Assembly (NCBI GenBank): GCA_018644935.1
Contig: JABGPL010000009.1
Coordinates: 1 to 64,000, forward strand
Length of the DNA: 64,000 nt
Direction: 5' to 3'
DNA from: Calditrichota bacterium
Lineage (GTDB): Bacteria; Electryoneota; AABM5-125-24; Hatepunaeales; Hatepunaeaceae
Every line of letters begins with the position of its first letter. Position 1 is the first letter of the stretch. The notes beneath the pieces were generated by a model, which saw only the letters and a program-made list of their open reading frames with translations, was not told the origin of the DNA and made no database searches. The position numbers and the translations under genes are program-made. Positions 1-64,000 of the stretch are shown one piece after another.

Positions 1-2
1 AT

Positions 3-1469
3 TTGTTCAATTCAGATATCCGATCACCTCTTGGTGATTTAGAATCTGAAAACTGGCTTATGACAGTCAGAACCGGTCGTCATGGTGATGTCACTTTAAC
101 CTGGGATGATATTGAGATTGGAACTCCTGATGGTTATGATTTTGTGTTGATTGATACGGAGACAGATGAAGAAATCAACATGAATGATTCAGATAGTTAC
201 ACATACAATTCCCGCGGAACCCATGATTTTCTTGTCCGGGCAAGTTCACCACCTCCTGAAAGGCAATTGGGCGCAATCATGGAGTTTGGATGGAACATCT
301 TATCGATAAATATCGATCCGGGTAATGCGTTCCTTTCAGAAGGTGAAGATCGCGGTCCTGATATCATTGGTATGATGGAGCAATTGCGCATCGACGAGGA
401 TACTCACCATATTCAGTTGATGAAGAATGAAGACGGCCAGTTTTATCTACCAGCCTTTGAGTTTAACAATATTCCATACTGGGATTTGACTGAAGGCTAC
501 CAGGTGAAAGTTGATGAGGATGTTGAAGCTGTCTGGGAGGGCTACCAGATTTCTGCAGGTTCAGATATACCGCTCGAAATGGATTGGAATCTAATTGCAT
601 ATTTCCCGACATATGAATTAGATGCATCAGCACCTGATTATCATGTTCTATCTCCAATTATTGATCACGTGATAATGGCTAAAGACAGTGATGGTCGCTT
701 TATGCTGCCTTTATTTAACTTCTCGAATATGTTGCCCTGGCAGGAAACAAAGGGTTATCATGTCAAGGTTGATGAAGATGTTGTTTTAAACTACCCGGAG
801 GAGAACGAGCATGTCAACGGTATGGCGTCAAATAATGACCTGCCTGGTTTGTCCCACTGGAAAGAAACAACATTGAGCAGTGAAAATATGAGTATCCTTA
901 TTTCATCAGTAACGAATACCGTTGTTAGTGAAAACTTTGAGTTAGGTGCTTACACAAACTCAGGTATGCTGGTCGGAGCAGGACGATTTGACGATCAGGG
1001 TCGTTGCGGAATAGCTGTCTGGGGTGATGATGAGTTTACCGATGAGGTAGAAGGATTGACCGAGGGTGAAGCATTTTCACTTAAACTTTGGAATGGCATT
1101 GAACTAAAGGATCTAAATGCATCCACCGTTTCACAGGGCGAGGGTTTGGTTTATTCAACAAATGGATTTACCATGCTGGATGTTTCAGAAGCTGAGTTAA
1201 TGCCTGAAGAATTCTATTTAAGCCAGGCCTACCCTAATCCATTCAATTCAACCATGCGGGTAAATTATGGACTTCCTGTATCGAGTGATATCACCCTTTC
1301 GGTTTATGATGCAACTGGACGGTTGGTTGCCACGCTGTTTAATGGAAATCAATCCATTGGTAATCATACTGTCATCTGGGAAGCATCCGATATCGCGGCA
1401 GGAATTTATCTGGTGAGAATGCAATCCGGTGATGGAGCGCATATTCGTAAGGTTACTCTGTTGAAGTAA
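3..1469 (+). CDS. T9SS-sorted secreted protein, 5' truncated
   Basis: The frame is open from the window edge, so the true start lies upstream and the first in-frame TTG is not a credible start. The last 80 or so residues form a type IX secretion-type sorting domain: YPNPFNST near residue 408, then YDATGRLVATL and a C-terminal GIYLVRMQSG...KVTLLK. Such domains direct export across the outer membrane and are then removed or anchored. Two diverged internal repeats of about 45 residues are visible (about 136-174 and 222-260), each with a K..DG.F.LP.F.F.N core and ending GY.VKVDEDV. No catalytic motif was recognised, so a structural or adhesive surface role is inferred. A strong terminator follows directly. 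Confidence 0.85.
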   Translation: MFNSDIRSPLGDLESENWLMTVRTGRHGDVTLTWDDIEIGTPDGYDFVLIDTETDEEINMNDSDSYTYNSRGTHDFLVRASSPPPERQLGAIMEFGWNILSINIDPGNAFLSEGEDRGPDIIGMMEQLRIDEDTHHIQLMKNEDGQFYLPAFEFNNIPYWDLTEGYQVKVDEDVEAVWEGYQISAGSDIPLEMDWNLIAYFPTYELDASAPDYHVLSPIIDHVIMAKDSDGRFMLPLFNFSNMLPWQETKGYHVKVDEDVVLNYPEENEHVNGMASNNDLPGLSHWKETTLSSENMSILISSVTNTVVSENFELGAYTNSGMLVGAGRFDDQGRCGIAVWGDDEFTDEVEGLTEGEAFSLKLWNGIELKDLNASTVSQGEGLVYSTNGFTMLDVSEAELMPEEFYLSQAYPNPFNSTMRVNYGLPVSSDITLSVYDATGRLVATLFNGNQSIGNHTVIWEASDIAAGIYLVRMQSGDGAHIRKVTLLK

Positions 1470-1517
1470 CTTGTATGAAGGATATAAGTGTAGGCTTAAT
1501 CCTACTCTGCATGAATG

Positions 1518-1559
1518 TAAACAAAAGCGCCCGGTTTTTCGACCGGGCGCTTTTGTTTA
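1518..1559 (+). terminator. Intrinsic terminator
   Basis: An 18-bp perfect stem (arms 1518-1535 and 1542-1559, core AGCGCCCGGT/ACCGGGCGCT) closes a 6-nt TTTTCG loop. The outer stem is A-rich on the left and T-rich on the right, so it can work in both directions. It lies 48 bp after the preceding stop codon and should end that transcript. Confidence 0.9.
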
Positions 1560-1624
1560 TAGACAAAGCATCCTTCGCAGGAAGTACAGCAACTATTATC
1601 ACGCTATCTCAGAAACCAATATCA

Positions 1625-1650
1625 GTAGGCTAGACATTCCCAGGCTGGCC
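1625..1650. repeat. Degenerate palindromic element (GTAGG/CATTCC family)
   Basis: It has the GTAGG head and ACATTCC centre of the neighbouring elements, but its right arm no longer pairs well with the left, so it reads as a decayed copy. Confidence 0.35.
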
Positions 1651-1664
1651 ATGAATGCGTTGCT

Positions 1665-1689
1665 GGTAGGACAAGCATTCCTGCATGTC
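1665..1689. repeat. Palindromic element (GTAGG/CATTCCTG family)
   Basis: Head GTAGG, then an 8-bp stem with one mismatch (GACAAGCA at 1670-1677, TGCATGTC at 1682-1689) around a TTCC loop. The head, loop and central CA..TG match the element at 1863 while the outer arm sequence differs. Confidence 0.55.
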
Positions 1690-1862
1690 ATTCCCCCAAT
1701 GGTGGATATCTGGAATTTTTAAGAACTCATTAGATTACCGATCAAGTCGGGAATGGGTAAAATAGATGTATTTGATTTATGGACAGCCTGTTCCCATTTG
1801 ACCATATATAGATCAACGGATTCTTCTTCTCAGGTGTTGAAAGTGATGTCACTCCGTCGAAC

Positions 1863-1888
1863 CAGTAGGTCGAACATTCCTGTTCGAC
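1863..1888. repeat. Palindromic element, identical 26-bp copy at 40282
   Basis: A perfect 8-bp stem (GTCGAACA at 1869-1876, TGTTCGAC at 1881-1888) closes a TTCC loop and follows a CAGTAG head. The same 26 bases occur at 40282-40307, 38 kb away, directly after the RND permease stop codon. Dispersed intergenic location and hairpin form resemble REP-type elements. Confidence 0.8.
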
Positions 1889-2019
1889 GATTCGCTGGAT
1901 AGCGATTCATTCAATCACAAGTAATTAATATAAACCACCATGGGTGTCTTTCGAAGCGCTCCTGGTGGTATTGTGAATGTGGGATGCCACAGCAGCACAA
2001 GCATGACTCTAGTGTTTAA

Positions 2020-2044
2020 GCAGGTTGGGCATTCCTGCCAGACC
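2020..2044. repeat. Imperfect palindromic element (CATTCCTG core)
   Basis: Arms GGTTGGGCA (2023-2031) and TGCCAGACC (2036-2044) pair at 7 of 9 positions around TTCC. The centre CATTCCTG is shared with the elements at 1665, 1863 and 40282. Confidence 0.5.
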
Positions 2045-2175
2045 TTCACGCCGGTATTCGGATTCATCTTCTAAGGTCTTGCAAGTACCCTTACAAAAAA
2101 AGGTCAAAACTTGCTCGTTTCTAGAAAATGTATTAACTTGGATTCTAAACTTAATCTTGTAGACAGGGGTCGAAA

Positions 2176-2451
2176 ATGGAAGTGAAAAACATAAAAGCTA
2201 ATCCGGAGATAATCCTTAGAGACGATCTCGAGGAGGCAGCTGTTCTTTTTAATCCGGAAAACAGCAAAACATTTGGTTTAAACAGAACCGGATTGGTGAT
2301 TTGGCGAAATCTTGATGGAAAGCATTCCACATCCCAAATTGCTGATGAAGTAACGAATCAATGTGCAGAAATTCCGGAAGACCTGGAGAATCATATTAAG
2401 TCATTCACAGATGCATTGGTTGAAAATGGTTTAGCTGGATATATCCTTTAA
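2176..2451 (+). CDS. PqqD-family RiPP recognition element protein (ScmD-like)
   Basis: A 91-residue single-domain protein of the PqqD family, a small winged-helix fold that binds leader peptides of ribosomally made, modified peptides and presents them to enzymes. The family pattern is clear: an N-terminal strand region, LFNPENSKTFGLNRTG (the 'level of filling' strands), VIWRNLDG and the helical half with IADEV...F...L...GL. ATG at 2176 has AGGGG 6 bases upstream. It is followed after 26 bp by an ScmC-like protein; PqqD-like ScmD and ScmC also occur together in the SynChlorMet cassettes of other bacteria. Which peptide it binds is unknown, because no precursor gene was identified. Confidence 0.85.
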   Translation: MEVKNIKANPEIILRDDLEEAAVLFNPENSKTFGLNRTGLVIWRNLDGKHSTSQIADEVTNQCAEIPEDLENHIKSFTDALVENGLAGYIL

Positions 2452-2477
2452 GAAACATTAATAAACATTAAGTATCA

Positions 2478-3395
2478 ATGCTATCAGATAGCCCACAGAT
2501 TCAGTTTAGATATCAGCTTCAACTATCATCCGAGGTACAATGGTTGATTGGCAATACACAGGGATGTGCGGAATGGACAAATGAATTTTGTAAGGTCTTA
2601 GAATTAAGCCAGTCTGTTAATTCTGCATCAATTCCGAAACTTATCTTCACGACTGATTCAGAGCAAATTACTGAACATCCCATTTTTCAACGCTCCGGTT
2701 TCCCGAAATTAACCTGGACAAACTACAAATACTTCGGATCAAGAATCTGGTACAATAATCATACATTTGATCTATTCTGCCAGATCACAGAGCCGGAAAC
2801 CTTCGATGATAAGATTTATAGTATGTGGGCTGTTGTACACGCAGTATATAGAAGAGCGGTTCAAATTGGGGGAACCCCTCTACACGCAGCAATAAGTGAG
2901 CAGGATGGAAAGGGAATTGTATTCGCTGCACCCGGAGGTGGGGGAAAATCTACAACGTCAAAACGTCTTTCCGAAAATTTCCAACTCCATGGTGATGATG
3001 AAGTTCTGGTTTTGCCTGATGATTCGGAATCCTTCATCGCTCACCCTTTTCCAACCTGGAGCAACTTTCTTTATAAACGTCCAAAGGTCAGTTGGAAGGT
3101 TGAGAAAAAGATACCCCTGAAAGCTGCTTTTTTTATTGAAAAGGCTGATAAGGAGGAAATTATTCCTCTCAAATCCCATGAAGCATCCGCATTGTTTAAT
3201 CAATCCATCAGACAGATAATGATGAGAGGGTGGCATCTTTCAGGTCCAGACACCAAATCCAGGTTGATAAAAGAGTGTTTTGGTATTGCCGTTGATCTTG
3301 CAAAGTCAATCCCTGCGTTTAAGATACGATTGACCCTTGAAGGATCTTTTGAAGATACGCTGGAGAAAGTATTAAAGGAAAAAGGAATTTTCTGA
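2478..3395 (+). CDS. ScmC / HPr-kinase-like P-loop protein
   Basis: This 305-residue protein matches the HPr(Ser)-kinase-like ScmC type found in peptide-modification cassettes. Visible signatures are PLHAA (about 137-141), a Walker A loop APGGGGKSTT at 151-160 with K157 and S158, HGDDEVL after it, and the family-typical AHPFPTWS. Classical HprK phosphorylates HPr on a serine; lasso-peptide relatives phosphorylate the C-terminal residue of the precursor. By analogy this protein may phosphorylate a peptide, but its substrate cannot be read from the sequence. It lies 26 bp after the RRE gene and one base before the start zone of the peptidase gene, so it is operonic. No strong ribosome site precedes its ATG, suggesting translational coupling. 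Confidence 0.75.
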   Translation: MLSDSPQIQFRYQLQLSSEVQWLIGNTQGCAEWTNEFCKVLELSQSVNSASIPKLIFTTDSEQITEHPIFQRSGFPKLTWTNYKYFGSRIWYNNHTFDLFCQITEPETFDDKIYSMWAVVHAVYRRAVQIGGTPLHAAISEQDGKGIVFAAPGGGGKSTTSKRLSENFQLHGDDEVLVLPDDSESFIAHPFPTWSNFLYKRPKVSWKVEKKIPLKAAFFIEKADKEEIIPLKSHEASALFNQSIRQIMMRGWHLSGPDTKSRLIKECFGIAVDLAKSIPAFKIRLTLEGSFEDTLEKVLKEKGIF

Positions 3396-3402
3396 TTTGG
3401 TC

Positions 3403-4023
3403 ATGAATCCGAACCCATCCAAAACGACCAAGTATTATACTGGCAACAGTATGAAGCCGACCTTCAGACCGTTGGATGATCTTGTCATTGAATCCAGGGA
3501 ATTTCAAGATATTAAAACTGGCGATATTATTGTATTTAATCCATCTAAAGGATCACAAAGTATCGTTCATAGGGTGATTGAAATTAAGGGAGCTGGGTTA
3601 GTCACACAAGGCGATAATAATGTTAACGCTGACAATCAGTTGGTGACATCTGAAAACTTGATTGGTAAAGTGGTCGCTTATGAGCGTAATGGGAAGAGAA
3701 AACCTGTTACTGGAGGACAGATTGGAAATTCAAAATTGGCGGTCATAAGATCCAGACGGAAGCTCCTCAATCAACTGCTAAAGTCTGGATTACTTCAAAA
3801 AACTAAACACCTGATTGTGGGGATACCTCTATATTATGCGGTTCCATTTCACAAAATCACCCACACACTCCTTTTGAAAGTTGGCGATGAATACCAACTT
3901 CAATTATTTATCGGTAAACTAAAAATTGGAAAATTCCCTGATAAAAACCAAAATTGGCAAATAAATCGTTTTCTTAGGCCATTTATCAATATTTCGAAAC
4001 TCCCTGAAGCAATCAACAGGTGA
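3403..4023 (+). CDS. S24/S26-family peptidase, Ser-His type (signal-peptidase-like)
   Basis: The N-terminus carries the signal-peptidase box GNSMKPTF, with probable nucleophile Ser16. The general base position is VHRV with His56, as in archaeal/ER-type S26B and SipW-like enzymes, rather than the Lys of typical bacterial signal peptidases. QGDNNVNADN (about 69-78) matches the conserved GDN box. No N-terminal transmembrane anchor is evident and the C-terminal 100 residues are not recognised. ATG at 3403 is preferred over an in-frame TTG six bases upstream. Placed between the kinase-like gene and the exporter, it could remove a leader peptide before export. That role is inference. Confidence 0.75.
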   Translation: MNPNPSKTTKYYTGNSMKPTFRPLDDLVIESREFQDIKTGDIIVFNPSKGSQSIVHRVIEIKGAGLVTQGDNNVNADNQLVTSENLIGKVVAYERNGKRKPVTGGQIGNSKLAVIRSRRKLLNQLLKSGLLQKTKHLIVGIPLYYAVPFHKITHTLLLKVGDEYQLQLFIGKLKIGKFPDKNQNWQINRFLRPFINISKLPEAINR

Positions 4024-4035
4024 GAGTTTAGATAA

Positions 4036-5769
4036 TTGAAAACAAGTATCCCAAAACAATTGCCCATTTTCCGGTTCTTAAAACTGATATGGCACAGCTC
4101 CCCTAAATGGTCATCAATTTATACAGTATTCCTGATACTGAATGGCATTTTCCCTCTCTTCCAATTATACATCGTTAAGCTGATTATTGATAAGATTGCA
4201 ATGAAGTTGGAGTCACCGACGGATACCGACCCGATGAGCGGAATAATGATTTGGTTGATATTTGCTGGCTTAATTTATCTCGTATCAAATGTTCTACAGA
4301 ACGTTGAGCAATGGATGAGGACAATTCAAACACAATTTCTCGCCGATCACTTGCTTGAAATCGTCCATAAAAAATCAATTGATGTCGATTTGCAGTATTA
4401 TGAAGATTCCCGATTTCATGACACACTACACCGCGCTCAACAGGAAGCACGAATTAGACCTGGAATGTTAATCAGTAACCTTTCAAGGATCATCCGGAGT
4501 TCTATTTCACTACTGGGAATTTCCGTTTTACTGTTCACATTGCATTGGGCGATACCTTGTGTATTGGTAGCGGCATCCCTTCCGCTTGTATTCGCACGGA
4601 TAAAGCTGTCACAGAAACTATATGCATGGTCAAGGGAAAAAACACATAATGACCGTTTATCCTATTATTATAGTTGGTTAATGACCCAAATTGCATTTGC
4701 AAAGGAAATAAGATTATTCGGATTAGGTGATTATTTTATAAAGAAGTTTAGCGCTATAAGATCTGTCCTCCGAAAAAAATATTCCAGTATTATCATTAGA
4801 AAATCACTTGTCGAATTGCCTATTCAGATGCTAAATACTGCCACTTTGATCGCTATCCTGGTCTTTATCATCAAATCAAATCTATCAGGTAAATTGACAC
4901 TGGGCGATGTTGTAATGTTTATGCAAGCCACCATTCGAGCAATATCGTCTTTATCTGGTATGATAACTGGTGTGAGCGGTGTAATGCAAAATAACCTATT
5001 CCTGAAAAACCTGTTTGAATTCCTTGATCTAGAAAAGAGCATTATTGAATCACAGCACAGTACTAACATTAATACACGGTTGAAGGAAGGCATTAGATTC
5101 TGCGATGTTTCGTTCAAGTACCCTAATTCAGACAGGCTTGTTTTAGATAACATTAATCTTAAGTTGAACCCCGGGGAAGTTATTGGATTGACAGGTTTGA
5201 ACGGTTCCGGGAAAACAACTCTGATTAAACTGCTATGCCGTCTATACGAACCTTCAGATGGCTCAATTCAAATCGATGGAACTGATATCCGCGAGATAGA
5301 CCTTTGTAACCTGCGTCGGAACATCAGTGTTCTTTTCCAGGACTACGGAAGATACTTCTTCACCCTAAAAGAGAACATCCTTCTGGGAGGAATTGAAGAT
5401 TCAGTAGATGAAGATAGATTAAAATCCAGTATGACGATTGCCCTTGTGGATAATATAAAACAAAGATTCAAAAACGGACTTGATCAAACTCTGGGGACCT
5501 GGTTTGAAAAAGGCACCGAACTAAGTTTTGGGGAATGGCAGAGAATAGCACTTGCTCGAGTTCTTTATCAAAAAGCACCAATAGTTATACTGGATGAACC
5601 TACAAGTTCGCAGGATATGGAATCTGAGCAATTAATCTCTGAAAACATAATTAGGAACAGAGGTGACAAGATCATTCTCATCATAAGTCATAGAAAAGAG
5701 ATACTTAATATTGCTGATAGAGTATTAGTTTTAACCAATGGTAACCAAATTAGTGAAATGGAGATATAA
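4036..5769 (+). CDS. ABC transporter, fused permease and ATPase
   Basis: A half-size ABC exporter: six hydrophobic helices in residues 1-320, then a nucleotide-binding domain. Walker A is GLNGSGKT at 387-394, the signature is LSFGE at 496-500 (a variant of LSGGQ), Walker B is IVILDEP at 516-522, and the switch histidine is H552. It would act as a homodimer in the inner membrane. The start is a TTG at 4036 just after the peptidase stop, because no ATG or GTG fits the conserved N-terminus. Its place in an RRE/kinase/peptidase cassette suggests export of a modified peptide, as the D proteins of lasso clusters do. There is no C39 peptidase domain. Confidence 0.88.
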   Translation: MKTSIPKQLPIFRFLKLIWHSSPKWSSIYTVFLILNGIFPLFQLYIVKLIIDKIAMKLESPTDTDPMSGIMIWLIFAGLIYLVSNVLQNVEQWMRTIQTQFLADHLLEIVHKKSIDVDLQYYEDSRFHDTLHRAQQEARIRPGMLISNLSRIIRSSISLLGISVLLFTLHWAIPCVLVAASLPLVFARIKLSQKLYAWSREKTHNDRLSYYYSWLMTQIAFAKEIRLFGLGDYFIKKFSAIRSVLRKKYSSIIIRKSLVELPIQMLNTATLIAILVFIIKSNLSGKLTLGDVVMFMQATIRAISSLSGMITGVSGVMQNNLFLKNLFEFLDLEKSIIESQHSTNINTRLKEGIRFCDVSFKYPNSDRLVLDNINLKLNPGEVIGLTGLNGSGKTTLIKLLCRLYEPSDGSIQIDGTDIREIDLCNLRRNISVLFQDYGRYFFTLKENILLGGIEDSVDEDRLKSSMTIALVDNIKQRFKNGLDQTLGTWFEKGTELSFGEWQRIALARVLYQKAPIVILDEPTSSQDMESEQLISENIIRNRGDKIILIISHRKEILNIADRVLVLTNGNQISEMEI

Positions 5770-7013
5770 TGAACCATAAGGATTATCTCCTGTGGATAAT
5801 AAATCACATATCACCTACGGATAATCAAATCCATTCTCCCGATTCATTATCATCGAATGATTGGTTAAACATTTTCAACATTGCACTTGAGGAGGGTTTG
5901 GCGGTTTATCTGTACTATTGCCTGAGACAATTATTCTCCGAAATTATTATCCCAGAACAAATCAATCAGAAATTTGTAAAAGCTTCACAGAATTTGATTG
6001 CTAAAAACACCGTTATTTTCCATGAAATGGAAAAAGTTTTGAGGACGCTCAATGATAATGACATTCCAGTAATTGTATTGAAAGGTGCGTATTTGTCCAC
6101 CGTAATTTATCCGCATAATGGACTTCGTCCAATGGGAGATATTGATCTTCTGGTTCACAAGCGTGACTTAAAAAAAGTTCGTACCATTCTTTTGGACATG
6201 GATTATCAACAAAAAATACAATTAGATATTGAAATGGAATGTGAAAGATCGAGACATTTGAGACCTTTCATCAACGATAAATCCGTTAAAATTGAAATAC
6301 ATTGGACAATCACCGAAAAGCCTGACCAATTAAATGAACTTGCCAGGAATAAATATTGGGATCGAGCTCAATCGATCCGAATTTCAAACAATGATGTATA
6401 TGTTTTTTCAGCTGAGTATTTGATAGCATATCTATGCTACCATTCGTACTATTGTCATTTTTTCAAATTGGGATTAAAATCTTTCTGTGATATCGCTGAG
6501 ACATTGAGACATTTTCAACACGAAATCGACTTTAATAAACTCTTTAGTTATTCATTTGAACTGAATTCAAATCGTATTGTATATACAACACTTTGTGTCG
6601 TTTCTGATTTGTTTGGACTTAGACTACCAGGAAATCCAATGTCCAAATTTAAACCCGAAGGTTTCAATCAAGATAGGGTAGATTCAGTTAAGGGATGGAT
6701 ACTGGGAGAATTTGATGAGGTCCCATCATGTGATCGAAATATTGCCAACGTATGGAACAATAGCAAAACAGGTATTGGAATGCTGGTTTATGTTTCGAAG
6801 AGGATTTTTTTATCTAAACTGGAACTCTCTACAAAATACAATGTCCCGGTCAATTCAGTAAAAATCTACATTTTTCATCTAGTCCGAATCAAAGATCTTT
6901 TTTTTCAATACAGTCGATCTTTGTTCCGTGTTATTCTTAATAACACGGAAATGAAGAAATCAATTAAAACTATAAACAAAAAAAGTGAGTTAGAAGATTG
7001 GTTGAGTATCTAA
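5769..7013 (+). CDS. Nucleotidyltransferase family protein (NTP_transf_5 type)
   Basis: A 414-residue member of the uncharacterised nucleotidyltransferase family often found in lasso and other RiPP clusters. The diagnostic block is VLKGAYL followed by GLRPMGDIDLLVHKRD, in which D124 and D126 are the expected metal-binding aspartates of a pol-beta-type fold. The start codon overlaps the stop of the ABC gene (TAATG) and has GGAG upstream, so it is translationally coupled. Such proteins are suspected of tailoring a peptide or sugar with a nucleotidyl group; no substrate is known here. It is the last gene of the cassette and converges with the gene at 7055. Confidence 0.8.
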   Translation: MNHKDYLLWIINHISPTDNQIHSPDSLSSNDWLNIFNIALEEGLAVYLYYCLRQLFSEIIIPEQINQKFVKASQNLIAKNTVIFHEMEKVLRTLNDNDIPVIVLKGAYLSTVIYPHNGLRPMGDIDLLVHKRDLKKVRTILLDMDYQQKIQLDIEMECERSRHLRPFINDKSVKIEIHWTITEKPDQLNELARNKYWDRAQSIRISNNDVYVFSAEYLIAYLCYHSYYCHFFKLGLKSFCDIAETLRHFQHEIDFNKLFSYSFELNSNRIVYTTLCVVSDLFGLRLPGNPMSKFKPEGFNQDRVDSVKGWILGEFDEVPSCDRNIANVWNNSKTGIGMLVYVSKRIFLSKLELSTKYNVPVNSVKIYIFHLVRIKDLFFQYSRSLFRVILNNTEMKKSIKTINKKSELEDWLSI

Positions 7014-7054
7014 TTTTCAAAATTGCTCACAGAAAATTAATCATGCCCTGCAAA

Positions 7055-10000
7055 TCACTTGAGAAGTACCATCTTCCTGGATGCGATATTTTCTCCAGCT
7101 TCTAATCTGTAGATGTAAACACCATTTGCGAGATTTTGTGCATCAAATGTGACTTGATGTGAACCAGAATTTTGCCTCCCATTCTGCAGTACATCCACCA
7201 GACGTCCCATCGTATCGTAAATACTCAATTTCACGTTTTCAACATGTGGAATTGAATACTTTATTGTGGTTGATGGATTAAATGGATTTGGCCAATTTGC
7301 TTCCAGCGCAAACTCTTCCGGAACTAAATTATGGTCACCAACACCAGACTCTTCAACAACTGTCATTGTTATCGGGATTACCATAAATCCTGGAGCGGCA
7401 TTGTACTCATATCTCAGGAAGACAGAGTAAGTATCAAAAGGTCTCAAACCTGATTCCACTCTAATATGTAAGGTAGTGTCCTGACCGGCGAGTAACACAC
7501 CTGAAATTGGTGTATATGATAACCAGGTAGTATTTACCTCCATTTCATAAACTGTCATTCTGTCAGCTGAGCTGTTACTTACTACTGCATTTAATGTCCA
7601 AACAGAACTATTCCATCTGTCAGTAACTGAAATTCCAGATGCCCGATCTTGTTCATCTGCAAAGAGGGGCGAAAGTAATTGAATTTCCTCTGTTACTGGA
7701 TTAAATCCGAACAAGGTCGGTACATCTTCATAAGTTGCATATAGCAGTAGCTTTAGACTATCTGGCTGATCATCGTACCATGCACAACCATACATTCTGA
7801 TGTAATCATCATCAAAACTTAATCTCCAATCATTTGTAAGATTCCCATCTGGATCGAAAGAGTAAAGACGGGTCACATCAACGGTATACTTGGTTCCTGT
7901 TGAGGGGTCAAGTGCAACATCCAAAGGTCTTGAAGGTGGAACCTCGAAACTATCCAATACTGCAAATTCAGAGCTGAACTGATATAGATGGTGGTCATAA
8001 GCACCCCAAATAGTTGAGCTCTCGCTATCATACGTCATGCCTCTGATACCCCAATTATCGATCCAGGGCTGAGCAATGCTGTCTACAAAAACCCCATCCC
8101 TATCGAAGCGATAAATTTCAGCATACAGATCAGACCGTTCTGATCCACCACCACTTACGTAAAACAGAGAATCAATAAAAGTTACCCCTACAATATGCCT
8201 GTTGCTGACCCTCGAAGTATCTTCGCCATCTATACCAACAATAGCGTTCGTGACATCCAATTCTAAAAAAGTATCCCAGAGATCATCACGGGCAACTTCC
8301 GGATTGTCAAATTCAATTGTACTGTTGAATTCGAGGGTTCCGTTTCCACTGTTAATTATTGGAACCCAAATGTCATTGGCATTATCATGTTCAATGTCTG
8401 TGTTAATACCTCCAAAATCGAGGGCGAATTCAGGATGCAGCATCGCAATATTGATTTCTACATCATCATCAGCATTAAACTCAAATCCCGTTATCGACGA
8501 ATCTAAGTAAAACTCTTTTCTGGCGGTGAATGTGTAGACAAAGCTTGTATCCACGAGCATCTCTGGAATCTCGTAGTAACCAGTGGAGTCAGTCATACCC
8601 CAAAAACCAAAATCAGTGATCACTAATGCATTCTCAAGCGAATCGCCTGTTGCAACATCAGTCACATAACCATGTACTGCTGCGGTTTCAAAGGACATCA
8701 GAGTGGTAAACTTGATTGCTCTTTCGGGTTCGATTGCAGAAGCACCGGGCGATAATTCATTCCAATAAATGTATTGCAATCCGGTGGTCAAATCTGCACT
8801 CCCAATACCAATGGTCGCGTAAGGAGTCTCACCGTAAGGATTTGCTCCCGACCGATGATCTTCGATCTCCAGGTACTGGAATTTTATATCTCCATCTCCT
8901 GTGAGAGTCGGGTGGAATTCCGGATCGTAAATGATTATTTCAAATGTTTCTGTAGGTGCCTGCCCCTGCATATTTCTAACAAGCCGCGACCACTCGATGA
9001 CGAATATGTCGTTTTCTTCGTCGTAATAAGTGAAGATCCCACTCCCATCAACGATCTTCAAATCATCCCAGAATGGGCATAACATTGCAGGCGCAACAAG
9101 TCCTCCAGGTATTGGTCTATTACACGCAGTGTATAAATCATCATGATCTCCGAACGCAGCCCAACCATTTGTGCAGATTGTTATCTCGCTAAACAACTCA
9201 CCATAGTACTGAAATTCAAACGGCAAATCGACTGTTGTGCTCAGGTCATAATCATTTCCTCTATCCTCTAGTTCAGTATTAACTCCCTCGCCTTCATGTG
9301 CAGGATCAATCTCGATCCACTCAAAAGTAGGAACTGCAAACCAATTAGTATCAAGATCGTCAAAACAGACATAGCCATATCCATCTGGTCCAAACGGATC
9401 ATCGGATTCAGGCACCCCAACTGGAAAAGAGAAAAATACTGTGTCAATAAATCCACTCTCGCTCGAAAGGGCTATTCCCAATTCAGCTAAACTACCCGCG
9501 AGATGAAAGGGATGTGCACTAATCGTAAACATACCGGTTGACTCACCAGATTCTTCTGATTCAATTACCTCATAACCTGATAACTCTTCGGGTATTTCAA
9601 TCGAGGAAGTATTGCTGAACAAAACCGCCGTTAACAACTCGGTTGCTTTAGTGCCTGAATTAGAAAGCGAAATTCTGAGTTCAGCCAATTCTCCTGGTGA
9701 AACAGGATTTTCAGACCAAGCCAAATCAAAGAATTCCATTTGAGGACCTTCAACAATGAATGAAACCGAACTATTCCATGTATCCTCACCTATTGACACC
9801 TCTAAATTAAATGCAGCCTGCGAAGAATGCTCAAATGCACCACCAATGCTAACTTCGAAATTTGCGGGAATACTTTCACCGGGTTCGGGGGCTGCTTCTG
9901 CTTGAAACTCACCTGCAATTACATCAAGAAAGGGCAGAGCAGGGGTGAGGACAGCAGTCAATTCACCTTCGGGAACAGCTGTGCCTAAATTAGCAATTCG

Positions 10001-12202
10001 GATGGTTAAACTCAATTCTTCAGTCGGATTGGCAATCCCATCTTCCTCATCATCATATTCGTATACTGACGCACCGATGAAGTGTTCTGTTTCTTCAATA
10101 GCTACATCCACAAAGTAGGTCATCAGGTTATGCCCTGAAACAGTTACCTGCACTTCGCCTTCGCGAGTAAATTCCGGATTGAGATGAAAAGCTGCAAATC
10201 CATCACTGTCCGTCCATGTTTTTATCTGGAACTCATCCGGTTTGTACAGGCAAACGAGGACATCTTCTGCTGGAATGTTTTCATCCTCATTCTCAAAAAG
10301 AACTTGAACAGAAACCTGACTTTCACCAGCTCTTAATTGTTCAGGATGATCTACTACCAATTGTTGAGGAACATCGGTGAAGTTATCAACAGCCGGATCA
10401 CCCATAAGATTATAGATGTAAGTATGGCACAACCAGTTTTCTGTGCGTGTACGATCATGGAGAATATCTCCTCGATCGAAATAGGTTTTATACAGTTCCG
10501 TTTTACCACGCATCATCATCCAGCCCTGAGTCCGGATATCTTCAACATACATACCTCGAACAGCACCTGAAACGAAAATATTGTTGTAATAGGTGTGAGT
10601 TGCGCCCCCTGTTCCGATGGCTCCAATTGCCCCGCCAGCTTGAGACCACATAAACCGTTCTGTGTATGCCCATTCATCATATGCGTGTTCAAGGAAATCG
10701 CCAGTATTGCAGGTAGCAAGAATAACAAGGGGTAGCATTTGACCATTTCGAACAGCGTTAACTGCTCCCCTGCCAAATCCGTTCATCGCTTGCCAGCCAC
10801 GATATACAAAAAGTGAAATTCCAATATCTGTGAAATTCCGGTTAATAAAAGCTGATGGGTTAACTTCTTGTTGATTGCGGGAGCAGAGCAGTTGTTCGAC
10901 GGAATCAAATCCTTTTAACAAAAGCATGTCTTTTGTCCATAAAACCAGATTGTTTGCAGATGATCCGTTATCCCAATCAGTTGATGCAACAGCAGCCCTA
11001 CTTTGCCATCCAGCATGGCCATCATCACCGATAAATGGTATTGATTCGTACTGCACAGTCTTTTGCACCTGACGACGAAGCATATCACGCGTCAAGAATA
11101 CAAATCTACCCAATGCGACATCTGCAAGAACATCATCCCCTTCAAGGCAGGCATATTGGTGATCAGTTTCATATGGATTACCGACGTTTGCATGAACATA
11201 ACAAGCTATTTCATAGTCTCGGTCCGCATCACCGACAAGGATTACATACTCAGGAGGATTTTCACTTTCGTAATATTCTAATATCTCGCGTCGCAATGCG
11301 TCTCGATTTCTGGTGTTTCCCGATTGGTGAAGCACCACGCTCCAACCCATTCTGCGTCGCCACTCTATAAGAGGTTCAAGATCTTCAGCAATGCCGTTCC
11401 AGTTTCCAGTCACGTATAGAATTGATCCGGAAGCGTGCTCAAGATCACGAGGTGGAGCAGGAGGATTAAGAACGAGATTACTCATGATTTCGTAAGCGTA
11501 TTTTGAATTTTGTTTTCGCTCTGGATTATTGACAAGATTTATCCTGTTCTCTTCAGAATTAAAATCCAAATTAAAATTAAGTGAATCAATGATCTGTATC
11601 TGATTTGTCTGAGGGTTCCATCTCACCGGATTTACAACAACCGACACAACTCGATACCCCCGCATGATGGCTGGTTTACCCACTTTTACTATATCAGGTG
11701 GCCAGAAACCGTCAGCGCCAACTTCGGATTTTACATTCCAGATTTCTTTTATCAGATCATCATCTGATAAATTATTCAAGCTGTTAACCACTGACTGAGA
11801 TGCACCCGTTGTTAGATCATCTCTGACTGGATTTGGTGTAGAGTTTGATAAAAATCTTGTGGAGAGATTTTCGATTACCGCGCCAATTCCCGATTGGGGA
11901 GGAACGTTAACATATCTGATTATTGAGGGTAGATCTGGTTGACCAATAGAGCTAATTGACGGCTCGCCGTCAATAAAATATCTCTGATAATTAGTACCAG
12001 AGATCTCTATGTCTTCATTTTCAAGATCAGGGATATGGAATTGCATGTTTAATGACAGGTCGTTACTATTTTTGACCTGTAGGGAGGATTGGCTTTGTAA
12101 CATTAACTCATTCGAAAAAGCATTTTGAAAACACAAAGTTAATGCAAACAATAACCCAAATAGTGATTTCGGGAAAAAGAAGTTTCTGCAAATGACACTC
12201 AT
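7055..12202 (-). CDS. C25 (gingipain)-like peptidase with T9SS sorting domain
   Basis: A 1715-residue secreted protein. Order: signal peptide, propeptide-like region to about 250, a gingipain-like catalytic region (about 265-620) including LYVTGNW, YVILVGDAD, ALGRF and LATCNTGDF with the expected nucleophile C502 (1719-residue numbering), then CARDB/Ig-like repeats, a carboxypeptidase-regulatory-like domain (VHGYVTDVATGDSLENA), further beta domains, and a C-terminal sorting domain beginning WPNPFNPSTT. The usual catalytic GHG histidine block reads YRGW (W474), so activity is uncertain. Start: a TTG lies 12 bases upstream, but ATG at 12202 has GGGAG at good spacing. It converges with the nucleotidyltransferase gene and stands alone. 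A cell-surface or secreted role is inferred. Confidence 0.85.
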   Translation of the reverse strand: MSVICRNFFFPKSLFGLLFALTLCFQNAFSNELMLQSQSSLQVKNSNDLSLNMQFHIPDLENEDIEISGTNYQRYFIDGEPSISSIGQPDLPSIIRYVNVPPQSGIGAVIENLSTRFLSNSTPNPVRDDLTTGASQSVVNSLNNLSDDDLIKEIWNVKSEVGADGFWPPDIVKVGKPAIMRGYRVVSVVVNPVRWNPQTNQIQIIDSLNFNLDFNSEENRINLVNNPERKQNSKYAYEIMSNLVLNPPAPPRDLEHASGSILYVTGNWNGIAEDLEPLIEWRRRMGWSVVLHQSGNTRNRDALRREILEYYESENPPEYVILVGDADRDYEIACYVHANVGNPYETDHQYACLEGDDVLADVALGRFVFLTRDMLRRQVQKTVQYESIPFIGDDGHAGWQSRAAVASTDWDNGSSANNLVLWTKDMLLLKGFDSVEQLLCSRNQQEVNPSAFINRNFTDIGISLFVYRGWQAMNGFGRGAVNAVRNGQMLPLVILATCNTGDFLEHAYDEWAYTERFMWSQAGGAIGAIGTGGATHTYYNNIFVSGAVRGMYVEDIRTQGWMMMRGKTELYKTYFDRGDILHDRTRTENWLCHTYIYNLMGDPAVDNFTDVPQQLVVDHPEQLRAGESQVSVQVLFENEDENIPAEDVLVCLYKPDEFQIKTWTDSDGFAAFHLNPEFTREGEVQVTVSGHNLMTYFVDVAIEETEHFIGASVYEYDDEEDGIANPTEELSLTIRIANLGTAVPEGELTAVLTPALPFLDVIAGEFQAEAAPEPGESIPANFEVSIGGAFEHSSQAAFNLEVSIGEDTWNSSVSFIVEGPQMEFFDLAWSENPVSPGELAELRISLSNSGTKATELLTAVLFSNTSSIEIPEELSGYEVIESEESGESTGMFTISAHPFHLAGSLAELGIALSSESGFIDTVFFSFPVGVPESDDPFGPDGYGYVCFDDLDTNWFAVPTFEWIEIDPAHEGEGVNTELEDRGNDYDLSTTVDLPFEFQYYGELFSEITICTNGWAAFGDHDDLYTACNRPIPGGLVAPAMLCPFWDDLKIVDGSGIFTYYDEENDIFVIEWSRLVRNMQGQAPTETFEIIIYDPEFHPTLTGDGDIKFQYLEIEDHRSGANPYGETPYATIGIGSADLTTGLQYIYWNELSPGASAIEPERAIKFTTLMSFETAAVHGYVTDVATGDSLENALVITDFGFWGMTDSTGYYEIPEMLVDTSFVYTFTARKEFYLDSSITGFEFNADDDVEINIAMLHPEFALDFGGINTDIEHDNANDIWVPIINSGNGTLEFNSTIEFDNPEVARDDLWDTFLELDVTNAIVGIDGEDTSRVSNRHIVGVTFIDSLFYVSGGGSERSDLYAEIYRFDRDGVFVDSIAQPWIDNWGIRGMTYDSESSTIWGAYDHHLYQFSSEFAVLDSFEVPPSRPLDVALDPSTGTKYTVDVTRLYSFDPDGNLTNDWRLSFDDDYIRMYGCAWYDDQPDSLKLLLYATYEDVPTLFGFNPVTEEIQLLSPLFADEQDRASGISVTDRWNSSVWTLNAVVSNSSADRMTVYEMEVNTTWLSYTPISGVLLAGQDTTLHIRVESGLRPFDTYSVFLRYEYNAAPGFMVIPITMTVVEESGVGDHNLVPEEFALEANWPNPFNPSTTIKYSIPHVENVKLSIYDTMGRLVDVLQNGRQNSGSHQVTFDAQNLANGVYIYRLEAGENIASRKMVLLK

Positions 12203-12546
12203 AATTACTCCCAACGGCGAAGGTGGTTAAACTCAAATTGGATGCTAAACGGATCGGAATTATTTATGAAAAGTTAAATAATTTCAACTAACCCCACAAC
12301 CTATAAATCAGATTTTGCAAGAATCACGCCATTCACCTTATATTTAATTAACAATATTTTAGGTTAATTTCAATATAAACATTAAATTCAACTGACGCAC
12401 AATGTGCATGTTATATATATCTATTGCATTGCCAATAAATGTCGTATATGTAAAAGCACATGGTGGTGATATGTTCAGTCATGGCTTGACAGCTATGATA
12501 GAATACCCTAAGTTATAACTCTTGATTAAGATTTTGGATAAAAAAG
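12203..12546. other. Divergent intergenic region
   Basis: About 340 AT-rich bases between the divergent C25-like gene and the isoprenyl synthase gene. It should hold both promoters. A possible plus-strand promoter is listed separately; no repeat or RNA was recognised. Confidence 0.5.
12486..12514 (+). promoter_or_regulatory. Possible sigma-70-type promoter
   Basis: A perfect -35 TTGACA (12486-12491) is followed after 17 bp by a weak -10 TAAGTT, about 32 bp before the isoprenyl synthase start. The -10 match is poor and FCB promoters can differ. Confidence 0.3.
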
Positions 12547-13644
12547 ATGAAATCATTAGAAAAAAGTAACTTCTTCAAACAACTTGAGCTTCGCAGCCAG
12601 TGGATGAAGGAGTATATTCTCGATGAACGATTTGTATCCAGGTTTCATCCTGAAGATATTAGATGGGCCGTCACATCATATGTAACATATGGTGGGAAAA
12701 GGCTTAGGCCTGCGATACTTCTATTCTCCTGTGGTGCCGTCGGGGGAGATGAGGAGACCGCAATCCCGGCAGCAGCGGCCGTTGAGATATTCCATACATG
12801 GACTCTCGTACATGATGATATAATTGACAGAGATCCATTACGCAGAGGATCTGCAACCGTCCATCAACACTACTCTGATATAACAAGAGATGGCTCAGGA
12901 TCGATCAATCTTAGCGAGATAGATGCAAGTCACTACGGCAGTTCAATTGCCATTTTAACCGGTGATATCCAGCATGGCTGGGGAATCAGCATGATGGCTG
13001 AACTATCAACAGAGAAGGGTCTTGATGCAAATGTTACTCTTGATCTTATAAATGAGTTAGACACTCGTGTGCTAAATACTTTGGTTGAGGGTGAAGTTCT
13101 CGACATTCAATATGCACATCTTGATATTGAATCTCTATCCCCGGAAAAAATTGAGAAAATGCTTTGGAAAAAAACCGGCGCATTATACGAATTCTGTGGT
13201 AGGGCAGGGGCAATGATTGGATTACAGACTCGAGACGATCCTAAGGTTGATGCTGTTGCCAACTTCGCAACATTATGTGGAACTGCATTTCAGCTGCAAG
13301 ATGATATTCTGGGAATTGTTGGAAAAGAAAAATCTCTGGGTAAACCAGTTGGCTCAGATTTACGAGAGGGGAAAAGAACTCTCGTGTTGTATCGGGCATA
13401 CCACAACGCTAATCCAGCACAACAACAAAAATTTATGCACGTTTTGGGAAATCCGAATGCTTCAAATGATGAAGTTGTAGAGATAATTAATTTGATGAGA
13501 GACCTCGGAGGGGTTGATTGGGTCAAAAACCGTGCGACGAAGTTGATTGAGGATGCGAGAACACATCTTGATATTCTGCCCGAAAGTAAATACAAAGATC
13601 TCCTGTGGCAATGGTCAGAATTCATGATAAATCGCGAATTCTAA
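12547..13644 (+). CDS. Polyprenyl (trans-isoprenyl) diphosphate synthase
   Basis: A 365-residue member of the IspA/IspB family, which condenses isopentenyl diphosphate onto allylic diphosphates to make isoprenoid chains for quinones or the cell wall lipid carrier. Visible are GGKRLRP (about 58-64), the first aspartate-rich motif HDDIIDRD (D90, D91, D94) and the second motif LQDDILG (D252, D253). The second motif ends in Gly instead of the usual third Asp, as in several short-chain synthases. An insertion of about 20 residues after the first motif makes it longer than the 300-330 residues usual for the family. Chain length cannot be predicted. HPr follows 24 bp downstream, likely co-transcribed. 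Confidence 0.88.
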   Translation: MKSLEKSNFFKQLELRSQWMKEYILDERFVSRFHPEDIRWAVTSYVTYGGKRLRPAILLFSCGAVGGDEETAIPAAAAVEIFHTWTLVHDDIIDRDPLRRGSATVHQHYSDITRDGSGSINLSEIDASHYGSSIAILTGDIQHGWGISMMAELSTEKGLDANVTLDLINELDTRVLNTLVEGEVLDIQYAHLDIESLSPEKIEKMLWKKTGALYEFCGRAGAMIGLQTRDDPKVDAVANFATLCGTAFQLQDDILGIVGKEKSLGKPVGSDLREGKRTLVLYRAYHNANPAQQQKFMHVLGNPNASNDEVVEIINLMRDLGGVDWVKNRATKLIEDARTHLDILPESKYKDLLWQWSEFMINREF

Positions 13645-13668
13645 AAACAAAAACCTAAAGCAATACTA

Positions 13669-13935
13669 ATGATAAAGTCAGAAATTAGAATTCTCAATAA
13701 ACTTGGTTTGCATGCAAGACCAGCATCAAAATTGGTCAAAATTATCTCAATGAGCAATTCGGACGTTACATTGACTAAAGGCGGTCAGCGTGTTAATGCA
13801 AAGAGTATCCTCGGAGTTCTTCTTTTACAAGCAGAGTGTAATTCCATTGTGAAGCTAGAAATAAAGGGTCCGGATGAAGATCAACTCTTACAGCAGATTA
13901 CCGATCTTGTTAACAGTAAATTTGGTGAGGAATAG
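13669..13935 (+). CDS. ptsH: HPr family phosphocarrier protein
   Basis: A full-length 88-residue HPr. The active-site histidine is H15 in GLHARPA, and the regulatory serine S46 (AKSILGVL) is also present. In a PTS, HPr passes phosphate from enzyme I to sugar-specific EII; with HprK, Ser46 phosphorylation regulates carbon use or nitrogen-PTS-like functions. No enzyme I, EII or canonical hprK lies in the window, so a regulatory role is as likely as sugar uptake. It follows the isoprenyl synthase by 24 bp and precedes an Hpt-domain gene by 55 bp. Confidence 0.9.
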   Translation: MIKSEIRILNKLGLHARPASKLVKIISMSNSDVTLTKGGQRVNAKSILGVLLLQAECNSIVKLEIKGPDEDQLLQQITDLVNSKFGEE

Positions 13936-13990
13936 TTATTAGATTAATCATTAAGTGGTTTGAAACTCAAACTATCAGGATGCAAAAAGC

Positions 13991-14374
13991 ATGTCCAAAC
14001 TGAGAATAGGCAAACATCTCAGTGAAAGTAGTATTACCGAGATCCTCGACCTCTTGTTGAATGATGACAAAGATTTTTTAATCTCTTTGTTCAGAGATTA
14101 CATCAGTTCCACAGCTGAAAGAGTAATATCTTTGAGGGAGGATTTTGCCGCCTCAGATTTTGAAAGTATCTCCCTTACATCTCATGCTCACTCTGGATCA
14201 AGCGGCATAATCGGGGCTCACGTGATGCAGAGGTTATGTCACAGAATTGAGAGAAAGATTAAGGATGATACAAATGACGAGCTTCAAGAACTAATCGTAT
14301 CATTTGCCCAAATCGCCTCCGAGACTGAAAAAGACCTTAAAATAGTTATCGAGTATCTCGAGAACTTCCATTAA
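13991..14374 (+). CDS. Hpt (histidine phosphotransfer) domain protein
   Basis: A 127-residue, all-helical protein consisting of one Hpt domain. The motif is SLTSHAHSGSSGIIGA, where H65 is the probable phosphorylated histidine; the Lys usual in H.LKGS is replaced by Ser68. Such domains relay phosphate between hybrid histidine kinases and response regulators. No kinase or receiver gene is nearby, so its partners are encoded elsewhere. It may share a transcript with the HPr gene. It ends 24 bp from a convergent gene. Confidence 0.75.
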   Translation: MSKLRIGKHLSESSITEILDLLLNDDKDFLISLFRDYISSTAERVISLREDFAASDFESISLTSHAHSGSSGIIGAHVMQRLCHRIERKIKDDTNDELQELIVSFAQIASETEKDLKIVIEYLENFH

Positions 14375-14398
14375 GTTCCATAAAACTTTTACCATTCG

Positions 14399-15589
14399 TT
14401 AGAAATATACAGAAATCCTCCCGGTTACAGAGTAACTGCCTGAAGTAAACTGACCTTCAGCATCACCTAATGATGCCGCACCAAAAATCGTCATATCGGC
14501 ATTTTGCGAAATTGAAACATCGACTCTGGGATTTAAAAAGTAACTGCCATCATTACCTCCGAAAATAAACAAGCTCCCCTCAGCCAATTCCAAAAATGAC
14601 TGTTTAATCCCAACCATATATCGATACCGGCTTATCGGTTCACCAAATTGAATATACTCCATCCAGTCCCTGGCGGTGTAAGAGTCCGAATTTTGAGAAC
14701 GTTCATCATACATACCCTCAAACATTAAATACAGACCGTTCTCGAGAGTATAATCAAATCCAGTGACTATTCTCGAAAAGTTACTTTCTACTTCCATCAA
14801 ATTGAAGTTCCCTTCCATCCAAACGCCCATTCCGAAAAGAGAACCATTCAAATCCAAACCGAGAGCAGTTCTTTGTTGATTCAATATCTCATACGATTCC
14901 GAATCCAGCGAGGTTGAATCTTCAATATGATGGATAGTTAAGCCAATATCATAGCCAATTTTGCTGGCATGTGTTCCCAGTTTCAAGGCATAACCAGAGC
15001 TTGAGAGCTTCCTTCCAGGTACAATAATCCCAGAAAGATTTCCTCCAATTCCCCAGTTGTGATCGAGGCGCAGAGCATTGACACCTTCTTTCTCATAGGT
15101 TGGATCTAACATATCTTTACGATGAAAGAGATCAGTAGGATTAATTCCATACCCTGAACCCCAGCTTAATTGCTGACGTCCCGCTCGCAACCTCATACCT
15201 GAAAATCGCAAGGTCAGATAGGCATTATCAAGAAAAATCCTGTTTTTTTCTACCATAAATTCTGTAGGGATTCCCTTCCGGGTGAGATCCACAATGACCG
15301 TTTCCGGAAGATAGGATTTCAGATCATAATTAACATTGAGATGGTGAGAAATGAAGTTGACATTGCCCGTGAAGGTCAGCTCATCTCCTTGTCCTGCATC
15401 AATATTCACCCTTAGCTTTGAAGCATTACTTAAGTTATCATAGCCATCTTCAGTGTATTCCTGAAGTAACGTGTTCTCATAGTATCCGGATATTTCAATA
15501 CAACCACATTTACTGTTCATCGCAAATACAGATATAACTACAACTAAGGCAAGTGTTTGAAACCTGAAATGAAATCTTCTATTTGACAT
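14399..15589 (-). CDS. Outer-membrane beta-barrel protein of the RND/LolA-like operon
   Basis: About 396 residues with an N-terminal signal segment (TLALVVVISVFAM) and many alternating-hydrophobicity strands (for example AYLTLRFSGMRLRAGRQQLSWG), ending in aromatic residues VYF as outer-membrane barrels do. The RAGRQQLSWGSG block resembles DUF1302-type or porin-like proteins that accompany RND exporters. A longer frame opens at 15682, but the ATG at 15589 lies in a GGACAGAG context, gives a proper signal peptide, and overlaps the upstream LolA-like gene by 11 bases. It probably provides the outer-membrane exit or acceptor for the lipid or lipophilic cargo moved by the two upstream gene products. 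Confidence 0.75.
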   Translation of the reverse strand: MSNRRFHFRFQTLALVVVISVFAMNSKCGCIEISGYYENTLLQEYTEDGYDNLSNASKLRVNIDAGQGDELTFTGNVNFISHHLNVNYDLKSYLPETVIVDLTRKGIPTEFMVEKNRIFLDNAYLTLRFSGMRLRAGRQQLSWGSGYGINPTDLFHRKDMLDPTYEKEGVNALRLDHNWGIGGNLSGIIVPGRKLSSSGYALKLGTHASKIGYDIGLTIHHIEDSTSLDSESYEILNQQRTALGLDLNGSLFGMGVWMEGNFNLMEVESNFSRIVTGFDYTLENGLYLMFEGMYDERSQNSDSYTARDWMEYIQFGEPISRYRYMVGIKQSFLELAEGSLFIFGGNDGSYFLNPRVDVSISQNADMTIFGAASLGDAEGQFTSGSYSVTGRISVYF

Positions 15590-16331
15590 CTCTGTCCAAT
15601 GCCTCCTTGGTGAATATCCAGCCTTCAGGTTCGGATGCAAAGGTAACTGTTTGATACTGCATTGCTGTTTCCGAACCTTCACGATTATTAAGCATTACAA
15701 ATTTAAAGGCAATTTTCCGACCCTCAATCTCTCTAATATCACTGAGTACAAGAGTCTTCATCAGACCATCTGAATCGTAGTATTCTATTTTTCGTGACAG
15801 TGCATTTTCTCTACATGCCCAAATAAGTAAATGGTCATATGAAGGACCACTCTCAGTTGGTGTTAAGTGCAGCTTCACACAGGAGATGCTCTCAATGTCT
15901 TCAAATCCGATTAACTCTGCCGAATAATCTTCTGTCATATTACCCTGTGACATATCCTCATACGAGAAGTCCGATCCCATCACTTTTTGCTTGCGAGTAT
16001 GTCCGGCAAACTGTCTCGTCACGTCCCGCCGTTTCATGTAATACCAGATTACATCGCCACCCTCCCGCATTAGAATTTTATCTCCCTTAACGCGTGGTGG
16101 TGCTGTATATGCCATCAAACTGATGTCACCATTTTCAGCAGACCAGCTCTTCAGTGATAGTGTTCTCTTTGCGCCTGAAGATGTTGTAATGATCTGGTCC
16201 ACTTCCCCGACCATATGTTGTACTCGTTCGGCATCGTCAATTCTTTTTAACCATCCAGCTCCATCTTCCTGTGCATTTGCAGAAAGAAATAGCAATAGGA
16301 GGAGAACGGTACTCGATATTAACCATTTCAT
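15579..16331 (-). CDS. LolA-like outer membrane lipoprotein-sorting protein
   Basis: A 250-residue periplasmic protein with a clear signal peptide (ISSTVLLLLLFLSANA). The family hallmark is MGSDFSYEDM (about 127-136), together with the repeated strands of the LolA/LppX-like half-barrel that shields lipid chains (PRVKGDKILM, DVIWYYMK). Members of this group (COG2834) are regularly encoded beside RND exporters of the COG1033 type. It starts 19 bp after the RND gene and overlaps the barrel gene, so the three are one translational unit. Carriage of a lipid, lipoprotein or hydrophobic compound across the periplasm is inferred. Confidence 0.85.
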   Translation of the reverse strand: MKWLISSTVLLLLLFLSANAQEDGAGWLKRIDDAERVQHMVGEVDQIITTSSGAKRTLSLKSWSAENGDISLMAYTAPPRVKGDKILMREGGDVIWYYMKRRDVTRQFAGHTRKQKVMGSDFSYEDMSQGNMTEDYSAELIGFEDIESISCVKLHLTPTESGPSYDHLLIWACRENALSRKIEYYDSDGLMKTLVLSDIREIEGRKIAFKFVMLNNREGSETAMQYQTVTFASEPEGWIFTKEALDRDVK

Positions 16332-16350
16332 TTTGTATCTCCGTTAAATT

Positions 16351-19110
16351 CTATTTTTCACGTGTAATCAATCTAAGTACTGCCGGCAGGACGAGGATGG
16401 TCGCAACGAAACATGCTCCAACGCCCATAAACAGGGCTCTACCAAAGCTTGCCATACCTTCCATTGTATAAAAAGCAATGCTGCCAAATCCTATCATTGT
16501 GGTCAGTGATGTAAGCAAGATTGCTCTGCCGACAAAGCTAAAACTTCGACGAATTCTGTCCGCTGCTTTTCCTCTTTCCTGGCGGAACCGGTGAAGTGCG
16601 TGAATGCCGTCATCAATACCTATCCCCAAAATAACAGGAACGGCAATCAAGTTCAGATAATTATATTTCTCTCCGATTAAATACATTAGCCCGACCATCA
16701 GTAATGCCCCACACACAAGCGGAATGAGTGCTAATAGTCCAAATGGTCCCCTGAAATGGATTAAAACGATCAGGACAATAACCAACAATGCCAGAAATGC
16801 CGCCTTTTTCCCATCAGAGAGTATTGAAGAGAACATTATCAGGATCAGCTGTTCAGAACCACAAACCTTTTCTGAGACAGATGTAGTTTGAGCCGCAAAA
16901 GCATCCAGTTCAGGTTTATCCCAGAGACCTTGCCTGGGTATAATATGAACGAGGTATCCTTCACCTTTTCGGGGCAAATGGGTATTCCTGATGGTTTCGG
17001 GTAAATCCTCAATTTTGATTTGTTTCGGATTCGCCATGCTATAGACGTTGTCATACATCCTTTTGCGCCATCCTGATGCTAAATTCGCAAGCGTAGAAGG
17101 GGATATGTCTGACTTCAGAATCCTAACTAATCTTGGCAAAATAGCACTCCTATCGACCTCGCCCGTTTCAGTTTGAGTACCTGTGATGCCATCAATAACA
17201 GTTACAATTCTATCCAACCCGCCTGTATAGGCCAGATTACTGACTAGATCAAGATTATCCCACAGACGGTTAACCTCGATCAGCAATTCCTCCTGGGTTA
17301 TCGATTCAGGGTCGTTAATGTATTTATCACTCAGCTTTTCTCTGAATTCTTTCAGAACAGGTGCATAATCATTTACACGCTCTTTTGGGGGTAAATAGTC
17401 ACTAATTGAAGCTACATCTCCCACCAGAGGCTGTTTCTTGAATTTCTCTTTCAGGTCACGGCACTCTTCTACTGAATTCCCAACAATCCATGCAGCATGG
17501 TCGGACAACCCGAACCGTTTCGGAATCTCCCGCTGTAGATCTACAGATTTTAGTCCCTTGGGCTCGAGGTTTAGAAAATCATATTCAAAATCAATATGTT
17601 GCTTTGCCCATAATGAAAACACAATCAAAATCACTGTAATCCCAAGATAGAGAAAAGGATGATTCCATCCGGAAACTGCAATCTTGCCGAGAATGGGAAG
17701 CTCACCTCTGGGCATAGCGTTTTTCCGAGGACTACCCAATTTGTGATCAGTCTTTTTCCCCTTAATCATTCCAAACGTAAGCAACATCACTAAAAACCTG
17801 AACACACCTTTCATAAATATGGTTGATGGTTCCCGAATAATTAAAAGTGATGGAAGTACAAGGAAAATAGCAATCAGGGTCAGTATAACGCCTCCACCAG
17901 CGGCTACTCCAAATTCATAAACACCCTGAGTATCTCCTATAAGCAAAGTCAGGAACGCTGCTGCTGAAGTCAAACCTCCTGTTGTCACTGCCATTCCCGT
18001 GTCTTCGAGGGTAATAATCATCGCGTCGAGATTCGATTTGCCATTAGCCATCTCTTCATTAAAGCGGCTGATCATATGTATTGAGAAGTCTATCCCTAAC
18101 CCAATAAGAACAATCATAATCATTGAAGTGAAGAGGTTCAGGGAACCAAAACAAATTGACAATAATCCCATTGTCCAAAAAGAACCGATCAGCAATGGTA
18201 ACAGTGCAATAACAGGCAGTGCCCAGCTCCGGAACGAACGTGCGAGCAGAAGATATATAAGTACAAGAGCTGCAAGCGAGAGGAGAATTGTATAGAACCC
18301 AATGCTGTTCATCTCGTCCATACCAACCCTGGCAAAGCCTGTAACTCCAATGTCCACATTAGCAAAAAGTGGTCTTATTTTTGATAATAGTTCCTCAGTT
18401 TCGACCGCAGACTCCAGCATTCCCTCAACTTCCAACATGCTTGCAACCGGATCACAAACAATCAACAACATTTTTCGATCAAGCGAGAGCATATAAGGTT
18501 CGCCAATCGAAAATGCATCCACGGCATCTTCAACTGCATCTGCATTTGGTTTGGTTTCGAGATTGTCGGCTAAAATCTCAAGTGAACGATACAAACCAAA
18601 CAGACTGCGGGCGATATTTACCTCATCCCGTTTCAGATTAGATTCGCTATCGGTGTACTCTCCCTCGTAATCATCATTCATTCCACGCAACGTCCCTAAT
18701 AATCCTGGGTCGGAACTTGATTTCAGCATCCGTTTAAATTCATTTGGTTTTAACAGCTTAAAACCGTTTTGCCTGATAAACTCACTCGGCATTCGTCCCT
18801 GAACGTTGTGCATTGACTCAAGTTCGCGAAGGAGGGGCTCAAGTGTATCAGCCAGAGTTATGATGCGCTCATAGTCACCCTCAAGTGCGACCACAATCCC
18901 ACCTGCATTTCCAAATCTTTCTTGGACATCTCGATAGGATTTGACGACCGGATCATTAGGCGGAAGAGTGTCAGACCAGTTCATTCTCATCTCCAATCCA
19001 GAGGCGAGAATGATGGATATGAGAGATATAATCCCAGGAATAAGCAACATCAACCAGGGATGTTGAATAGATAGTTTTGCCATCTTGACTGCAAAATTAT
19101 GTTTAGTCAT
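16351..19110 (-). CDS. RND superfamily (MMPL/COG1033) exporter
   Basis: A 919-residue inner-membrane transporter with the duplicated RND layout: one N-terminal helix, a large periplasmic loop, a five-helix bundle, then a repeat of the set. The TM4-like motifs GLGIDFSIHMISRF and GIGIDDGIHALHRF carry the aspartates expected for proton coupling. It is about 900 residues, typical for COG1033/hopanoid-transporter-like members and shorter than AcrB. ATG at 19110 is preferred over a TTG 12 bases upstream; GGGAAAG precedes it. Neighbours (LolA-like protein and outer-membrane barrel) suggest movement of lipophilic molecules to the outer membrane. Confidence 0.88.
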   Translation of the reverse strand: MTKHNFAVKMAKLSIQHPWLMLLIPGIISLISIILASGLEMRMNWSDTLPPNDPVVKSYRDVQERFGNAGGIVVALEGDYERIITLADTLEPLLRELESMHNVQGRMPSEFIRQNGFKLLKPNEFKRMLKSSSDPGLLGTLRGMNDDYEGEYTDSESNLKRDEVNIARSLFGLYRSLEILADNLETKPNADAVEDAVDAFSIGEPYMLSLDRKMLLIVCDPVASMLEVEGMLESAVETEELLSKIRPLFANVDIGVTGFARVGMDEMNSIGFYTILLSLAALVLIYLLLARSFRSWALPVIALLPLLIGSFWTMGLLSICFGSLNLFTSMIMIVLIGLGIDFSIHMISRFNEEMANGKSNLDAMIITLEDTGMAVTTGGLTSAAAFLTLLIGDTQGVYEFGVAAGGGVILTLIAIFLVLPSLLIIREPSTIFMKGVFRFLVMLLTFGMIKGKKTDHKLGSPRKNAMPRGELPILGKIAVSGWNHPFLYLGITVILIVFSLWAKQHIDFEYDFLNLEPKGLKSVDLQREIPKRFGLSDHAAWIVGNSVEECRDLKEKFKKQPLVGDVASISDYLPPKERVNDYAPVLKEFREKLSDKYINDPESITQEELLIEVNRLWDNLDLVSNLAYTGGLDRIVTVIDGITGTQTETGEVDRSAILPRLVRILKSDISPSTLANLASGWRKRMYDNVYSMANPKQIKIEDLPETIRNTHLPRKGEGYLVHIIPRQGLWDKPELDAFAAQTTSVSEKVCGSEQLILIMFSSILSDGKKAAFLALLVIVLIVLIHFRGPFGLLALIPLVCGALLMVGLMYLIGEKYNYLNLIAVPVILGIGIDDGIHALHRFRQERGKAADRIRRSFSFVGRAILLTSLTTMIGFGSIAFYTMEGMASFGRALFMGVGACFVATILVLPAVLRLITREK

Positions 19111-19194
19111 GAACTTTCCCAAATTAAATTTGTAACAGGCAGTTATCTAATCTGTAACCGTTATAAAAAACTAGTAAAAACAGTTCACTCATTG

Positions 19195-21573
19195 TCATGG
19201 TTTTAATGGCCAGAAAATCGGTAAAAACACCATTAACACCACTAACACGATTAATGTTAGTGGGAAACCTAACTTTATATAATCCTTAAAACGATACCCT
19301 CCAGGTCCCATAACCAAAACATTTGCCGGATGGGATATTGGAGAGGTGAAGCTGGATGAAGCAGCTAAGGCTACCCCCATCATTAAAGCGTGTGGAGAAA
19401 TCCCGAAAACTGTTGCAGTTTTTAAAGTTATTGGAACCATCAGAACAACAAGCGCAGCAGTTGGAATTATGCTAGTCGCTATTAAAGTGATCAGTAACAA
19501 ACTGAATAATACTGCATGCGGACCAAACGGTCCCATTATGTTCAATACCGATTCAGCGATGAGACCGGCAGCTCCTGATCTCTCCAGAGCAATGCCTAAT
19601 GGTAACATTCCCGCAATTAGGAAAACGGCTTTCCATTCGATGTAACGATAAGCCTCTTCCATTGTCAAACACTTGGTCAGAACCATCAATGCCGCCCCGA
19701 TAACAACGGCTATATAAATGGGAATCCAGCCAAGAATGACAGGAAACAGTACCGCAGCCATAATCCCAACGGCAAATTTTGCCTTCTCCTTTCTTGGAAC
19801 CTCTTGCGCAGTTTCAGTTAATACCAAAAAATCTGGCTCCTGACCCAATACCAAAAGACCTTTCCAGTTTCCGTGTAATAAAATCACATCCCCAAACTCA
19901 ATCGACATATCCCTTAGATTTGATCGATATGCTTTACCTTTACGCAAGATCGCAAGCACTGCCAGTCCGTACTTTTTACGAAAATTATGCTGCCTGAGTG
20001 TAAGTCCGGCAAGCACTGAGTGCGGAGAGAGCATCACTTCCACAATTCCAACGTGATCATTTTCAAGATCTGCCGGATCAATTACAAAGGACTGGTCCTC
20101 GGTAAAAAATGAATCTGGATCATGTTCGAGCATTAGAGATATCATATCCATAGAACCTAACACCACCAAAACATCTTCTGATTCAAAGCGATCTTTGCAG
20201 TTTGGAATAACATAGCTGTCATCTTTGCGCCTGATACATAGAACTTGGACGTCAATCGCTTCTCCCAGTCGACACTCACCAAGACTTAAGCCGATAAGCT
20301 TTGACAACTCAGGAACTTTAAGAACATGAGCTCGACTGGCGAGTGGATATTTGTTCAATAGATATACTGGATTTGATGCATTTAAAACTAAAAAGTTTTT
20401 GTTGTTTTGGAATTCTCTGACATGTGCAATTGAACCTTGAATAAGGAGCGTATCATCTCGTTTAATTTTTTTATTTCTAAGATCTTCAGTTGTAAAACCT
20501 TTTGCATGTTTAATTGCCAGAACATTTAGACCAAATTTATTTCTAAAATCAATGTTTGAGAGCCTCTGACCGATATATTCTGAAATCGTACTGGGGCTAA
20601 TCTCAGCAAGCTGCATTTCGCAATTAAGCAACTCCTCAATGGATTGTTTATCAGACTCTAACTCCATCTGCTCACAATAATTAATTTCAATCGCCTGCTT
20701 AGGACTCCCACATACGATTAGTTTGTCTTCTGCCTTGATAACCTCTGTCGAATCAGGAGCTAATATGGCTGTATCACCTCGGTTAATTCCTACAACATTT
20801 AACCCGAATCCCGAGCCGAGGCGGCTTTTGGTAAGTGTTTTATTTACAAATGGTGATTTAGCAGGAATCCTGATCAGAGCCAGCTGTTTATCAAGCTCAT
20901 ATTGGGATAGAAAATCATTGTTTAACAGATTTGAATCAAGGGCTCTACTTTTTCTGGGCAGCATCTTAATGCCTACAAAACTGACAAAAGCAATCCCCGA
21001 AAACATAATGATAAGACCAATAGGCGCAAAGTCGAACATTCCGAAAGGGGTGAGGTTATTCTGACGCATGGCCTCAGTTGCAAGGATGTTTGGGGGAGTA
21101 CCAATCATCGTTGTCAACCCGCCAAGCAGAGATCCAAAAGCCAGTGGCATTAACAGGATTGAAGGTGAGTGTTTTGTTTTTCTGGCCAAATCCATAACCA
21201 CAGGAAGCATCAATGCCGCAACAGCAATGTTGTTCATAAATGCGGAGAGGACCCCGGCCAGACTCATGATCATTGCAACTAAATACGGTAACTTGAATCC
21301 GGCAACCTTCAGCAGATAGCGTCCAAGTATATTTGCGATCCCAGTTCGAGTCAGACCGCCACTGAGTATAAATACCGCCCAAATTGTTACGACTGCCGGA
21401 TTGCTGAACCCACTCAATGCTTCTATCGGACTGATAATTCCGGTCAGAGCAATCGCGCCCAAAACAAGTAATGCTATGACTTCTAACTCTATCCACTCAG
21501 TCACCAGTAACACAATTACTGCTGCCAGAATCGAAAAGACTAAAATAATTTCATTTGAAATTACAAATTCCAT
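19195..21573 (-). CDS. SLC13/DASS-type permease with four RCK_C-like domains
   Basis: A 792-residue membrane protein. The N- and C-terminal thirds are transmembrane (starting EIILVFSILAAVIVLLV) with SLC13-type motifs such as FMNNIAVAALMLP, GTPPNILATEA and near the end SSFTSPISHPANVLVMGPGGYRF. The central cytosolic part (about 225-600) holds four TrkA-C/RCK_C-like units, each with a core like FGLNVVGI, FGLNVLAI, IDVQVLCI or YGLAVLAI followed by a GD/ED...LIV.G strand. Such proteins take up anions such as sulfate or dicarboxylates and the RCK_C units probably bind a ligand. ATG at 21573 has AAAGG upstream. It lies between tetR and the RND gene on the same strand. Confidence 0.88.
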   Translation of the reverse strand: MEFVISNEIILVFSILAAVIVLLVTEWIELEVIALLVLGAIALTGIISPIEALSGFSNPAVVTIWAVFILSGGLTRTGIANILGRYLLKVAGFKLPYLVAMIMSLAGVLSAFMNNIAVAALMLPVVMDLARKTKHSPSILLMPLAFGSLLGGLTTMIGTPPNILATEAMRQNNLTPFGMFDFAPIGLIIMFSGIAFVSFVGIKMLPRKSRALDSNLLNNDFLSQYELDKQLALIRIPAKSPFVNKTLTKSRLGSGFGLNVVGINRGDTAILAPDSTEVIKAEDKLIVCGSPKQAIEINYCEQMELESDKQSIEELLNCEMQLAEISPSTISEYIGQRLSNIDFRNKFGLNVLAIKHAKGFTTEDLRNKKIKRDDTLLIQGSIAHVREFQNNKNFLVLNASNPVYLLNKYPLASRAHVLKVPELSKLIGLSLGECRLGEAIDVQVLCIRRKDDSYVIPNCKDRFESEDVLVVLGSMDMISLMLEHDPDSFFTEDQSFVIDPADLENDHVGIVEVMLSPHSVLAGLTLRQHNFRKKYGLAVLAILRKGKAYRSNLRDMSIEFGDVILLHGNWKGLLVLGQEPDFLVLTETAQEVPRKEKAKFAVGIMAAVLFPVILGWIPIYIAVVIGAALMVLTKCLTMEEAYRYIEWKAVFLIAGMLPLGIALERSGAAGLIAESVLNIMGPFGPHAVLFSLLLITLIATSIIPTAALVVLMVPITLKTATVFGISPHALMMGVALAASSSFTSPISHPANVLVMGPGGYRFKDYIKLGFPLTLIVLVVLMVFLPIFWPLKP

Positions 21574-21607
21574 TCCAAACCTTTAAAAATTGGTATTTCA
21601 TCAAACA

Positions 21608-22258
21608 TCAACTAGATTTACTGTCTCGATCTCGTTTCGCTAATCCATTCAGAATGAATTTCTTAACATCTCCAGCAAGTGCCTGGTCCTCCGCAGCACC
21701 CGCTTTACCGGTAATCATCGGCAATAAAACATACATACTATCCAGAATGGCATAGATAATCCAAACAGCAGCATCAGGATCGATTTTCCTGAAGTCACCC
21801 GTGTTAACACCATTTTCAACAATCTCCATCAGAGTTGAAAAAATTGGTGAATTCGGTTGATGGTAAATTATCCAACCGAATTTTTCCATTACTTCAGGAT
21901 CTTCAAGTATCAGTTTAAATATTGGTCGAATTGCGAGAGAAGTAGCATAAAAATCTATAAAAGCCTTAACCTGATCAGAGGGACTTGATTGCTCAGGTAA
22001 TTTATGCTTCCAGGATTTCATCTCGGTTTCAGTAATAAAGAGAAGCAATCGTGCAAAGAAATCCGCTTTATCTTTGAAAAGGTCGTAGAAGGTCGGTTTG
22101 GATAAACTTGTGGAAGAACAGATTTCCATTATTGTAGTTTTCTTATAACCATGTCTCTCAAACAATCCCTCTGCTGAATTGAAAAACCTGATTTGATTGT
22201 TTTCCTGAGCTTCAGTCAACTCTCTCGAATCACTCATTCGGCTTGCCCTGTTTATCAT
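21608..22258 (-). CDS. TetR/AcrR family transcriptional regulator
   Basis: A 216-residue repressor-type protein. The N-terminal TetR HTH is clear: AEGLFERHGYKKTTIMEIC...SLSKPTFYDLFKDKADFFARLL. The remaining helices form the ligand-binding dimer domain. Two starts are possible: 22258, or 22237 (MSDSREL), which has CAGGG upstream. It is the first gene of the minus-strand set, 34 bp before the SLC13 gene, behind a good promoter and an 11-bp inverted repeat that is probably its own operator. It likely represses the transporter operon until a hydrophobic or anionic effector binds. Confidence 0.88.
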   Translation of the reverse strand: MINRASRMSDSRELTEAQENNQIRFFNSAEGLFERHGYKKTTIMEICSSTSLSKPTFYDLFKDKADFFARLLLFITETEMKSWKHKLPEQSSPSDQVKAFIDFYATSLAIRPIFKLILEDPEVMEKFGWIIYHQPNSPIFSTLMEIVENGVNTGDFRKIDPDAAVWIIYAILDSMYVLLPMITGKAGAAEDQALAGDVKKFILNGLAKRDRDSKSS

Positions 22259-22280
22259 TTTACGTTTATCGTCAATACGT

Positions 22281-22309
22281 AAGATAATCCCTCAACAGCT
22301 AAATGTCAA
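22281..22309 (-). promoter_or_regulatory. Sigma-70-type promoter of the tetR operon
   Basis: On the minus strand, -35 TTGACA (22304-22309) is separated by exactly 17 bp from -10 TATCTT (22281-22286), 23 bp before the tetR start. It lies just downstream of the inverted repeat at 22318-22342. Confidence 0.65.
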
Positions 22310-22317
22310 TACATTTC

Positions 22318-22342
22318 TTTACCTTTTTACGAAAATGGTAAA
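22318..22342. promoter_or_regulatory. Probable TetR operator (inverted repeat)
   Basis: Arms TTTACCTTTTT (22318-22328) and AAAATGGTAAA (22332-22342) pair at 10 of 11 positions around ACG. Size, symmetry and position 8 bp upstream of the -35 box fit a TetR-family operator controlling tetR and possibly the divergent hydrolase operon. Confidence 0.55.
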
Positions 22343-22612
22343 ACAGTAATATCCTTGACAACACAACTTAGAAGTCATTTCGCCAAGGGACTGATTTCTT
22401 AAGGGCTTTAAGTTCATTAAGATAAGATAGCTCAATAAATTGACCCTTCTGCGAAAACAAACAATTACTTCACTAGTACGAAATTACTTCTAAGCAACAG
22501 TTTAATCTGCAAAATTGACACTGAATCTCTCAGAACGGTAGAAAACCTAAAAATTATTGTGTAGATTTGATAATCGTAATTCAGGAAAGTTTAATATTCA
22601 TCACCTGAAAAG

Positions 22613-23263
22613 ATGAAAAGTCCGTATTTTACACAGAATTCTATTCAAGATCAGAGCCTGGAGTTTCTAAGAGATTTTAGACACCCAAACAGGTGCATAA
22701 ACATAAATCTTTTAGAAGGCAGGACCGCTCTGCTGATTCTGGATATGCAGCGATATTTTCTGGATCCCACATCTCATGCGTTCATCCCCAGTGCCCCCGC
22801 AATTATACCCGGTTTAATCAGATTGATTAAGAGCTTCATTAGATCCGAACGCCCGGTTGTATTGACTCAGCATATCAACACTGAGGCAAATGCCGGGATG
22901 TTAAACGTCTGGTGGTCGGATGTAATCAAGGAAAGTAGCTCATTGAGTGGAATTGTCCCTGAGCTCAAAACGAAACCGGTAAAGATTATAATTAAACCAC
23001 AGTACGATGCTTTCTACAACACCGAACTTGACAAATACCTGAAGGGCATGGGTACGGAGCAGGTAATTATCTGTGGCGTAATGACACACCTATGCTGTGA
23101 AACTACCGCACGTTCTTCGTTTGTTCATGGCTACAATGTGGTTTTTCCGGTGGACGGTTCGGCGACATATGATATCGAGTTTCACAGAGCCACATTGAGA
23201 AATCTCTCGCATGGTTTTGCATCTTTAACATCAATAAATGAATTGTGCGAGTTGTTGGATTAA
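22613..23263 (+). CDS. Isochorismatase-like cysteine hydrolase
   Basis: A 216-residue member of the cysteine hydrolase family that includes isochorismatase, nicotinamidase and N-carbamoylsarcosine amidase. The triad is visible: D44 in LILDMQ, K128 in IKPQYDAF and C161 in THLCCETTAR, with the preceding cis-peptide region GVMTH. Substrate cannot be assigned from sequence. The next gene starts in its stop codon (TAATG), so hydrolase and flavoprotein are made together. It opens the operon that also encodes a radical SAM enzyme, GmhB and RsmI. Confidence 0.85.
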   Translation: MKSPYFTQNSIQDQSLEFLRDFRHPNRCININLLEGRTALLILDMQRYFLDPTSHAFIPSAPAIIPGLIRLIKSFIRSERPVVLTQHINTEANAGMLNVWWSDVIKESSSLSGIVPELKTKPVKIIIKPQYDAFYNTELDKYLKGMGTEQVIICGVMTHLCCETTARSSFVHGYNVVFPVDGSATYDIEFHRATLRNLSHGFASLTSINELCELLD

Positions 23264-24144
23264 TGAAATTTTTTGATACCGCCATCATCGGAGCCGGTCC
23301 GGCTGGTATTGCAGCAGCAATTCAACTCCAACGATTTGGAATTAGTACCGTTATTTTTGAGAAGGACAAAATCGGCGGACTGCTTCGAAACGCCAATTTA
23401 GTAGAGAACTATCTGGGCTTTCCATCTGGAATCACCGGCAAGCAGTTGACCCGATTAATGGAAAAACATTTAAATTCGGTAAACTCTACCGTTCATAGTG
23501 AAACCGTTGAAGATGTTGAGTACATCAACTCGAAATTTGTTATAAAAACATCTCGCTCATACCTGAGTAAAACACTCATAATTGCAACGGGGACTGACGC
23601 GAAACCATCTTCTGTTTCGGGTTTTGATCCTTCAACCGAACCCATGATAATCACAGAAGTTCACCAGATTGAAGATTGCGAAAATCGCAGAATAGCAGTT
23701 ATTGGTGCTGGGGATGCTGCCTTCGATTATGCTCTAAATCTTGCCAGAAAAAACTGGGTTACGATCAATAATAGAAGCAGTCGAAGATTGTGCCTGCCTT
23801 TGCTTTGGACTCGAGTTGGAGATAAGGTGAATATTGAATATCGCGAAAATTGCACAATTCAGAGCACAAAACTGAAAAATGATCAACTTCAATTGAATTG
23901 GAATAGAGATGGTGTTGAATTCAACGAGATTGTGGATTATCTTGTTTTGGCTATCGGACGGAAACCAAATCTGAGCTTCATTAGCAAGGATTTATCCCTG
24001 AAAATTAGTGATCTTGAAGAAAAAGGATTGCTACACTTCATCGGTGATGTCAGGAACGGCATTTTCCGACAGGCATCAATAGCAGCAGGGCAGGGGATAC
24101 ACGCAGCAATGGCACTGCATCTAACACTTAACAGGAAAGGTTAG
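23263..24144 (+). CDS. Thioredoxin-reductase-like FAD/NAD(P) oxidoreductase without CxxC
   Basis: About 293 residues with two Rossmann folds: FAD site GAGPAGIAAAIQL near the N-terminus and NAD(P) site VIGAGDAAFDYALNLA (about 144-159), plus IGDVRNGIFRQASIAAGQGIHAA at the end for FAD. The layout is that of low-molecular-weight thioredoxin reductases, but the redox CxxC between the two folds is absent, as in ferredoxin/flavodoxin-NADP reductases of this group. ATG at 23263 overlaps the upstream stop; a GTG 18 bases earlier is less likely. It may supply electrons to the radical SAM enzyme encoded one base overlap downstream. That link is inference. Confidence 0.82.
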   Translation: MKFFDTAIIGAGPAGIAAAIQLQRFGISTVIFEKDKIGGLLRNANLVENYLGFPSGITGKQLTRLMEKHLNSVNSTVHSETVEDVEYINSKFVIKTSRSYLSKTLIIATGTDAKPSSVSGFDPSTEPMIITEVHQIEDCENRRIAVIGAGDAAFDYALNLARKNWVTINNRSSRRLCLPLLWTRVGDKVNIEYRENCTIQSTKLKNDQLQLNWNRDGVEFNEIVDYLVLAIGRKPNLSFISKDLSLKISDLEEKGLLHFIGDVRNGIFRQASIAAGQGIHAAMALHLTLNRKG

Positions 24145-25103
24145 TGAAAGTAATTTCAAAATTGGGTGACGAGAAAATCGCAACGGTTTTCATTGCCCAG
24201 ACTGAAGATAAACAAAAGATTGAATTCGTAGAGTCCGTTGAACCACCGATATCTCGTGAAGAGAAGTGGGTTAATATTGTCTCCACTCTTTTTGGTTGCC
24301 CGGTGGGCTGCAATATGTGCGATGCCGGTTCTGGATATTCAGGAAAGCTAACTGTAGAACAAATACTTTTCCAGATAGATTATCTAGTTCAGCATAGATA
24401 TCCTGATCTCAACATTCCAGCGAAAAAGTGGAAAATACAATTTGCTCGGATGGGAGAACCCGCTTTGAATCCGGCAGTTCTGGAAGTCCTACGGTGTTTA
24501 CCGGATCGTTATAGTGCACCTGGTCTAATGCCATCCATCTCAACCATCGCTCCTCGAGGAGTTCAAAACTTCTTTGATGAACTTGTTGAAATTCACAGCA
24601 ACCTGTTCATCGGACATTTTCAATTCCAATTCTCGGTACATAGTACAGATCCAGTTCAGCGCAAACAGCTGATACCTGCCAGAACCTGGGATCTAACCGA
24701 AATGGCGGATTATGGTGAGAGGTTCTTCACTCCCAGAGACAGAAAGATTGCTCTGAACTTTGCCCTGATGGAAGGTGTTACTGTTGATCCCAAAGTGCTG
24801 CGGGATCATTTTAATCCTGAAATGTTCATAATCAAACTGACTCCGCTGAATCCAACTTTTCGAGCAGGTGAAAACAACCTGCTCTCGTCTTTCATGAAGC
24901 CAGAACACCGTGACAAGCTGGTGAAAGAACTTAAAGCTCATGGTTTCGAGGTAATTGTAAGCCTCGGTGAACTTGAGGAAAATGCGATTGGTAGTAATTG
25001 CGGTCAATACGTGTCAGCAATGGAAAACAGAATTATCGAAGAACCCGAAGCTTATTCTTACGAAAAAGAAGAACTTGTCGCTTGCGAATTAATCAATGAG
25101 TAA
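24144..25103 (+). CDS. RlmN/Cfr-like radical SAM protein (short form)
   Basis: A 319-residue radical SAM protein. The [4Fe-4S] motif is CPVGCNMC (C52, C56, C59; CxxxCxxC). Further blocks parallel RlmN/Cfr: ARMGEPALN (their MGxGEPLxN), FSVHSTDPVQRKQLIPA (their SLHA...R..L.P), a PLNPTFRAG segment, and near the end SNCGQ with C286 where RlmN has its methyl-carrying cysteine (ACGQL). This suggests class A methylation chemistry. The N-terminal RNA-binding domain of RlmN appears missing or reduced. The GTG start overlaps the flavoprotein stop by one base. The substrate is not evident; it need not be rRNA. Confidence 0.78.
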   Translation: MKVISKLGDEKIATVFIAQTEDKQKIEFVESVEPPISREEKWVNIVSTLFGCPVGCNMCDAGSGYSGKLTVEQILFQIDYLVQHRYPDLNIPAKKWKIQFARMGEPALNPAVLEVLRCLPDRYSAPGLMPSISTIAPRGVQNFFDELVEIHSNLFIGHFQFQFSVHSTDPVQRKQLIPARTWDLTEMADYGERFFTPRDRKIALNFALMEGVTVDPKVLRDHFNPEMFIIKLTPLNPTFRAGENNLLSSFMKPEHRDKLVKELKAHGFEVIVSLGELEENAIGSNCGQYVSAMENRIIEEPEAYSYEKEELVACELINE

Positions 25104-25641
25104 CCGTTTTATCATTCTCGATCGTGACGGAACGGTCATCGTTGACAAGCATTATCTAGACAATCCCGATGGAGTCGAATTACTACCCGGAGCTGTGCAG
25201 GGTCTGCGAAAAATGATTGATGCGGGTTATTCACTAATCTTCGTATCTAACCAGTCTGGGATAGGAAGAGGTCTGTTTGATGTTGCTACGCTTGATGCAA
25301 TTAATCAGCGAATGACCAATATTCTCGAACAAGAAGGCATCTCCCACAAAGGTATCTATTACTGCCCCCACACACCCGAAGAAAATTGCTCCTGTCGTAA
25401 ACCACGCACTGCTCTCGTAATAAACGCAATTGCCGAACACGGATTCCAACCTGAAGAATCATGGGTAATAGGAGACAAAGCCGCTGACATCAATCTGGGA
25501 AAAGCAGTTAACGCCAGAAGCATTTTAGTTCTGACTGGAAAAGGAACTAAGACCAACGAAGAAAATTTGGTGTCCGCTGACTACGAAGCAAATAATTTGA
25601 CGGATGCCGCTGATTTCATAATTCAAACCGACAATAAGTGA
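25096..25641 (+). CDS. gmhB: D-glycero-D-manno-heptose 1,7-bisphosphate 7-phosphatase
   Basis: A 181-residue HAD phosphatase of the GmhB type, acting in the cytosol in ADP-heptose synthesis for lipopolysaccharide. Motifs: nucleophile D9 and acid D11 in LDRDGT, SNQSGIGRG, the zinc loop CPHTPEENCSC (C90, H92, C98, C100) and VIGDKAADI. The length is normal. It overlaps the radical SAM gene by 8 bases. Zinc-loop HADs also include histidinol and related phosphatases, but the SNQSG..RG pattern fits GmhB best. The remaining heptose genes are not in the window. Confidence 0.85.
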   Translation: MSNRFIILDRDGTVIVDKHYLDNPDGVELLPGAVQGLRKMIDAGYSLIFVSNQSGIGRGLFDVATLDAINQRMTNILEQEGISHKGIYYCPHTPEENCSCRKPRTALVINAIAEHGFQPEESWVIGDKAADINLGKAVNARSILVLTGKGTKTNEENLVSADYEANNLTDAADFIIQTDNK

Positions 25642-25644
25642 TCT

Positions 25645-26367
25645 ATGGGTATTCTATACGTAATTGCAACCCCGATTGGCAATATGGAAGACATTACTCT
25701 TCGGGCAATTCGCATTCTCGGTGAAGCTGATGTCCTGGCAAGTGAGGACACCCGAGTCACAAAGAAAATTTATGCCCGTCATGGCATACATATCCCGCAA
25801 ATAGTCTTTTCATATCACGAGCATAACGAGCGTTCCGGTGGCAGGCGTATTTTAGAGGCTCTCAATAACAATTCGACCGTAGCCTTAACCAGCGACGGCG
25901 GCAGCCCCGGCATCAGCGATCCCGGATATAGAATCATAAATGAGGCAATCGAGACTGGCCATCAGGTAGAAGTAATCCCCGGACCCAGCGCAGTAATCAC
26001 CGCAATGGTTGCATCCGGCTTCCCCTCATCAAGCTTCACCTTCAAAGGTTTCCCACCCCGAAAACCCGGACCCCGCAAACGCTTCCTCGATATGGACAAA
26101 GATCTTCCCCACACGTTAGTAATCTACGAATCCCCTTACCGGGTATCGAAACTTTTAGTAGATGCTCTCGAAGTACTCGGCAACAGAATGGCAGCCGTCT
26201 GCAGCGAACTCACAAAGAAATTTGAACGTGTCAGGCGAGGTTCCATCCAGGATTTAATAACCCAATTTCACGGAAAGAAGATCAAGGGTGAAGTGACGAT
26301 AGTGATAGCCGGAAATCATCCGAAGTTTTTGCGTGATGTTGAGGATGATTCCGAAGACGAGTCGTAG
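25645..26367 (+). CDS. rsmI: 16S rRNA (cytidine(1402)-2'-O)-methyltransferase RsmI
   Basis: A 240-residue tetrapyrrole-methylase-fold enzyme that 2'-O-methylates C1402 of 16S rRNA in the decoding centre. Signatures: LYVIATPIGNMEDITLRA at the N-terminus, ASEDTRVTKK, SDGGSPGISDPG and IPGPSAV. It starts 3 bp after gmhB and is the last gene of this operon. Its C-terminus is acidic (VEDDSEDES) and shorter than the usual 270-290 residues; its stop codon TAG lies inside a palindromic element, which may have replaced the original end. Confidence 0.9.
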   Translation: MGILYVIATPIGNMEDITLRAIRILGEADVLASEDTRVTKKIYARHGIHIPQIVFSYHEHNERSGGRRILEALNNNSTVALTSDGGSPGISDPGYRIINEAIETGHQVEVIPGPSAVITAMVASGFPSSSFTFKGFPPRKPGPRKRFLDMDKDLPHTLVIYESPYRVSKLLVDALEVLGNRMAAVCSELTKKFERVRRGSIQDLITQFHGKKIKGEVTIVIAGNHPKFLRDVEDDSEDES

Positions 26368-26386
26368 GTCGGGTTCTTAACCCAAC
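26364..26386. repeat. Palindromic element overlapping the rsmI stop
   Basis: Head GTAGG, arms GTCGGGTT (26368-26375) and AACCCAAC (26379-26386) with one C-A mismatch, loop CTT. Same head and geometry as the elements at 1863 and 60284, with a different arm sequence. The rsmI TAG is part of the head. Confidence 0.65.
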
Positions 26387-26479
26387 GAAAAATTCTCCGT
26401 TAAACATACTGTCTGAATAAGATTTCGACCTGCAAAACTGTTTCAATGAATTGTTCGGTATGTTGCAAGATCATTTAAC

Positions 26480-27766
26480 TTATAGATCGGTAAAGCACCT
26501 GATAAATTCATCCTTTCTTGTATGTGGATGGGGAAATTCAACTTCTTTCTCCAAATACGGATCCCGTGGAAGCTTATCGAAACGGAACTGGACATTACAA
26601 GTTTCACCTACATCCCTCCTAATAAATGATTCATCGTCACTTTCAAGATTATTTGTAAGGAGAGCGCCCCCCAAATGATTGCTGAGCCTTGTAAGCAACC
26701 TCCCTTGTTCACGATATGTTGAAATTAACTTAACATTCTTTGCCTTTTCATCATTTATATCGGACTCTTTGTAGGCATTTCTAGCAGAATCTTGTTCGGA
26801 TGAATCTAAAGCAGGTTCTTGTTCGGATGGATCTAAATTCAACATTTCATTAACATTTTGTTTAGACATCTTAGCAAATATTTTTCCAAGAGGTGAAATC
26901 ACATAAGATTCGTCGCAAATTTCGATTAATTTCTGTTTAAATTCGGGATGTCGTCCTCCTCTTGATAACGGAACTGGACATGAAGGAGGAGTATTGCGAA
27001 TGCGAATCCAATTTCCAGCAGTTAGACCAATAAAAATTGATCCTTCAGGAGCACTTTTCTTTATTTCCTGAAGCTCCTGTTCCGTATCCTCACCTGTAAT
27101 TGCTGAATATATAGGCAAAGGACTTCCTGGTAAGATTTTGCAGGTAACAGCAAGTGGAGAAAATCTATCTGCCGGATTAATTCTTCCGTGTTCCATTAAT
27201 GCTTCAATACCAGGTAAATTATTCGTAACTATATTGATAGAACCTTCTATTTTTATCCATTCTTCACCTCTTTGATATGCCTTTGCAATCTCAAGGCTTA
27301 AATTCCTGAAAAATGGATAAAGGGTTGTACCAGAATCAATGCACAAATAAATATGCGAGATTGTATCATCATTGCTCAATAACCATTTGCATCTGTCCAA
27401 AAGTAATAGAGCAAATTTTTGACCTATAAGTTCTTTTTCGTCTCGGAAATGGTTCTTTCGCTCTCCGAAAAGAGTATCAGCATATGGGCCAAGCTTTGTG
27501 CGTTCAAGTGCTTCTGTTGCCCAACTACTGTCTCTTCGTAAACGAGCTGCTACATTTTCTGAAAGAGACCGTGACATCTCATTCAGCGTTGCATGTTGTG
27601 TATCTAGCCACTCTTTTTTGTTTTCGCGATCATTTTCTTCAGCATTAAATTTTTTCTTTAAGAAATTCAGACGAATAGCTAGCTCGAACCCAATAAAACA
27701 AAGCCCTAAAAAACCTAATAGAATTCCAAGTAATCCAACGATATTAGTTTGAAAAAATTCTGACAT
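26480..27766 (-). CDS. Membrane-anchored protein with DeoR-C/ISOCOT-like domain
   Basis: A 428-residue protein without a confident family. Residues about 7-32 form one strong transmembrane segment (IVGLLGILLGFLGLCFIGFEL), followed by a charged helical stretch (about 35-75). Residues about 115-300 resemble the sugar-phosphate-sensing half of DeoR regulators: IYLCIDSGTTLYPFF, IVTNNLPGIEAL, CKILPGS, SIFIGL, then GGRHPEFKQKLIEICDESYVISPLGKI. There is no HTH; a transmembrane anchor replaces it. The C-terminal 100 residues are charged and unrecognised. ATG at 27766 has GGAGG 5 bases upstream; a GTG six bases earlier is less likely. It is a single gene between convergent and tandem neighbours, and AT-rich flanks suggest independent acquisition. 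Function unknown. Confidence 0.65.
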   Translation of the reverse strand: MSEFFQTNIVGLLGILLGFLGLCFIGFELAIRLNFLKKKFNAEENDRENKKEWLDTQHATLNEMSRSLSENVAARLRRDSSWATEALERTKLGPYADTLFGERKNHFRDEKELIGQKFALLLLDRCKWLLSNDDTISHIYLCIDSGTTLYPFFRNLSLEIAKAYQRGEEWIKIEGSINIVTNNLPGIEALMEHGRINPADRFSPLAVTCKILPGSPLPIYSAITGEDTEQELQEIKKSAPEGSIFIGLTAGNWIRIRNTPPSCPVPLSRGGRHPEFKQKLIEICDESYVISPLGKIFAKMSKQNVNEMLNLDPSEQEPALDSSEQDSARNAYKESDINDEKAKNVKLISTYREQGRLLTRLSNHLGGALLTNNLESDDESFIRRDVGETCNVQFRFDKLPRDPYLEKEVEFPHPHTRKDEFIRCFTDL

Positions 27767-28130
27767 TTTCACCTCCAGAATAAAAGATAATCTATGTGAT
27801 TAAGCCTATGTAAATATGCAATTATGCAATTTCCTTCATAACTCTTTATTTACAAATTATTCCTTTGAATTGCAAGGAAAATCATAAATGTTACAAAACA
27901 ATGAACAATATAAACACCAAATTTTCTATAAAGAAATACAAACATTGTCCGATAAAACATACCCATATAGTTGAAAAATCAATTTCATAGGCAATTCGTA
28001 TCTCAGATATTTGCTCTCAGGGAGATCTAAAATCCTTTTACTACAATCTTTAACATAAGAATTTTATGCAACCTCCCTGACAACAAAATCTTCAGACTAC
28101 ATGCCACAATTGGACTAATTAAATTTGCCC
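27767..28130. other. AT-rich intergenic region
   Basis: About 360 bases upstream of the membrane-anchored gene and downstream of the M6 peptidase gene, strongly AT-rich. Apart from the GGAGG ribosome site next to 27766, only a loose 8-bp inverted repeat (28017-28024 and 28073-28080) was noticed. No gene or clear terminator. Confidence 0.5.
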
Positions 28131-31100
28131 CTATTTTACAAGCACGACCTTTCGTTCCAACACCTTCAAATTATTCTGTATCCTAATCACATAACTACCA
28201 GACGAAACAGGAATCCCGGATGCACTTACTCCGTCCCATACAATTCTGTGGGACCCAGTATTCTGCTGTTGATCGAGCAGACTGATTACTTCGCGACCGT
28301 TCATATCGAAGATGTGGACCCGAACGTTTCCCGGGCTGAATAGCCGATAGGGGATAACAGTAGTGCTGTTAAATGGATTAGGATATGCCGGGTCGAGCAG
28401 GATGGTTCCAGGGAGTAAGGGAGACCCGTTATCATTATCATCAACTGATGCCGGTAGAGGATCTGAATATGCAAGACCTAATGCAGAGAACGTCAATCCC
28501 TCATCAATACCGGTATACAACAGTCTCGGTTTTCCTTCCCATTCAAAATACCGCGCACCGAATATCATATCTTCACCTTCCCAGCCGCCTGCACCACCCG
28601 GTACAAGAATTGCCCCGTTCGTCTCCACACCCTCGTATTTCACAAATTCATCACCATCATAAGACAATCTCCCCAGTCTACCGATCATATCAATTGTGGC
28701 TCCTGCGTAAAACATTTGGAAGGTCATTGGTTCTACACCTGGAATTACCTCTGGTGCGAGCAAAGCAAAGCCATCGAATTCCTGAGGGTCAAAGCTTCCC
28801 ATTAACATTTGATCTCGATCAATTTCCCACGCTTCGAAATCCTCTGAAAAAGCTGCAGCGATTACAGGGATATTGAAGTTTCCGGCATTGACCGTTGTAG
28901 AAAATGCACATCCCCAGATTTCAGGTGTCGACATAAATAGAGATATCTGAGTAGGGACAAACGTGATCATCTCCTCACCGTCAGGTTCCATATAGTATTC
29001 GGGATCGACTTCCCAGTCCAATCCGTTTTCGGATCGAGCCTGCCCAATTACAAATGTTGTATCCTGTTCATCTTCACTGATGTCTCCACCCATAAACATC
29101 ATCAGATAACCAATACCCGGAACTTCCTTTACATCAATCCCGCCAATAGCGTTTGACATCCATTCATATTCACCAAAAGGTAATACCGGTTCAGGCAGTC
29201 TATCCCATGAAAATCCACCATCGAGACTCCATGCATATCCAACTGACCCTAAATTAATCGGTTCGATACCTTGATTTACACCGACGTACCAGCATTGAAT
29301 TGAATCACCGGTTACGATCAAAGTGGGAGAGATGATCGAATGATCCCACAGGCCATCTTCACCGGCGAAAACCGGATTTTCAGGCTCTTTAAACCACTCA
29401 TGCTCAGGGCGAATATCTATATAAGTGTAGTACGTTATTTGTTCACCTTCATTATAAGTAATTGTAAATGTAAAGTGAACTCTGCCACGTGATGGTGCAT
29501 TTTCAGTAATGGTTATTACAAAAGGAGCCTCAGGGTTTCGAAATTCAGTTCGGTCAATATCAGGATAGTTAGCTTCACCCGTTTCTATTTCAACAAAGTC
29601 CCCGATGTGCTGGATTTCTGCCGAAATATTTGTTCCCAATGCACGACCGTTATTCCCTATCTGGATGTCCCATTCCAGGGTTTCGCCTAATTCAGGGATA
29701 CCGTTATCATTTCCAAGTTCGCTATCATCAATAGACTCTGACCTCAAGTAAAGCACAGGAAGATTTGGAGTTGCAATATCAAAGTTGGCAATTACATTTT
29801 CTTCTTCAAGCCTGATATTCGATATTTCCACATGAGAAGGTACGTTATCATAATCCAATGAACTTGGAACAGAATGTAATCCGAATGTGGTTCTGTCTCT
29901 TTCACCAACCCAATCCGATGAATCCTCAGATAAGCTCGAAAAGCCTGGCCATAAATCACCATTGTCCCCGCGATTGGCATTGAGTAAATTGCGCCGTCCA
30001 CCCCTTGAAATATCAAGATTTTCAACCGGAAGTCCATTGCGCCAGCCAACGGAAGCCTCTTCGACATCAACAAGTCGATGGCTCTCGTTATTATTATTTG
30101 TTCGATTCCTCTGGTCATCATCGATATGTGTGATCAGAAGACCTTCGGGAGCAGCTAGATTTAAATCAATCTGCCTTCGGGTTAATCCAGCATCAAATCC
30201 AATTTGACGTCGATTCTCAACAAGATAGTATTCTTGAGATCTGTAATCTCCGTTCCTCCAAAGGCGATAAGCAATGTGATCCGTTTCAACAGGCGGAATC
30301 ACCACATCCTGCATTGCTTCTGAAACATCCTCAATTTGAATCCAATCAAATTGTTTTTTTGACCATGCAGTCATATGAACCGGGCAGCTACCTGGTGGAT
30401 CTCCAGGGCGGGTCGCCCAACCACCCCCACTCATTAGTCCCCATTCACCGATACCACCGGATGAGTAATCAGTATCATACAAATCAGGCAAACCGAGGGT
30501 GTGACCAAATTCATGGCAGAAAACACCAATGGTTCCGGATTGTGGATTCATATTATATCCTGAAATAGTCACCCCATCCAGATCTACCGGTTCAAACAAT
30601 TGCCATTTGTGTGACCAGATATACCGGGAACCGATTTCCGTCCTACCATATTCTTCAGCTCCTGGACCGGCATGAACAAACGCCATAGCATCAACAATAC
30701 CGTCACCATCATTATCATAATTTGAAAAATCTACATCTTCATCTGCGAGGGCAATAATATCCTCGACTAAACGCTGTGAATTATTGGGGTAGTCCATCCC
30801 CGTTCCATAGTCAGAACCAACGTAAAACTCCAGGTTTTCAGGAGCTCGGTACCATCTTGTCACAACTCCGGAAACTGTAAAATCGCCTCCAGAAACCTCG
30901 GAATAATAATCACGCATTGAACCAGTATAATCGCTTGCTGAACCAGGATAGGCAAAATTGTTCTCAGAGAATAACATCTCTTCAAAATGCTCAACTGTGT
31001 ACAACTGTTCCTCATTGTCGAAAAACTCATCATCCTGCATATCCCACGGATAATCTTCAAAATCAACCATCAGAATCAGCAGATTCCATTCACCTTCCAA

Positions 31101-31265
31101 TTCGGCATCATCTCGAGCGGGTGAGTACTCTTCCGGTTGATTAACTCCCGGTGCATAATCGGGTTCAGGTCCGCCATCATATGCAGGCATTGATTCAACA
31201 GATCCCACTGACATGACAAGAAGAACCGTCATGATCAATCCCAAAATATTCTTTCCCATCGCCAT
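28131..31265 (-). CDS. M6-family (immune inhibitor A-like) metallopeptidase with T9SS domain
   Basis: A 1044-residue secreted zinc peptidase. After a signal peptide (ILGLIMTVLLVMSVGSVES) the M6 domain shows LLILMVDFED, FSNYDNDGDGIVDA and the zinc motif CHEFGHTLGLPDLYD with H251, E252 and H255 and the third-ligand Asp. Later regions are beta-rich, with a CARDB-like segment (ELGNDNGIPELGETLEW) and a beta-propeller-like glycosidase-type region (about 640-930). It ends in a sorting domain starting YPNPFNSTTV. The ATG at 31265 has GAGG 5 bases upstream and is preferred over one 33 bases earlier. Probably degrades extracellular protein. Confidence 0.88.
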   Translation of the reverse strand: MAMGKNILGLIMTVLLVMSVGSVESMPAYDGGPEPDYAPGVNQPEEYSPARDDAELEGEWNLLILMVDFEDYPWDMQDDEFFDNEEQLYTVEHFEEMLFSENNFAYPGSASDYTGSMRDYYSEVSGGDFTVSGVVTRWYRAPENLEFYVGSDYGTGMDYPNNSQRLVEDIIALADEDVDFSNYDNDGDGIVDAMAFVHAGPGAEEYGRTEIGSRYIWSHKWQLFEPVDLDGVTISGYNMNPQSGTIGVFCHEFGHTLGLPDLYDTDYSSGGIGEWGLMSGGGWATRPGDPPGSCPVHMTAWSKKQFDWIQIEDVSEAMQDVVIPPVETDHIAYRLWRNGDYRSQEYYLVENRRQIGFDAGLTRRQIDLNLAAPEGLLITHIDDDQRNRTNNNNESHRLVDVEEASVGWRNGLPVENLDISRGGRRNLLNANRGDNGDLWPGFSSLSEDSSDWVGERDRTTFGLHSVPSSLDYDNVPSHVEISNIRLEEENVIANFDIATPNLPVLYLRSESIDDSELGNDNGIPELGETLEWDIQIGNNGRALGTNISAEIQHIGDFVEIETGEANYPDIDRTEFRNPEAPFVITITENAPSRGRVHFTFTITYNEGEQITYYTYIDIRPEHEWFKEPENPVFAGEDGLWDHSIISPTLIVTGDSIQCWYVGVNQGIEPINLGSVGYAWSLDGGFSWDRLPEPVLPFGEYEWMSNAIGGIDVKEVPGIGYLMMFMGGDISEDEQDTTFVIGQARSENGLDWEVDPEYYMEPDGEEMITFVPTQISLFMSTPEIWGCAFSTTVNAGNFNIPVIAAAFSEDFEAWEIDRDQMLMGSFDPQEFDGFALLAPEVIPGVEPMTFQMFYAGATIDMIGRLGRLSYDGDEFVKYEGVETNGAILVPGGAGGWEGEDMIFGARYFEWEGKPRLLYTGIDEGLTFSALGLAYSDPLPASVDDNDNGSPLLPGTILLDPAYPNPFNSTTVIPYRLFSPGNVRVHIFDMNGREVISLLDQQQNTGSHRIVWDGVSASGIPVSSGSYVIRIQNNLKVLERKVVLVK

Positions 31266-31373
31266 TTCTACCTCTATCTGAATTTGTTTTTTCTTCATTT
31301 CGATCGAGCTGTAACTTAATCATACCGAACTTTATCAGTTAAAATCAAGCATTATTCTCACAACGAGTTGAAT

Positions 31374-32501
31374 CTATAAAGTTTCACCGGCTCCAATAAA
31401 GAATCTGAGCGGACCTGATGGAGCAAATGCAAAATCTAATCTGAGTACCAATTCTGGTGGCATGACCAAATGCAGCCCAATTCCAATCCCATGCCTTGGT
31501 TTATGCCAACCATAAGCAGGATCACCAATTTCTCCAACATCATAGAAGGGTACGATTTCATAGTCCACACGAACAGGTTTAATTATTTTAATCCATTCAT
31601 GCATGTACACTAATGGAAATGGAGATCTCTTCACTGTTGTAAAATGAAATTGAAGCCGGCCCGACAGCATCCTGCGTCCCCATTCACGCATATAAGGTTG
31701 ACCGCGGTGATTTCGTTCCCATCCAAGATGCTGCTGAGCCGGAGGGGGTGCTTCAAGTTGGAAAATGCTCCAGATACGAGCATAAATTCTGGTCTTTGAG
31801 GTAATAGGTATTGCCCAACCGATTTTTATCTCTGCATCTACATCAAAGCGAGGTAGTTGATAAACATCACCATTCGTTCGTCCAAAGCGCAATGAACCGT
31901 CAATTAGTATTCCAGCAATTGGTCTTAGAGAACTTGCTGTCTCGTATTTTGCTCTAACTCCCAGAAGTTGAACGTTTCCTTCACCAAATCTCTCATAACT
32001 ATCTTCTAAAATCGGATTGTCGTCTTTATCTTTTTGGTCTCGGGCAGAGGATTTTCGTACAATCATGCTCGGGCCAATCTCCCAACTGCCAACTTTCCGA
32101 AGAGCTGAAAGTTGTAGCTCATATCTGACCATTAGTGCTTTTGCAATTACTTGAGGATCATTATTCTGGATTGTATAGATGTATTGTGGTGCCTTGGAAA
32201 TCCAGGACACCTCACTAAAATTCCAATTTAAGTATGTATACTCACCCTGAAGTACACCTCCCTCGATTAAGCTGTTGGTAGAAAAATTAAGAAAAAATAG
32301 CAGATACAAGTTCGGTGATCTTGATATTCCACCCCCAACACCATACACAATTCCGAGATCAGTGTTTGCGAAAACATAAGGAGCACCAAGAAATTGTAAA
32401 TTGTTTAAATCTTGATTTTCTGATGTATCCCCGGCTCGCGAGATAGAGATTGAACTACAAAGTAGCAGAATTGATAAAAAATAGTAATAACTTCGAATCA
32501 T
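31374..32501 (-). CDS. BamA/surface-antigen-like outer-membrane barrel protein
   Basis: A 375-residue protein with signal peptide (YYFLSILLLCSSISISRA) and continuous beta-strand pattern. NTDLGIVYGVGGGISRSPN at the start and HGIGIGLHLVMPPELVLRLDFAFAPSGP near the end resemble the barrel half of Omp85/BamA-type surface antigens; no POTRA domains are present, so it is a barrel-only member. It is transcribed toward the M6 peptidase gene with a 108-bp gap and may share its transcript. Function unknown; outer-membrane localisation is well supported. Confidence 0.7.
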   Translation of the reverse strand: MIRSYYYFLSILLLCSSISISRAGDTSENQDLNNLQFLGAPYVFANTDLGIVYGVGGGISRSPNLYLLFFLNFSTNSLIEGGVLQGEYTYLNWNFSEVSWISKAPQYIYTIQNNDPQVIAKALMVRYELQLSALRKVGSWEIGPSMIVRKSSARDQKDKDDNPILEDSYERFGEGNVQLLGVRAKYETASSLRPIAGILIDGSLRFGRTNGDVYQLPRFDVDAEIKIGWAIPITSKTRIYARIWSIFQLEAPPPAQQHLGWERNHRGQPYMREWGRRMLSGRLQFHFTTVKRSPFPLVYMHEWIKIIKPVRVDYEIVPFYDVGEIGDPAYGWHKPRHGIGIGLHLVMPPELVLRLDFAFAPSGPLRFFIGAGETL

Positions 32502-32595
32502 TGCTGACTGTTTGGATTGACTTTAAAAAGAAACTGGAGTAAAATGTATTTGAATATATCACATTGTTGCTTTTCAAACAACCTACGGAGAAATC

Positions 32596-32856
32596 ATGGC
32601 AGACCAGAGACACCGGGAAAGACGTCGTGAAGATCGAAGAAAAATTCAGCTTGGCGTTCAAGATGGCTGGGAAGGTGCTGAACGCAGGAAGATCACAGAC
32701 CGACGACTAATTGACCCCATATCGGGAAAGCCCAAACCCGCTTTTGATAGATCAACAGCAGGCTTGAAGAAACAACGAGAAATCCTGCGCAGGCAAAAAG
32801 AAAGGAAATTATCTGATCACATAAAAAAGCAACGTTCAAAAAAGGATATGTTCTAA
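32596..32856 (+). CDS. Small highly basic protein, unknown function
   Basis: An 86-residue protein rich in Arg and Lys (RHRERRREDRRK, GAERRKITDRR, REILRRQKERK). GGAG lies 7 bases before the ATG, which supports expression. The RR..DRR patterns recur in short bacterial hypothetical proteins, but no domain was recognised. Nucleic-acid or membrane binding is possible from charge alone. It is divergent from the barrel gene. Confidence 0.6.
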   Translation: MADQRHRERRREDRRKIQLGVQDGWEGAERRKITDRRLIDPISGKPKPAFDRSTAGLKKQREILRRQKERKLSDHIKKQRSKKDMF

Positions 32857-33206
32857 TCCCGACCCACCTCTTTAAATCACACAATTTTGACCTCACATCT
32901 TTTTGATCAGACTTTTCATTTACACTATAGCTCTGGATTGGTATTCTCAAGGTTTCGCCAGAGTATCCCTTATGGTCTGAAAGAAGCAGCCTTTTTGTTT
33001 CAGGCTTTTATGTTTCCTCCCAGGACTGTTTTTCTGAATTTCTTAATCATTTTTACAAACTTCTGCTATTTACACGTCGTCATATTTTCAAATGCAAGGA
33101 ATCTGTATTTTGCTATATAGAATCTTTGCGGGTTTGTATTGTTAATCCAAAACCTGTAAAAGTGTGATTGGAACTAAGAAGTTTTCCCAAAACTAAGGAT
33201 AAGGAA
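32857..33206. other. Intergenic region
   Basis: About 350 bases between the small basic protein and the YHS protein. A 77-codon frame in it has no ribosome site and biased hydrophobic composition, and is not accepted. No repeat or RNA was recognised. Confidence 0.45.
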
Positions 33207-33728
33207 ATGCAGATAAAAAGTAAAGGACGTGTACTGGCGACTCTGATTATTGCATTTGCAATTTCATTTTCCGTCTCACATGCATCTGGTTGTGGAAGTT
33301 GTACAACTGCTAAGGCTTCCGCCAATTCAACTGAACTCAATAAAAACGGAAATGTTTGGGCTACACTAAATGGTGAAGAGTACTTCACCTGTCCCGTTAT
33401 GAAGTCCGAAATGAAGGTTGCGGATGCAACGAGTTTTTCTGTAGTTGATGGTGAAAAATTCTACCATTGCTGCCCGGGTTGTGAGAAACCATTTCAGTCA
33501 AATCCTGTATCTTTCTTAAAAGAAATTAACCTGCCGGCAAATGTGACAAAGATTGATACAGATGGAAATAAACATTTCCGTGATCCGGTAAGTGGTGTAG
33601 AAATGGAAGTGAATGATCAGACTGTATTTGTTGATAGAGATAATTCCCGTTATTTTTTCTCTTCCGCGAAAACAATGGATACGTTTGAAAAATCTCCAGA
33701 TAGGTTTCTTGGAAAATTAGGAAGCTAG
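33207..33728 (+). CDS. Secreted protein with two YHS-type domains
   Basis: A 173-residue exported protein. After a signal peptide (LATLIIAFAISFSVSHA) and a GCGSC motif come two YHS-like modules: one with CPVMKSEMKV...YHCCPGCEKPF.SNP, and a diverged second with DPVSGVEMEV...YFFSSAKTMDTFEKSPDRFL that has lost its cysteines. YHS modules occur in metal-handling proteins and near copper/silver efflux systems. ATG at 33207 with AAGGA upstream is preferred over a TTG at 33168. A terminator follows. The RND operon begins just downstream but has its own promoter. Metal binding is inferred. Confidence 0.75.
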   Translation: MQIKSKGRVLATLIIAFAISFSVSHASGCGSCTTAKASANSTELNKNGNVWATLNGEEYFTCPVMKSEMKVADATSFSVVDGEKFYHCCPGCEKPFQSNPVSFLKEINLPANVTKIDTDGNKHFRDPVSGVEMEVNDQTVFVDRDNSRYFFSSAKTMDTFEKSPDRFLGKLGS

Positions 33729-33799
33729 TTCACTTCAAATTCAATGTAAATCAAATCGGGTTTAGGGTTCCGCAGCGCTATTTCTGATTTGACTCCTGG

Positions 33800-33838
33800 A
33801 AAAAAATGTATCAGAGCCTCCATCTGATACATTTTTTT
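33800..33838 (+). terminator. Intrinsic terminator
   Basis: A 16-bp stem (33800-33815 with 33823-33838, core TGTATCAGA/TCTGATACA) with a 7-nt loop, ending in a T tract. It closes the YHS gene transcript. Confidence 0.88.
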
Positions 33839-33877
33839 GTTTTAAAAACAATTGCTTTCCAAAAACTATTAAATAAC

Positions 33878-33906
33878 TTGACATTCCTTCTTTATCACGC
33901 TAAACT
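33878..33906 (+). promoter_or_regulatory. Sigma-70-type promoter of the marR/RND operon
   Basis: -35 TTGACA (33878-33883), 17-bp spacer, -10 TAAACT (33901-33906), about 58 bp before the MarR start. The -10 box lies between copies of a CACGCTA/TAGCGTG inverted repeat (33896-33902 and 33923-33929). Confidence 0.55.
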
Positions 33907-33920
33907 GTTAACACATACAT

Positions 33921-33934
33921 TGTAGCGTGCTACA
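33921..33934. promoter_or_regulatory. Probable MarR operator
   Basis: Perfect palindrome TGTAGC-GT-GCTACA located about 15 bp after the -10 box and 29 bp before the marR start, where binding would block transcription. Size and symmetry are typical of MarR-family operators. Confidence 0.6.
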
Positions 33935-33963
33935 TATTAGTTCGATAAGAAAATGGGTTACCT

Positions 33964-34434
33964 ATGGATAACCATCCAAAAAGAAATCTCGGACACTGGG
34001 CTCATCAGATCATGACAGCTTTTCAGTGTGAAGCAAATAAATCTTTGCAAGAATTCGGTATTGGATTTAGCGAAGCTGTTCCATTGATGATTTTATACTT
34101 CCACGGTCCTGATTCTCTTGTAGAGATTGCAAATCGTTTGAATTTTTCTCACCCGTCAGTTCTTCGTCAGATTGATTCTCTCGAAAAACTCGGCCTTGTT
34201 CTGCGAACTCCCCATCCTGAAGATCGTCGAGTTAAAATTGTCAAACTCACGGACCAGGGAAAAAAACTCGCACCAAAGATCATGGAGAAAATTCAAGCCA
34301 TTAACAAGGCAGCAACCTCAGGAATTAGCGATAATGAAGTAGACCTCCTTTTTACAATGCTTAATAAGATCCTGATAAACTTGTCAGGCGAGAAATGCCA
34401 ATCCTTAAAAAATGTGGAGAATCATCTGAGATGA
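33964..34434 (+). CDS. MarR family transcriptional regulator
   Basis: A 156-residue winged-helix regulator. The recognition helix region LNFSHPSVLRQIDSLEKLGLV and the wing PHPEDRRVKIVKLTDQGKKL are characteristic of MarR/SlyA proteins. It is the first gene of the efflux operon and its stop overlaps the start of the outer-membrane factor gene (ATGA). Together with the palindrome in its promoter this implies autorepression relieved by a small ligand, probably an efflux substrate. Confidence 0.9.
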   Translation: MDNHPKRNLGHWAHQIMTAFQCEANKSLQEFGIGFSEAVPLMILYFHGPDSLVEIANRLNFSHPSVLRQIDSLEKLGLVLRTPHPEDRRVKIVKLTDQGKKLAPKIMEKIQAINKAATSGISDNEVDLLFTMLNKILINLSGEKCQSLKNVENHLR

Positions 34435-35879
34435 TAATAATGAATCTAAGATATTTCGCCATTTACCTCCTGATAATCCTGTTTTCAGGGTGCGCTGGTT
34501 GGCGCTCATTTCAGGAGGTTGAAACTCCACCAATGCCCGATCAATTCCAGCACAGTGAAACAGTCGATAGATTTGTCGATGAACCCTGGTGGCAGAGTTT
34601 TAGTGATGACAACTTGAACTCACTAATGGAAGAGGTCTTTGAATCCAACCTGTCGTTAGAACAGGCATTTGCCCGATTTGACAGATTACATGCAGGATAC
34701 AAGGCTGCGAATGCAAGTTGGTTCCCAACGTTTAATCTGTCCGCAACATATCAGGACAATGGTTTTGTTGGTGACCCACCTCCTCAGGTTGGAACAATGA
34801 GCCCTGATAATTATGATGTCAGACTTTCGACCAGGTATGAAGTTGACTTCTGGGGAAAATTATCTGCAAATCGAAGTGCGGCAAAAGAGGATCTGCTGGC
34901 CGGTCAAGCTGATCTTCGGGCTTTTCTGATTTCTCTTTCCGCTCAATCGGTTCGTATGTATTACTCGCTTCTCGAAACAAGCTTACAAATTAACCTTCTC
35001 GAAAAGACTATTTCATCTTATGATGGATATTATCAGCTAATTAGAGGCAGATATGAGAGAGGAATAGTTTCATCGCTTGAGGTTTACCAGGCTGAATCCA
35101 CACTTGCAGGAACAAAGAGCCGTAAAGCTCAACTTGAGATAAGGCAAGCTAACATCCAACATGGCATTGATGTCTTGCTGGGACGTTACCCTCGCTCAAA
35201 AGGGCAGATTTCACTTCCCGAACAAATGCCAGTATTTAAACAGGAATTGTCTCCCGGTATTCCAAGTGAAGTTCTAAAACGCAGACCCGATGTGCTGTCA
35301 GTATATCACCGTATGCGAGCGGCTGATAAACGAAACGCAGAGGCGGTCGCTGGGCTATTTCCCAGTTTTAGTCTTACCGGAGGAATAGGGGGAAGTGATA
35401 ATCAACTAAAAGACGCACTTGATCCGGAAGGTATGGTCTGGAACGCTCTTGCAAATCTCACCGCCCCAATTTTTCAAGGTGGCAGACTGCAAGCCAATGT
35501 CGACCAATCTGAGGCTGCATTTGTTGAACAAATCGCACGTTATAAGGAAACAATTCTTAATGCCTTACGTGAAGTAGAGGATGCTCTTGTTCGAGTAAAT
35601 AAACAACAGAGATATGTTGGCGATCTTGAACAACAGGTTTACTCAGCTGAGCAATCTCTAAACGCCGCAACAGACAGCTACTTCAGAGGTTTGATTGATT
35701 ATGCACAGGTTGTTCTTATTCAGACTACATATTTCAACGCAGCCAGTAACCTGATATCAGCAAAACGAGGATTAATTGACTCACGCATTGACCTTGTGAC
35801 CGCACTTGGAGGGGATTGGACCAAAGAGTTTATCAATTCAATTTCAGATAAAAAAACTGAGGAAGCGTCATCAAAATGA
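34431..35879 (+). CDS. RND efflux outer-membrane lipoprotein (OprM/NodT family)
   Basis: About 483 residues. The N-terminus is a lipoprotein signal ending LFSGC, so the mature protein is probably acylated. The OprM-type pattern follows: WWQSFSDDNLNSLMEEVFESNLSLEQA, a long helical barrel region, RRPDVLSVYHRMRAADKRNAEAVAGLFPSFSLTG, and APIFQGGRL. It forms the TolC-like outer-membrane channel of the tripartite pump. ATG at 34431 (ATGA overlap with marR) is chosen; another ATG nine bases later is possible. Confidence 0.9.
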   Translation: MIIMNLRYFAIYLLIILFSGCAGWRSFQEVETPPMPDQFQHSETVDRFVDEPWWQSFSDDNLNSLMEEVFESNLSLEQAFARFDRLHAGYKAANASWFPTFNLSATYQDNGFVGDPPPQVGTMSPDNYDVRLSTRYEVDFWGKLSANRSAAKEDLLAGQADLRAFLISLSAQSVRMYYSLLETSLQINLLEKTISSYDGYYQLIRGRYERGIVSSLEVYQAESTLAGTKSRKAQLEIRQANIQHGIDVLLGRYPRSKGQISLPEQMPVFKQELSPGIPSEVLKRRPDVLSVYHRMRAADKRNAEAVAGLFPSFSLTGGIGGSDNQLKDALDPEGMVWNALANLTAPIFQGGRLQANVDQSEAAFVEQIARYKETILNALREVEDALVRVNKQQRYVGDLEQQVYSAEQSLNAATDSYFRGLIDYAQVVLIQTTYFNAASNLISAKRGLIDSRIDLVTALGGDWTKEFINSISDKKTEEASSK

Positions 35880-35924
35880 ACTCATCCTGTTTCTTAAAAT
35901 GTATCCTTAGTTGGAGTAAATAAA

Positions 35925-37136
35925 ATGGAAAAAACTAAAAAATCATTTAAACGATATTTCATGCCGCCTCTGATCCTAATTGTTGGAGTTGCAATTATGG
36001 CATCTTTGTCGGCAAGTCGTCAAAAACCCCATCGTGAAAAGCATGTGGTCCCCGGAGTACTCGTTCAGGTACAGGTTGTGAAACCGGAGAGCCGGCAGGT
36101 GATTGTGCGAGGACACGGCACAGTTAAGCCCAGACAGGAGATAAATCTATCAGCTCAGGTTTCTGGAAAAATTGAATGGGTAGATTCCAGATTTGCTGCC
36201 GGTGGGCAATTCAATTCGGGAGAACCGCTATTCCGAATAGAACAATCTGATTACGAGTTAGGTGTAGAACAGGCACAAGCCCGTGTAGCAGGTGCGGAGT
36301 ATGGTTTTATGGTTGCAAGTGCCAACAAAGAAATAGCTCGTACAGAATGGGATAACATGCAGAGTGCTCACAGGAAATTAACAGGTAAGGCGGAAAATTC
36401 CCAACCCGATGCACTTGTTTTAAGAGAACCCCAGCTAAAACAGGCTGAAGCGGAACTCGCCTCAGCAAATGCCGCATTATCCCTGGCAAAACTGCGACTG
36501 GATCGAACTATTTTATATGCACCCTTTAACTGCCGGATAAGACAGGAATCAATTGACAAAGGACAATATTTGAATCCTGGAGTTTCGGTTGCAAGACTAT
36601 TCTCAACCGATATGGTTGAAATTGATGTTGGTATTCCATTATCTGAAGTAATGTGGTTGGATATTCCTGGAGCAACTGCTGCTGTACATCTACATGTCGA
36701 TGGCAAAACGTTTATCTGGGATGGAAAGGTTGACCGAAGTGTCGGTGTAATCGGCGAGAAAGAGCGACTGGCTTATGTTGTAGTTCAGGTAAAAGATCCA
36801 CTGAAAATTCAAGATGATAAAGATATCGAGTTATCAATTGGAACATTTGTCGAGGTTGAGATACGTGGGCATTTCCTCGATAATATTGTTTCTCTGCCTC
36901 GTCAGGCTTTAAGAGACGACTCAAATGTCTGGGTCGTTAACGACGAGGGACTATTGAATGTTCGAAAAGTTTCAGTCGAGAGGATGATCCCGGGCGAGGT
37001 ACTGATTTCGGATGGATTAAATACTGGTGACAAAGTCATCCTGAGTTCAATCATTGGTGGGGCAGAGGGCATGAAGTTGAGGGTGATGCTAAACGGAAAA
37101 ATTTCTAATCCGGAAAACTCTGGAGATAGCCAATGA
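35925..37136 (+). CDS. RND efflux periplasmic adaptor subunit (HlyD/MFP family)
   Basis: A 403-residue membrane-fusion protein. N-terminal anchor (PPLILIVGVAIMASLSAS), then the lipoyl/barrel-sandwich half (RGHGTVKPRQEINLSAQVSGKIEWV), a helical hairpin (about 110-190), and the return strand (LDRTILYAPFNCRIRQESIDKGQYLNPG). It links the inner-membrane pump to the outer-membrane channel. Its last four bases overlap the permease start (ATGA). Confidence 0.9.
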   Translation: MEKTKKSFKRYFMPPLILIVGVAIMASLSASRQKPHREKHVVPGVLVQVQVVKPESRQVIVRGHGTVKPRQEINLSAQVSGKIEWVDSRFAAGGQFNSGEPLFRIEQSDYELGVEQAQARVAGAEYGFMVASANKEIARTEWDNMQSAHRKLTGKAENSQPDALVLREPQLKQAEAELASANAALSLAKLRLDRTILYAPFNCRIRQESIDKGQYLNPGVSVARLFSTDMVEIDVGIPLSEVMWLDIPGATAAVHLHVDGKTFIWDGKVDRSVGVIGEKERLAYVVVQVKDPLKIQDDKDIELSIGTFVEVEIRGHFLDNIVSLPRQALRDDSNVWVVNDEGLLNVRKVSVERMIPGEVLISDGLNTGDKVILSSIIGGAEGMKLRVMLNGKISNPENSGDSQ

Positions 37137-40100
37137 AAGGCGCAGTAAAATGGATGGCAGGTAATCACGTCGCAGCAAACATCCTGATGCTCATCCTGAT
37201 CGTTGGCGGTCTGCTTATGGGAAAGTCCATCAAACAGGAAATATTCCCGGAAATGGACCTCGATATGATCTCAATAACGGTACCATTTCCCGGTGCGAGC
37301 CCAACTGAAGTTGAAGAGGGAATTATTCTCCCGGTCGAGAACGCTGTTAGTGCAGTGGAGAACATCAAGCGAGTAAAATCGACAGCGCGCGAGAGTGCAG
37401 GAACTGTAATTCTCGAAATTGTTGAGGGTGCCGATGCTCAAAACGTTCTGAACGAAGTTAAGTCGGAAGTTGACCGGATTATCACATTTCCGGAAAATGC
37501 TGAAAAACCCGTTGTTTCTCAAGTTACCACAAGGTCTGAAGTAATTACTTTCGCAGTTTTCGGAGATGTAACCGAACGTGCGTTGTTTGAACAAGCCGAG
37601 CTGATACGTGATGGATTGCTGGCAAAACCAAACATAACTCAGGCGGAGATTACCGCCGTTCGACCTCCAGAGATTTCAATTGAGATATCTGAGGAGAATC
37701 TCCGAAGATATGACCTGACTCTTATCCAGATTGCAGGAATTATCAGACGGGCTTCGTTAGACTTGCCCGGAGGTTCGGTCAAAACCAGTGGTGGTGAAAT
37801 CCTGATTCGAACCAATGAGAAAAAACATTTCGGTGAAGAGTTCGAATCAGTGGTGATTCTTTCTAAGCCTTCCGGCGAGAAAGTTCTTCTAAGTGATATT
37901 GCCACAATAAACGATGGCTTTTTGGAAGCTGATTACCAAAACAGTTTTGATGGCAAACCAGCTGCCATGATTAGTGTTTACCGAATTGGAAAACAGACTC
38001 CCAAGTCAATATCGAGAACTGTTCGAGATTACATAGAAGAAAGTTCTGAAAAGATCCCCAGCAGTATGGGGATTGCAGTCTGGGAGGACAAATCTGAAAT
38101 TCTTACCGGCAGAATGGAGCTTCTCATTAATAATGGTCTCCTCGGAATCATACTCGTACTGATAGTACTGGCATTATTTCTCGAGATCAGGCTTGCTATG
38201 TGGGTTGCAGTTGGAATTGCAATTTCCTTCCTGGGTACAATGTTGTTCATGCCGGCTTTCGGTGCCTCGATAAATATGATCTCGCTGTTTGCCTTCCTGA
38301 TCGTACTGGGTATTGTCGTTGATGATGCCATTATTGTCGGCGAGAATATCTTTGTACACTACAGAGCTGGTAAATCGTTAAAGGAAGCAGCGGTTTCCGG
38401 TACTGTCGAAATTATGCGCGCAGTCGTTTTCGCGGTGTTAACCTCAATAGTTGCATTTTCTCCTCTGCTGTTCACTTCCGGTATGATGGGTAAATTTATG
38501 GGTGTGATTCCCATAATTGTAATTATTGTTCTACTTTTGTCACTTGTCGAGTCTTTATTCATACTGCCAGCTCATCTATCGGGAAATCTCGTCGCAAGCA
38601 AAGCCCCATTCTGGGAAATCATCGAGAAAAAGAGAAGCAAAGTAGATATTTTAGTCAGATGGCTGATTGATAAAACCTATGTAAAAACCCTCAGATGGGT
38701 TCAACACAATCGATATACCACTCTGACCATTGCGCTCGCAGTGCTCTTATCCACAGTAGGATTTATAAAAGGTGGATATATTAAGTTCATTATGATGCCG
38801 AAAATCGACGCAGATTGGATAACAGTAAATGTTGAGATGTCTCCGGGAACTCCATATCCAGAAACAAAAACAGTCATTGAACAAATACATCAATCCGGCA
38901 TGGAGCTCATTTCTGAAATCGACCAGAGCCGGGCAGATGGTGAGAGCGACCTCCTCCATATTTATACTGCCATTGGATCTCAGGTTACAGAAACCGGTCC
39001 ACACATGCGCGGAACTCTTTTCTCCTCGAATATAGGTCAGGTACAAATGAGGTTTAAGAGTGCAGAAGAACGTGAGCTTGATATTCGTGAATTTACAAAC
39101 AGCTGGCGCGATAAAATCGGACCAATTCCAAACCTTGAACGACTGTCAATTTCAGCTGAGCTTATGGGTGGTGCTCCTGCTATAGACATTCAGCTCGCGC
39201 ATGACAACTATGAGATTCTCCTGAAAGCGATTGATCGAGTTAAAGATGAGCTTTCCGGGTATGCCGGACTCGAAGAAATCGATGACAGTTACAGTGAAGG
39301 TAAGCGGGAATTAAGACTGAAACTTAAACCGGAAGCCGCATTGCTCGGCATTACAGAAACCGATCTTGCGATGCAGGTCCGTGGTGCTTTTTACGGTTCT
39401 GAAGCCTTGAGAATCCAGCGTGGCAGGAATGAAGTCAGGGTTATGGTTCGATATCCGGAATACGAGAGACAGGATCTGTCTTCAGTTGAAGAAATGCGTT
39501 TCCGGACACCATCCGGTGTAGAAATCCCGTTCGCCCAAGCTGCCTATGTCAGCGAAACCCGCGGTTACTCAGTAGTCAATAGAACCGACAGAAAGCGTGT
39601 CATCAATGTCAGGGCAAAGGTAAATACACGGATAGCAAATGCTGAAGAGATTTTAGCTGATTTAACCCCTAGATTACTCGACAAAATGGTGTTAGAATAT
39701 CCAGGATTATCCTACGATCTTGAGGGGGAAGCAAGAGACCGAAAGGAATCGATGGGCAGCTTGATGCGTGGATTTATACTTGCCATGTTCGTTATATTCG
39801 CCCTTCTGGCAATACCATTCAGGAGTTTCACGCAACCCTTTATCGTAATGAGTGCCATTCCATTTGGGATCGTGGGTGCATTAATAGGGCATCTTGTGTT
39901 AGGGTATGACCTGAGTATGATCTCGATATTTGGAATTGTCGCACTTGCGGGAATTGTGGTGAATGATTCGCTGGTGATGATAGATTTCATCAACCGCAAT
40001 AAAGAGGAAGGACTCACTGTCAGGGAAGCAATCATAGAATCCGGCAAACGTCGTTTCAGACCAATTATCCTGACATCTCTGACGACATTCTTCGGCTTAA

Positions 40101-40279
40101 TGCCAATGATGCTCGAGCGATCCATACAGGCAAAATTCCTCGTCCCAATGGCGATCAGCCTCGGCTTCGGAGTGCTGTTTGCAACGGTAATCACCCTTGT
40201 CTTGATCCCCGCATTGTATTTGATTCTGGAAGATATTACCGATCTTTTCAGGGGAAAGAAGGACATAGAGCAAACATAG
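37133..40279 (+). CDS. RND efflux permease (AcrB-like)
   Basis: A full-length 1048-residue inner-membrane pump with 12 helices and two large periplasmic loops. It opens with a typical helix and IFPEMDLDMISITVPFPGASPTEVEEGI, has the TM4 proton-relay block GIVVDDAIIVGENIF with paired aspartates, and the matching repeat GIVVNDSLVMIDFINR in TM10. It belongs to the drug/solvent/heavy-metal RND type; substrate is unknown. It ends the marR-controlled operon; a palindromic element follows the stop after 2 bp. Confidence 0.92.
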   Translation: MKGAVKWMAGNHVAANILMLILIVGGLLMGKSIKQEIFPEMDLDMISITVPFPGASPTEVEEGIILPVENAVSAVENIKRVKSTARESAGTVILEIVEGADAQNVLNEVKSEVDRIITFPENAEKPVVSQVTTRSEVITFAVFGDVTERALFEQAELIRDGLLAKPNITQAEITAVRPPEISIEISEENLRRYDLTLIQIAGIIRRASLDLPGGSVKTSGGEILIRTNEKKHFGEEFESVVILSKPSGEKVLLSDIATINDGFLEADYQNSFDGKPAAMISVYRIGKQTPKSISRTVRDYIEESSEKIPSSMGIAVWEDKSEILTGRMELLINNGLLGIILVLIVLALFLEIRLAMWVAVGIAISFLGTMLFMPAFGASINMISLFAFLIVLGIVVDDAIIVGENIFVHYRAGKSLKEAAVSGTVEIMRAVVFAVLTSIVAFSPLLFTSGMMGKFMGVIPIIVIIVLLLSLVESLFILPAHLSGNLVASKAPFWEIIEKKRSKVDILVRWLIDKTYVKTLRWVQHNRYTTLTIALAVLLSTVGFIKGGYIKFIMMPKIDADWITVNVEMSPGTPYPETKTVIEQIHQSGMELISEIDQSRADGESDLLHIYTAIGSQVTETGPHMRGTLFSSNIGQVQMRFKSAEERELDIREFTNSWRDKIGPIPNLERLSISAELMGGAPAIDIQLAHDNYEILLKAIDRVKDELSGYAGLEEIDDSYSEGKRELRLKLKPEAALLGITETDLAMQVRGAFYGSEALRIQRGRNEVRVMVRYPEYERQDLSSVEEMRFRTPSGVEIPFAQAAYVSETRGYSVVNRTDRKRVINVRAKVNTRIANAEEILADLTPRLLDKMVLEYPGLSYDLEGEARDRKESMGSLMRGFILAMFVIFALLAIPFRSFTQPFIVMSAIPFGIVGALIGHLVLGYDLSMISIFGIVALAGIVVNDSLVMIDFINRNKEEGLTVREAIIESGKRRFRPIILTSLTTFFGLMPMMLERSIQAKFLVPMAISLGFGVLFATVITLVLIPALYLILEDITDLFRGKKDIEQT

Positions 40280-40281
40280 AA

Positions 40282-40307
40282 CAGTAGGTCGAACATTCCT
40301 GTTCGAC
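40282..40307. repeat. Palindromic element, identical to the one at 1863
   Basis: The same 26 bases as 1863-1888, with an 8-bp perfect stem and TTCC loop, starting 2 bp after the RND permease stop. It could also serve as a terminator or 3' stabiliser. Confidence 0.8.
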
Positions 40308-40561
40308 ATCAGTCACTTGCCATGTTTCGCTCGCATAGCAGGACAGATCATTAGATCAAAGTGCTGGCAGACGCCCCCGTCTGCCAGATTCATCACGCTA
40401 ATAAAAACCCTCATCAGCCAACCCCGGTAGAACAAGCAGTTGATCTTTAAATAACAGTGGCACGGTCCGTCGTGATTGGGAGAAGAAACTCCATATTAAA
40501 CAACTCCTCTTAAATAGACAAAGCTACCCTTTCGAGCTGACCGTGAGAATTCACTTCAATT
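40308..40561. other. Intergenic region, no gene
   Basis: Between the RND operon and the decayed duplicate. Apart from the palindrome at 40364 no gene was seen; pyrimidine-rich tracts near 40575-40600 belong to the pseudogene side. Confidence 0.4.
40364..40387. repeat. Palindromic element with 10-bp arms
   Basis: Arms CTGGCAGACG (40364-40373) and CGTCTGCCAG (40378-40387) pair perfectly around CCCC. Same 10+4+10 geometry as the elements at 45228 and 60127. Confidence 0.7.
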
Positions 40562-40678
40562 TCATCTCGGATATATCCTGCCCCCTCCCCACCTCTCAGG
40601 ATACAACATACTGGTTTGGCAATATTTGTAATCCACACCCACTACTGCAATCAAGCCATTTGAAACAGTATATCAGAC
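40562..40678 (-). pseudogene. Decayed third copy of the 328/330-aa protein (3' end)
   Basis: Directly after the stop of the 328-residue gene the minus strand again encodes GVDYKYCQTSMLYPERWGGG, matching the C-terminus of the neighbouring paralogues (GVDYRYYQGCMLYPD and GVDYKYFQRRMEDPEKW). The DNA at 40621-40670 aligns with 40732-40780 and 41791-41840. Only the last 30 or so codons remain and the upstream part is out of frame, so it is a relic of a larger tandem array. Confidence 0.75.
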
Positions 40679-41665
40679 CTACATCGGAATGAAATTTCTC
40701 CATTTCTCAGGGTCTTCCATTCGTCTTTGAAAATATTTGTAATCCACTCCCCACTGCTTCAACCATCTCCACTGAACACTTGTTCTTTCAGATGAATCAG
40801 CAACCAAAGTATCAAGGTTGTTATCGAGGATATTCAGAAGTGAGTCCAGTGCGATTAGTGCATTTGTTGTGTCAGTCTGAGCAGCGTGCCCGTGATAATC
40901 CAATGCCCAACCAATTATTGATCTTGAGTTACGATCTAAAATGCTATCTACATAGGTATTAAACAATGTGTACTCGTGTCTATAAAAAGCATTATATGCA
41001 TTATTTGAATAACTGTTTAGAGTATCAAGCAGGTGTTGCCCCTTAGAGATCGTAAAACAATTATACGGTGTGCTTAGACAGAGATGGATATCAGATGGTT
41101 TATAGGCTGTAGGTTTTAGAATCACTCGATACTTACCCGGTGAAACTCCCCATAAACTATATATCAAGCCATATCTTCCCCCTCGTCCAAGTTTAAGCGT
41201 CTCGAGTGTATAAAGCGTGTCCGGCTTCGACCTTATCTCGTTGTTACTCATCGCAATCCAATGCTCAAAACGATAATCGAAAACAGATGTATCCGCAATT
41301 GGAGAAGCGGTGAATACATCGACATAGGGATCATATAGCTCGGGTATGAACCATGTTTCGGGCGTTGCAGATCCCAATGCGTAATCAGTATCCGTCCGGT
41401 TGTCAAAATAAACCCTCACTTTGGCAGTATCATTAATCCCTACCGCGTTGCCCGAATGGTAGGGATATCCAATTAAAGGATAAGGACTGTAAACAACCCA
41501 TTTAACATTAAAACTGTCGGGAAGCCAGTAGCCAAGTTTATAATTGCCTGAGTTTTCTTCCCTATCCCAGCACCCGGGCCAATAATTCCGATTAGAAATG
41601 GATTGAGCAAAGATTAGGGTTAGTGTCGCAGTAATCGCAACTAAAATGTAGATTAGTTTTCGCAT
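40679..41665 (-). CDS. Secreted protein of unknown function, tandem paralogue A
   Basis: A 328-residue protein with a signal peptide (ILVAITATLTLIFAQS). It shares most of its length with the 330-residue neighbour: YWPG.W...NSG..KLGYW.PD.F.V.W.VYS.YP.IGYPY.SGN.VGINDTAKVRVYFDNRT, FIPELYDP.VDVFTASPIADTSVFDYRFEHWI, and a helical C-terminal third (QHLLDTLNSYSNNAYNA). No family was recognised. The ribosome site AAAGGA lies in sequence duplicated from the 3' end of the peptidase gene. It is probably co-transcribed with its paralogue and the zincin. Confidence 0.75.
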   Translation of the reverse strand: MRKLIYILVAITATLTLIFAQSISNRNYWPGCWDREENSGNYKLGYWLPDSFNVKWVVYSPYPLIGYPYHSGNAVGINDTAKVRVYFDNRTDTDYALGSATPETWFIPELYDPYVDVFTASPIADTSVFDYRFEHWIAMSNNEIRSKPDTLYTLETLKLGRGGRYGLIYSLWGVSPGKYRVILKPTAYKPSDIHLCLSTPYNCFTISKGQHLLDTLNSYSNNAYNAFYRHEYTLFNTYVDSILDRNSRSIIGWALDYHGHAAQTDTTNALIALDSLLNILDNNLDTLVADSSERTSVQWRWLKQWGVDYKYFQRRMEDPEKWRNFIPM

Positions 41666-41703
41666 GATTACTTATCCTTTATTGTAATTTTATTTTTTGC
41701 CGA
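41666..41703 (-). repeat. Duplicated 3' end of the zincin gene
   Basis: Read on the minus strand, this piece encodes AKNKITIKDK-stop, nearly identical to the last codons of the peptidase at 42735-42768 (AKNQITIKDK-stop), and likewise sits directly before a paralogue start. It marks one end of the tandem duplication unit; similarity stops near 41703. Confidence 0.7.
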
Positions 41704-41740
41704 GTCACAAAGGCAAATCCGGTCAGTGTGACAATCGAAA

Positions 41741-42733
41741 TCAAAACGGTGGCCACCTATAGTTATCCGGGTAAAGCATACACCCTTGGTAATATCGGTA
41801 ATCCACACCCCACTGTTGCAGCCAAGCCTTTTCAATCTCTGATTGCTCTGAGCTGTCGGCTATTAGAGTATCCAGACTGTTCTCGAGTATATTCAGGAGT
41901 GAATCCAAGGCCTTTAATGCACTTGTTGTATCAGCCTGTGCGGCATGCCCGTGATATTCTAATGCCCAACCTGTGACAGATCTCGAATTAATATCAAAAA
42001 TACTATCTCCAAAACAGTCAAATAGAGTGTATTGGTGTCTTAGGAGAGCATTGTATGCATTGTTGGAATAACTGTTTAATGTATCAAGCAGGTGTTGTGC
42101 CTTGGAAAATGTAAAACAATTATAAGGTGAGTTCAGAACCAACACAATGTTGGCTGGCTTAGAGACGGTGGGCTTAAGGATCACACGATATTTCCCGGGG
42201 TAAACACCCCAAATGCTAATGACCATACCATATCGAGTTCCCCTCCGGAGTGCAAGCGTCGCGGGAGTATATAATGTGTCCGGTTTGGATGTAATCTCGT
42301 CGTTGTGCATAGTGATCCAATGCTCAAAGCGATAATCGAACACAGATGTATCTGCAATTGGGGAAGCAGTGAACACATCGACATTGGGATCATAAAGCTC
42401 TGGAATAAACCATTCATCAGGGTTTGCCGATGCAACTGGGAAATCAGAAGCAGTCCTGTTATCGAAATATACCCTCACTTTTGCAGTGTCGTTAATCCCC
42501 ACGGTGTTGCCCGAATAGTAGGGATAGCCTATTGCCGGATAAGAACTATATACAATCCAATTAACGCTGAAAGTATCGGGATGCCAATATCCAAGTTTAA
42601 ACCTGCCGGAGTTCTCGGTACTTTGCCATATTCCAGGCCAATAAATCCGATCAGTAAATGAAGGAGGATCTTGAGCAAATACATAAAATATTGCCGATAA
42701 GATTAAAACCGAAACATAGATTATCTTTTTCAT
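41741..42733 (-). CDS. Secreted protein of unknown function, tandem paralogue B
   Basis: A 330-residue paralogue of the previous gene with signal peptide (VLILSAIFYVFAQ). All conserved blocks are shared, including YWPGIW, KLGYWHPD, FIPELYDPNVDVFTASPIADTSVFDYRFEHWI and the DALKALDSLLNIL-like helical end. It starts one base after the peptidase stop, with AAAGGA overlapping the end of that gene, so it is translationally coupled. The family is unrecognised; partnership with the secreted peptidase is inferred from position only. Confidence 0.75.
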   Translation of the reverse strand: MKKIIYVSVLILSAIFYVFAQDPPSFTDRIYWPGIWQSTENSGRFKLGYWHPDTFSVNWIVYSSYPAIGYPYYSGNTVGINDTAKVRVYFDNRTASDFPVASANPDEWFIPELYDPNVDVFTASPIADTSVFDYRFEHWITMHNDEITSKPDTLYTPATLALRRGTRYGMVISIWGVYPGKYRVILKPTVSKPANIVLVLNSPYNCFTFSKAQHLLDTLNSYSNNAYNALLRHQYTLFDCFGDSIFDINSRSVTGWALEYHGHAAQADTTSALKALDSLLNILENSLDTLIADSSEQSEIEKAWLQQWGVDYRYYQGCMLYPDNYRWPPF

Positions 42734-42734
42734 G

Positions 42735-45001
42735 TTACTTATCCTTTATTGTGATTTGGTTTTTTGCTGCTTGACCATATTGTGGATCAAAATACTGGGG
42801 CGTAAGACGATACCTATTGCCCTGAGTCGGGTCATAGTAAAACATACCCATTAGAGTTGGAATATTTGTGCCTGCGGCTTGATTGTAACCTTCAGCCATC
42901 CCAATATTATGCCCGAACTCATGAGCAATTGTTTTCTTAATAACTTTTTCCCTGTCTTGGTCCCAGATGGAATCTGGTTGTGTGTCATAGAATGTTATAT
43001 TTGTTAAACTGTCTATCTTGTCAGTCCGAACTACGCATTGGAAAACTTTATTTGGGGTTCTCACGCCTGAGTATCTTAGTACATAACCTAAACTACCTCT
43101 GGATAAATTAGCTCCCCCTGTGTACATCGGCCAAAATGCAACCGCATTTTGATTTGGTCCATTCGCTGGACAGCTTGTGATTCCTTTGTTTGGATCGAGA
43201 AACGATCCTTCGGATGAATAGTATGGAAAGTATGCAACCACTTTATTATAATTTATGGTACGTTTGAGTCTCAGTTCTATTGAACTCGAAGTGTCAACCT
43301 CCGGGATGTATTCCACGATAAAAGCCATCGTATCCATGAGAGCATCGATATATCCGGGAGCTTCATCTTGTATCTCAACTCCTGGAATAAAGTGAACCAT
43401 AACGTTCTTGAGAAATGGATTCGTTCTTATGTGTTTATCGGAAGCGTAGTAACCATTTTGATCTCCAGCCGTGAGAAATCCTCGGTATTCCTCCCAGTTG
43501 CAGAAACCATCACCGTTAATATCTCTCCCTTTCGGATCATCTTCCTGATCAGTATATGCTGCCAATCCCTCAGCACCTCCTTGATAGAAAGGCACAAAAT
43601 CGCGGATTTTCTGGTCACCAGATCCAACACCATTTACTCTCTCTTCCCAATAATCAGCCATAAAGTCCCCCCAGTCATATCCTGTAAACAATTGGCCATC
43701 GTCATCTCTGGGGACAGATACAGTCCAGACTTTTTGACCGAATGCAGTGGTGCGCGATTCCATCAGGTCCTTCCAGGTTTGACCTGTAACGGGAGAAACT
43801 ACAGCCTTTGCACCGTAATCGTGTGCTTTCAACCATAATATGTCTCGAACAGTATCACTGACAGTGAATTCAAGCTCTTTTACCAATGTGTATCCTCTTC
43901 TGGAACCAGTTACACCACCATCTTCCCTGTTGGTATCATAAATGATGACCTCCTCGTACAGCTCTGTAGAATCCACCGTCATATCGAAATGTGTTCCGTT
44001 GTATAAAGGCGCGGGATAAGGTGCATCAACAGGGTAATTCATACACTCACCCTGCCAGGTCGAGATTCGAAAAATGTTATAACGGACAATGGCAATAGCC
44101 GGAATTTCAGTGCGAACGAACGTGAAAGCTAAACCAATCCATGAATCGGGTTCAGGAATCCAATCATTTCCGGAGGTTCTATCAAAACGGATCAGGGAAT
44201 CAAAGGTACATTTTGCCCATCCCGGTGGTTCTTCACCGGGTGGTGGTGACGTACCACCTGCGTCAAATAAACCTACCTCCGAATCCATACCACTCTCACC
44301 TTCCATATATTCTTCCAGGGTATCGTAATAGGTAGGATCTTCGCCCTGAATGGCACTGGAAATAGCAATGTTAGTTGCAGTAATCACATCACCATCTCTT
44401 TCGTAATCCATGCTGAGAAAGTTATCTGCTACCCAATGTACTTCTAACAGATAGTTTGGAGGAAGTCTCGCCCATATTTCGTAACTGTGGTTGACTTTAG
44501 TCTCTTCAATCCAATAGGTAGGAAAGGGTGGGTTGGACCAATACTCCTGCCATCTGTACCATAATACATCGCAACCGTACACCTCTGTACTATCCTCTTC
44601 CCGTCGCTCATAGGTGACATATTCCGGAGAGAGAACTGCCGGAATACAACACCACTTGTCGTCCGCTCCATTATATCCAAAAAGTGCGAAAGTAGGACCA
44701 CCGAATGTTGCTGTGCTTAGATCATTCATGGCAGCTCCAAAACCATTAACCTCTATCTCACCACGATTGGGACGCTGATCAAAGGCTGAATAGAATTGAT
44801 AGACGATTTGAAAATTGTCCATAAACGACAGATTATACATCATACCATCAAACCAGCTTTCCTGCCAATTGATTCCTAGACTTTTGTATTTGCGAAACAC
44901 AGTGTGTCTATAAAACCGGTGGAGTCCTGGGCTTGAATAATTGGAGTAAACAATACAGAGATCAGGATAATCAATGTTGTTACAAGCTGAGGAATTTTCA
45001 T
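42735..45001 (-). CDS. Zincin-type metallopeptidase, apparent frameshift near its 5' end
   Basis: About 750 residues. The zinc motif is AHEFGHNIGMAEGYN near the C-terminus, followed by LMGMF, a met-turn-like block, as in secreted metzincin-like peptidases. The continuous frame runs on to 45080 but its first 67 or so codons look non-coding. In another frame an ATG at 45001 has AGGTGAG upstream and encodes a good signal peptide (LVTTLIILISVLFTPIIQA) that meets a stop at 44878-44876. A one-base change in the run AAAA at 44882-44885 would join the two. The gene is thus either mutated, mis-assembled or frameshifted. Calcium-site-like DINGDGFCNWEEY also occurs. Confidence 0.7.
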
Positions 45002-45227
45002 GTGTGCTCACCTGTTGTTTTAAATAGTTAAAATTGAATGTTATAAAACCTGTAGTTAGGTTGATGAATAACTCCAGCAAGAAGGCTGGATTATGATTTT
45101 TGAAACGAATAAGGGTAAATTAATATTGGTATTTCTATTATTAACATAGAAATGTTCTTTGAATAAGTCAAGGATTCTATACTGGGGTAGATCAAGAGTT
45201 AAGAGCGATGTGAGAACGGTTTCCAAC

Positions 45228-45251
45228 GTGTCAGGTGGGGACACCTGACAC
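45228..45251. repeat. Palindromic element with 10-bp arms
   Basis: Arms GTGTCAGGTG (45228-45237) and CACCTGACAC (45242-45251) pair perfectly around GGGA. Confidence 0.7.
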
Positions 45252-45292
45252 CACTCCAAAATATAGCTGACAAAACTTTTGGAGGTTTTAGC

Positions 45293-45309
45293 GCGAAGCA
45301 TGGCTTCGC
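45293..45309. repeat. Short palindromic element
   Basis: Arms GCGAAGC (45293-45299) and GCTTCGC (45303-45309) around ATG. Similar size and setting to the other dispersed hairpins. Confidence 0.5.
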
Positions 45310-45327
45310 TACTCCGATATCACACAA

Positions 45328-45359
45328 GAAACGCCTTCATCAAACGATGAAGGCGTTTC
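45328..45359 (-). terminator. Intrinsic terminator of the cytochrome operon
   Basis: A 14-bp perfect stem (45328-45341 with 45346-45359, GAAACGCCTTCATC and complement) with a 4-nt loop, 28 bp after the tetraheme cytochrome stop; the T-run on the minus strand is short. Confidence 0.75.
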
Positions 45360-45386
45360 CCGTTTTCGTAAGTCTTAAACTACAAC

Positions 45387-45917
45387 TTAACCTGCAGGCT
45401 TCGCGTGCTTAATTTCTTTCCATCTCTCTTCGAAATCGAAACCTTTGAATGTTGGGGCTTCTTCGTTGTGGCATTTGACACAACCTGCTTTAGGATCGGC
45501 AACCATTCCAGCTGCTACCGATGCGTCATGATCAACCATCACTGACTTTTTCCAATAGTCACCACCAGCACCATGGCATGATTCGCAGGTAACTCCATTT
45601 TCCTTAACAACCTTGACGGTCAAAGTCGAATCGAGACCATAACCTGCGACATGACACTTCAGGCAAGCCGGATCTTCCTGCGGATTTCCCTCTTTGCCAA
45701 GTTTGGTGTAGATTTCTTTTGCAGCTGCTTCACCAAGCGTGTGGTAGGCTTTGGCATGAGCACTTGCAGCCCATTTTTCAAAAATCTCACCCTTTTTCGC
45801 TTTCTGGTGGCACATCTTACACTTCTTCGTGCCAACAAATTTGTGTGCGCCATCACCTGTGAATGCAACACCAACTGCAAACAAAAGCGCAACAACCAGT
45901 AAAATTGCTTTTTTCAT
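45387..45917 (-). CDS. Tetraheme c-type cytochrome (c554-like)
   Basis: A 176-residue periplasmic protein with a signal peptide (AILLVVALLFAVGVAF) and four CxxCH heme sites: CKMCH, CLKCH, CESCH, CVKCH. Spacing and the KFVGTKKCKMCHQKA...KWAASAHAKAYHTL start resemble cytochrome c554-family domains, in which distal histidines serve as ligands. It is the last gene of the five-gene cytochrome operon, 29 bp after the nonaheme gene. Likely shuttles electrons within the periplasm. Confidence 0.88.
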   Translation of the reverse strand: MKKAILLVVALLFAVGVAFTGDGAHKFVGTKKCKMCHQKAKKGEIFEKWAASAHAKAYHTLGEAAAKEIYTKLGKEGNPQEDPACLKCHVAGYGLDSTLTVKVVKENGVTCESCHGAGGDYWKKSVMVDHDASVAAGMVADPKAGCVKCHNEEAPTFKGFDFEERWKEIKHAKPAG

Positions 45918-45946
45918 TTCTTTTTCCTTTATATCTAACTGTAAAA

Positions 45947-46945
45947 TTAATTCATGTCTCTGAAACCGTTAGCATGAAGCTGCGGGTTGATTATCGTGCC
46001 TTCGCTATCAATCATGCTGCCGTGACATCGATAGCAATCTTCTCGGTCAAAATTCTGAATGTGGGGTGCAGAGGGTGGCATAGAATGGCATGAACCGCAC
46101 TCTGTCCAACCACCAACTTGAGTCCACAGTGAGGTTTTTCCCCCGTGACAATATATTGATGAACAGGTCATGTCATCAAAATCATAGACAGGCTCCGCTC
46201 CTCCCTGCGTTGCTGGCAGCCCAAACACGACTTCAGCTCGAAGAAGTGTATTGTCTGAGATATGTCCCTGACTCTCCCAGGAATCAGGCATAACATGACA
46301 AACATCACAATCTATCACACCGAAATTTCCGGTTGTTAATCGAACATGTGACTGATGAACACCAACACCCCGCTCAGTGTTAAATCTGTTTCCCATCAAA
46401 TCTTCAGGAGGTGCCCAATTGGCCGGATATGTGCCATCCCCAACAGTACTTCCGTGGCAGGTATTGCAGTTAAAAAGTCCATCTGTTGCCTGATTGTGGC
46501 AGCTCGAATTGCTGCAACTTCCACCCAACGAAACTCTCTGATCGGTCTCATAGCTATTATGACACACATAACAAGCATCCATGTTCCAGTTGTGCTCTAT
46601 CATGTAAGAGCTATGATCGCGATCTGGCGCTTCCAATACAACAAGATGGTAATCTACATTGTGACAACTGTAGCAGGAGCGATCTTTACCCCCAACTTCA
46701 TTATCTACACCTTTGAGATCTTCACCGTGACATTCCGAGCACTCTGATAATGTACCTTCCTCACCTCGCAAATAGTTCGCATGGTTTATCAGCGATTTTC
46801 CTGTTTCATCGAATGAGTGATAACCCTGAGAGGAGAAAGGTGAAAAGTCTGCATTTTTATCGCTACCACAGCCATTAACTCCAATCAGGAATAGAAAGGA
46901 GATGAAAATGTAGGGGGTGATTGTTCTTATCTTGGTTTTTCTCAT
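45947..46945 (-). CDS. Nonaheme lipoprotein cytochrome with CxxxxCH sites
   Basis: About 332 residues. The N-terminus has a lipobox (FLIGVNGC), so it is probably membrane-anchored or surface-exposed. Nine heme motifs are visible: seven CxxCH (CSECH, CYSCH, CYVCH, CNTCH, CDVCH, CGSCH, CYRCH) and two expanded CxxxxCH (CSNSSCH, CSSIYCH), like the Geobacter-type CxxxxCH/CxxCH cytochromes. ATG at 46945 has TAGGAG upstream and follows the dodecaheme gene by 8 bp; an upstream in-frame start at 46966 is less likely. A terminal or extracellular electron-transfer role is inferred. Confidence 0.85.
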   Translation of the reverse strand: MRKTKIRTITPYIFISFLFLIGVNGCGSDKNADFSPFSSQGYHSFDETGKSLINHANYLRGEEGTLSECSECHGEDLKGVDNEVGGKDRSCYSCHNVDYHLVVLEAPDRDHSSYMIEHNWNMDACYVCHNSYETDQRVSLGGSCSNSSCHNQATDGLFNCNTCHGSTVGDGTYPANWAPPEDLMGNRFNTERGVGVHQSHVRLTTGNFGVIDCDVCHVMPDSWESQGHISDNTLLRAEVVFGLPATQGGAEPVYDFDDMTCSSIYCHGGKTSLWTQVGGWTECGSCHSMPPSAPHIQNFDREDCYRCHGSMIDSEGTIINPQLHANGFRDMN

Positions 46946-46953
46946 AAAATCTC

Positions 46954-47823
46954 CTATTCGTGGCATTTAGCACAGGTTGGATCGTCTTCACCGACATCGT
47001 GACAGGACAGGCAAGACTCCATAAAAGATTTGGCATCTTCCATATGATCTCCACCGGAGACATTGTTCGCCCAAACCTGACCCAGCGGATGGGGAAGAGG
47101 TAGTACTGCACGGTGGCATTCGGTACATGTCTCACGAGTCTCGTGACATGTCAAACACTCGGCTCCATAAGATGTCTCTGCGAAATGGTTAAATTTCCAT
47201 GTCGGAGGATGAGGACTGCCGTACAGGTTTTCACCTTGATGACATTCATCGCAGGTGACTTGCTCATGGCATACCGAACAATCCGACGTTGACATTGCAG
47301 CATCCAGACCGTGGTCCTGTGTCCAGGTCACGAGTTGATGATCCACCGGACGTGGAGCACTTCCCGAGTGGCATAAACTGCAATCGAGTGGCTGATATTC
47401 CACGCTGTGACATGTATGGCAAACTGCGTTTGTCGGCAGAGTTGGGGAGTTTGGCTTTCCATGACATTCCTCACAATCCAGTCCACCACCCACATGAGCT
47501 TTATGACCAAACTGGAGGTAGCCCTTTGCCTGAGGAACACCAAATGGATCATCCGGGGTAGTGTGGCAGACTCCACAATCATCTTCAACATCATGACAAT
47601 CCGCACAGACATCATGATCGGGCATGGCGCGATCGCCAGCCTTCATGTTCTCAATGTTCAGGTGGCAATCCGAACATGCCATCTCGCTATCAGAAACGTG
47701 AATTTCATGATTGAATTTAATCCCTTTTTCCGAGCGATTGTCGCTGCTGAACACCATGGTTGATGTGAAAACCGCTAGGAGGATCAACAATGAAACCTGA
47801 ATTATCTGCTTAAGCTGCTTCAT
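46954..47823 (-). CDS. Dodecaheme c-type cytochrome (cytochrome c3-like)
   Basis: A 289-residue exported protein with twelve CxxCH motifs (CSDCH, CADCH, CGVCH, CEECH, CHTCH, CSLCH, CSVCH, CDECH, CLTCH, CTECH, CLSCH, CAKCH), one heme per 24 residues or so, and many histidines for bis-His ligation. Size and heme density recall MtrA/DmsE-type periplasmic wires that plug an outer-membrane barrel, although MtrA has ten hemes. Its ATG overlaps the stop of the barrel gene and has GGGAGG upstream. Pairing with that barrel as a conduit is inferred. Confidence 0.88.
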   Translation of the reverse strand: MKQLKQIIQVSLLILLAVFTSTMVFSSDNRSEKGIKFNHEIHVSDSEMACSDCHLNIENMKAGDRAMPDHDVCADCHDVEDDCGVCHTTPDDPFGVPQAKGYLQFGHKAHVGGGLDCEECHGKPNSPTLPTNAVCHTCHSVEYQPLDCSLCHSGSAPRPVDHQLVTWTQDHGLDAAMSTSDCSVCHEQVTCDECHQGENLYGSPHPPTWKFNHFAETSYGAECLTCHETRETCTECHRAVLPLPHPLGQVWANNVSGGDHMEDAKSFMESCLSCHDVGEDDPTCAKCHE

Positions 47824-49073
47824 TTTGACCTCCCATGATCAAATTTCCACTTTAGGCCACCCATAAATCGTCTGTCACTTGTAAATTCAGGAGACTGATA
47901 GACCTGGTACTCACCTGAAACTGTAACATTTTCTTTAAAAGGTGGAGTATATCTTAAACCGGTCTGGAACATGGTCAGATCTTCGCTTTCAATATCATAT
48001 GCCTCCCACTCATAGGTCATCAATGAGCCGGACGCATATGCTTCAATACCTTCATAAGGACTGTAATGCAGGCTTGCCCATAAACCATCGGATTTTCCTC
48101 TGTCACCAATACTGAAGCGGTATCCAAGTTGACCATAAGGAATAGTCACAAAAGGTCCCAGCCTGATCCCTGGTTCGTTGCTGAACAGGAAAGAACCATC
48201 AATTCCAACTGCCCATAATCTTGATTTGATGTTCCTGTCAAGTGCAAACCGGAGACGGGTATATGAGGAATGCTCAAATCCGTTCAGCCAGGAATAATCT
48301 GCCATATCTATTGAAACGAATGCACCTTCAAGCATCCCACTCCAGGAATTATCGGCATATCTCACTCGACTGACGATCCTGCGAATCGGGCTTTCAGATG
48401 TCCGCAATTGAACAACAGCATACACATTTGTCTTATGGTTTAATGAACCAAATGCATTTAGACCTATTCTGTGCCTGGTCTCAAGTTCGTTGCGTTGTTG
48501 ATTTGTATAAGACAAAGAGACGTTTGTCTTCTTGAAGTGCCACAGATTCCCCGGAGTCCATCTCAATTCACCACCAAAGCTGAGAGCTTCATCCGGTTTT
48601 TCAAATTCAAACCGACGTGACAGTGGTCCCATCATCCCTGCGAAAATGGACAATTTGTAATTCTTGCTCATTTTCTGCTGAAATTCCAATCCGTCAAGTA
48701 CGCCCAGTGCAACTCCTTTATACATAAAGAACCGCCCTATCCGAATCTTCAAGGGATCTGACATTCCACCATATTGCAGATACCCTTTGTGGAATCGACC
48801 TCTTCCGGATGAACTGAATTCATCTGCGTTGTCTCCAATGTATCCACCTGAAAAGTGGAACGATAACGGACGGGTTTTGTCAGTGACAGAAAACCTTGTG
48901 GATTGCAGCAACCAGAGATGATTTTCCTCATCTCTGTCCTCATATCCGTAGGCTTGCAAACCAAAGGAACCTCGAACTCTAACTCCGGAATCAGCAACTT
49001 GCCATAGTCCAGTAAACATCAAGCAAAATGCAATTACGAATGCAAACCGAAAAAATACACCGAGTATTTTCAT
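47820..49073 (-). CDS. Outer-membrane beta-barrel protein of the cytochrome operon
   Basis: About 417 residues with a signal peptide (FFRFAFVIAFCLMFTGLW) and regular barrel strands to the C-terminus (VTVSGEYQVYQ...MGGLKWKF). No heme site or known catalytic motif. Its place between an 18-heme inner-membrane cytochrome and a 12-heme periplasmic cytochrome suggests a porin sheath, like MtrB/PioB in function, but at this length it is smaller than MtrB (about 700) and closer to porin sheaths of other porin-cytochrome systems. ATG at 49073 has AAGGAG upstream; a longer frame from 49127 would hide the signal peptide. Confidence 0.75.
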   Translation of the reverse strand: MKILGVFFRFAFVIAFCLMFTGLWQVADSGVRVRGSFGLQAYGYEDRDEENHLWLLQSTRFSVTDKTRPLSFHFSGGYIGDNADEFSSSGRGRFHKGYLQYGGMSDPLKIRIGRFFMYKGVALGVLDGLEFQQKMSKNYKLSIFAGMMGPLSRRFEFEKPDEALSFGGELRWTPGNLWHFKKTNVSLSYTNQQRNELETRHRIGLNAFGSLNHKTNVYAVVQLRTSESPIRRIVSRVRYADNSWSGMLEGAFVSIDMADYSWLNGFEHSSYTRLRFALDRNIKSRLWAVGIDGSFLFSNEPGIRLGPFVTIPYGQLGYRFSIGDRGKSDGLWASLHYSPYEGIEAYASGSLMTYEWEAYDIESEDLTMFQTGLRYTPPFKENVTVSGEYQVYQSPEFTSDRRFMGGLKWKFDHGRSK

Positions 49074-49157
49074 GGGCACTCCTTTCCATATATGAACATA
49101 AACCCATTTACTCCAGTTAAAATACAAAAATAATACTCACAAACTAATAGTCGGCGA

Positions 49158-51089
49158 CTATTCAATGTTTAAAACCTTCTTGGCAAGATCTGGATGATGC
49201 ACCGCTCGACCCTTATCTAATTTTACAATTGTTCCAGCTTTGCTGTTGCTCTTGCTCTTCTCGATCCCAATTACAAATTCACCTCGCATGTATTCAAGGT
49301 CTGTAACGATCTCTTCATCGTGGCAGTCGAGGCAAAATTCCGCTCCAGGTGCTTTAAACTCGGGACCCTCGTGACAATCCACACAACCCATATCTGAGGT
49401 TGCCATAGGTGATGGGTCTGAAGCAATTCCAGGAAGGTCGCCTGTGAACACCTTACTCGAAGACTGATGGCACGGGTCACAGGAATCATTCTTTTGAGCA
49501 ATCTGGTTGTGATGACAATCCGTACATAATTCTTGTGATCCTTTCCGCTTTCCGTGTCTTGGGTTACCCGGTCTCTCATCAAAGTGACATGTCGTACAGA
49601 CTATTTTTCTATCTCTGAGATGCGCAGTATGGTTAAAAGAACTATATTCTTTTTTGACCGGGACTTCCTGTATACTGCTGTGGCACAGGAGGCATTGTTT
49701 ACTCTCATCGGGCAGATTTGTAACTTTGGAGGTTGTAACACCAGCTTCCGCAAGAACCTCAGATACTTTTGTCAGGACGTTGTCAGAGTAGATCGGATTA
49801 TGCCAGGCTCCACCCTTATCGACAAGTCCAAGATCGTGGCGAGCGTCTTCGAGTAGGGGATGAGGACCTGCTTTCTTGAATCCTTTGTTGAGTTGAGCTA
49901 TCCTGTTACTAAATCCTTTTTTCCAATCATCTGCAAGACGAAGATATGAAGCTGGATGGCAAGGATTACAAGTTTTCTGTGTTGCCCCCGGGATTGCATC
50001 ACCATTTACAATCTCTTTGTGACAAGAGACGCATACAACACGCATTGTATACATTGGATCAGGATGTTCCCCTTCAACAAGTCTTGAACCCTTCCCCTGA
50101 TACAAGTTTGACACTGTCATATGTTTATCATCATGGCAACCCGCACAATTACTTCTCACATCCGCTTCAATTTTTGGTATCCTGTGCTCAATTACATCAT
50201 GGCATCTATTACAATCGACTTTTCGCTTTTCTATATGCCACTCATGAATAAACTCAAGATCCGAAATCCTGTCTATGTGGGCCGTTGAGCTATGGCAAGT
50301 TCCACATCGTTCACGCGGCACGTTTCCTGATCCCTGCCACATCATCTGATGACACACCCCACATTGGAGCTCCTGATTGATTGCATCAGTATGATCGTAG
50401 AAATGCCCTTCTATTGCATTTTCTCCAGTAGGAGGTGTGTGGCATGATTCACAATCTGCAAGCTTATCACGTCCCTCTGCCTCTACATTCTTAAAGTGAC
50501 AGAGAAAACATGTCGAGCTGGTTACGGAGATATGCTCACCTTGAACAATTTGTGAATGGCAGCTCGTACACCTTAGTGTTCTCCCACGTCGCGTTCCTGT
50601 CAAATGAGGAGCATGATCAAAAACCACACCTTGAGTAAATTCAATTTTTCCTTCGAGAAGCCTGGTTTCATGACAGCCATCATGCAAACAGTTTTTATCC
50701 TCGATCTCTGCCCATGGTCGTGAACGTTTGTATAAGCCTGTTGCATAATTTACAAGCATTGAGGCGGCAGTGAACTTGGTTTCGAGATATCCACCGATAC
50801 CTTCCCGAGCATGGCACATCATGCAGTCAACATCCTTGTGTGTGGAATGCTCCCAAGCCTCTATATATGGCCTCATTATGTGACAGCTGCCGCAGAATCC
50901 CGGTTTTGATGTGATCTTGAGGAATGTAAACGCCAATACTAATGTAAGCACAAGTACTGCTATTAAACGGAGAATGAGTTTTTTTGCGCCAGTTCTAACT
51001 ATACGGCGAAAAAGAACTTCAATAATGAGAAAAGGCAGTTTAATTACTACCCAGATTGCAGTGAGAAAATCCTGAAGAAGTGATTTCAT
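49158..51089 (-). CDS. Membrane-anchored NapC-like 18-heme cytochrome
   Basis: A 643-residue protein with a single N-terminal transmembrane helix (about 36-58) followed by a NapC/NirT-like start: FCGSCHIMRPY...HKDVDCMMCHA. In total there are 17 CxxCH sites and one CxxxxCH (CLHDGCH), spread to residue 610 or so. NapC-type proteins take electrons from menaquinol; here the head is extended into a long heme chain. It leads the operon for barrel, 12-, 9- and 4-heme proteins, so it is the probable quinol-oxidising entry point. Confidence 0.88.
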   Translation of the reverse strand: MKSLLQDFLTAIWVVIKLPFLIIEVLFRRIVRTGAKKLILRLIAVLVLTLVLAFTFLKITSKPGFCGSCHIMRPYIEAWEHSTHKDVDCMMCHAREGIGGYLETKFTAASMLVNYATGLYKRSRPWAEIEDKNCLHDGCHETRLLEGKIEFTQGVVFDHAPHLTGTRRGRTLRCTSCHSQIVQGEHISVTSSTCFLCHFKNVEAEGRDKLADCESCHTPPTGENAIEGHFYDHTDAINQELQCGVCHQMMWQGSGNVPRERCGTCHSSTAHIDRISDLEFIHEWHIEKRKVDCNRCHDVIEHRIPKIEADVRSNCAGCHDDKHMTVSNLYQGKGSRLVEGEHPDPMYTMRVVCVSCHKEIVNGDAIPGATQKTCNPCHPASYLRLADDWKKGFSNRIAQLNKGFKKAGPHPLLEDARHDLGLVDKGGAWHNPIYSDNVLTKVSEVLAEAGVTTSKVTNLPDESKQCLLCHSSIQEVPVKKEYSSFNHTAHLRDRKIVCTTCHFDERPGNPRHGKRKGSQELCTDCHHNQIAQKNDSCDPCHQSSSKVFTGDLPGIASDPSPMATSDMGCVDCHEGPEFKAPGAEFCLDCHDEEIVTDLEYMRGEFVIGIEKSKSNSKAGTIVKLDKGRAVHHPDLAKKVLNIE

Positions 51090-51195
51090 TTTTTAAACTT
51101 TGACTTTTTTTTCACAAGTACCGATTATGCACTATTGTAAGGTAAACGCAGTCTGACCCTAATTTCAAGTGTTTTTACAGTCGGCTTGTTTACGA

Positions 51196-51528
51196 TTAGG
51201 TTTTAGGAGCGTTTTTTACAAGATTATCTACCTTTGCAGAAAGATCCCCAATTGCATCAACCAGATGTTTAGGAGCATTTGTTACATGTTCCTCAACCTG
51301 ATCGGTAAGATCTTTCATACCGTGCATCAGCAATACGAAACTTATGTGATACATTGCAATCAGAACGCTAGCGATAATTATGCCTATACCACCAAGCTGC
51401 ATCATCGAACTTCCAAATATTATCAGGGCTATCCCGATTATGGGTCCAAACACTGCAACTACGTATCCAACAGATTCCAGAGCTTTTGCCATCCGATCAA
51501 AGTTTTGCCACGAAAAGGATTTCTCCAT
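51196..51528 (-). CDS. Small membrane protein with two helices, unknown function
   Basis: A 110-residue protein with two transmembrane helices (VGYVVAVFGPIIGIALIIFG and GGIGIIIASVLIAMYHISFV) and a C-terminal amphipathic helix (LTDQVEEHV...LSAKVDNLVKNAP). ATG at 51528 has GAGGAAAG directly upstream; the longer frame from 51570 is less likely. It precedes the cytochrome operon on the same strand with a 106-bp gap. No family recognised. Confidence 0.6.
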   Translation of the reverse strand: MEKSFSWQNFDRMAKALESVGYVVAVFGPIIGIALIIFGSSMMQLGGIGIIIASVLIAMYHISFVLLMHGMKDLTDQVEEHVTNAPKHLVDAIGDLSAKVDNLVKNAPKT

Positions 51529-51689
51529 GCTTTCCTCGCTAATCTGTTTTCTATAATAATTCACCAGCATCCAAACAGACCTCTATTGAGACAATGGTTA
51601 AATTGCTCGAGAAACTCTTATCTGGACCTGGAAGATTTGCTTTCTTTTAATAAATTGGAATACTAATAACAACAAACTATAGTACAATA

Positions 51690-51960
51690 CTTATAGGTAT
51701 CGGTTGCGAGACGGAGAAACGTGTTTGCGCTCCATACAGGTATTGGAACTTGGATTTATTGGCCTCCTCATCCAACCTGCACGCCTCGAATGCGATTTCT
51801 GTTTCCCGGATCATGCGCAAGGCAACCTGCAGTCAGCGTTTTGCCCGAGGCTTCCTTCAAATCCCACATCACGTTTACATCTGGATCGTCCAGCTAACAG
51901 TTCATTCTGCCGGATCATTAAGGGATTTTCACCTTAGGTGAATGCACCTGTCAGTTGAAC
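51690..51960 (-). other. Compositionally distinct non-coding block, possible group II intron remnant
   Basis: This stretch is clearly richer in G+C than its surroundings and holds several local hairpins on the minus strand (for example AGGTG-CATT-CACCT and CTGG-ACGAT-CCAG). The minus strand has AAGGTGAAAATCCCTTAATG, similar to the GGTGAAAGTCC blocks common near the 5' part of bacterial group II introns, and later purine-rich segments (TTTGAAGGAAGCC) of similar flavour. No reverse transcriptase and no domain V were found, so at best it is a truncated relic; another structured RNA is possible. Confidence 0.3.
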
Positions 51961-51961
51961 T

Positions 51962-51996
51962 AAAAAAAAACAAGCTGCCTTAAAAAGGCAGCCTGT
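51962..51996 (-). terminator. Intrinsic terminator of the hexaheme operon
   Basis: An 8-bp stem (GCTGCCTT at 51974-51981 with AAGGCAGC at 51985-51992) is followed on the minus strand by a run of nine T. It lies about 30 bp after the hexaheme cytochrome stop. Confidence 0.85.
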
Positions 51997-52023
51997 TGTC
52001 TTAGCTTTGTTAACAAGCAGGTT

Positions 52024-53109
52024 CTATTCAAACACTGCGATGGCGTTATCTAACAATGCTTCTAAATATGGTGGATTATGAACTCCGCCACTCTGATCTT
52101 CCATAACCGTCATGTAGTTCCAGAAAGCCGAGTAGACATTCCGCTCATACTGACCTACGACAGGATGGTATCCATCTTCCTCGAGATGAAGGGGACCGTG
52201 GACCATCGAGTCAGGAATAACTTGCCAAACACCAGCTGTATCTCTTGCGATTGCATTACCTTCAACAGCAACCAAATATTCCGCGAGGGTAGCCATCTTT
52301 GCAACAATTGCGGCACTCTTGCCGTTATAATCGAGATCATCATCAACTGCATGACAATCAACGCAGGCTGCTGCAACTGGTTTGAATGTGTGATCATTGT
52401 CATTCATATGACAAGATACACAACCTGCGCCAGTCCCATGAGTCGAGGGTCCTAAAGTGGAAGCATCGGATACCGAATTAAGACGATGATCTCCACCCAT
52501 GCCCATTAGGCCGGTAGCCTGAGCACCATGGTGTGGTCCGGCGTGTGAACTGGTGAGCATAACCATATCACCGGTTTCATCATCATACTCGCTCCATGCT
52601 CTGCGTGGTGAATGACATCTGACACAAACATTGCTGTTATTGCCAAAGTCCATGTCAGGTTGACCAGTACGCAATACTACTGGGTCATTGAAGCGGATGG
52701 GAACCAAACCTTCCGTTGTATCAAAGACAGCTGGAGCACCATTGTTTGAATGAGAGTGACATGTCCCGCAAGTCATTTTTGATCCGTGTGTATAGGCTTC
52801 GTCCAGTTCTATTTGACCATTATTACCATATTCGACGAATCCTTCATGGGAATGACAAGGGGCACAACTAGTACTTGTGAAACGTGTATAGGGTTCAGAA
52901 TGACCAGCCTGGGCGAATTGCATCTCTATTGCATCCATAGCTTCTGTTGCGTGGCATGTCAGGCAAAACAGGCTTCCATCCGGACCAATTTGACCATCAT
53001 TTCCAGCCGCACCAGCAGGTCCGGCAGGTCCTTCTGGACCTTCACATGCGATGAATCCGATCATCAGCACGACAGGCAGAAGGATTAAAACAAGAAATTT
53101 CTTCAGCAT
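52024..53109 (-). CDS. Hexaheme lipoprotein cytochrome with collagen-like linker
   Basis: A 361-residue exported lipoprotein: signal ending GFIAC, then a short Gly-Pro-rich collagen-like linker (about 23-43), then six CxxCH hemes (CLTCH, CAPCH, CGTCH, CVRCH, CVSCH, CVDCH) and extra histidines. The end DQSGGVHNPPYLEALLDNAI is a motif shared with the C-terminal parts of NrfA/octaheme-type multiheme enzymes, so both electron transfer and catalysis are possible. It follows the 77-residue gene by 61 bp, behind a sigma-54 promoter, and is closed by a strong terminator. Confidence 0.85.
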   Translation of the reverse strand: MLKKFLVLILLPVVLMIGFIACEGPEGPAGPAGAAGNDGQIGPDGSLFCLTCHATEAMDAIEMQFAQAGHSEPYTRFTSTSCAPCHSHEGFVEYGNNGQIELDEAYTHGSKMTCGTCHSHSNNGAPAVFDTTEGLVPIRFNDPVVLRTGQPDMDFGNNSNVCVRCHSPRRAWSEYDDETGDMVMLTSSHAGPHHGAQATGLMGMGGDHRLNSVSDASTLGPSTHGTGAGCVSCHMNDNDHTFKPVAAACVDCHAVDDDLDYNGKSAAIVAKMATLAEYLVAVEGNAIARDTAGVWQVIPDSMVHGPLHLEEDGYHPVVGQYERNVYSAFWNYMTVMEDQSGGVHNPPYLEALLDNAIAVFE

Positions 53110-53170
53110 AAAATTGCCTCTTTTAAGTGTTAGGGTTTGTATTGTTTATGTCTAAAATTGTTAAATAACT

Positions 53171-53404
53171 TTACGTCTTAGAACCAGACGCTTGCTCTTC
53201 ACTGTCCCAATATCCGAGCTTGCGGTGAGCTTCAATTTCTACCTCGATCATATTTTGAAGCTTGTAGGCAGTGTCGCGGAGTATACCATAGATGACTCCA
53301 CAACTGCCATCCTTTCTCACCCTATCACCATAATCGGCGATTATTTTCATTTCACGGGTAAGTTCAAGGGTTCTAAGTAAACTTTGATTATCGTCTCTTG
53401 ACAT
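53171..53404 (-). CDS. Small conserved-looking cytosolic protein, unknown function
   Basis: A 77-residue helical protein with GSCGVIYGILRDTAYKLQNMIE and EIEAHRKLGYW. It has no signal peptide. AGAGAG lies before the ATG. It is the first gene behind the sigma-54 promoter and is probably co-transcribed with the hexaheme cytochrome. No family was recognised; a single cysteine and a charged helical end are the only visible traits. Confidence 0.65.
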   Translation of the reverse strand: MSRDDNQSLLRTLELTREMKIIADYGDRVRKDGSCGVIYGILRDTAYKLQNMIEVEIEAHRKLGYWDSEEQASGSKT

Positions 53405-53934
53405 CTCTCTCTCTACTTTGTAATGAAAGTAACAAGAGCAATTAGCGTGCCAAAGTATTTCTCAATTCCAAATTCCGTTCCATTCCTTAAGCACTGCTTT
53501 TACAAACATATATGCTTATTCGAAAAATTAAACCGAGCGAAATAAAATCTGTTTCTTCAAACAAACAGACAAATTGTAAAGAAATGTCAATTATGAGTTT
53601 TACATCCCAGCCCAATTAATTCACCTAAATCAGTGTCAATATTACAACACAATCATTCTCATATGCTGTAAAGCAGGAAGTTTTATAGATGGAGTTACTA
53701 CTGAAAAATCGGCGAGTATGTGAAATTTGGAACTTTAAGTAACGATATTTTCCTTCACTTCAACGTGTTCAAACCTTTATAAAACAGTGTTAAAGCGGTC
53801 TAAAATCTGAGTAAACAACTGCAACAACTCAGAAAATCAATATCGCAATATAGCAATCTTTTTATCGTGAGGCAACAATAAGTAATCTATATTATAAAAA
53901 TGCGGAGTGTTCCCTTTGTAATTACAGGTAATTG
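53405..53934. other. Regulatory region between the activator gene and its probable target
   Basis: About 530 AT-rich bases without a gene. It contains the sigma-54 promoter at one end and the operator array at the other, the 100-500 bp spacing expected for DNA looping between activator and polymerase. Confidence 0.6.
53437..53452 (-). promoter_or_regulatory. Sigma-54 (-24/-12) promoter
   Basis: On the minus strand the bases TGGCAC-GCTAA-TTGCT match the sigma-54 consensus TGGCAC-N5-TTGCW at every position. It lies 33 bp before the 77-residue gene start, giving an expected transcript start near 53425. The window also encodes a sigma-54 activator immediately upstream. Confidence 0.88.
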
Positions 53935-53984
53935 CAAAAGTGTAAAACAGTATCTTTACACACCTGTAAATATTTACACTTTTG
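53935..53984. promoter_or_regulatory. Array of four TGTAAA half-sites (probable activator sites)
   Basis: Arms CAAAAGTGTAAA (53935-53946) and TTTACACTTTTG (53973-53984) are a perfect 12-bp inverted repeat. Between them are TTTACA (53955-53960) and TGTAAA (53965-53970), themselves a perfect palindrome around CACC; the third and fourth half-sites also form TGTAAAT-ATTTACA. The last site covers the stop codon of the activator gene. Most likely these are upstream activating sites for the activator encoded here. Confidence 0.7.
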
Positions 53985-55719
53985 GCTTGTAGAGGAAGCT
54001 GTAAAGGGTTGGACGACTGACACCGAGTATCCGAGCTGCCTGAGATTTATTCCCTCTAGCCTTCCTCAGTGCTTCTTCAACGTCCAAATGTTTCAGTTTG
54101 GGAGGTCTACCTGGGCCTGTTAATTTATTATTCTCAATAGATTCTGTGATTTCTGATGGTAAATGTTCTATATTTATTATTGAATCATGACACTTAATGA
54201 GAGCATACTGTATGGTGTTTGCTAATTCTCGAATATTTCCCGGCCAGCTATAATCATAAAACAGTTTAATGACTCTGGGTGAAACCTTTTTTGCATTCCG
54301 CCCGGAGCCGTTCAGGAATTTTCCAAGAAAGTGCTCTACCAAATCGGGAATGTCTGTCTGTCTCTGACGTAGAGTTGGGAGTAATAATGGAACCACTACC
54401 AGGCGGTAATAAAGATCTTCTCTAAATTCACCCTGATCGCGGAGCAGTTTTAAATTTTTATTTGTAGCACATATTATTCGTACATCAGAATTTTGAGTCG
54501 TTTCACTGCCAGCTGGGACAAATTGTTTCTCCTGAAGAACGCGAAGGAGCTTAACTTGCATTTGTTGGGATATCTCACCTATCTCATCAAGAAAAATTGT
54601 CCCTTTTTCAGCAAGTTCAAAACGCCCTCTTTTGTCTCTGTATGCCCCAGTAAACGCCCCCTTAACATGACCGAATAATTCACTTTCGAGGATACCTTCA
54701 GGAAGTGCCCCGCAATTTACGGGAACAAATGGTTCATCAGCACGTGAACTCAGCTTATGAATCGCATTTGCAACCATTTCCTTTCCGGTGCCACTTTCTC
54801 CCTGAATCATTACAGGTACATTTATGTTTGCTATTTCTCTGATATTGTTGTAAACATTTGCCATCGATGGATGAGTACCGATAATTCCGTAAAAACCTTT
54901 GTTAACCGATTGGGCATTATCTACCGGATGTAGATTGTTCGGATCTCTAAAGGTCACTAATATAGAAGGAGTCCCAGGTTTTCGATCACCAATAGATATT
55001 GCTGACATTTCGAGATCTCGCAACTGCCCATCTTTTCGAAAGAAAGTGTTGTTATATCTAAGCTTGTTTGCCTCATATGACGACTCTTCACAATAATTGC
55101 AATTCCCGCCACAAAACCTGCCAGGAAAAATCTTGTGACAATCTTTATTTATGACATCAGAATACTTATAGCCTGTGATAACTTCAGCTGCCTTATTGAA
55201 ATAAAGGATTTTTCGATTTGCATCGTGAGCTAACACACCATCAACCTGATTTTCTATCATGGATTCAAATATGCTACGCTGCCTATTGAGAGCGTCGAGA
55301 TATCCATCCTCAACAAGATGAGAAATCCTGTGTGAAATTTCATCGCGCATCACCCGGTAGGCTTCTTTGATTTCTTCCTTATTCCTTAATGAAGCATCCG
55401 GTTTTGAAATGAACCAATAGAGTCGGGTGGGGGAGCCTGCAAAATCAGGACATTCGTTCTTTTTCTTCTCTTCTTCATCGCAAATAATAACTGCAAGATC
55501 AAAGCGCAGCATTGAAACGTCTTCAATAATGTTAGAAACCATTCCGGGTATATTGTTCCCGGTTTCTGCCATTATTTCTTGTGCTAAAGTATCAACCCTT
55601 TCCTTCTTAACACCAACACAAAATAATTCGCATTTATCACCTAAGATCTGCCTGGCAAAGGCACCAGCCATCAAATTTCTTCCTGAGGAACCTTTGCTTA
55701 GAAATAAGAGTCGAGACAT
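53974..55719 (-). CDS. Sigma-54 activator with degenerate LMW-phosphatase-like and PAS domains
   Basis: A 581-residue regulator. Residues 1-135 resemble low-molecular-weight phosphatase/ArsC proteins ([18 protein letters not shown]), but the catalytic Cys of CX5R is Ser8 while R14 remains, so it is probably a non-catalytic sensor. Residues about 148-260 form a PAS domain with a cysteine cluster (C194, C203, C207, C210). The AAA+ domain follows: Walker A GESGTGKE (307-314), sigma-54-contact loop GAFTGA (354-359), Walker B FLDE (376-379). The C-terminus is a Fis-type HTH ([16 protein letters not shown]). It should activate the sigma-54 promoter at 53437, about 520 bp away. Redox or oxyanion sensing is inferred. 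Confidence 0.88.
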
Positions 55720-56435
55720 CTTATCGTAATGTTCCTAAATTATTTTCGGTCAACAATTTACGATCTCCAAAATTATCTATTTTCACATCACCCTCATCCG
55801 CAAAGTCTCCTTGAGGTCGATGGCTGTTTCAACAAGAAGGGTTGAACTTTTCATGTAAAGCTTTTTCTAAAGCCTACCCTGAGGTCCTGCATTATCTGAA
55901 CTCAAATTGGAAGCCCCAAACCCCTAAGAAATCCTGACTCTAACGAGTTACGATAGTATTTGACAGTTGGGAGCTCTTCATAATTACGATTGATTGTAAA
56001 GCCATGTTTGATTTTTGGGTGAATTAGAGCTAAAGAATCTTCAAATCAAGCGTTTCTGTTATTATCCGCTTATTTTACCCTCTAACAAAACGATTGTCAG
56101 AGAAACAAATGTTGTAAATTCGATACTCCCAACGATCTCCAGAATTTGAATTCTTACGATATTTATCCCAATGTATATCCACCATTGGCGCAAAGAGCTG
56201 ATATTATATGTAGTAAATGGCTTAAAATATTTTTCAAAAATGACAAAACAATATGCTCCGCAAATATAAGTATTACAAGTCTTACACATACTTCGGCCAG
56301 ATTTCTACAATTTCGGTTATTAGAGGTATATACAAATTTGCTTTCAATTAATTGCACCTTGACAGTGCTTTCTAATTTCCTTATTATGATTGTTCAATTG
56401 TTTTTTACATCATTGCTCACATCAGGCATAAAAAA
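55720..56435. other. Intergenic region
   Basis: About 700 AT-rich bases between the divergent activator gene and ecfT. A 98-codon frame (56146-56442) starts with TTG without a ribosome site and is not accepted. The plus-strand promoter of ecfT is listed separately; nothing else was recognised. Confidence 0.5.
56359..56387 (+). promoter_or_regulatory. Sigma-70-type promoter of the ecfT-truA genes
   Basis: -35 TTGACA (56359-56364), exactly 17 bp, -10 TATTAT (56382-56387), 48 bp before the ecfT start. Confidence 0.72.
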
Positions 56436-57221
56436 ATGGTAACACCATTCGGAAACTACATTTCCGGAAAAACTCTCCCGCACCGTCTCGATCCACGTGT
56501 CAAGTTGGTTTGTACTGCAATGATATTCTCCGCTGTACTTATCATTGGCAAATGGATTGGATTAATCCCCATTGCGGGGATATCACTTGTTTTTTGTCTG
56601 ATATCCGAACAAACATTAGCTCAATTTGTGCGTGATGCCATTTCACTTTCTTTCCTTTACATAGTTACAGTTGCCCTCCACAGCGTTCTAACTCCCGGAG
56701 ACCCCCTTTTTTCTATCGCAATGGGAATTTCCGTAACTGTAGAAGGTCTTGAAAAGGGAGTTTTCTTTGCCTTTAAAATTGTATGCCTCGCTATTCTTGC
56801 AGGTCTCATTTTGAGGACAACCCATCATGCGGAATGGGCAAAGGCAATCGAGGATTTGCTACCTGAAAGGGGTAAATTAGGCAGATTCGCTGTGATGTTT
56901 GGCCTAACAATCAGGTTTTTCCCAATGATTCTTGAAGAAGCCAACAGAATCAGATTGGCACAGATTGGAAGAGGACTAGAATCCGGTGGAAATCTGATCA
57001 AAAGAGTAAGAAATTTAATTCCAGTCACTTTACCATTGTTGGCAGCCAGTTTTAGAAAGGCAGACATCATCAGCTACAATATGCAAGCAAGGGGTTTCAG
57101 AATAGATGCCTCTCGCAGTCGACACAAACAGACAAAATTTACCAGCGAAGATATCATTACTGGTCTCATAGTAATAGCAACTATTATCTTATCCTTTTAT
57201 CTGTTGTTCATATCAGCATGA
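56436..57221 (+). CDS. ecfT: ECF transporter T component (EcfT/CbiQ family)
   Basis: A 261-residue inner-membrane protein with five to six helices. RLDPRVKL near the N-terminus and the coupling-helix motifs IGRGLES and QARGFRI are typical of EcfT/CbiQ, which links a substrate-binding S component to two ABC ATPases for vitamin or metal uptake. No ATPase (EcfA) or S component is adjacent, so the partners are elsewhere. Its stop overlaps the truA start (ATGA). Confidence 0.85.
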   Translation: MVTPFGNYISGKTLPHRLDPRVKLVCTAMIFSAVLIIGKWIGLIPIAGISLVFCLISEQTLAQFVRDAISLSFLYIVTVALHSVLTPGDPLFSIAMGISVTVEGLEKGVFFAFKIVCLAILAGLILRTTHHAEWAKAIEDLLPERGKLGRFAVMFGLTIRFFPMILEEANRIRLAQIGRGLESGGNLIKRVRNLIPVTLPLLAASFRKADIISYNMQARGFRIDASRSRHKQTKFTSEDIITGLIVIATIILSFYLLFISA

Positions 57222-57991
57222 GTTCACAAATGATAAAGGAACAACAGGAATTGTATCCTGAGAGGCGAGTTAAACTCACCATTGAATATGATGGAACAGA
57301 TTTTTGTGGGTGGCAGGTTCAACCAGAGCACAGAACTGTTCAGGGTGAACTTGAAAATGCTCTGAAGAGGCTGACCGGGCAAAAGGTAACCATTTATGGT
57401 TCAGGTAGAACGGATTCCGGTGTACATGCTATTGGCCAAATCGCTCACATTACTTTACCAGAATCCAAATTTAACTTGCTTTCACTTCAGAAATCTCTCA
57501 ACGGATTAACGGGCAAGGACATTTATGTCAGGGATGCCGAAGTTGTTCCCGATGACTTTCATGCGAGATTTGATGCGAAAAGCCGAAGATATAAATACAG
57601 GTTATTGAAACACCCACATCCAATGCTGATAAAGTTCTCATGGTTCTCGGATAGGATTTGGGATGATAAGATTGCCCGGGAAACTTCAAAAAAATTGAAA
57701 GGAAAACACAGCTTCAAATCATTCAGTCGAAAAAGAGAAGGTGAGGTTGATTATAAATGTGAGATATTCGATGCCACCTGGACGCCAACATATTACGGAG
57801 CCTCTTTTGAAGTCGAAGCCGATAGATTTTTTCACCAAATGGTCAGGGGATTAGTTGGAGCGATTATAGATGTTGCAAGAGGATACCTGAGCAACGAGGA
57901 ATTTTTAAAACTTCTTCACAATCCTGAGAATAATGCAGAAGTTCGCTTTGTACCACCTCAAGGACTTGTTTTGCTGGAAGTAAAGTATTAA
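57218..57991 (+). CDS. truA: tRNA pseudouridine(38-40) synthase TruA
   Basis: A 257-residue enzyme that converts uridines 38-40 of the tRNA anticodon arm to pseudouridine. The catalytic aspartate is D66 in GSGRTDSGVHA; YDGTDFCGWQVQP at the start and RFFHQMVRGLVGAI in the second half are characteristic. The N-terminus carries about 15 extra residues before the first strand. Coupled by overlap to ecfT. Confidence 0.92.
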   Translation: MSSQMIKEQQELYPERRVKLTIEYDGTDFCGWQVQPEHRTVQGELENALKRLTGQKVTIYGSGRTDSGVHAIGQIAHITLPESKFNLLSLQKSLNGLTGKDIYVRDAEVVPDDFHARFDAKSRRYKYRLLKHPHPMLIKFSWFSDRIWDDKIARETSKKLKGKHSFKSFSRKREGEVDYKCEIFDATWTPTYYGASFEVEADRFFHQMVRGLVGAIIDVARGYLSNEEFLKLLHNPENNAEVRFVPPQGLVLLEVKY

Positions 57992-58204
57992 TATTAAATT
58001 CACAACTTTTCAGTTGAATTTTGAAACAAAAATCCGAGGGAAATCGTATCATATCTATCCTTGGATAAGTGAAGATTTTTACCGAATGAAGAAATTCAAT
58101 TCCTTTCCGAGGAAATTGAAATATGATTGTGACCAGACGATGCATTGAAAGATGAACCAGTATCGTTGAGTAACGTAAATAAAAAATAAACATAGAGGTT
58201 TTAG

Positions 58205-58855
58205 ATGAAGTTTTTCATTGATACAGCCAACACCGACGAGATCAAAGACGCCGTCGAACTTGGCATTATGGATGGTGTTACTACCAATCCATCTCTTGTT
58301 GCAAAAGAAAACAGACCAATTGAAGAGATTTTGCTTGAAATTTGCGAATTAGTTGATGGTCCTGTTTCGGCAGAAGTCACAGCTACTGATCATGTTCACA
58401 TGGTTGAAGAGGGCTTGAAGCTCGCAGATTTACATGACAATATCTGTGTTAAATTACCCATAACTCGTGATGGATTAAAGGCATGTGTCGAGCTAACAGC
58501 GGAAGATATTCCGACGAATATGACACTTTGCTTTTCTCCCATGCAGGCTTTGCTTGTAGCAAAAGCCGGCGCGACATTTGTCAGTCCTTTCGTTGGCAGA
58601 TTAGACGACATTGCTCAGGATGGAATGAAACTCATTGGCGACATCATTCAAATGTATAATAATTATGGATTCACTACTGAGGTGTTGGTTGCTTCAATAC
58701 GGAATCCCATCCATGTCTACCAGGCTGCAATGCTCGGTGCTGATGTAGCAACCATTCCTCTCTCAGTAATTGATATGCTGCTAAAGCATCCGCTGACCGA
58801 TATTGGATTAGAAAAGTTCCTCGCCGACTGGGATAAAACAGGCCAGACCATTTAA
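58205..58855 (+). CDS. Transaldolase-like fructose-6-phosphate aldolase (TalC/FSA type)
   Basis: A 216-residue single-domain TIM-barrel aldolase. Key sites: [19 protein letters not shown], the Schiff-base lysine K83 in [38 protein letters not shown]. Short transaldolases of this family act in the non-oxidative pentose phosphate pathway or as fructose-6-phosphate aldolases; sequence alone does not decide. AGAGG precedes the ATG. The degP-like gene follows after 14 bp, probably on the same transcript. The 213-bp gap to truA holds no gene. Confidence 0.88.
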
Positions 58856-58869
58856 ATCCGGAAGATTAA

Positions 58870-60090
58870 ATGCGTTACGTAGTATATTATATTACAGGGA
58901 CCTTTCTTGGAATAATACTTGTTGTCGGGATTTGCATCCTATCTCCCGAAACGGTTCAACGATTTTTACCGGTTGAGTCAACGGCATTAGTTGCCGTTGA
59001 CTCAAAGCAAGTTAATCAGCCAGTCATTCCAATAGAAAATCAGACTCTTGATGATGCCGAGCTGGAAATAAATCACAGCAGAAGAAACTCCATTACCAGA
59101 GCGGTAAAAGATGTCGCTCCGGCTGTGGTTGGAATAAATGTCATCGCTGTCAAAGAGTATCGATACCGCAGCCCGTTCTATAATGATCCCTACTTCAGGC
59201 AATTCTTTCCTGACCAGATCTATCGAAAAAAGGTCGAAAACCTCGGTAGCGGATTTCTGATATCTGAAGATGGTTACATCCTTACCAACCAGCACGTAGT
59301 AAACGCAGCTACAGAAATCGTCGTTACAATGACTGATGGTCAAAAATACGATGCTGAAACTATTGGCTTCGATTTTGATACAGATGTCGCATTATTGAAA
59401 ATAAAGGGACATAACTTCCCATTTATCCCATTTGGTAATTCTGATAATTCAATAATCGGTGAGTGGGCGATTGCCATTGGCAATCCGTTCGGATTGTTTT
59501 CAATACACTCACAACCAACAGTTACAGTTGGTGTCATCTCTGCGGTAAACCGGGATTTTGAGCGAAATCAGGATGGGCACCTTTATCAGGATATGGTTCA
59601 AACCGATGCATCAATAAATCGTGGAAACTCAGGCGGACCGCTGGTCAACTCACTCGGTGAATTGATCGGTATGAACACTATTATTTTCACTGAAGGTGGT
59701 GGTTCAATTGGGTTGGGATTTGCAATTCCGGCAAATAAGCTCGAAAAAATATTTCAGGATTTACTTCAGCGGGGAAGTATTGAGCGAGATTTCTGGATCG
59801 GAGCAAAAGTCGAAAACGTCAACCGCCTCATAGCCCTAAGCCTCAGGCTTCCAGAATTGCGCGGAGTAGTAATAACTGATGTAGACACAAGTAGTCCGGC
59901 AGCAAAAGCAGGATTAGAAACAACGGATGTTATTTTCGGAGTAAATCAACAGAAGATCAATAATGTGGCTGAGATAGAACAAATCATGCGAAACACCGAT
60001 CTTCGAGTCGGCGATCAACTCACCTTTTCAGTCTTCAGAAATGGTGAGTTAAAGGATTACTCAGTGATACTTGAGAAAAAGGATGATTAG
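58870..60090 (+). CDS. DegP/HtrA-type periplasmic serine protease
   Basis: A 406-residue protein: N-terminal membrane anchor or signal (YITGTFLGIILVVGICIL), trypsin-like domain with H142 (NQHVVNA), D172 (FDTDVALLK) and S254 (GNSGGPLV), and one PDZ domain (about 315-400, LRGVVITDVDTSSPAAKAGLETTDVI). One PDZ domain places it nearer DegS/HtrA-like than DegP with two. It degrades or refolds damaged envelope proteins. GGAAG lies before the ATG. Confidence 0.9.
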   Translation: MRYVVYYITGTFLGIILVVGICILSPETVQRFLPVESTALVAVDSKQVNQPVIPIENQTLDDAELEINHSRRNSITRAVKDVAPAVVGINVIAVKEYRYRSPFYNDPYFRQFFPDQIYRKKVENLGSGFLISEDGYILTNQHVVNAATEIVVTMTDGQKYDAETIGFDFDTDVALLKIKGHNFPFIPFGNSDNSIIGEWAIAIGNPFGLFSIHSQPTVTVGVISAVNRDFERNQDGHLYQDMVQTDASINRGNSGGPLVNSLGELIGMNTIIFTEGGGSIGLGFAIPANKLEKIFQDLLQRGSIERDFWIGAKVENVNRLIALSLRLPELRGVVITDVDTSSPAAKAGLETTDVIFGVNQQKINNVAEIEQIMRNTDLRVGDQLTFSVFRNGELKDYSVILEKKDD

Positions 60091-60126
60091 GTAGAGTATA
60101 CATACATTTGAACTCTGCTCTATCGT

Positions 60127-60150
60127 ACGGGCACGTAGCCACGTGCCCGT
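60127..60150. repeat. Palindromic element with 10-bp arms
   Basis: Arms ACGGGCACGT (60127-60136) and ACGTGCCCGT (60141-60150) pair perfectly around AGCC, 36 bp after the protease stop; may double as a terminator. Confidence 0.7.
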
Positions 60151-60210
60151 CCTCAATTCCTGAAAACGCAACCGGTTATCCAATGAGTAGTCCACACTCC
60201 TAACTTACTC

Positions 60211-60228
60211 GTTCCCACGCTCTGCGTG
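60211..60228. repeat. Partial CGTTCCCACGC-type repeat
   Basis: The string GTTCCCACGCTCTGCGTG has a 5-bp stem (CACGC/GCGTG) around TCT. It is the left part of a CGTTCCCACGC...GCGTGGGAACG palindrome known to me as dispersed in many bacterial genomes; the right end is missing here. Confidence 0.5.
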
Positions 60229-60283
60229 TAATGCAAAATATCAAAAACGTCTTAATCCCCAACTTGATTGGTAACCCACCTTA

Positions 60284-60306
60284 GTAGGTCGGCATCTCAT
60301 GCCGAC
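60284..60306. repeat. Palindromic element (GTAGG head)
   Basis: Head GTAGG, perfect 8-bp stem GTCGGCAT (60288-60295) and ATGCCGAC (60299-60306), loop CTC. Confidence 0.75.
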
Positions 60307-60492
60307 GTTCACAAATCAAATTATGTACTACAAATTCCAAAATGACAATCAACACCCTTTCATTCCTTTGTGAATTAACATCTTGCACCATATCACCTGA
60401 TTAATCTGTCAAAACCCCAAAAAAAAAGACCTGACTGTTTGATCAATAGAGCAATAAGGCTATATTGTTTTATAGTAATGAAATACAACAAA

Positions 60493-60508
60493 ATGTTCAT
60501 CTGAACAT
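60493..60508. promoter_or_regulatory. Operator-like palindrome
   Basis: Perfect palindrome ATGTTCA-TC-TGAACAT, about 45 bp before the start of the beta-helix gene and just after the possible promoter at 60439-60466. A repressor or activator site is possible; no cognate regulator is adjacent. Confidence 0.35.
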
Positions 60509-60552
60509 AGAATCAGCTATATTTTGTATTAACGAGGGCTTGGGGTGTTAAA

Positions 60553-63500
60553 ATGGCACTATTTTTCTCGTTTGGCCAAATTTTTTCAGAATTGTTTACT
60601 TTCTATTTTCCAACAATAATTACAGATCAGGACATCTCTGTTCGCCCTGCTTGGCTATGTGCCTTGGTAGGGTTTTTGTGTTTTGTTATGCTTATACCGG
60701 GCATGCTGGTGGCGCAAACAGAGGTAGGAGGAGAGGTTTCGGGAGAATGGACACGGGAAGGCAGCCCATACATTCTCATCGACACTACTTTCGTAATAAC
60801 TGATGAAGTCTTGACGATACGTGAAGGTGTCACAGTCGACTTCAATAGCTTCCCTATCATGTTGTTCGGTTCCATCAATGCAACAGGAACAGAACGAGAC
60901 ACTATTTATTTCGTAGGAGTGGAAGATTTTCGTTTTGGAATATTTAATCGTGGATGGCGAGGTAACCAACGAGCTCGATCCCTCCGAATGGAGTATGTCC
61001 ATCATGAACCTGATAATCATAACTTGACCACCGCAAGATTAGCCGTAAATGACTTTATAGTTCGAAATTCTGAACCAAGTGATTGTTTAGTGGAATCATC
61101 TTTACGAGCTGAGATCAGCGACAATGTGTTTAGTAATGCTACTATGGAGCTAGGAGGTCAACCAAATGATCTTTTGCTCGGTCATAATCATTTCGATAAT
61201 GGGATTATAAGATTTGTTGAATTTCAGAATATTGAGATTTCCGGACAGACGGGAAATCGTGGATTCATGGTGTTCCTTGGAAGTACGGACAGAGTTGAAA
61301 TCTTCGACATAACCGGTCTCAGTTTATATATGTCGAACGATAGTCTGGATAGACATCTCGGAGGAATTAATATTCGTGATTCTCAATTTAAAATCTTATG
61401 GTTTTTAAATACTAACGATGTACGAATTAATAATTGCACAATGTCCCACTTCAACTCAAATACATCCACAAATTTCGATTTCGGTTCCTCTGAAGTTTCA
61501 GAACAATTTGGATTGTATGAGACCGTAAGTGTCAATTTCCATAACAGCTACTTGAGGTTAATAGACAATTCCGTCATAGATGACTGTGAGGATATCGTAT
61601 TTCAAAATTGCAGGTTTCTTCTACAATTTCAAAGGAATCATAATAACATTGATTTAAGAGACTGTGATACTATCTCTTTTCTTAATTGCTCAATGATGAA
61701 TCAAACCAAGCCTCGGGGCGGACTTTTCAGATTTTTTAACTCTGAACGAATTGCTATTAACAATTGTATTTTCACCAGTTGTTCGAAGGTCGATGAGTTG
61801 ATTGATGGGCATTGCCGAGCCCTTTGGTTTACATACAATTGTTTGTACAACATTTCCCAGATATATCAAGCGGATACTTCCCGAATTGAGGATAATCTGT
61901 ATATAGATCCCATGCTCGCTGGTGGTAGACCGTTCGATTTTCATTTGCGTCCGGGCAGCCCTTGCATTGATGCAGGAAATCCTGACAATCCTGAAGATCC
62001 TGATGGCACTCCGGCAGACATTGGAGCGATTTATTACAATCAGGAAGGTAATAATGCGCCCATCATCACCTCAGAATGGTTAGAATTTGCTGGTCGAGGA
62101 CGAGAGTATGAATACGTTGCCACAGCCGTTGACGAAGGAGAGACGAATTTTGTTTTCAGTGATCTGCCAGAATGGCTTGAAGAAATTGATCCTGGAGTAG
62201 TGTCTGGCGTAACGCCTGAAGATTGCGATTCCGTCACATTTATTCTGACATGTGAGAATGAGCAGGAAAATCAAGATATCACACTGGTGGACGTCATTGG
62301 TGTAGATGGCAAGCCATTACGCTGGGCACTAACCGGTGTTCTTCCTTTTGAGGATTCACCTTATGCAATTGTTGACGATGTCTACATTCCGACTGATTCC
62401 ACTCTGACAATAGAAGCTGGGTGTGATATCGATAATTTAACACCAAGAGAGGATCAGTATAAAAACGCTCACAAATTTCTGCCTGATGGAAATCTAAAAA
62501 TACTTGGTACTCCTGATAATATGGTCAGCATTCATTCAGACTACCCAATCGGTGAAGAAGCTCCCAACGACTACCAATGGCAGGGTATAAGACGAAATTA
62601 TGAGAACAGTACTCCTGTTGATACTCTAATAATACGCTATTTAGACATGTATGGTTCTAATAATGGGATTTCCCTATCAAGATTCCGTCATTCTGAAATT
62701 GTAGGTTGCAATCTCCACGATAACGGGAATGGGATTACAATTAGATCCGATTATGCCCGTGTCGACTCAAATACTATCGTCGGTCGGGATTACGAGTTTG
62801 AGAGAATTATTCATGGTAGTGGGGGAATAAGTGTAAATGGCATAAATGCTAGCATTCGAAGAAATAAGATTATTAGCCATAATCAAACGGGCATCTCTTG
62901 TACATCGGATATACAAGAAATCTCCTATAATTACATTGAACGGTGCGGTTTGTCAAGGGGAAATCCGGACAATGGCCGTGATGGGATTAATTGCCAACCA
63001 GATAGCATAGGTGGCATTGTCCATCATAATTTACTTGTTAACAATGGAGCTGGTATTAGTCTTGCATCAGGAAATGGTCAAGATTCTCATGTGAAAGGTA
63101 AAATATACTCAAACACCATAATCCGTTGCTGGAATGAAAGTGCTATTCGTTTATCAGGGATGGATACTGCTGAAGTTTACAATAACCTCGTTTATAACGC
63201 TCCTCAAGCGGTTCATTTTTCAAATGTTGATTTTTCTGCACCTCAGAGCATTAACAATAATCTGTTTTTTAGTTGTGACGAAGATTTCGATTATTATCTG
63301 ATCCCCGGATATGGTGTTGACACAACTCTGAACCACAATGGCGATCAATGCGATAGTTTTGGAAATATCTTCATTGACCCAGAACTAATTGGTTTTGGTC
63401 ATGATCCCTATGGCCTACGTCAGGATTCTCCCGCTATAAATGCAGGTTCGGGTGTTGTTGACGAAGATGCAGATGGAACAATTTCGGATATTGGCTATCG

Positions 63501-64000
63501 TCCTTTTGACCATAATAATCCAATACCAGAAATAGTTCAATATGTCCCGGAAGAGCAACTATATAGATTACCTCATTTCGGTTATTTACTCTTTTCGATG
63601 AATGCATTCGATATTGACGAGGATGACCTGATCGGTAGGTATCTTCTAAATGGCGAAGCGGTCAGTGAAGAATTGTCAGATACAATTTACTTCGCGGAAA
63701 GACAAGCCTACCAGGTCATAGGCGAAGTCACAGATGGGAATTCGGTGGTTAGCACTAATTGGATCGTTTATGTCGGAAGGTTAGAGGCTGATCATACTGA
63801 AGATATCCCCTTGAAATATGAACTGATTGGGATATATCCAAACCCACTCAATGGAATCGGGACATTACAATTCTCTTTAGATGTAGGTACAAAGGTACAT
63901 ATCACAATTTATAACATTATTGGTCGATCAGTTATCAATTCTGATCTTGGGCATCTCCCAGCAGGTTTACACGAAGCAACTATAAAGATGGACAATTTAT
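60553..64000 (+). CDS. Right-handed beta-helix T9SS cargo protein, 3' truncated
   Basis: The frame is open from ATG 60553 to the window end (1149 codons visible). The N-terminus is unusual: about 32 residues precede the hydrophobic segment WLCALVGFLCFVMLIPGMLVAQ, so the true start may be later or the signal long; GGGGTG lies upstream of the ATG. Many short repeats typical of parallel beta-helix (PbH1/NosD-like) proteins follow (ISDNVFSNATMEL, VRINNCTMSHFN, IYSNTIIRCWNESAIRLSG), in two blocks (about 90-470 and 600-920), each ending in an LHLR/LRQ..SPAINAG-type segment. The visible end YPNPLNGIGTLQFSL...YNIIGRSV is the start of a T9SS sorting domain. Surface adhesion or polysaccharide binding is inferred. 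Confidence 0.82.
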   Translation, partial: MALFFSFGQIFSELFTFYFPTIITDQDISVRPAWLCALVGFLCFVMLIPGMLVAQTEVGGEVSGEWTREGSPYILIDTTFVITDEVLTIREGVTVDFNSFPIMLFGSINATGTERDTIYFVGVEDFRFGIFNRGWRGNQRARSLRMEYVHHEPDNHNLTTARLAVNDFIVRNSEPSDCLVESSLRAEISDNVFSNATMELGGQPNDLLLGHNHFDNGIIRFVEFQNIEISGQTGNRGFMVFLGSTDRVEIFDITGLSLYMSNDSLDRHLGGINIRDSQFKILWFLNTNDVRINNCTMSHFNSNTSTNFDFGSSEVSEQFGLYETVSVNFHNSYLRLIDNSVIDDCEDIVFQNCRFLLQFQRNHNNIDLRDCDTISFLNCSMMNQTKPRGGLFRFFNSERIAINNCIFTSCSKVDELIDGHCRALWFTYNCLYNISQIYQADTSRIEDNLYIDPMLAGGRPFDFHLRPGSPCIDAGNPDNPEDPDGTPADIGAIYYNQEGNNAPIITSEWLEFAGRGREYEYVATAVDEGETNFVFSDLPEWLEEIDPGVVSGVTPEDCDSVTFILTCENEQENQDITLVDVIGVDGKPLRWALTGVLPFEDSPYAIVDDVYIPTDSTLTIEAGCDIDNLTPREDQYKNAHKFLPDGNLKILGTPDNMVSIHSDYPIGEEAPNDYQWQGIRRNYENSTPVDTLIIRYLDMYGSNNGISLSRFRHSEIVGCNLHDNGNGITIRSDYARVDSNTIVGRDYEFERIIHGSGGISVNGINASIRRNKIISHNQTGISCTSDIQEISYNYIERCGLSRGNPDNGRDGINCQPDSIGGIVHHNLLVNNGAGISLASGNGQDSHVKGKIYSNTIIRCWNESAIRLSGMDTAEVYNNLVYNAPQAVHFSNVDFSAPQSINNNLFFSCDEDFDYYLIPGYGVDTTLNHNGDQCDSFGNIFIDPELIGFGHDPYGLRQDSPAINAGSGVVDEDADGTISDIGYRPFDHNNPIPEIVQYVPEEQLYRLPHFGYLLFSMNAFDIDEDDLIGRYLLNGEAVSEELSDTIYFAERQAYQVIGEVTDGNSVVSTNWIVYVGRLEADHTEDIPLKYELIGIYPNPLNGIGTLQFSLDVGTKVHITIYNIIGRSVINSDLGHLPAGLHEATIKMDNL

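Follow-up and report, generated by a model that had tools for sequence, protein, structure and literature searches.

Organization of the locus

The genes described here lie in a window of 64,000 nucleotides (the whole stretch of DNA that was analyzed), which belongs to a 4.5-Mb metagenome-assembled genome of the phylum Electryoneota. Three consecutive genes on the forward strand encode an isochorismatase-fold cysteine hydrolase of 216 amino acids (HYD; 22613..23263, assigned with Pfam PF00857), an FAD/NAD(P) flavoprotein of 293 amino acids that has the thioredoxin reductase (TrxR) fold and no CxxC motif (FAD; 23263..24144, assigned with Pfam Pyr_redox_2/3, AlphaFold, and Foldseek), and a mini-RlmN radical SAM protein of 319 amino acids with a GTG start (rSAM; 24144..25103, assigned with the RlmN model, AlphaFold, and Foldseek). 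All three open reading frames are real and coding. A preliminary description of this DNA had reported that these genes overlap at their stop and start codons, and they do so by a single nucleotide each: the TAA stop of HYD meets the ATG start of FAD at 23263 (TAATG), and the TAG stop of FAD meets the GTG start of rSAM at 24144 (TAGTG).

The same-strand run continues with a gene for a GmhB-like HAD phosphatase (25096..25641, forward strand; 173.7 bits against an NCBIfam GmhB-type model with a cut-off of 178), which overlaps rSAM by 8 nt, and ends 3 nt further on with a gene for an RsmI-like rRNA methyltransferase (25645..26367, forward strand; taken from the list of open reading frames and identified by sequence reading only). 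The phosphatase gene is part of the same operon here and lies outside the conserved module. Neither the GmhB nor the RsmI gene recurs at triplet loci of other genomes, and a survey of the neighbors of these loci revealed no fourth gene common to all of them.

Conservation and distribution of the gene set

In a scan that fetched the loci most similar to the window's family and retained the best 80, FAD is the immediate upstream neighbor of rSAM in 74 of the 76 testable loci of other genomes, and HYD is located upstream in 62 of the 72 testable loci (neighbor statistics uncorrected for phylogeny). FAD and rSAM overlap by 4 nt in 46 of the 74 adjacent loci; the two loci without FAD beside rSAM are L093 and L109. 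Because the order of FAD before rSAM is retained in 74 of the 80 loci, the coupling is not due to chance. Among 39 Electryoneota genomes, FAD homologs occur in the same 18 genomes as rSAM and in none of the 21 others, and some HYD homolog is present in 24. Given this strict pairing and the frequency of HYD, FAD and rSAM represent the core of the set, and HYD is a frequent, dispensable partner. A HYD paralog (approximately 36–40 per cent identity) was considered as a partner acting in trans and rejected: such paralogs are found both with and without the triplet and in no conserved context, and therefore give no ground for regarding them as the absent HYD.

The preliminary description had named a failure of the triplet to recur as a refutation of its reading. 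The set is in fact carried by at least 542 stretches of GTDB genomes that span numerous phyla of Bacteria and Archaea, nearly all of them metagenome assemblies. Carriers include Chloroflexota, Fermentibacterota, Zixiibacteriota, Cloacimonadota, Bipolaricaulota, Thermoplasmatota, Asgard archaea, and Methanomicrobiales, and there are methanogens of cultured genera among them (Methanoculleus and Methanogenium). The presence of rSAM is patchy within groups (18 of 39 genomes of Electryoneota, 23 of 80 of Krumholzibacteriota, and 10 of 150 in the order of Methanoculleus). Among the best 80 loci, identity to the rSAM of the window is 50–59 per cent across domains, and phyla are intermingled in the tree, which points to horizontal spread. 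The three-gene set is apparently undescribed: our literature search, for which most subscription journals were beyond reach, returned nothing relevant on the triplet or on RlmN-like enzymes acting on small molecules.

Relationship of the radical SAM protein to RlmN and Cfr

To our knowledge, RlmN and Cfr, which define the class A radical SAM methylases, act on RNA substrates only; the reaction of RlmN is a methylation of adenine at C2. Against the NCBIfam RlmN/Cfr models, rSAM scores 49.5 bits, far below the cut-off of 290 bits, and the top PDB matches of its AlphaFold model (pLDDT 90, pTM 0.89) in Foldseek are RlmN (6fz6 and 3rfa, C118A mutants) and Cfr (9p0p). With these enzymes rSAM has in common the radical SAM core fold, the CX3CX2C and GEP motifs, the carrier cysteine of a C-terminal CGQ, and the equivalent of Glu105. 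Specifically, hhalign places Cys52, Cys56, and Cys59 of the CX3CX2C motif (24297..24320, forward strand) onto the cluster cysteines of RlmN, Glu27 (24222..24224, forward strand) onto RlmN Glu105, and Cys286 of the NCGQ motif (24996..25007, forward strand) onto the methyl carrier RlmN Cys355, and each of these residues is conserved in 88 of 88 family members. The GEP, SxH, and NP motifs of the SAM site, the carrier cysteine in CGQ, and the Glu105 equivalent are kept at 93–100 per cent across the family. In RlmN, Glu105 deprotonates the carrier cysteine (PMC9692996).

In contrast to RlmN and Cfr, rSAM lacks the N-terminal helical RNA-binding domain: its match to RlmN begins at approximately model position 84, and its predicted structure begins with a beta extension. 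The second difference concerns the resolving cysteine. A review describes class A enzymes as working with two conserved cysteines, and Cys118 of RlmN (Cys105 of Cfr) as indispensable to resolve the protein–RNA adduct, probably by acting as the base that takes the proton from the ring carbon (PMC9692996). In the hhalign alignment, this position is occupied in rSAM by Ile45 (24276..24278, forward strand), and in the 88 family members by isoleucine (52), leucine (23), methionine (7), valine (3), threonine (2), or cysteine (1). The resolving cysteine is therefore gone in 87 of 88 members, whereas the carrier cysteine is invariant. In the comparison set, ten RlmN proteins, Cfr(D), and two phage proteins all carry a cysteine at the resolving position. 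Without this residue, which is essential to both RlmN and Cfr, the known route of methyl transfer cannot be assumed for rSAM.

When placed in a tree together with canonical RlmN and Cfr sequences, the rSAM family forms a separate clade (with a support of 100/100) on a long stem. A canonical rlmN (331.7 bits, above the cut-off) is encoded separately in the genome of the window, and 16 of 29 other carrier genomes likewise have an rlmN above the cut-off; the six archaeal genomes among these 29 have none. Since canonical rlmN and rSAM coexist, rSAM is no replacement for rlmN. The account of rSAM in the preliminary description, a protein with RlmN/Cfr-like blocks, a C-terminal cysteine in NCGQ, and no RNA-binding N-terminus, is upheld by these comparisons. 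Clustering within true RlmN in a genome with no other rlmN, which it had named as a refutation, is not what is observed. rSAM may work in the manner of RlmN and Cfr, yet by the features tested it is neither of them.

Short RlmN-like radical SAM proteins are also encoded by phages (phrog_24834; Moorella phage MTATph1 and Bacteroides phage Versailles), with up to 35 per cent identity (137 bits). They differ from the rSAM family in that some keep the resolving cysteine and some are without the CGQ tail, and neither HYD nor FAD is annotated near them. Some of these phage genes are situated near tRNA genes. Separately, transport of the set as viral cargo was rejected, as IMG/VR contained no relative with the peptide patterns of the family, and so was a function in anti-phage defense, for which PADLOC gave no match for rSAM or HYD and only weak Rossmann matches for FAD.

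The flavoprotein and the hydrolase

The flavoprotein has both Rossmann domains (Pfam Pyr_redox_2/3), and its best NCBIfam model is that of thioredoxin reductase, whose cut-off of 343 bits it misses with a score of 136. Thioredoxin reductases are also the best Foldseek matches of its AlphaFold model (pLDDT 92, pTM 0.87), which superimposes with a TM score of 0.86 on the flavin-reducing (FR) conformation of TrxR (5mh4) and of 0.58 on the flavin-oxidizing one (5mjk). The FR conformation is the geometry for hydride transfer from NAD(P)H to the flavin. The lack of a CxxC motif, already pointed out in the preliminary description, is a property of the whole family: across 85 sequences, no CxxC precedes the second Rossmann motif, and no column in that region contains more than four cysteines. 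Fold and FAD and NAD(P) Rossmann domains are common to this protein, TrxB, and the CxxC-less ferredoxin-NADP reductases of the TrxR fold, whereas the absence of CxxC, a mostly L-N-R sequence in the region of the HRR NADPH motif of TrxR, and strict pairing with a mini-RlmN gene set it apart from TrxB. Its pairing with rSAM, its CxxC-less TrxR fold, and its FR-like predicted structure fit the role of electron donor that the preliminary description had suggested, which would make it the likely reductase of the set.

HYD matches the Pfam family Isochorismatase (PF00857) with 129 bits (cut-off 27). From the family alignment, its putative catalytic triad is Asp44/Lys128/Cys161 (codon of Cys161 at 23093–23095, forward strand); among 58 family members, Lys128 and Cys161 are present in all 58 and Asp44 in 55, the remaining three having gaps. 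The PF00857 match and the Asp-Lys-Cys triad are common to HYD and the isochorismatase-fold cysteine hydrolases RutB, biuret hydrolase, and 3irv. HYD differs from these in having its own invariant residues (His87 and Trp100-Trp101) and in falling outside the models for known substrates: all substrate-specific models of NCBIfam and Pfam remain below their cut-offs, the best equivalog at 58.8 bits against 195. An isochorismatase-like gene has been named near orphan selD (PMC5029168, PMC9312934); a link of the triplet to selenium was rejected, as selD is above the cut-off in 34 of the 39 Electryoneota genomes, whether or not the triplet is present.

Corrinoid-related gene contexts

In 12 Krumholzibacteriota genomes, the triplet forms the end of a multi-gene operon, which, when complete, comprises seven genes in the order MttC-type corrinoid protein, homocysteine S-methyltransferase-like, MetH-activation-like, MttB (PF06253), HYD, FAD, and rSAM. 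The spacing between MttB and HYD ranges from −8 to +78 nt, and in two of the 12 genomes the contig starts inside the operon. NadA and porin genes that adjoin this operon were considered as partners and judged to reflect shared synteny. The same four corrinoid methyl-transfer genes are located divergently beside FAD and rSAM in one Electryoneota genome (L038). In two Chloroflexota, two genes for CooC-type ATPases follow immediately after the triplet, and the flanks carry MetF/MetV and RACo/AcsE-like genes (L090) or CODH/ACS-like genes (L097); on a Syntrophaceae contig (L109), rSAM is followed by a CooC-type gene. The genome of the window contains a cluster of UROD-family, homocysteine methyltransferase, and corrinoid protein genes (L217), whose labels, like those of RACo, AcsE, CODH, ACS, and MetH activation, derive from reading of the sequences; the MetF/DUF5981 and CbiA/CooC-type ATPase labels are based on Pfam. 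The triplet is occasionally situated inside Wood–Ljungdahl clusters.

Corrinoid neighbors are absent at most triplet loci, and MttB was not found in the genome of the window. Among the 39 Electryoneota genomes, stand-alone corrinoid proteins are encoded by 13 of the 18 triplet carriers and by two of the 21 others (Fisher P-value = 8e-5, uncorrected for phylogeny), an association that may mirror anaerobic life. Together, these contexts suggest that the triplet is tied to corrinoid one-carbon metabolism.

Proposed function

From the observed gene coupling, recurrence, motifs, predicted fold, and contexts, we infer a chemistry, a direction of electron flow, and a class of substrate. In the reading that we prefer, and to which we assign a probability of about 0.42, rSAM is a class A-like methylase for a small molecule, served by a dedicated flavin reductase and assisted by an amidohydrolase. 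Since the SAM and [4Fe-4S] site, Cys286, and Glu27 are kept, rSAM would most likely load the methyl group of one SAM onto Cys286; a second SAM would then supply the 5'-deoxyadenosyl radical that generates a methylene radical, and the target of its addition would be an sp2 carbon in a small heteroaromatic compound rather than in RNA. As the resolving cysteine is absent, the base for product release would have to be supplied by another residue or by the substrate. Electrons that the flavoprotein takes from NAD(P)H would go either to the cluster of rSAM or, once the product has been released, to the remaining thiyl radical. HYD would cut an amide-type bond in the precursor or the product; because it can be missing, processing of the product, as proposed in the preliminary description, is one option among others. 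The pathway probably feeds or tailors something in corrinoid-dependent one-carbon metabolism. The earlier interpretation is retained in part; it had overlooked both the missing resolving cysteine and the corrinoid context. More tentatively, the set may represent a new class of radical SAM methylases of RlmN/Cfr descent that use a single carrier cysteine, act on a small molecule, and have their own NAD(P)H–flavin reductase, in an anaerobic pathway that is undescribed, has spread horizontally, and is linked to corrinoid one-carbon metabolism.

The loss of one of the two class A cysteines, in a sequence distant from RlmN and Cfr, would also be consistent with rSAM being no methylase, in which case Cys286 would act as a hydrogen-atom donor or in thioether or thiyl chemistry and the module would run a different radical reaction. 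We consider this somewhat unlikely in view of the conservation of the CGQ carrier cysteine, the Glu105 equivalent, and the SAM-site motifs described above. Alternatively, the mini-RlmN protein might still modify RNA (for example, a tRNA adenosine) via other recognition surfaces, with HYD and the flavoprotein merely supportive. Its RlmN-like core fold and SAM site, as well as the existence of phage relatives with tRNA genes close to some of them, are in line with such an activity, which is nevertheless improbable: the RNA-binding domain is lacking, many carriers also have a canonical rlmN, neither HYD nor FAD is annotated close to the phage genes, and there is no RNA rationale for coupling with an amidase-like enzyme and MttB-type corrinoid genes.

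The overlapping or abutting MttB and HYD genes of the 12 Krumholzibacteriota genomes could indicate degradation of a quaternary amine, in which MttB takes off the methyl group and the triplet handles the remainder, but with no MttB in the genome of the window or beside most other triplets, the chance of this is slight. The most doubtful proposal is that rSAM produces 2-methyladenine, or else methylates a lower ligand that is an adenine, to give the cobamide Factor A, with HYD and the flavoprotein remodeling or reducing the corrinoid, an idea that draws on the corrinoid contexts and on the adenine C2 methylation carried out by RlmN but is lowered by the absence of CobT (PF02277), the lower-ligand phosphoribosyltransferase, from all 39 Electryoneota genomes, including the 18 with rSAM and FAD. 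The lower ligand of Factor A is 2-methyladenine (PMC9426567).

If rSAM is a small-molecule methylase, as we prefer, then its large and well-conserved family, related to RlmN/Cfr but with neither the RNA-binding domain nor the resolving cysteine, would show how such chemistry was transferred to another substrate and would put the need for the second cysteine to the test. Its spread over bacteria and archaea implies an undescribed metabolite or cofactor step shared among anaerobes. Because it is carried by methanogens of cultured genera and paired with a likely reductase, the proposed reaction is directly testable.

Short RlmN-like proteins of phages

Among the phage relatives of the triplet's mini-RlmN radical SAM protein, that of Vibrio phage 496E54-1 has both the carrier and the resolving cysteine, and its gene directly follows a ribose-phosphate diphosphokinase gene and one of the nicotinate phosphoribosyltransferase family (locus L130, 3120-6813). 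The homolog in Pectobacterium phage Arno18 (L131, 5824-6699) stops short of the CGQ tail that holds the carrier cysteine, and the next open reading frame does not encode this tail. In Moorella phage MTATph1 (L127, 5839-6801), the gene is in two parts: a TAA codon closes the radical SAM core, and the CGQL tail forms its own open reading frame downstream, in the same frame.

Observations in cellular genomes

The radical SAM gene of one Methanomicrobiales genome (G200; L192, 8001-9253) is divided into two separate open reading frames, which is due to a frameshift or an assembly error. Directly upstream of the triplet, two Chloroflexota encode an adenosine deaminase (L077, 5314-6411; L078, 5312-6337), a neighbor that could be relevant if the substrate of the triplet were an adenine derivative.

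Within Electryoneota, selD of many genomes carries one in-frame TGA. In genome G038 (contig C475, locus L124), the selD homolog lies within a 738-amino-acid open frame, possibly a fusion.
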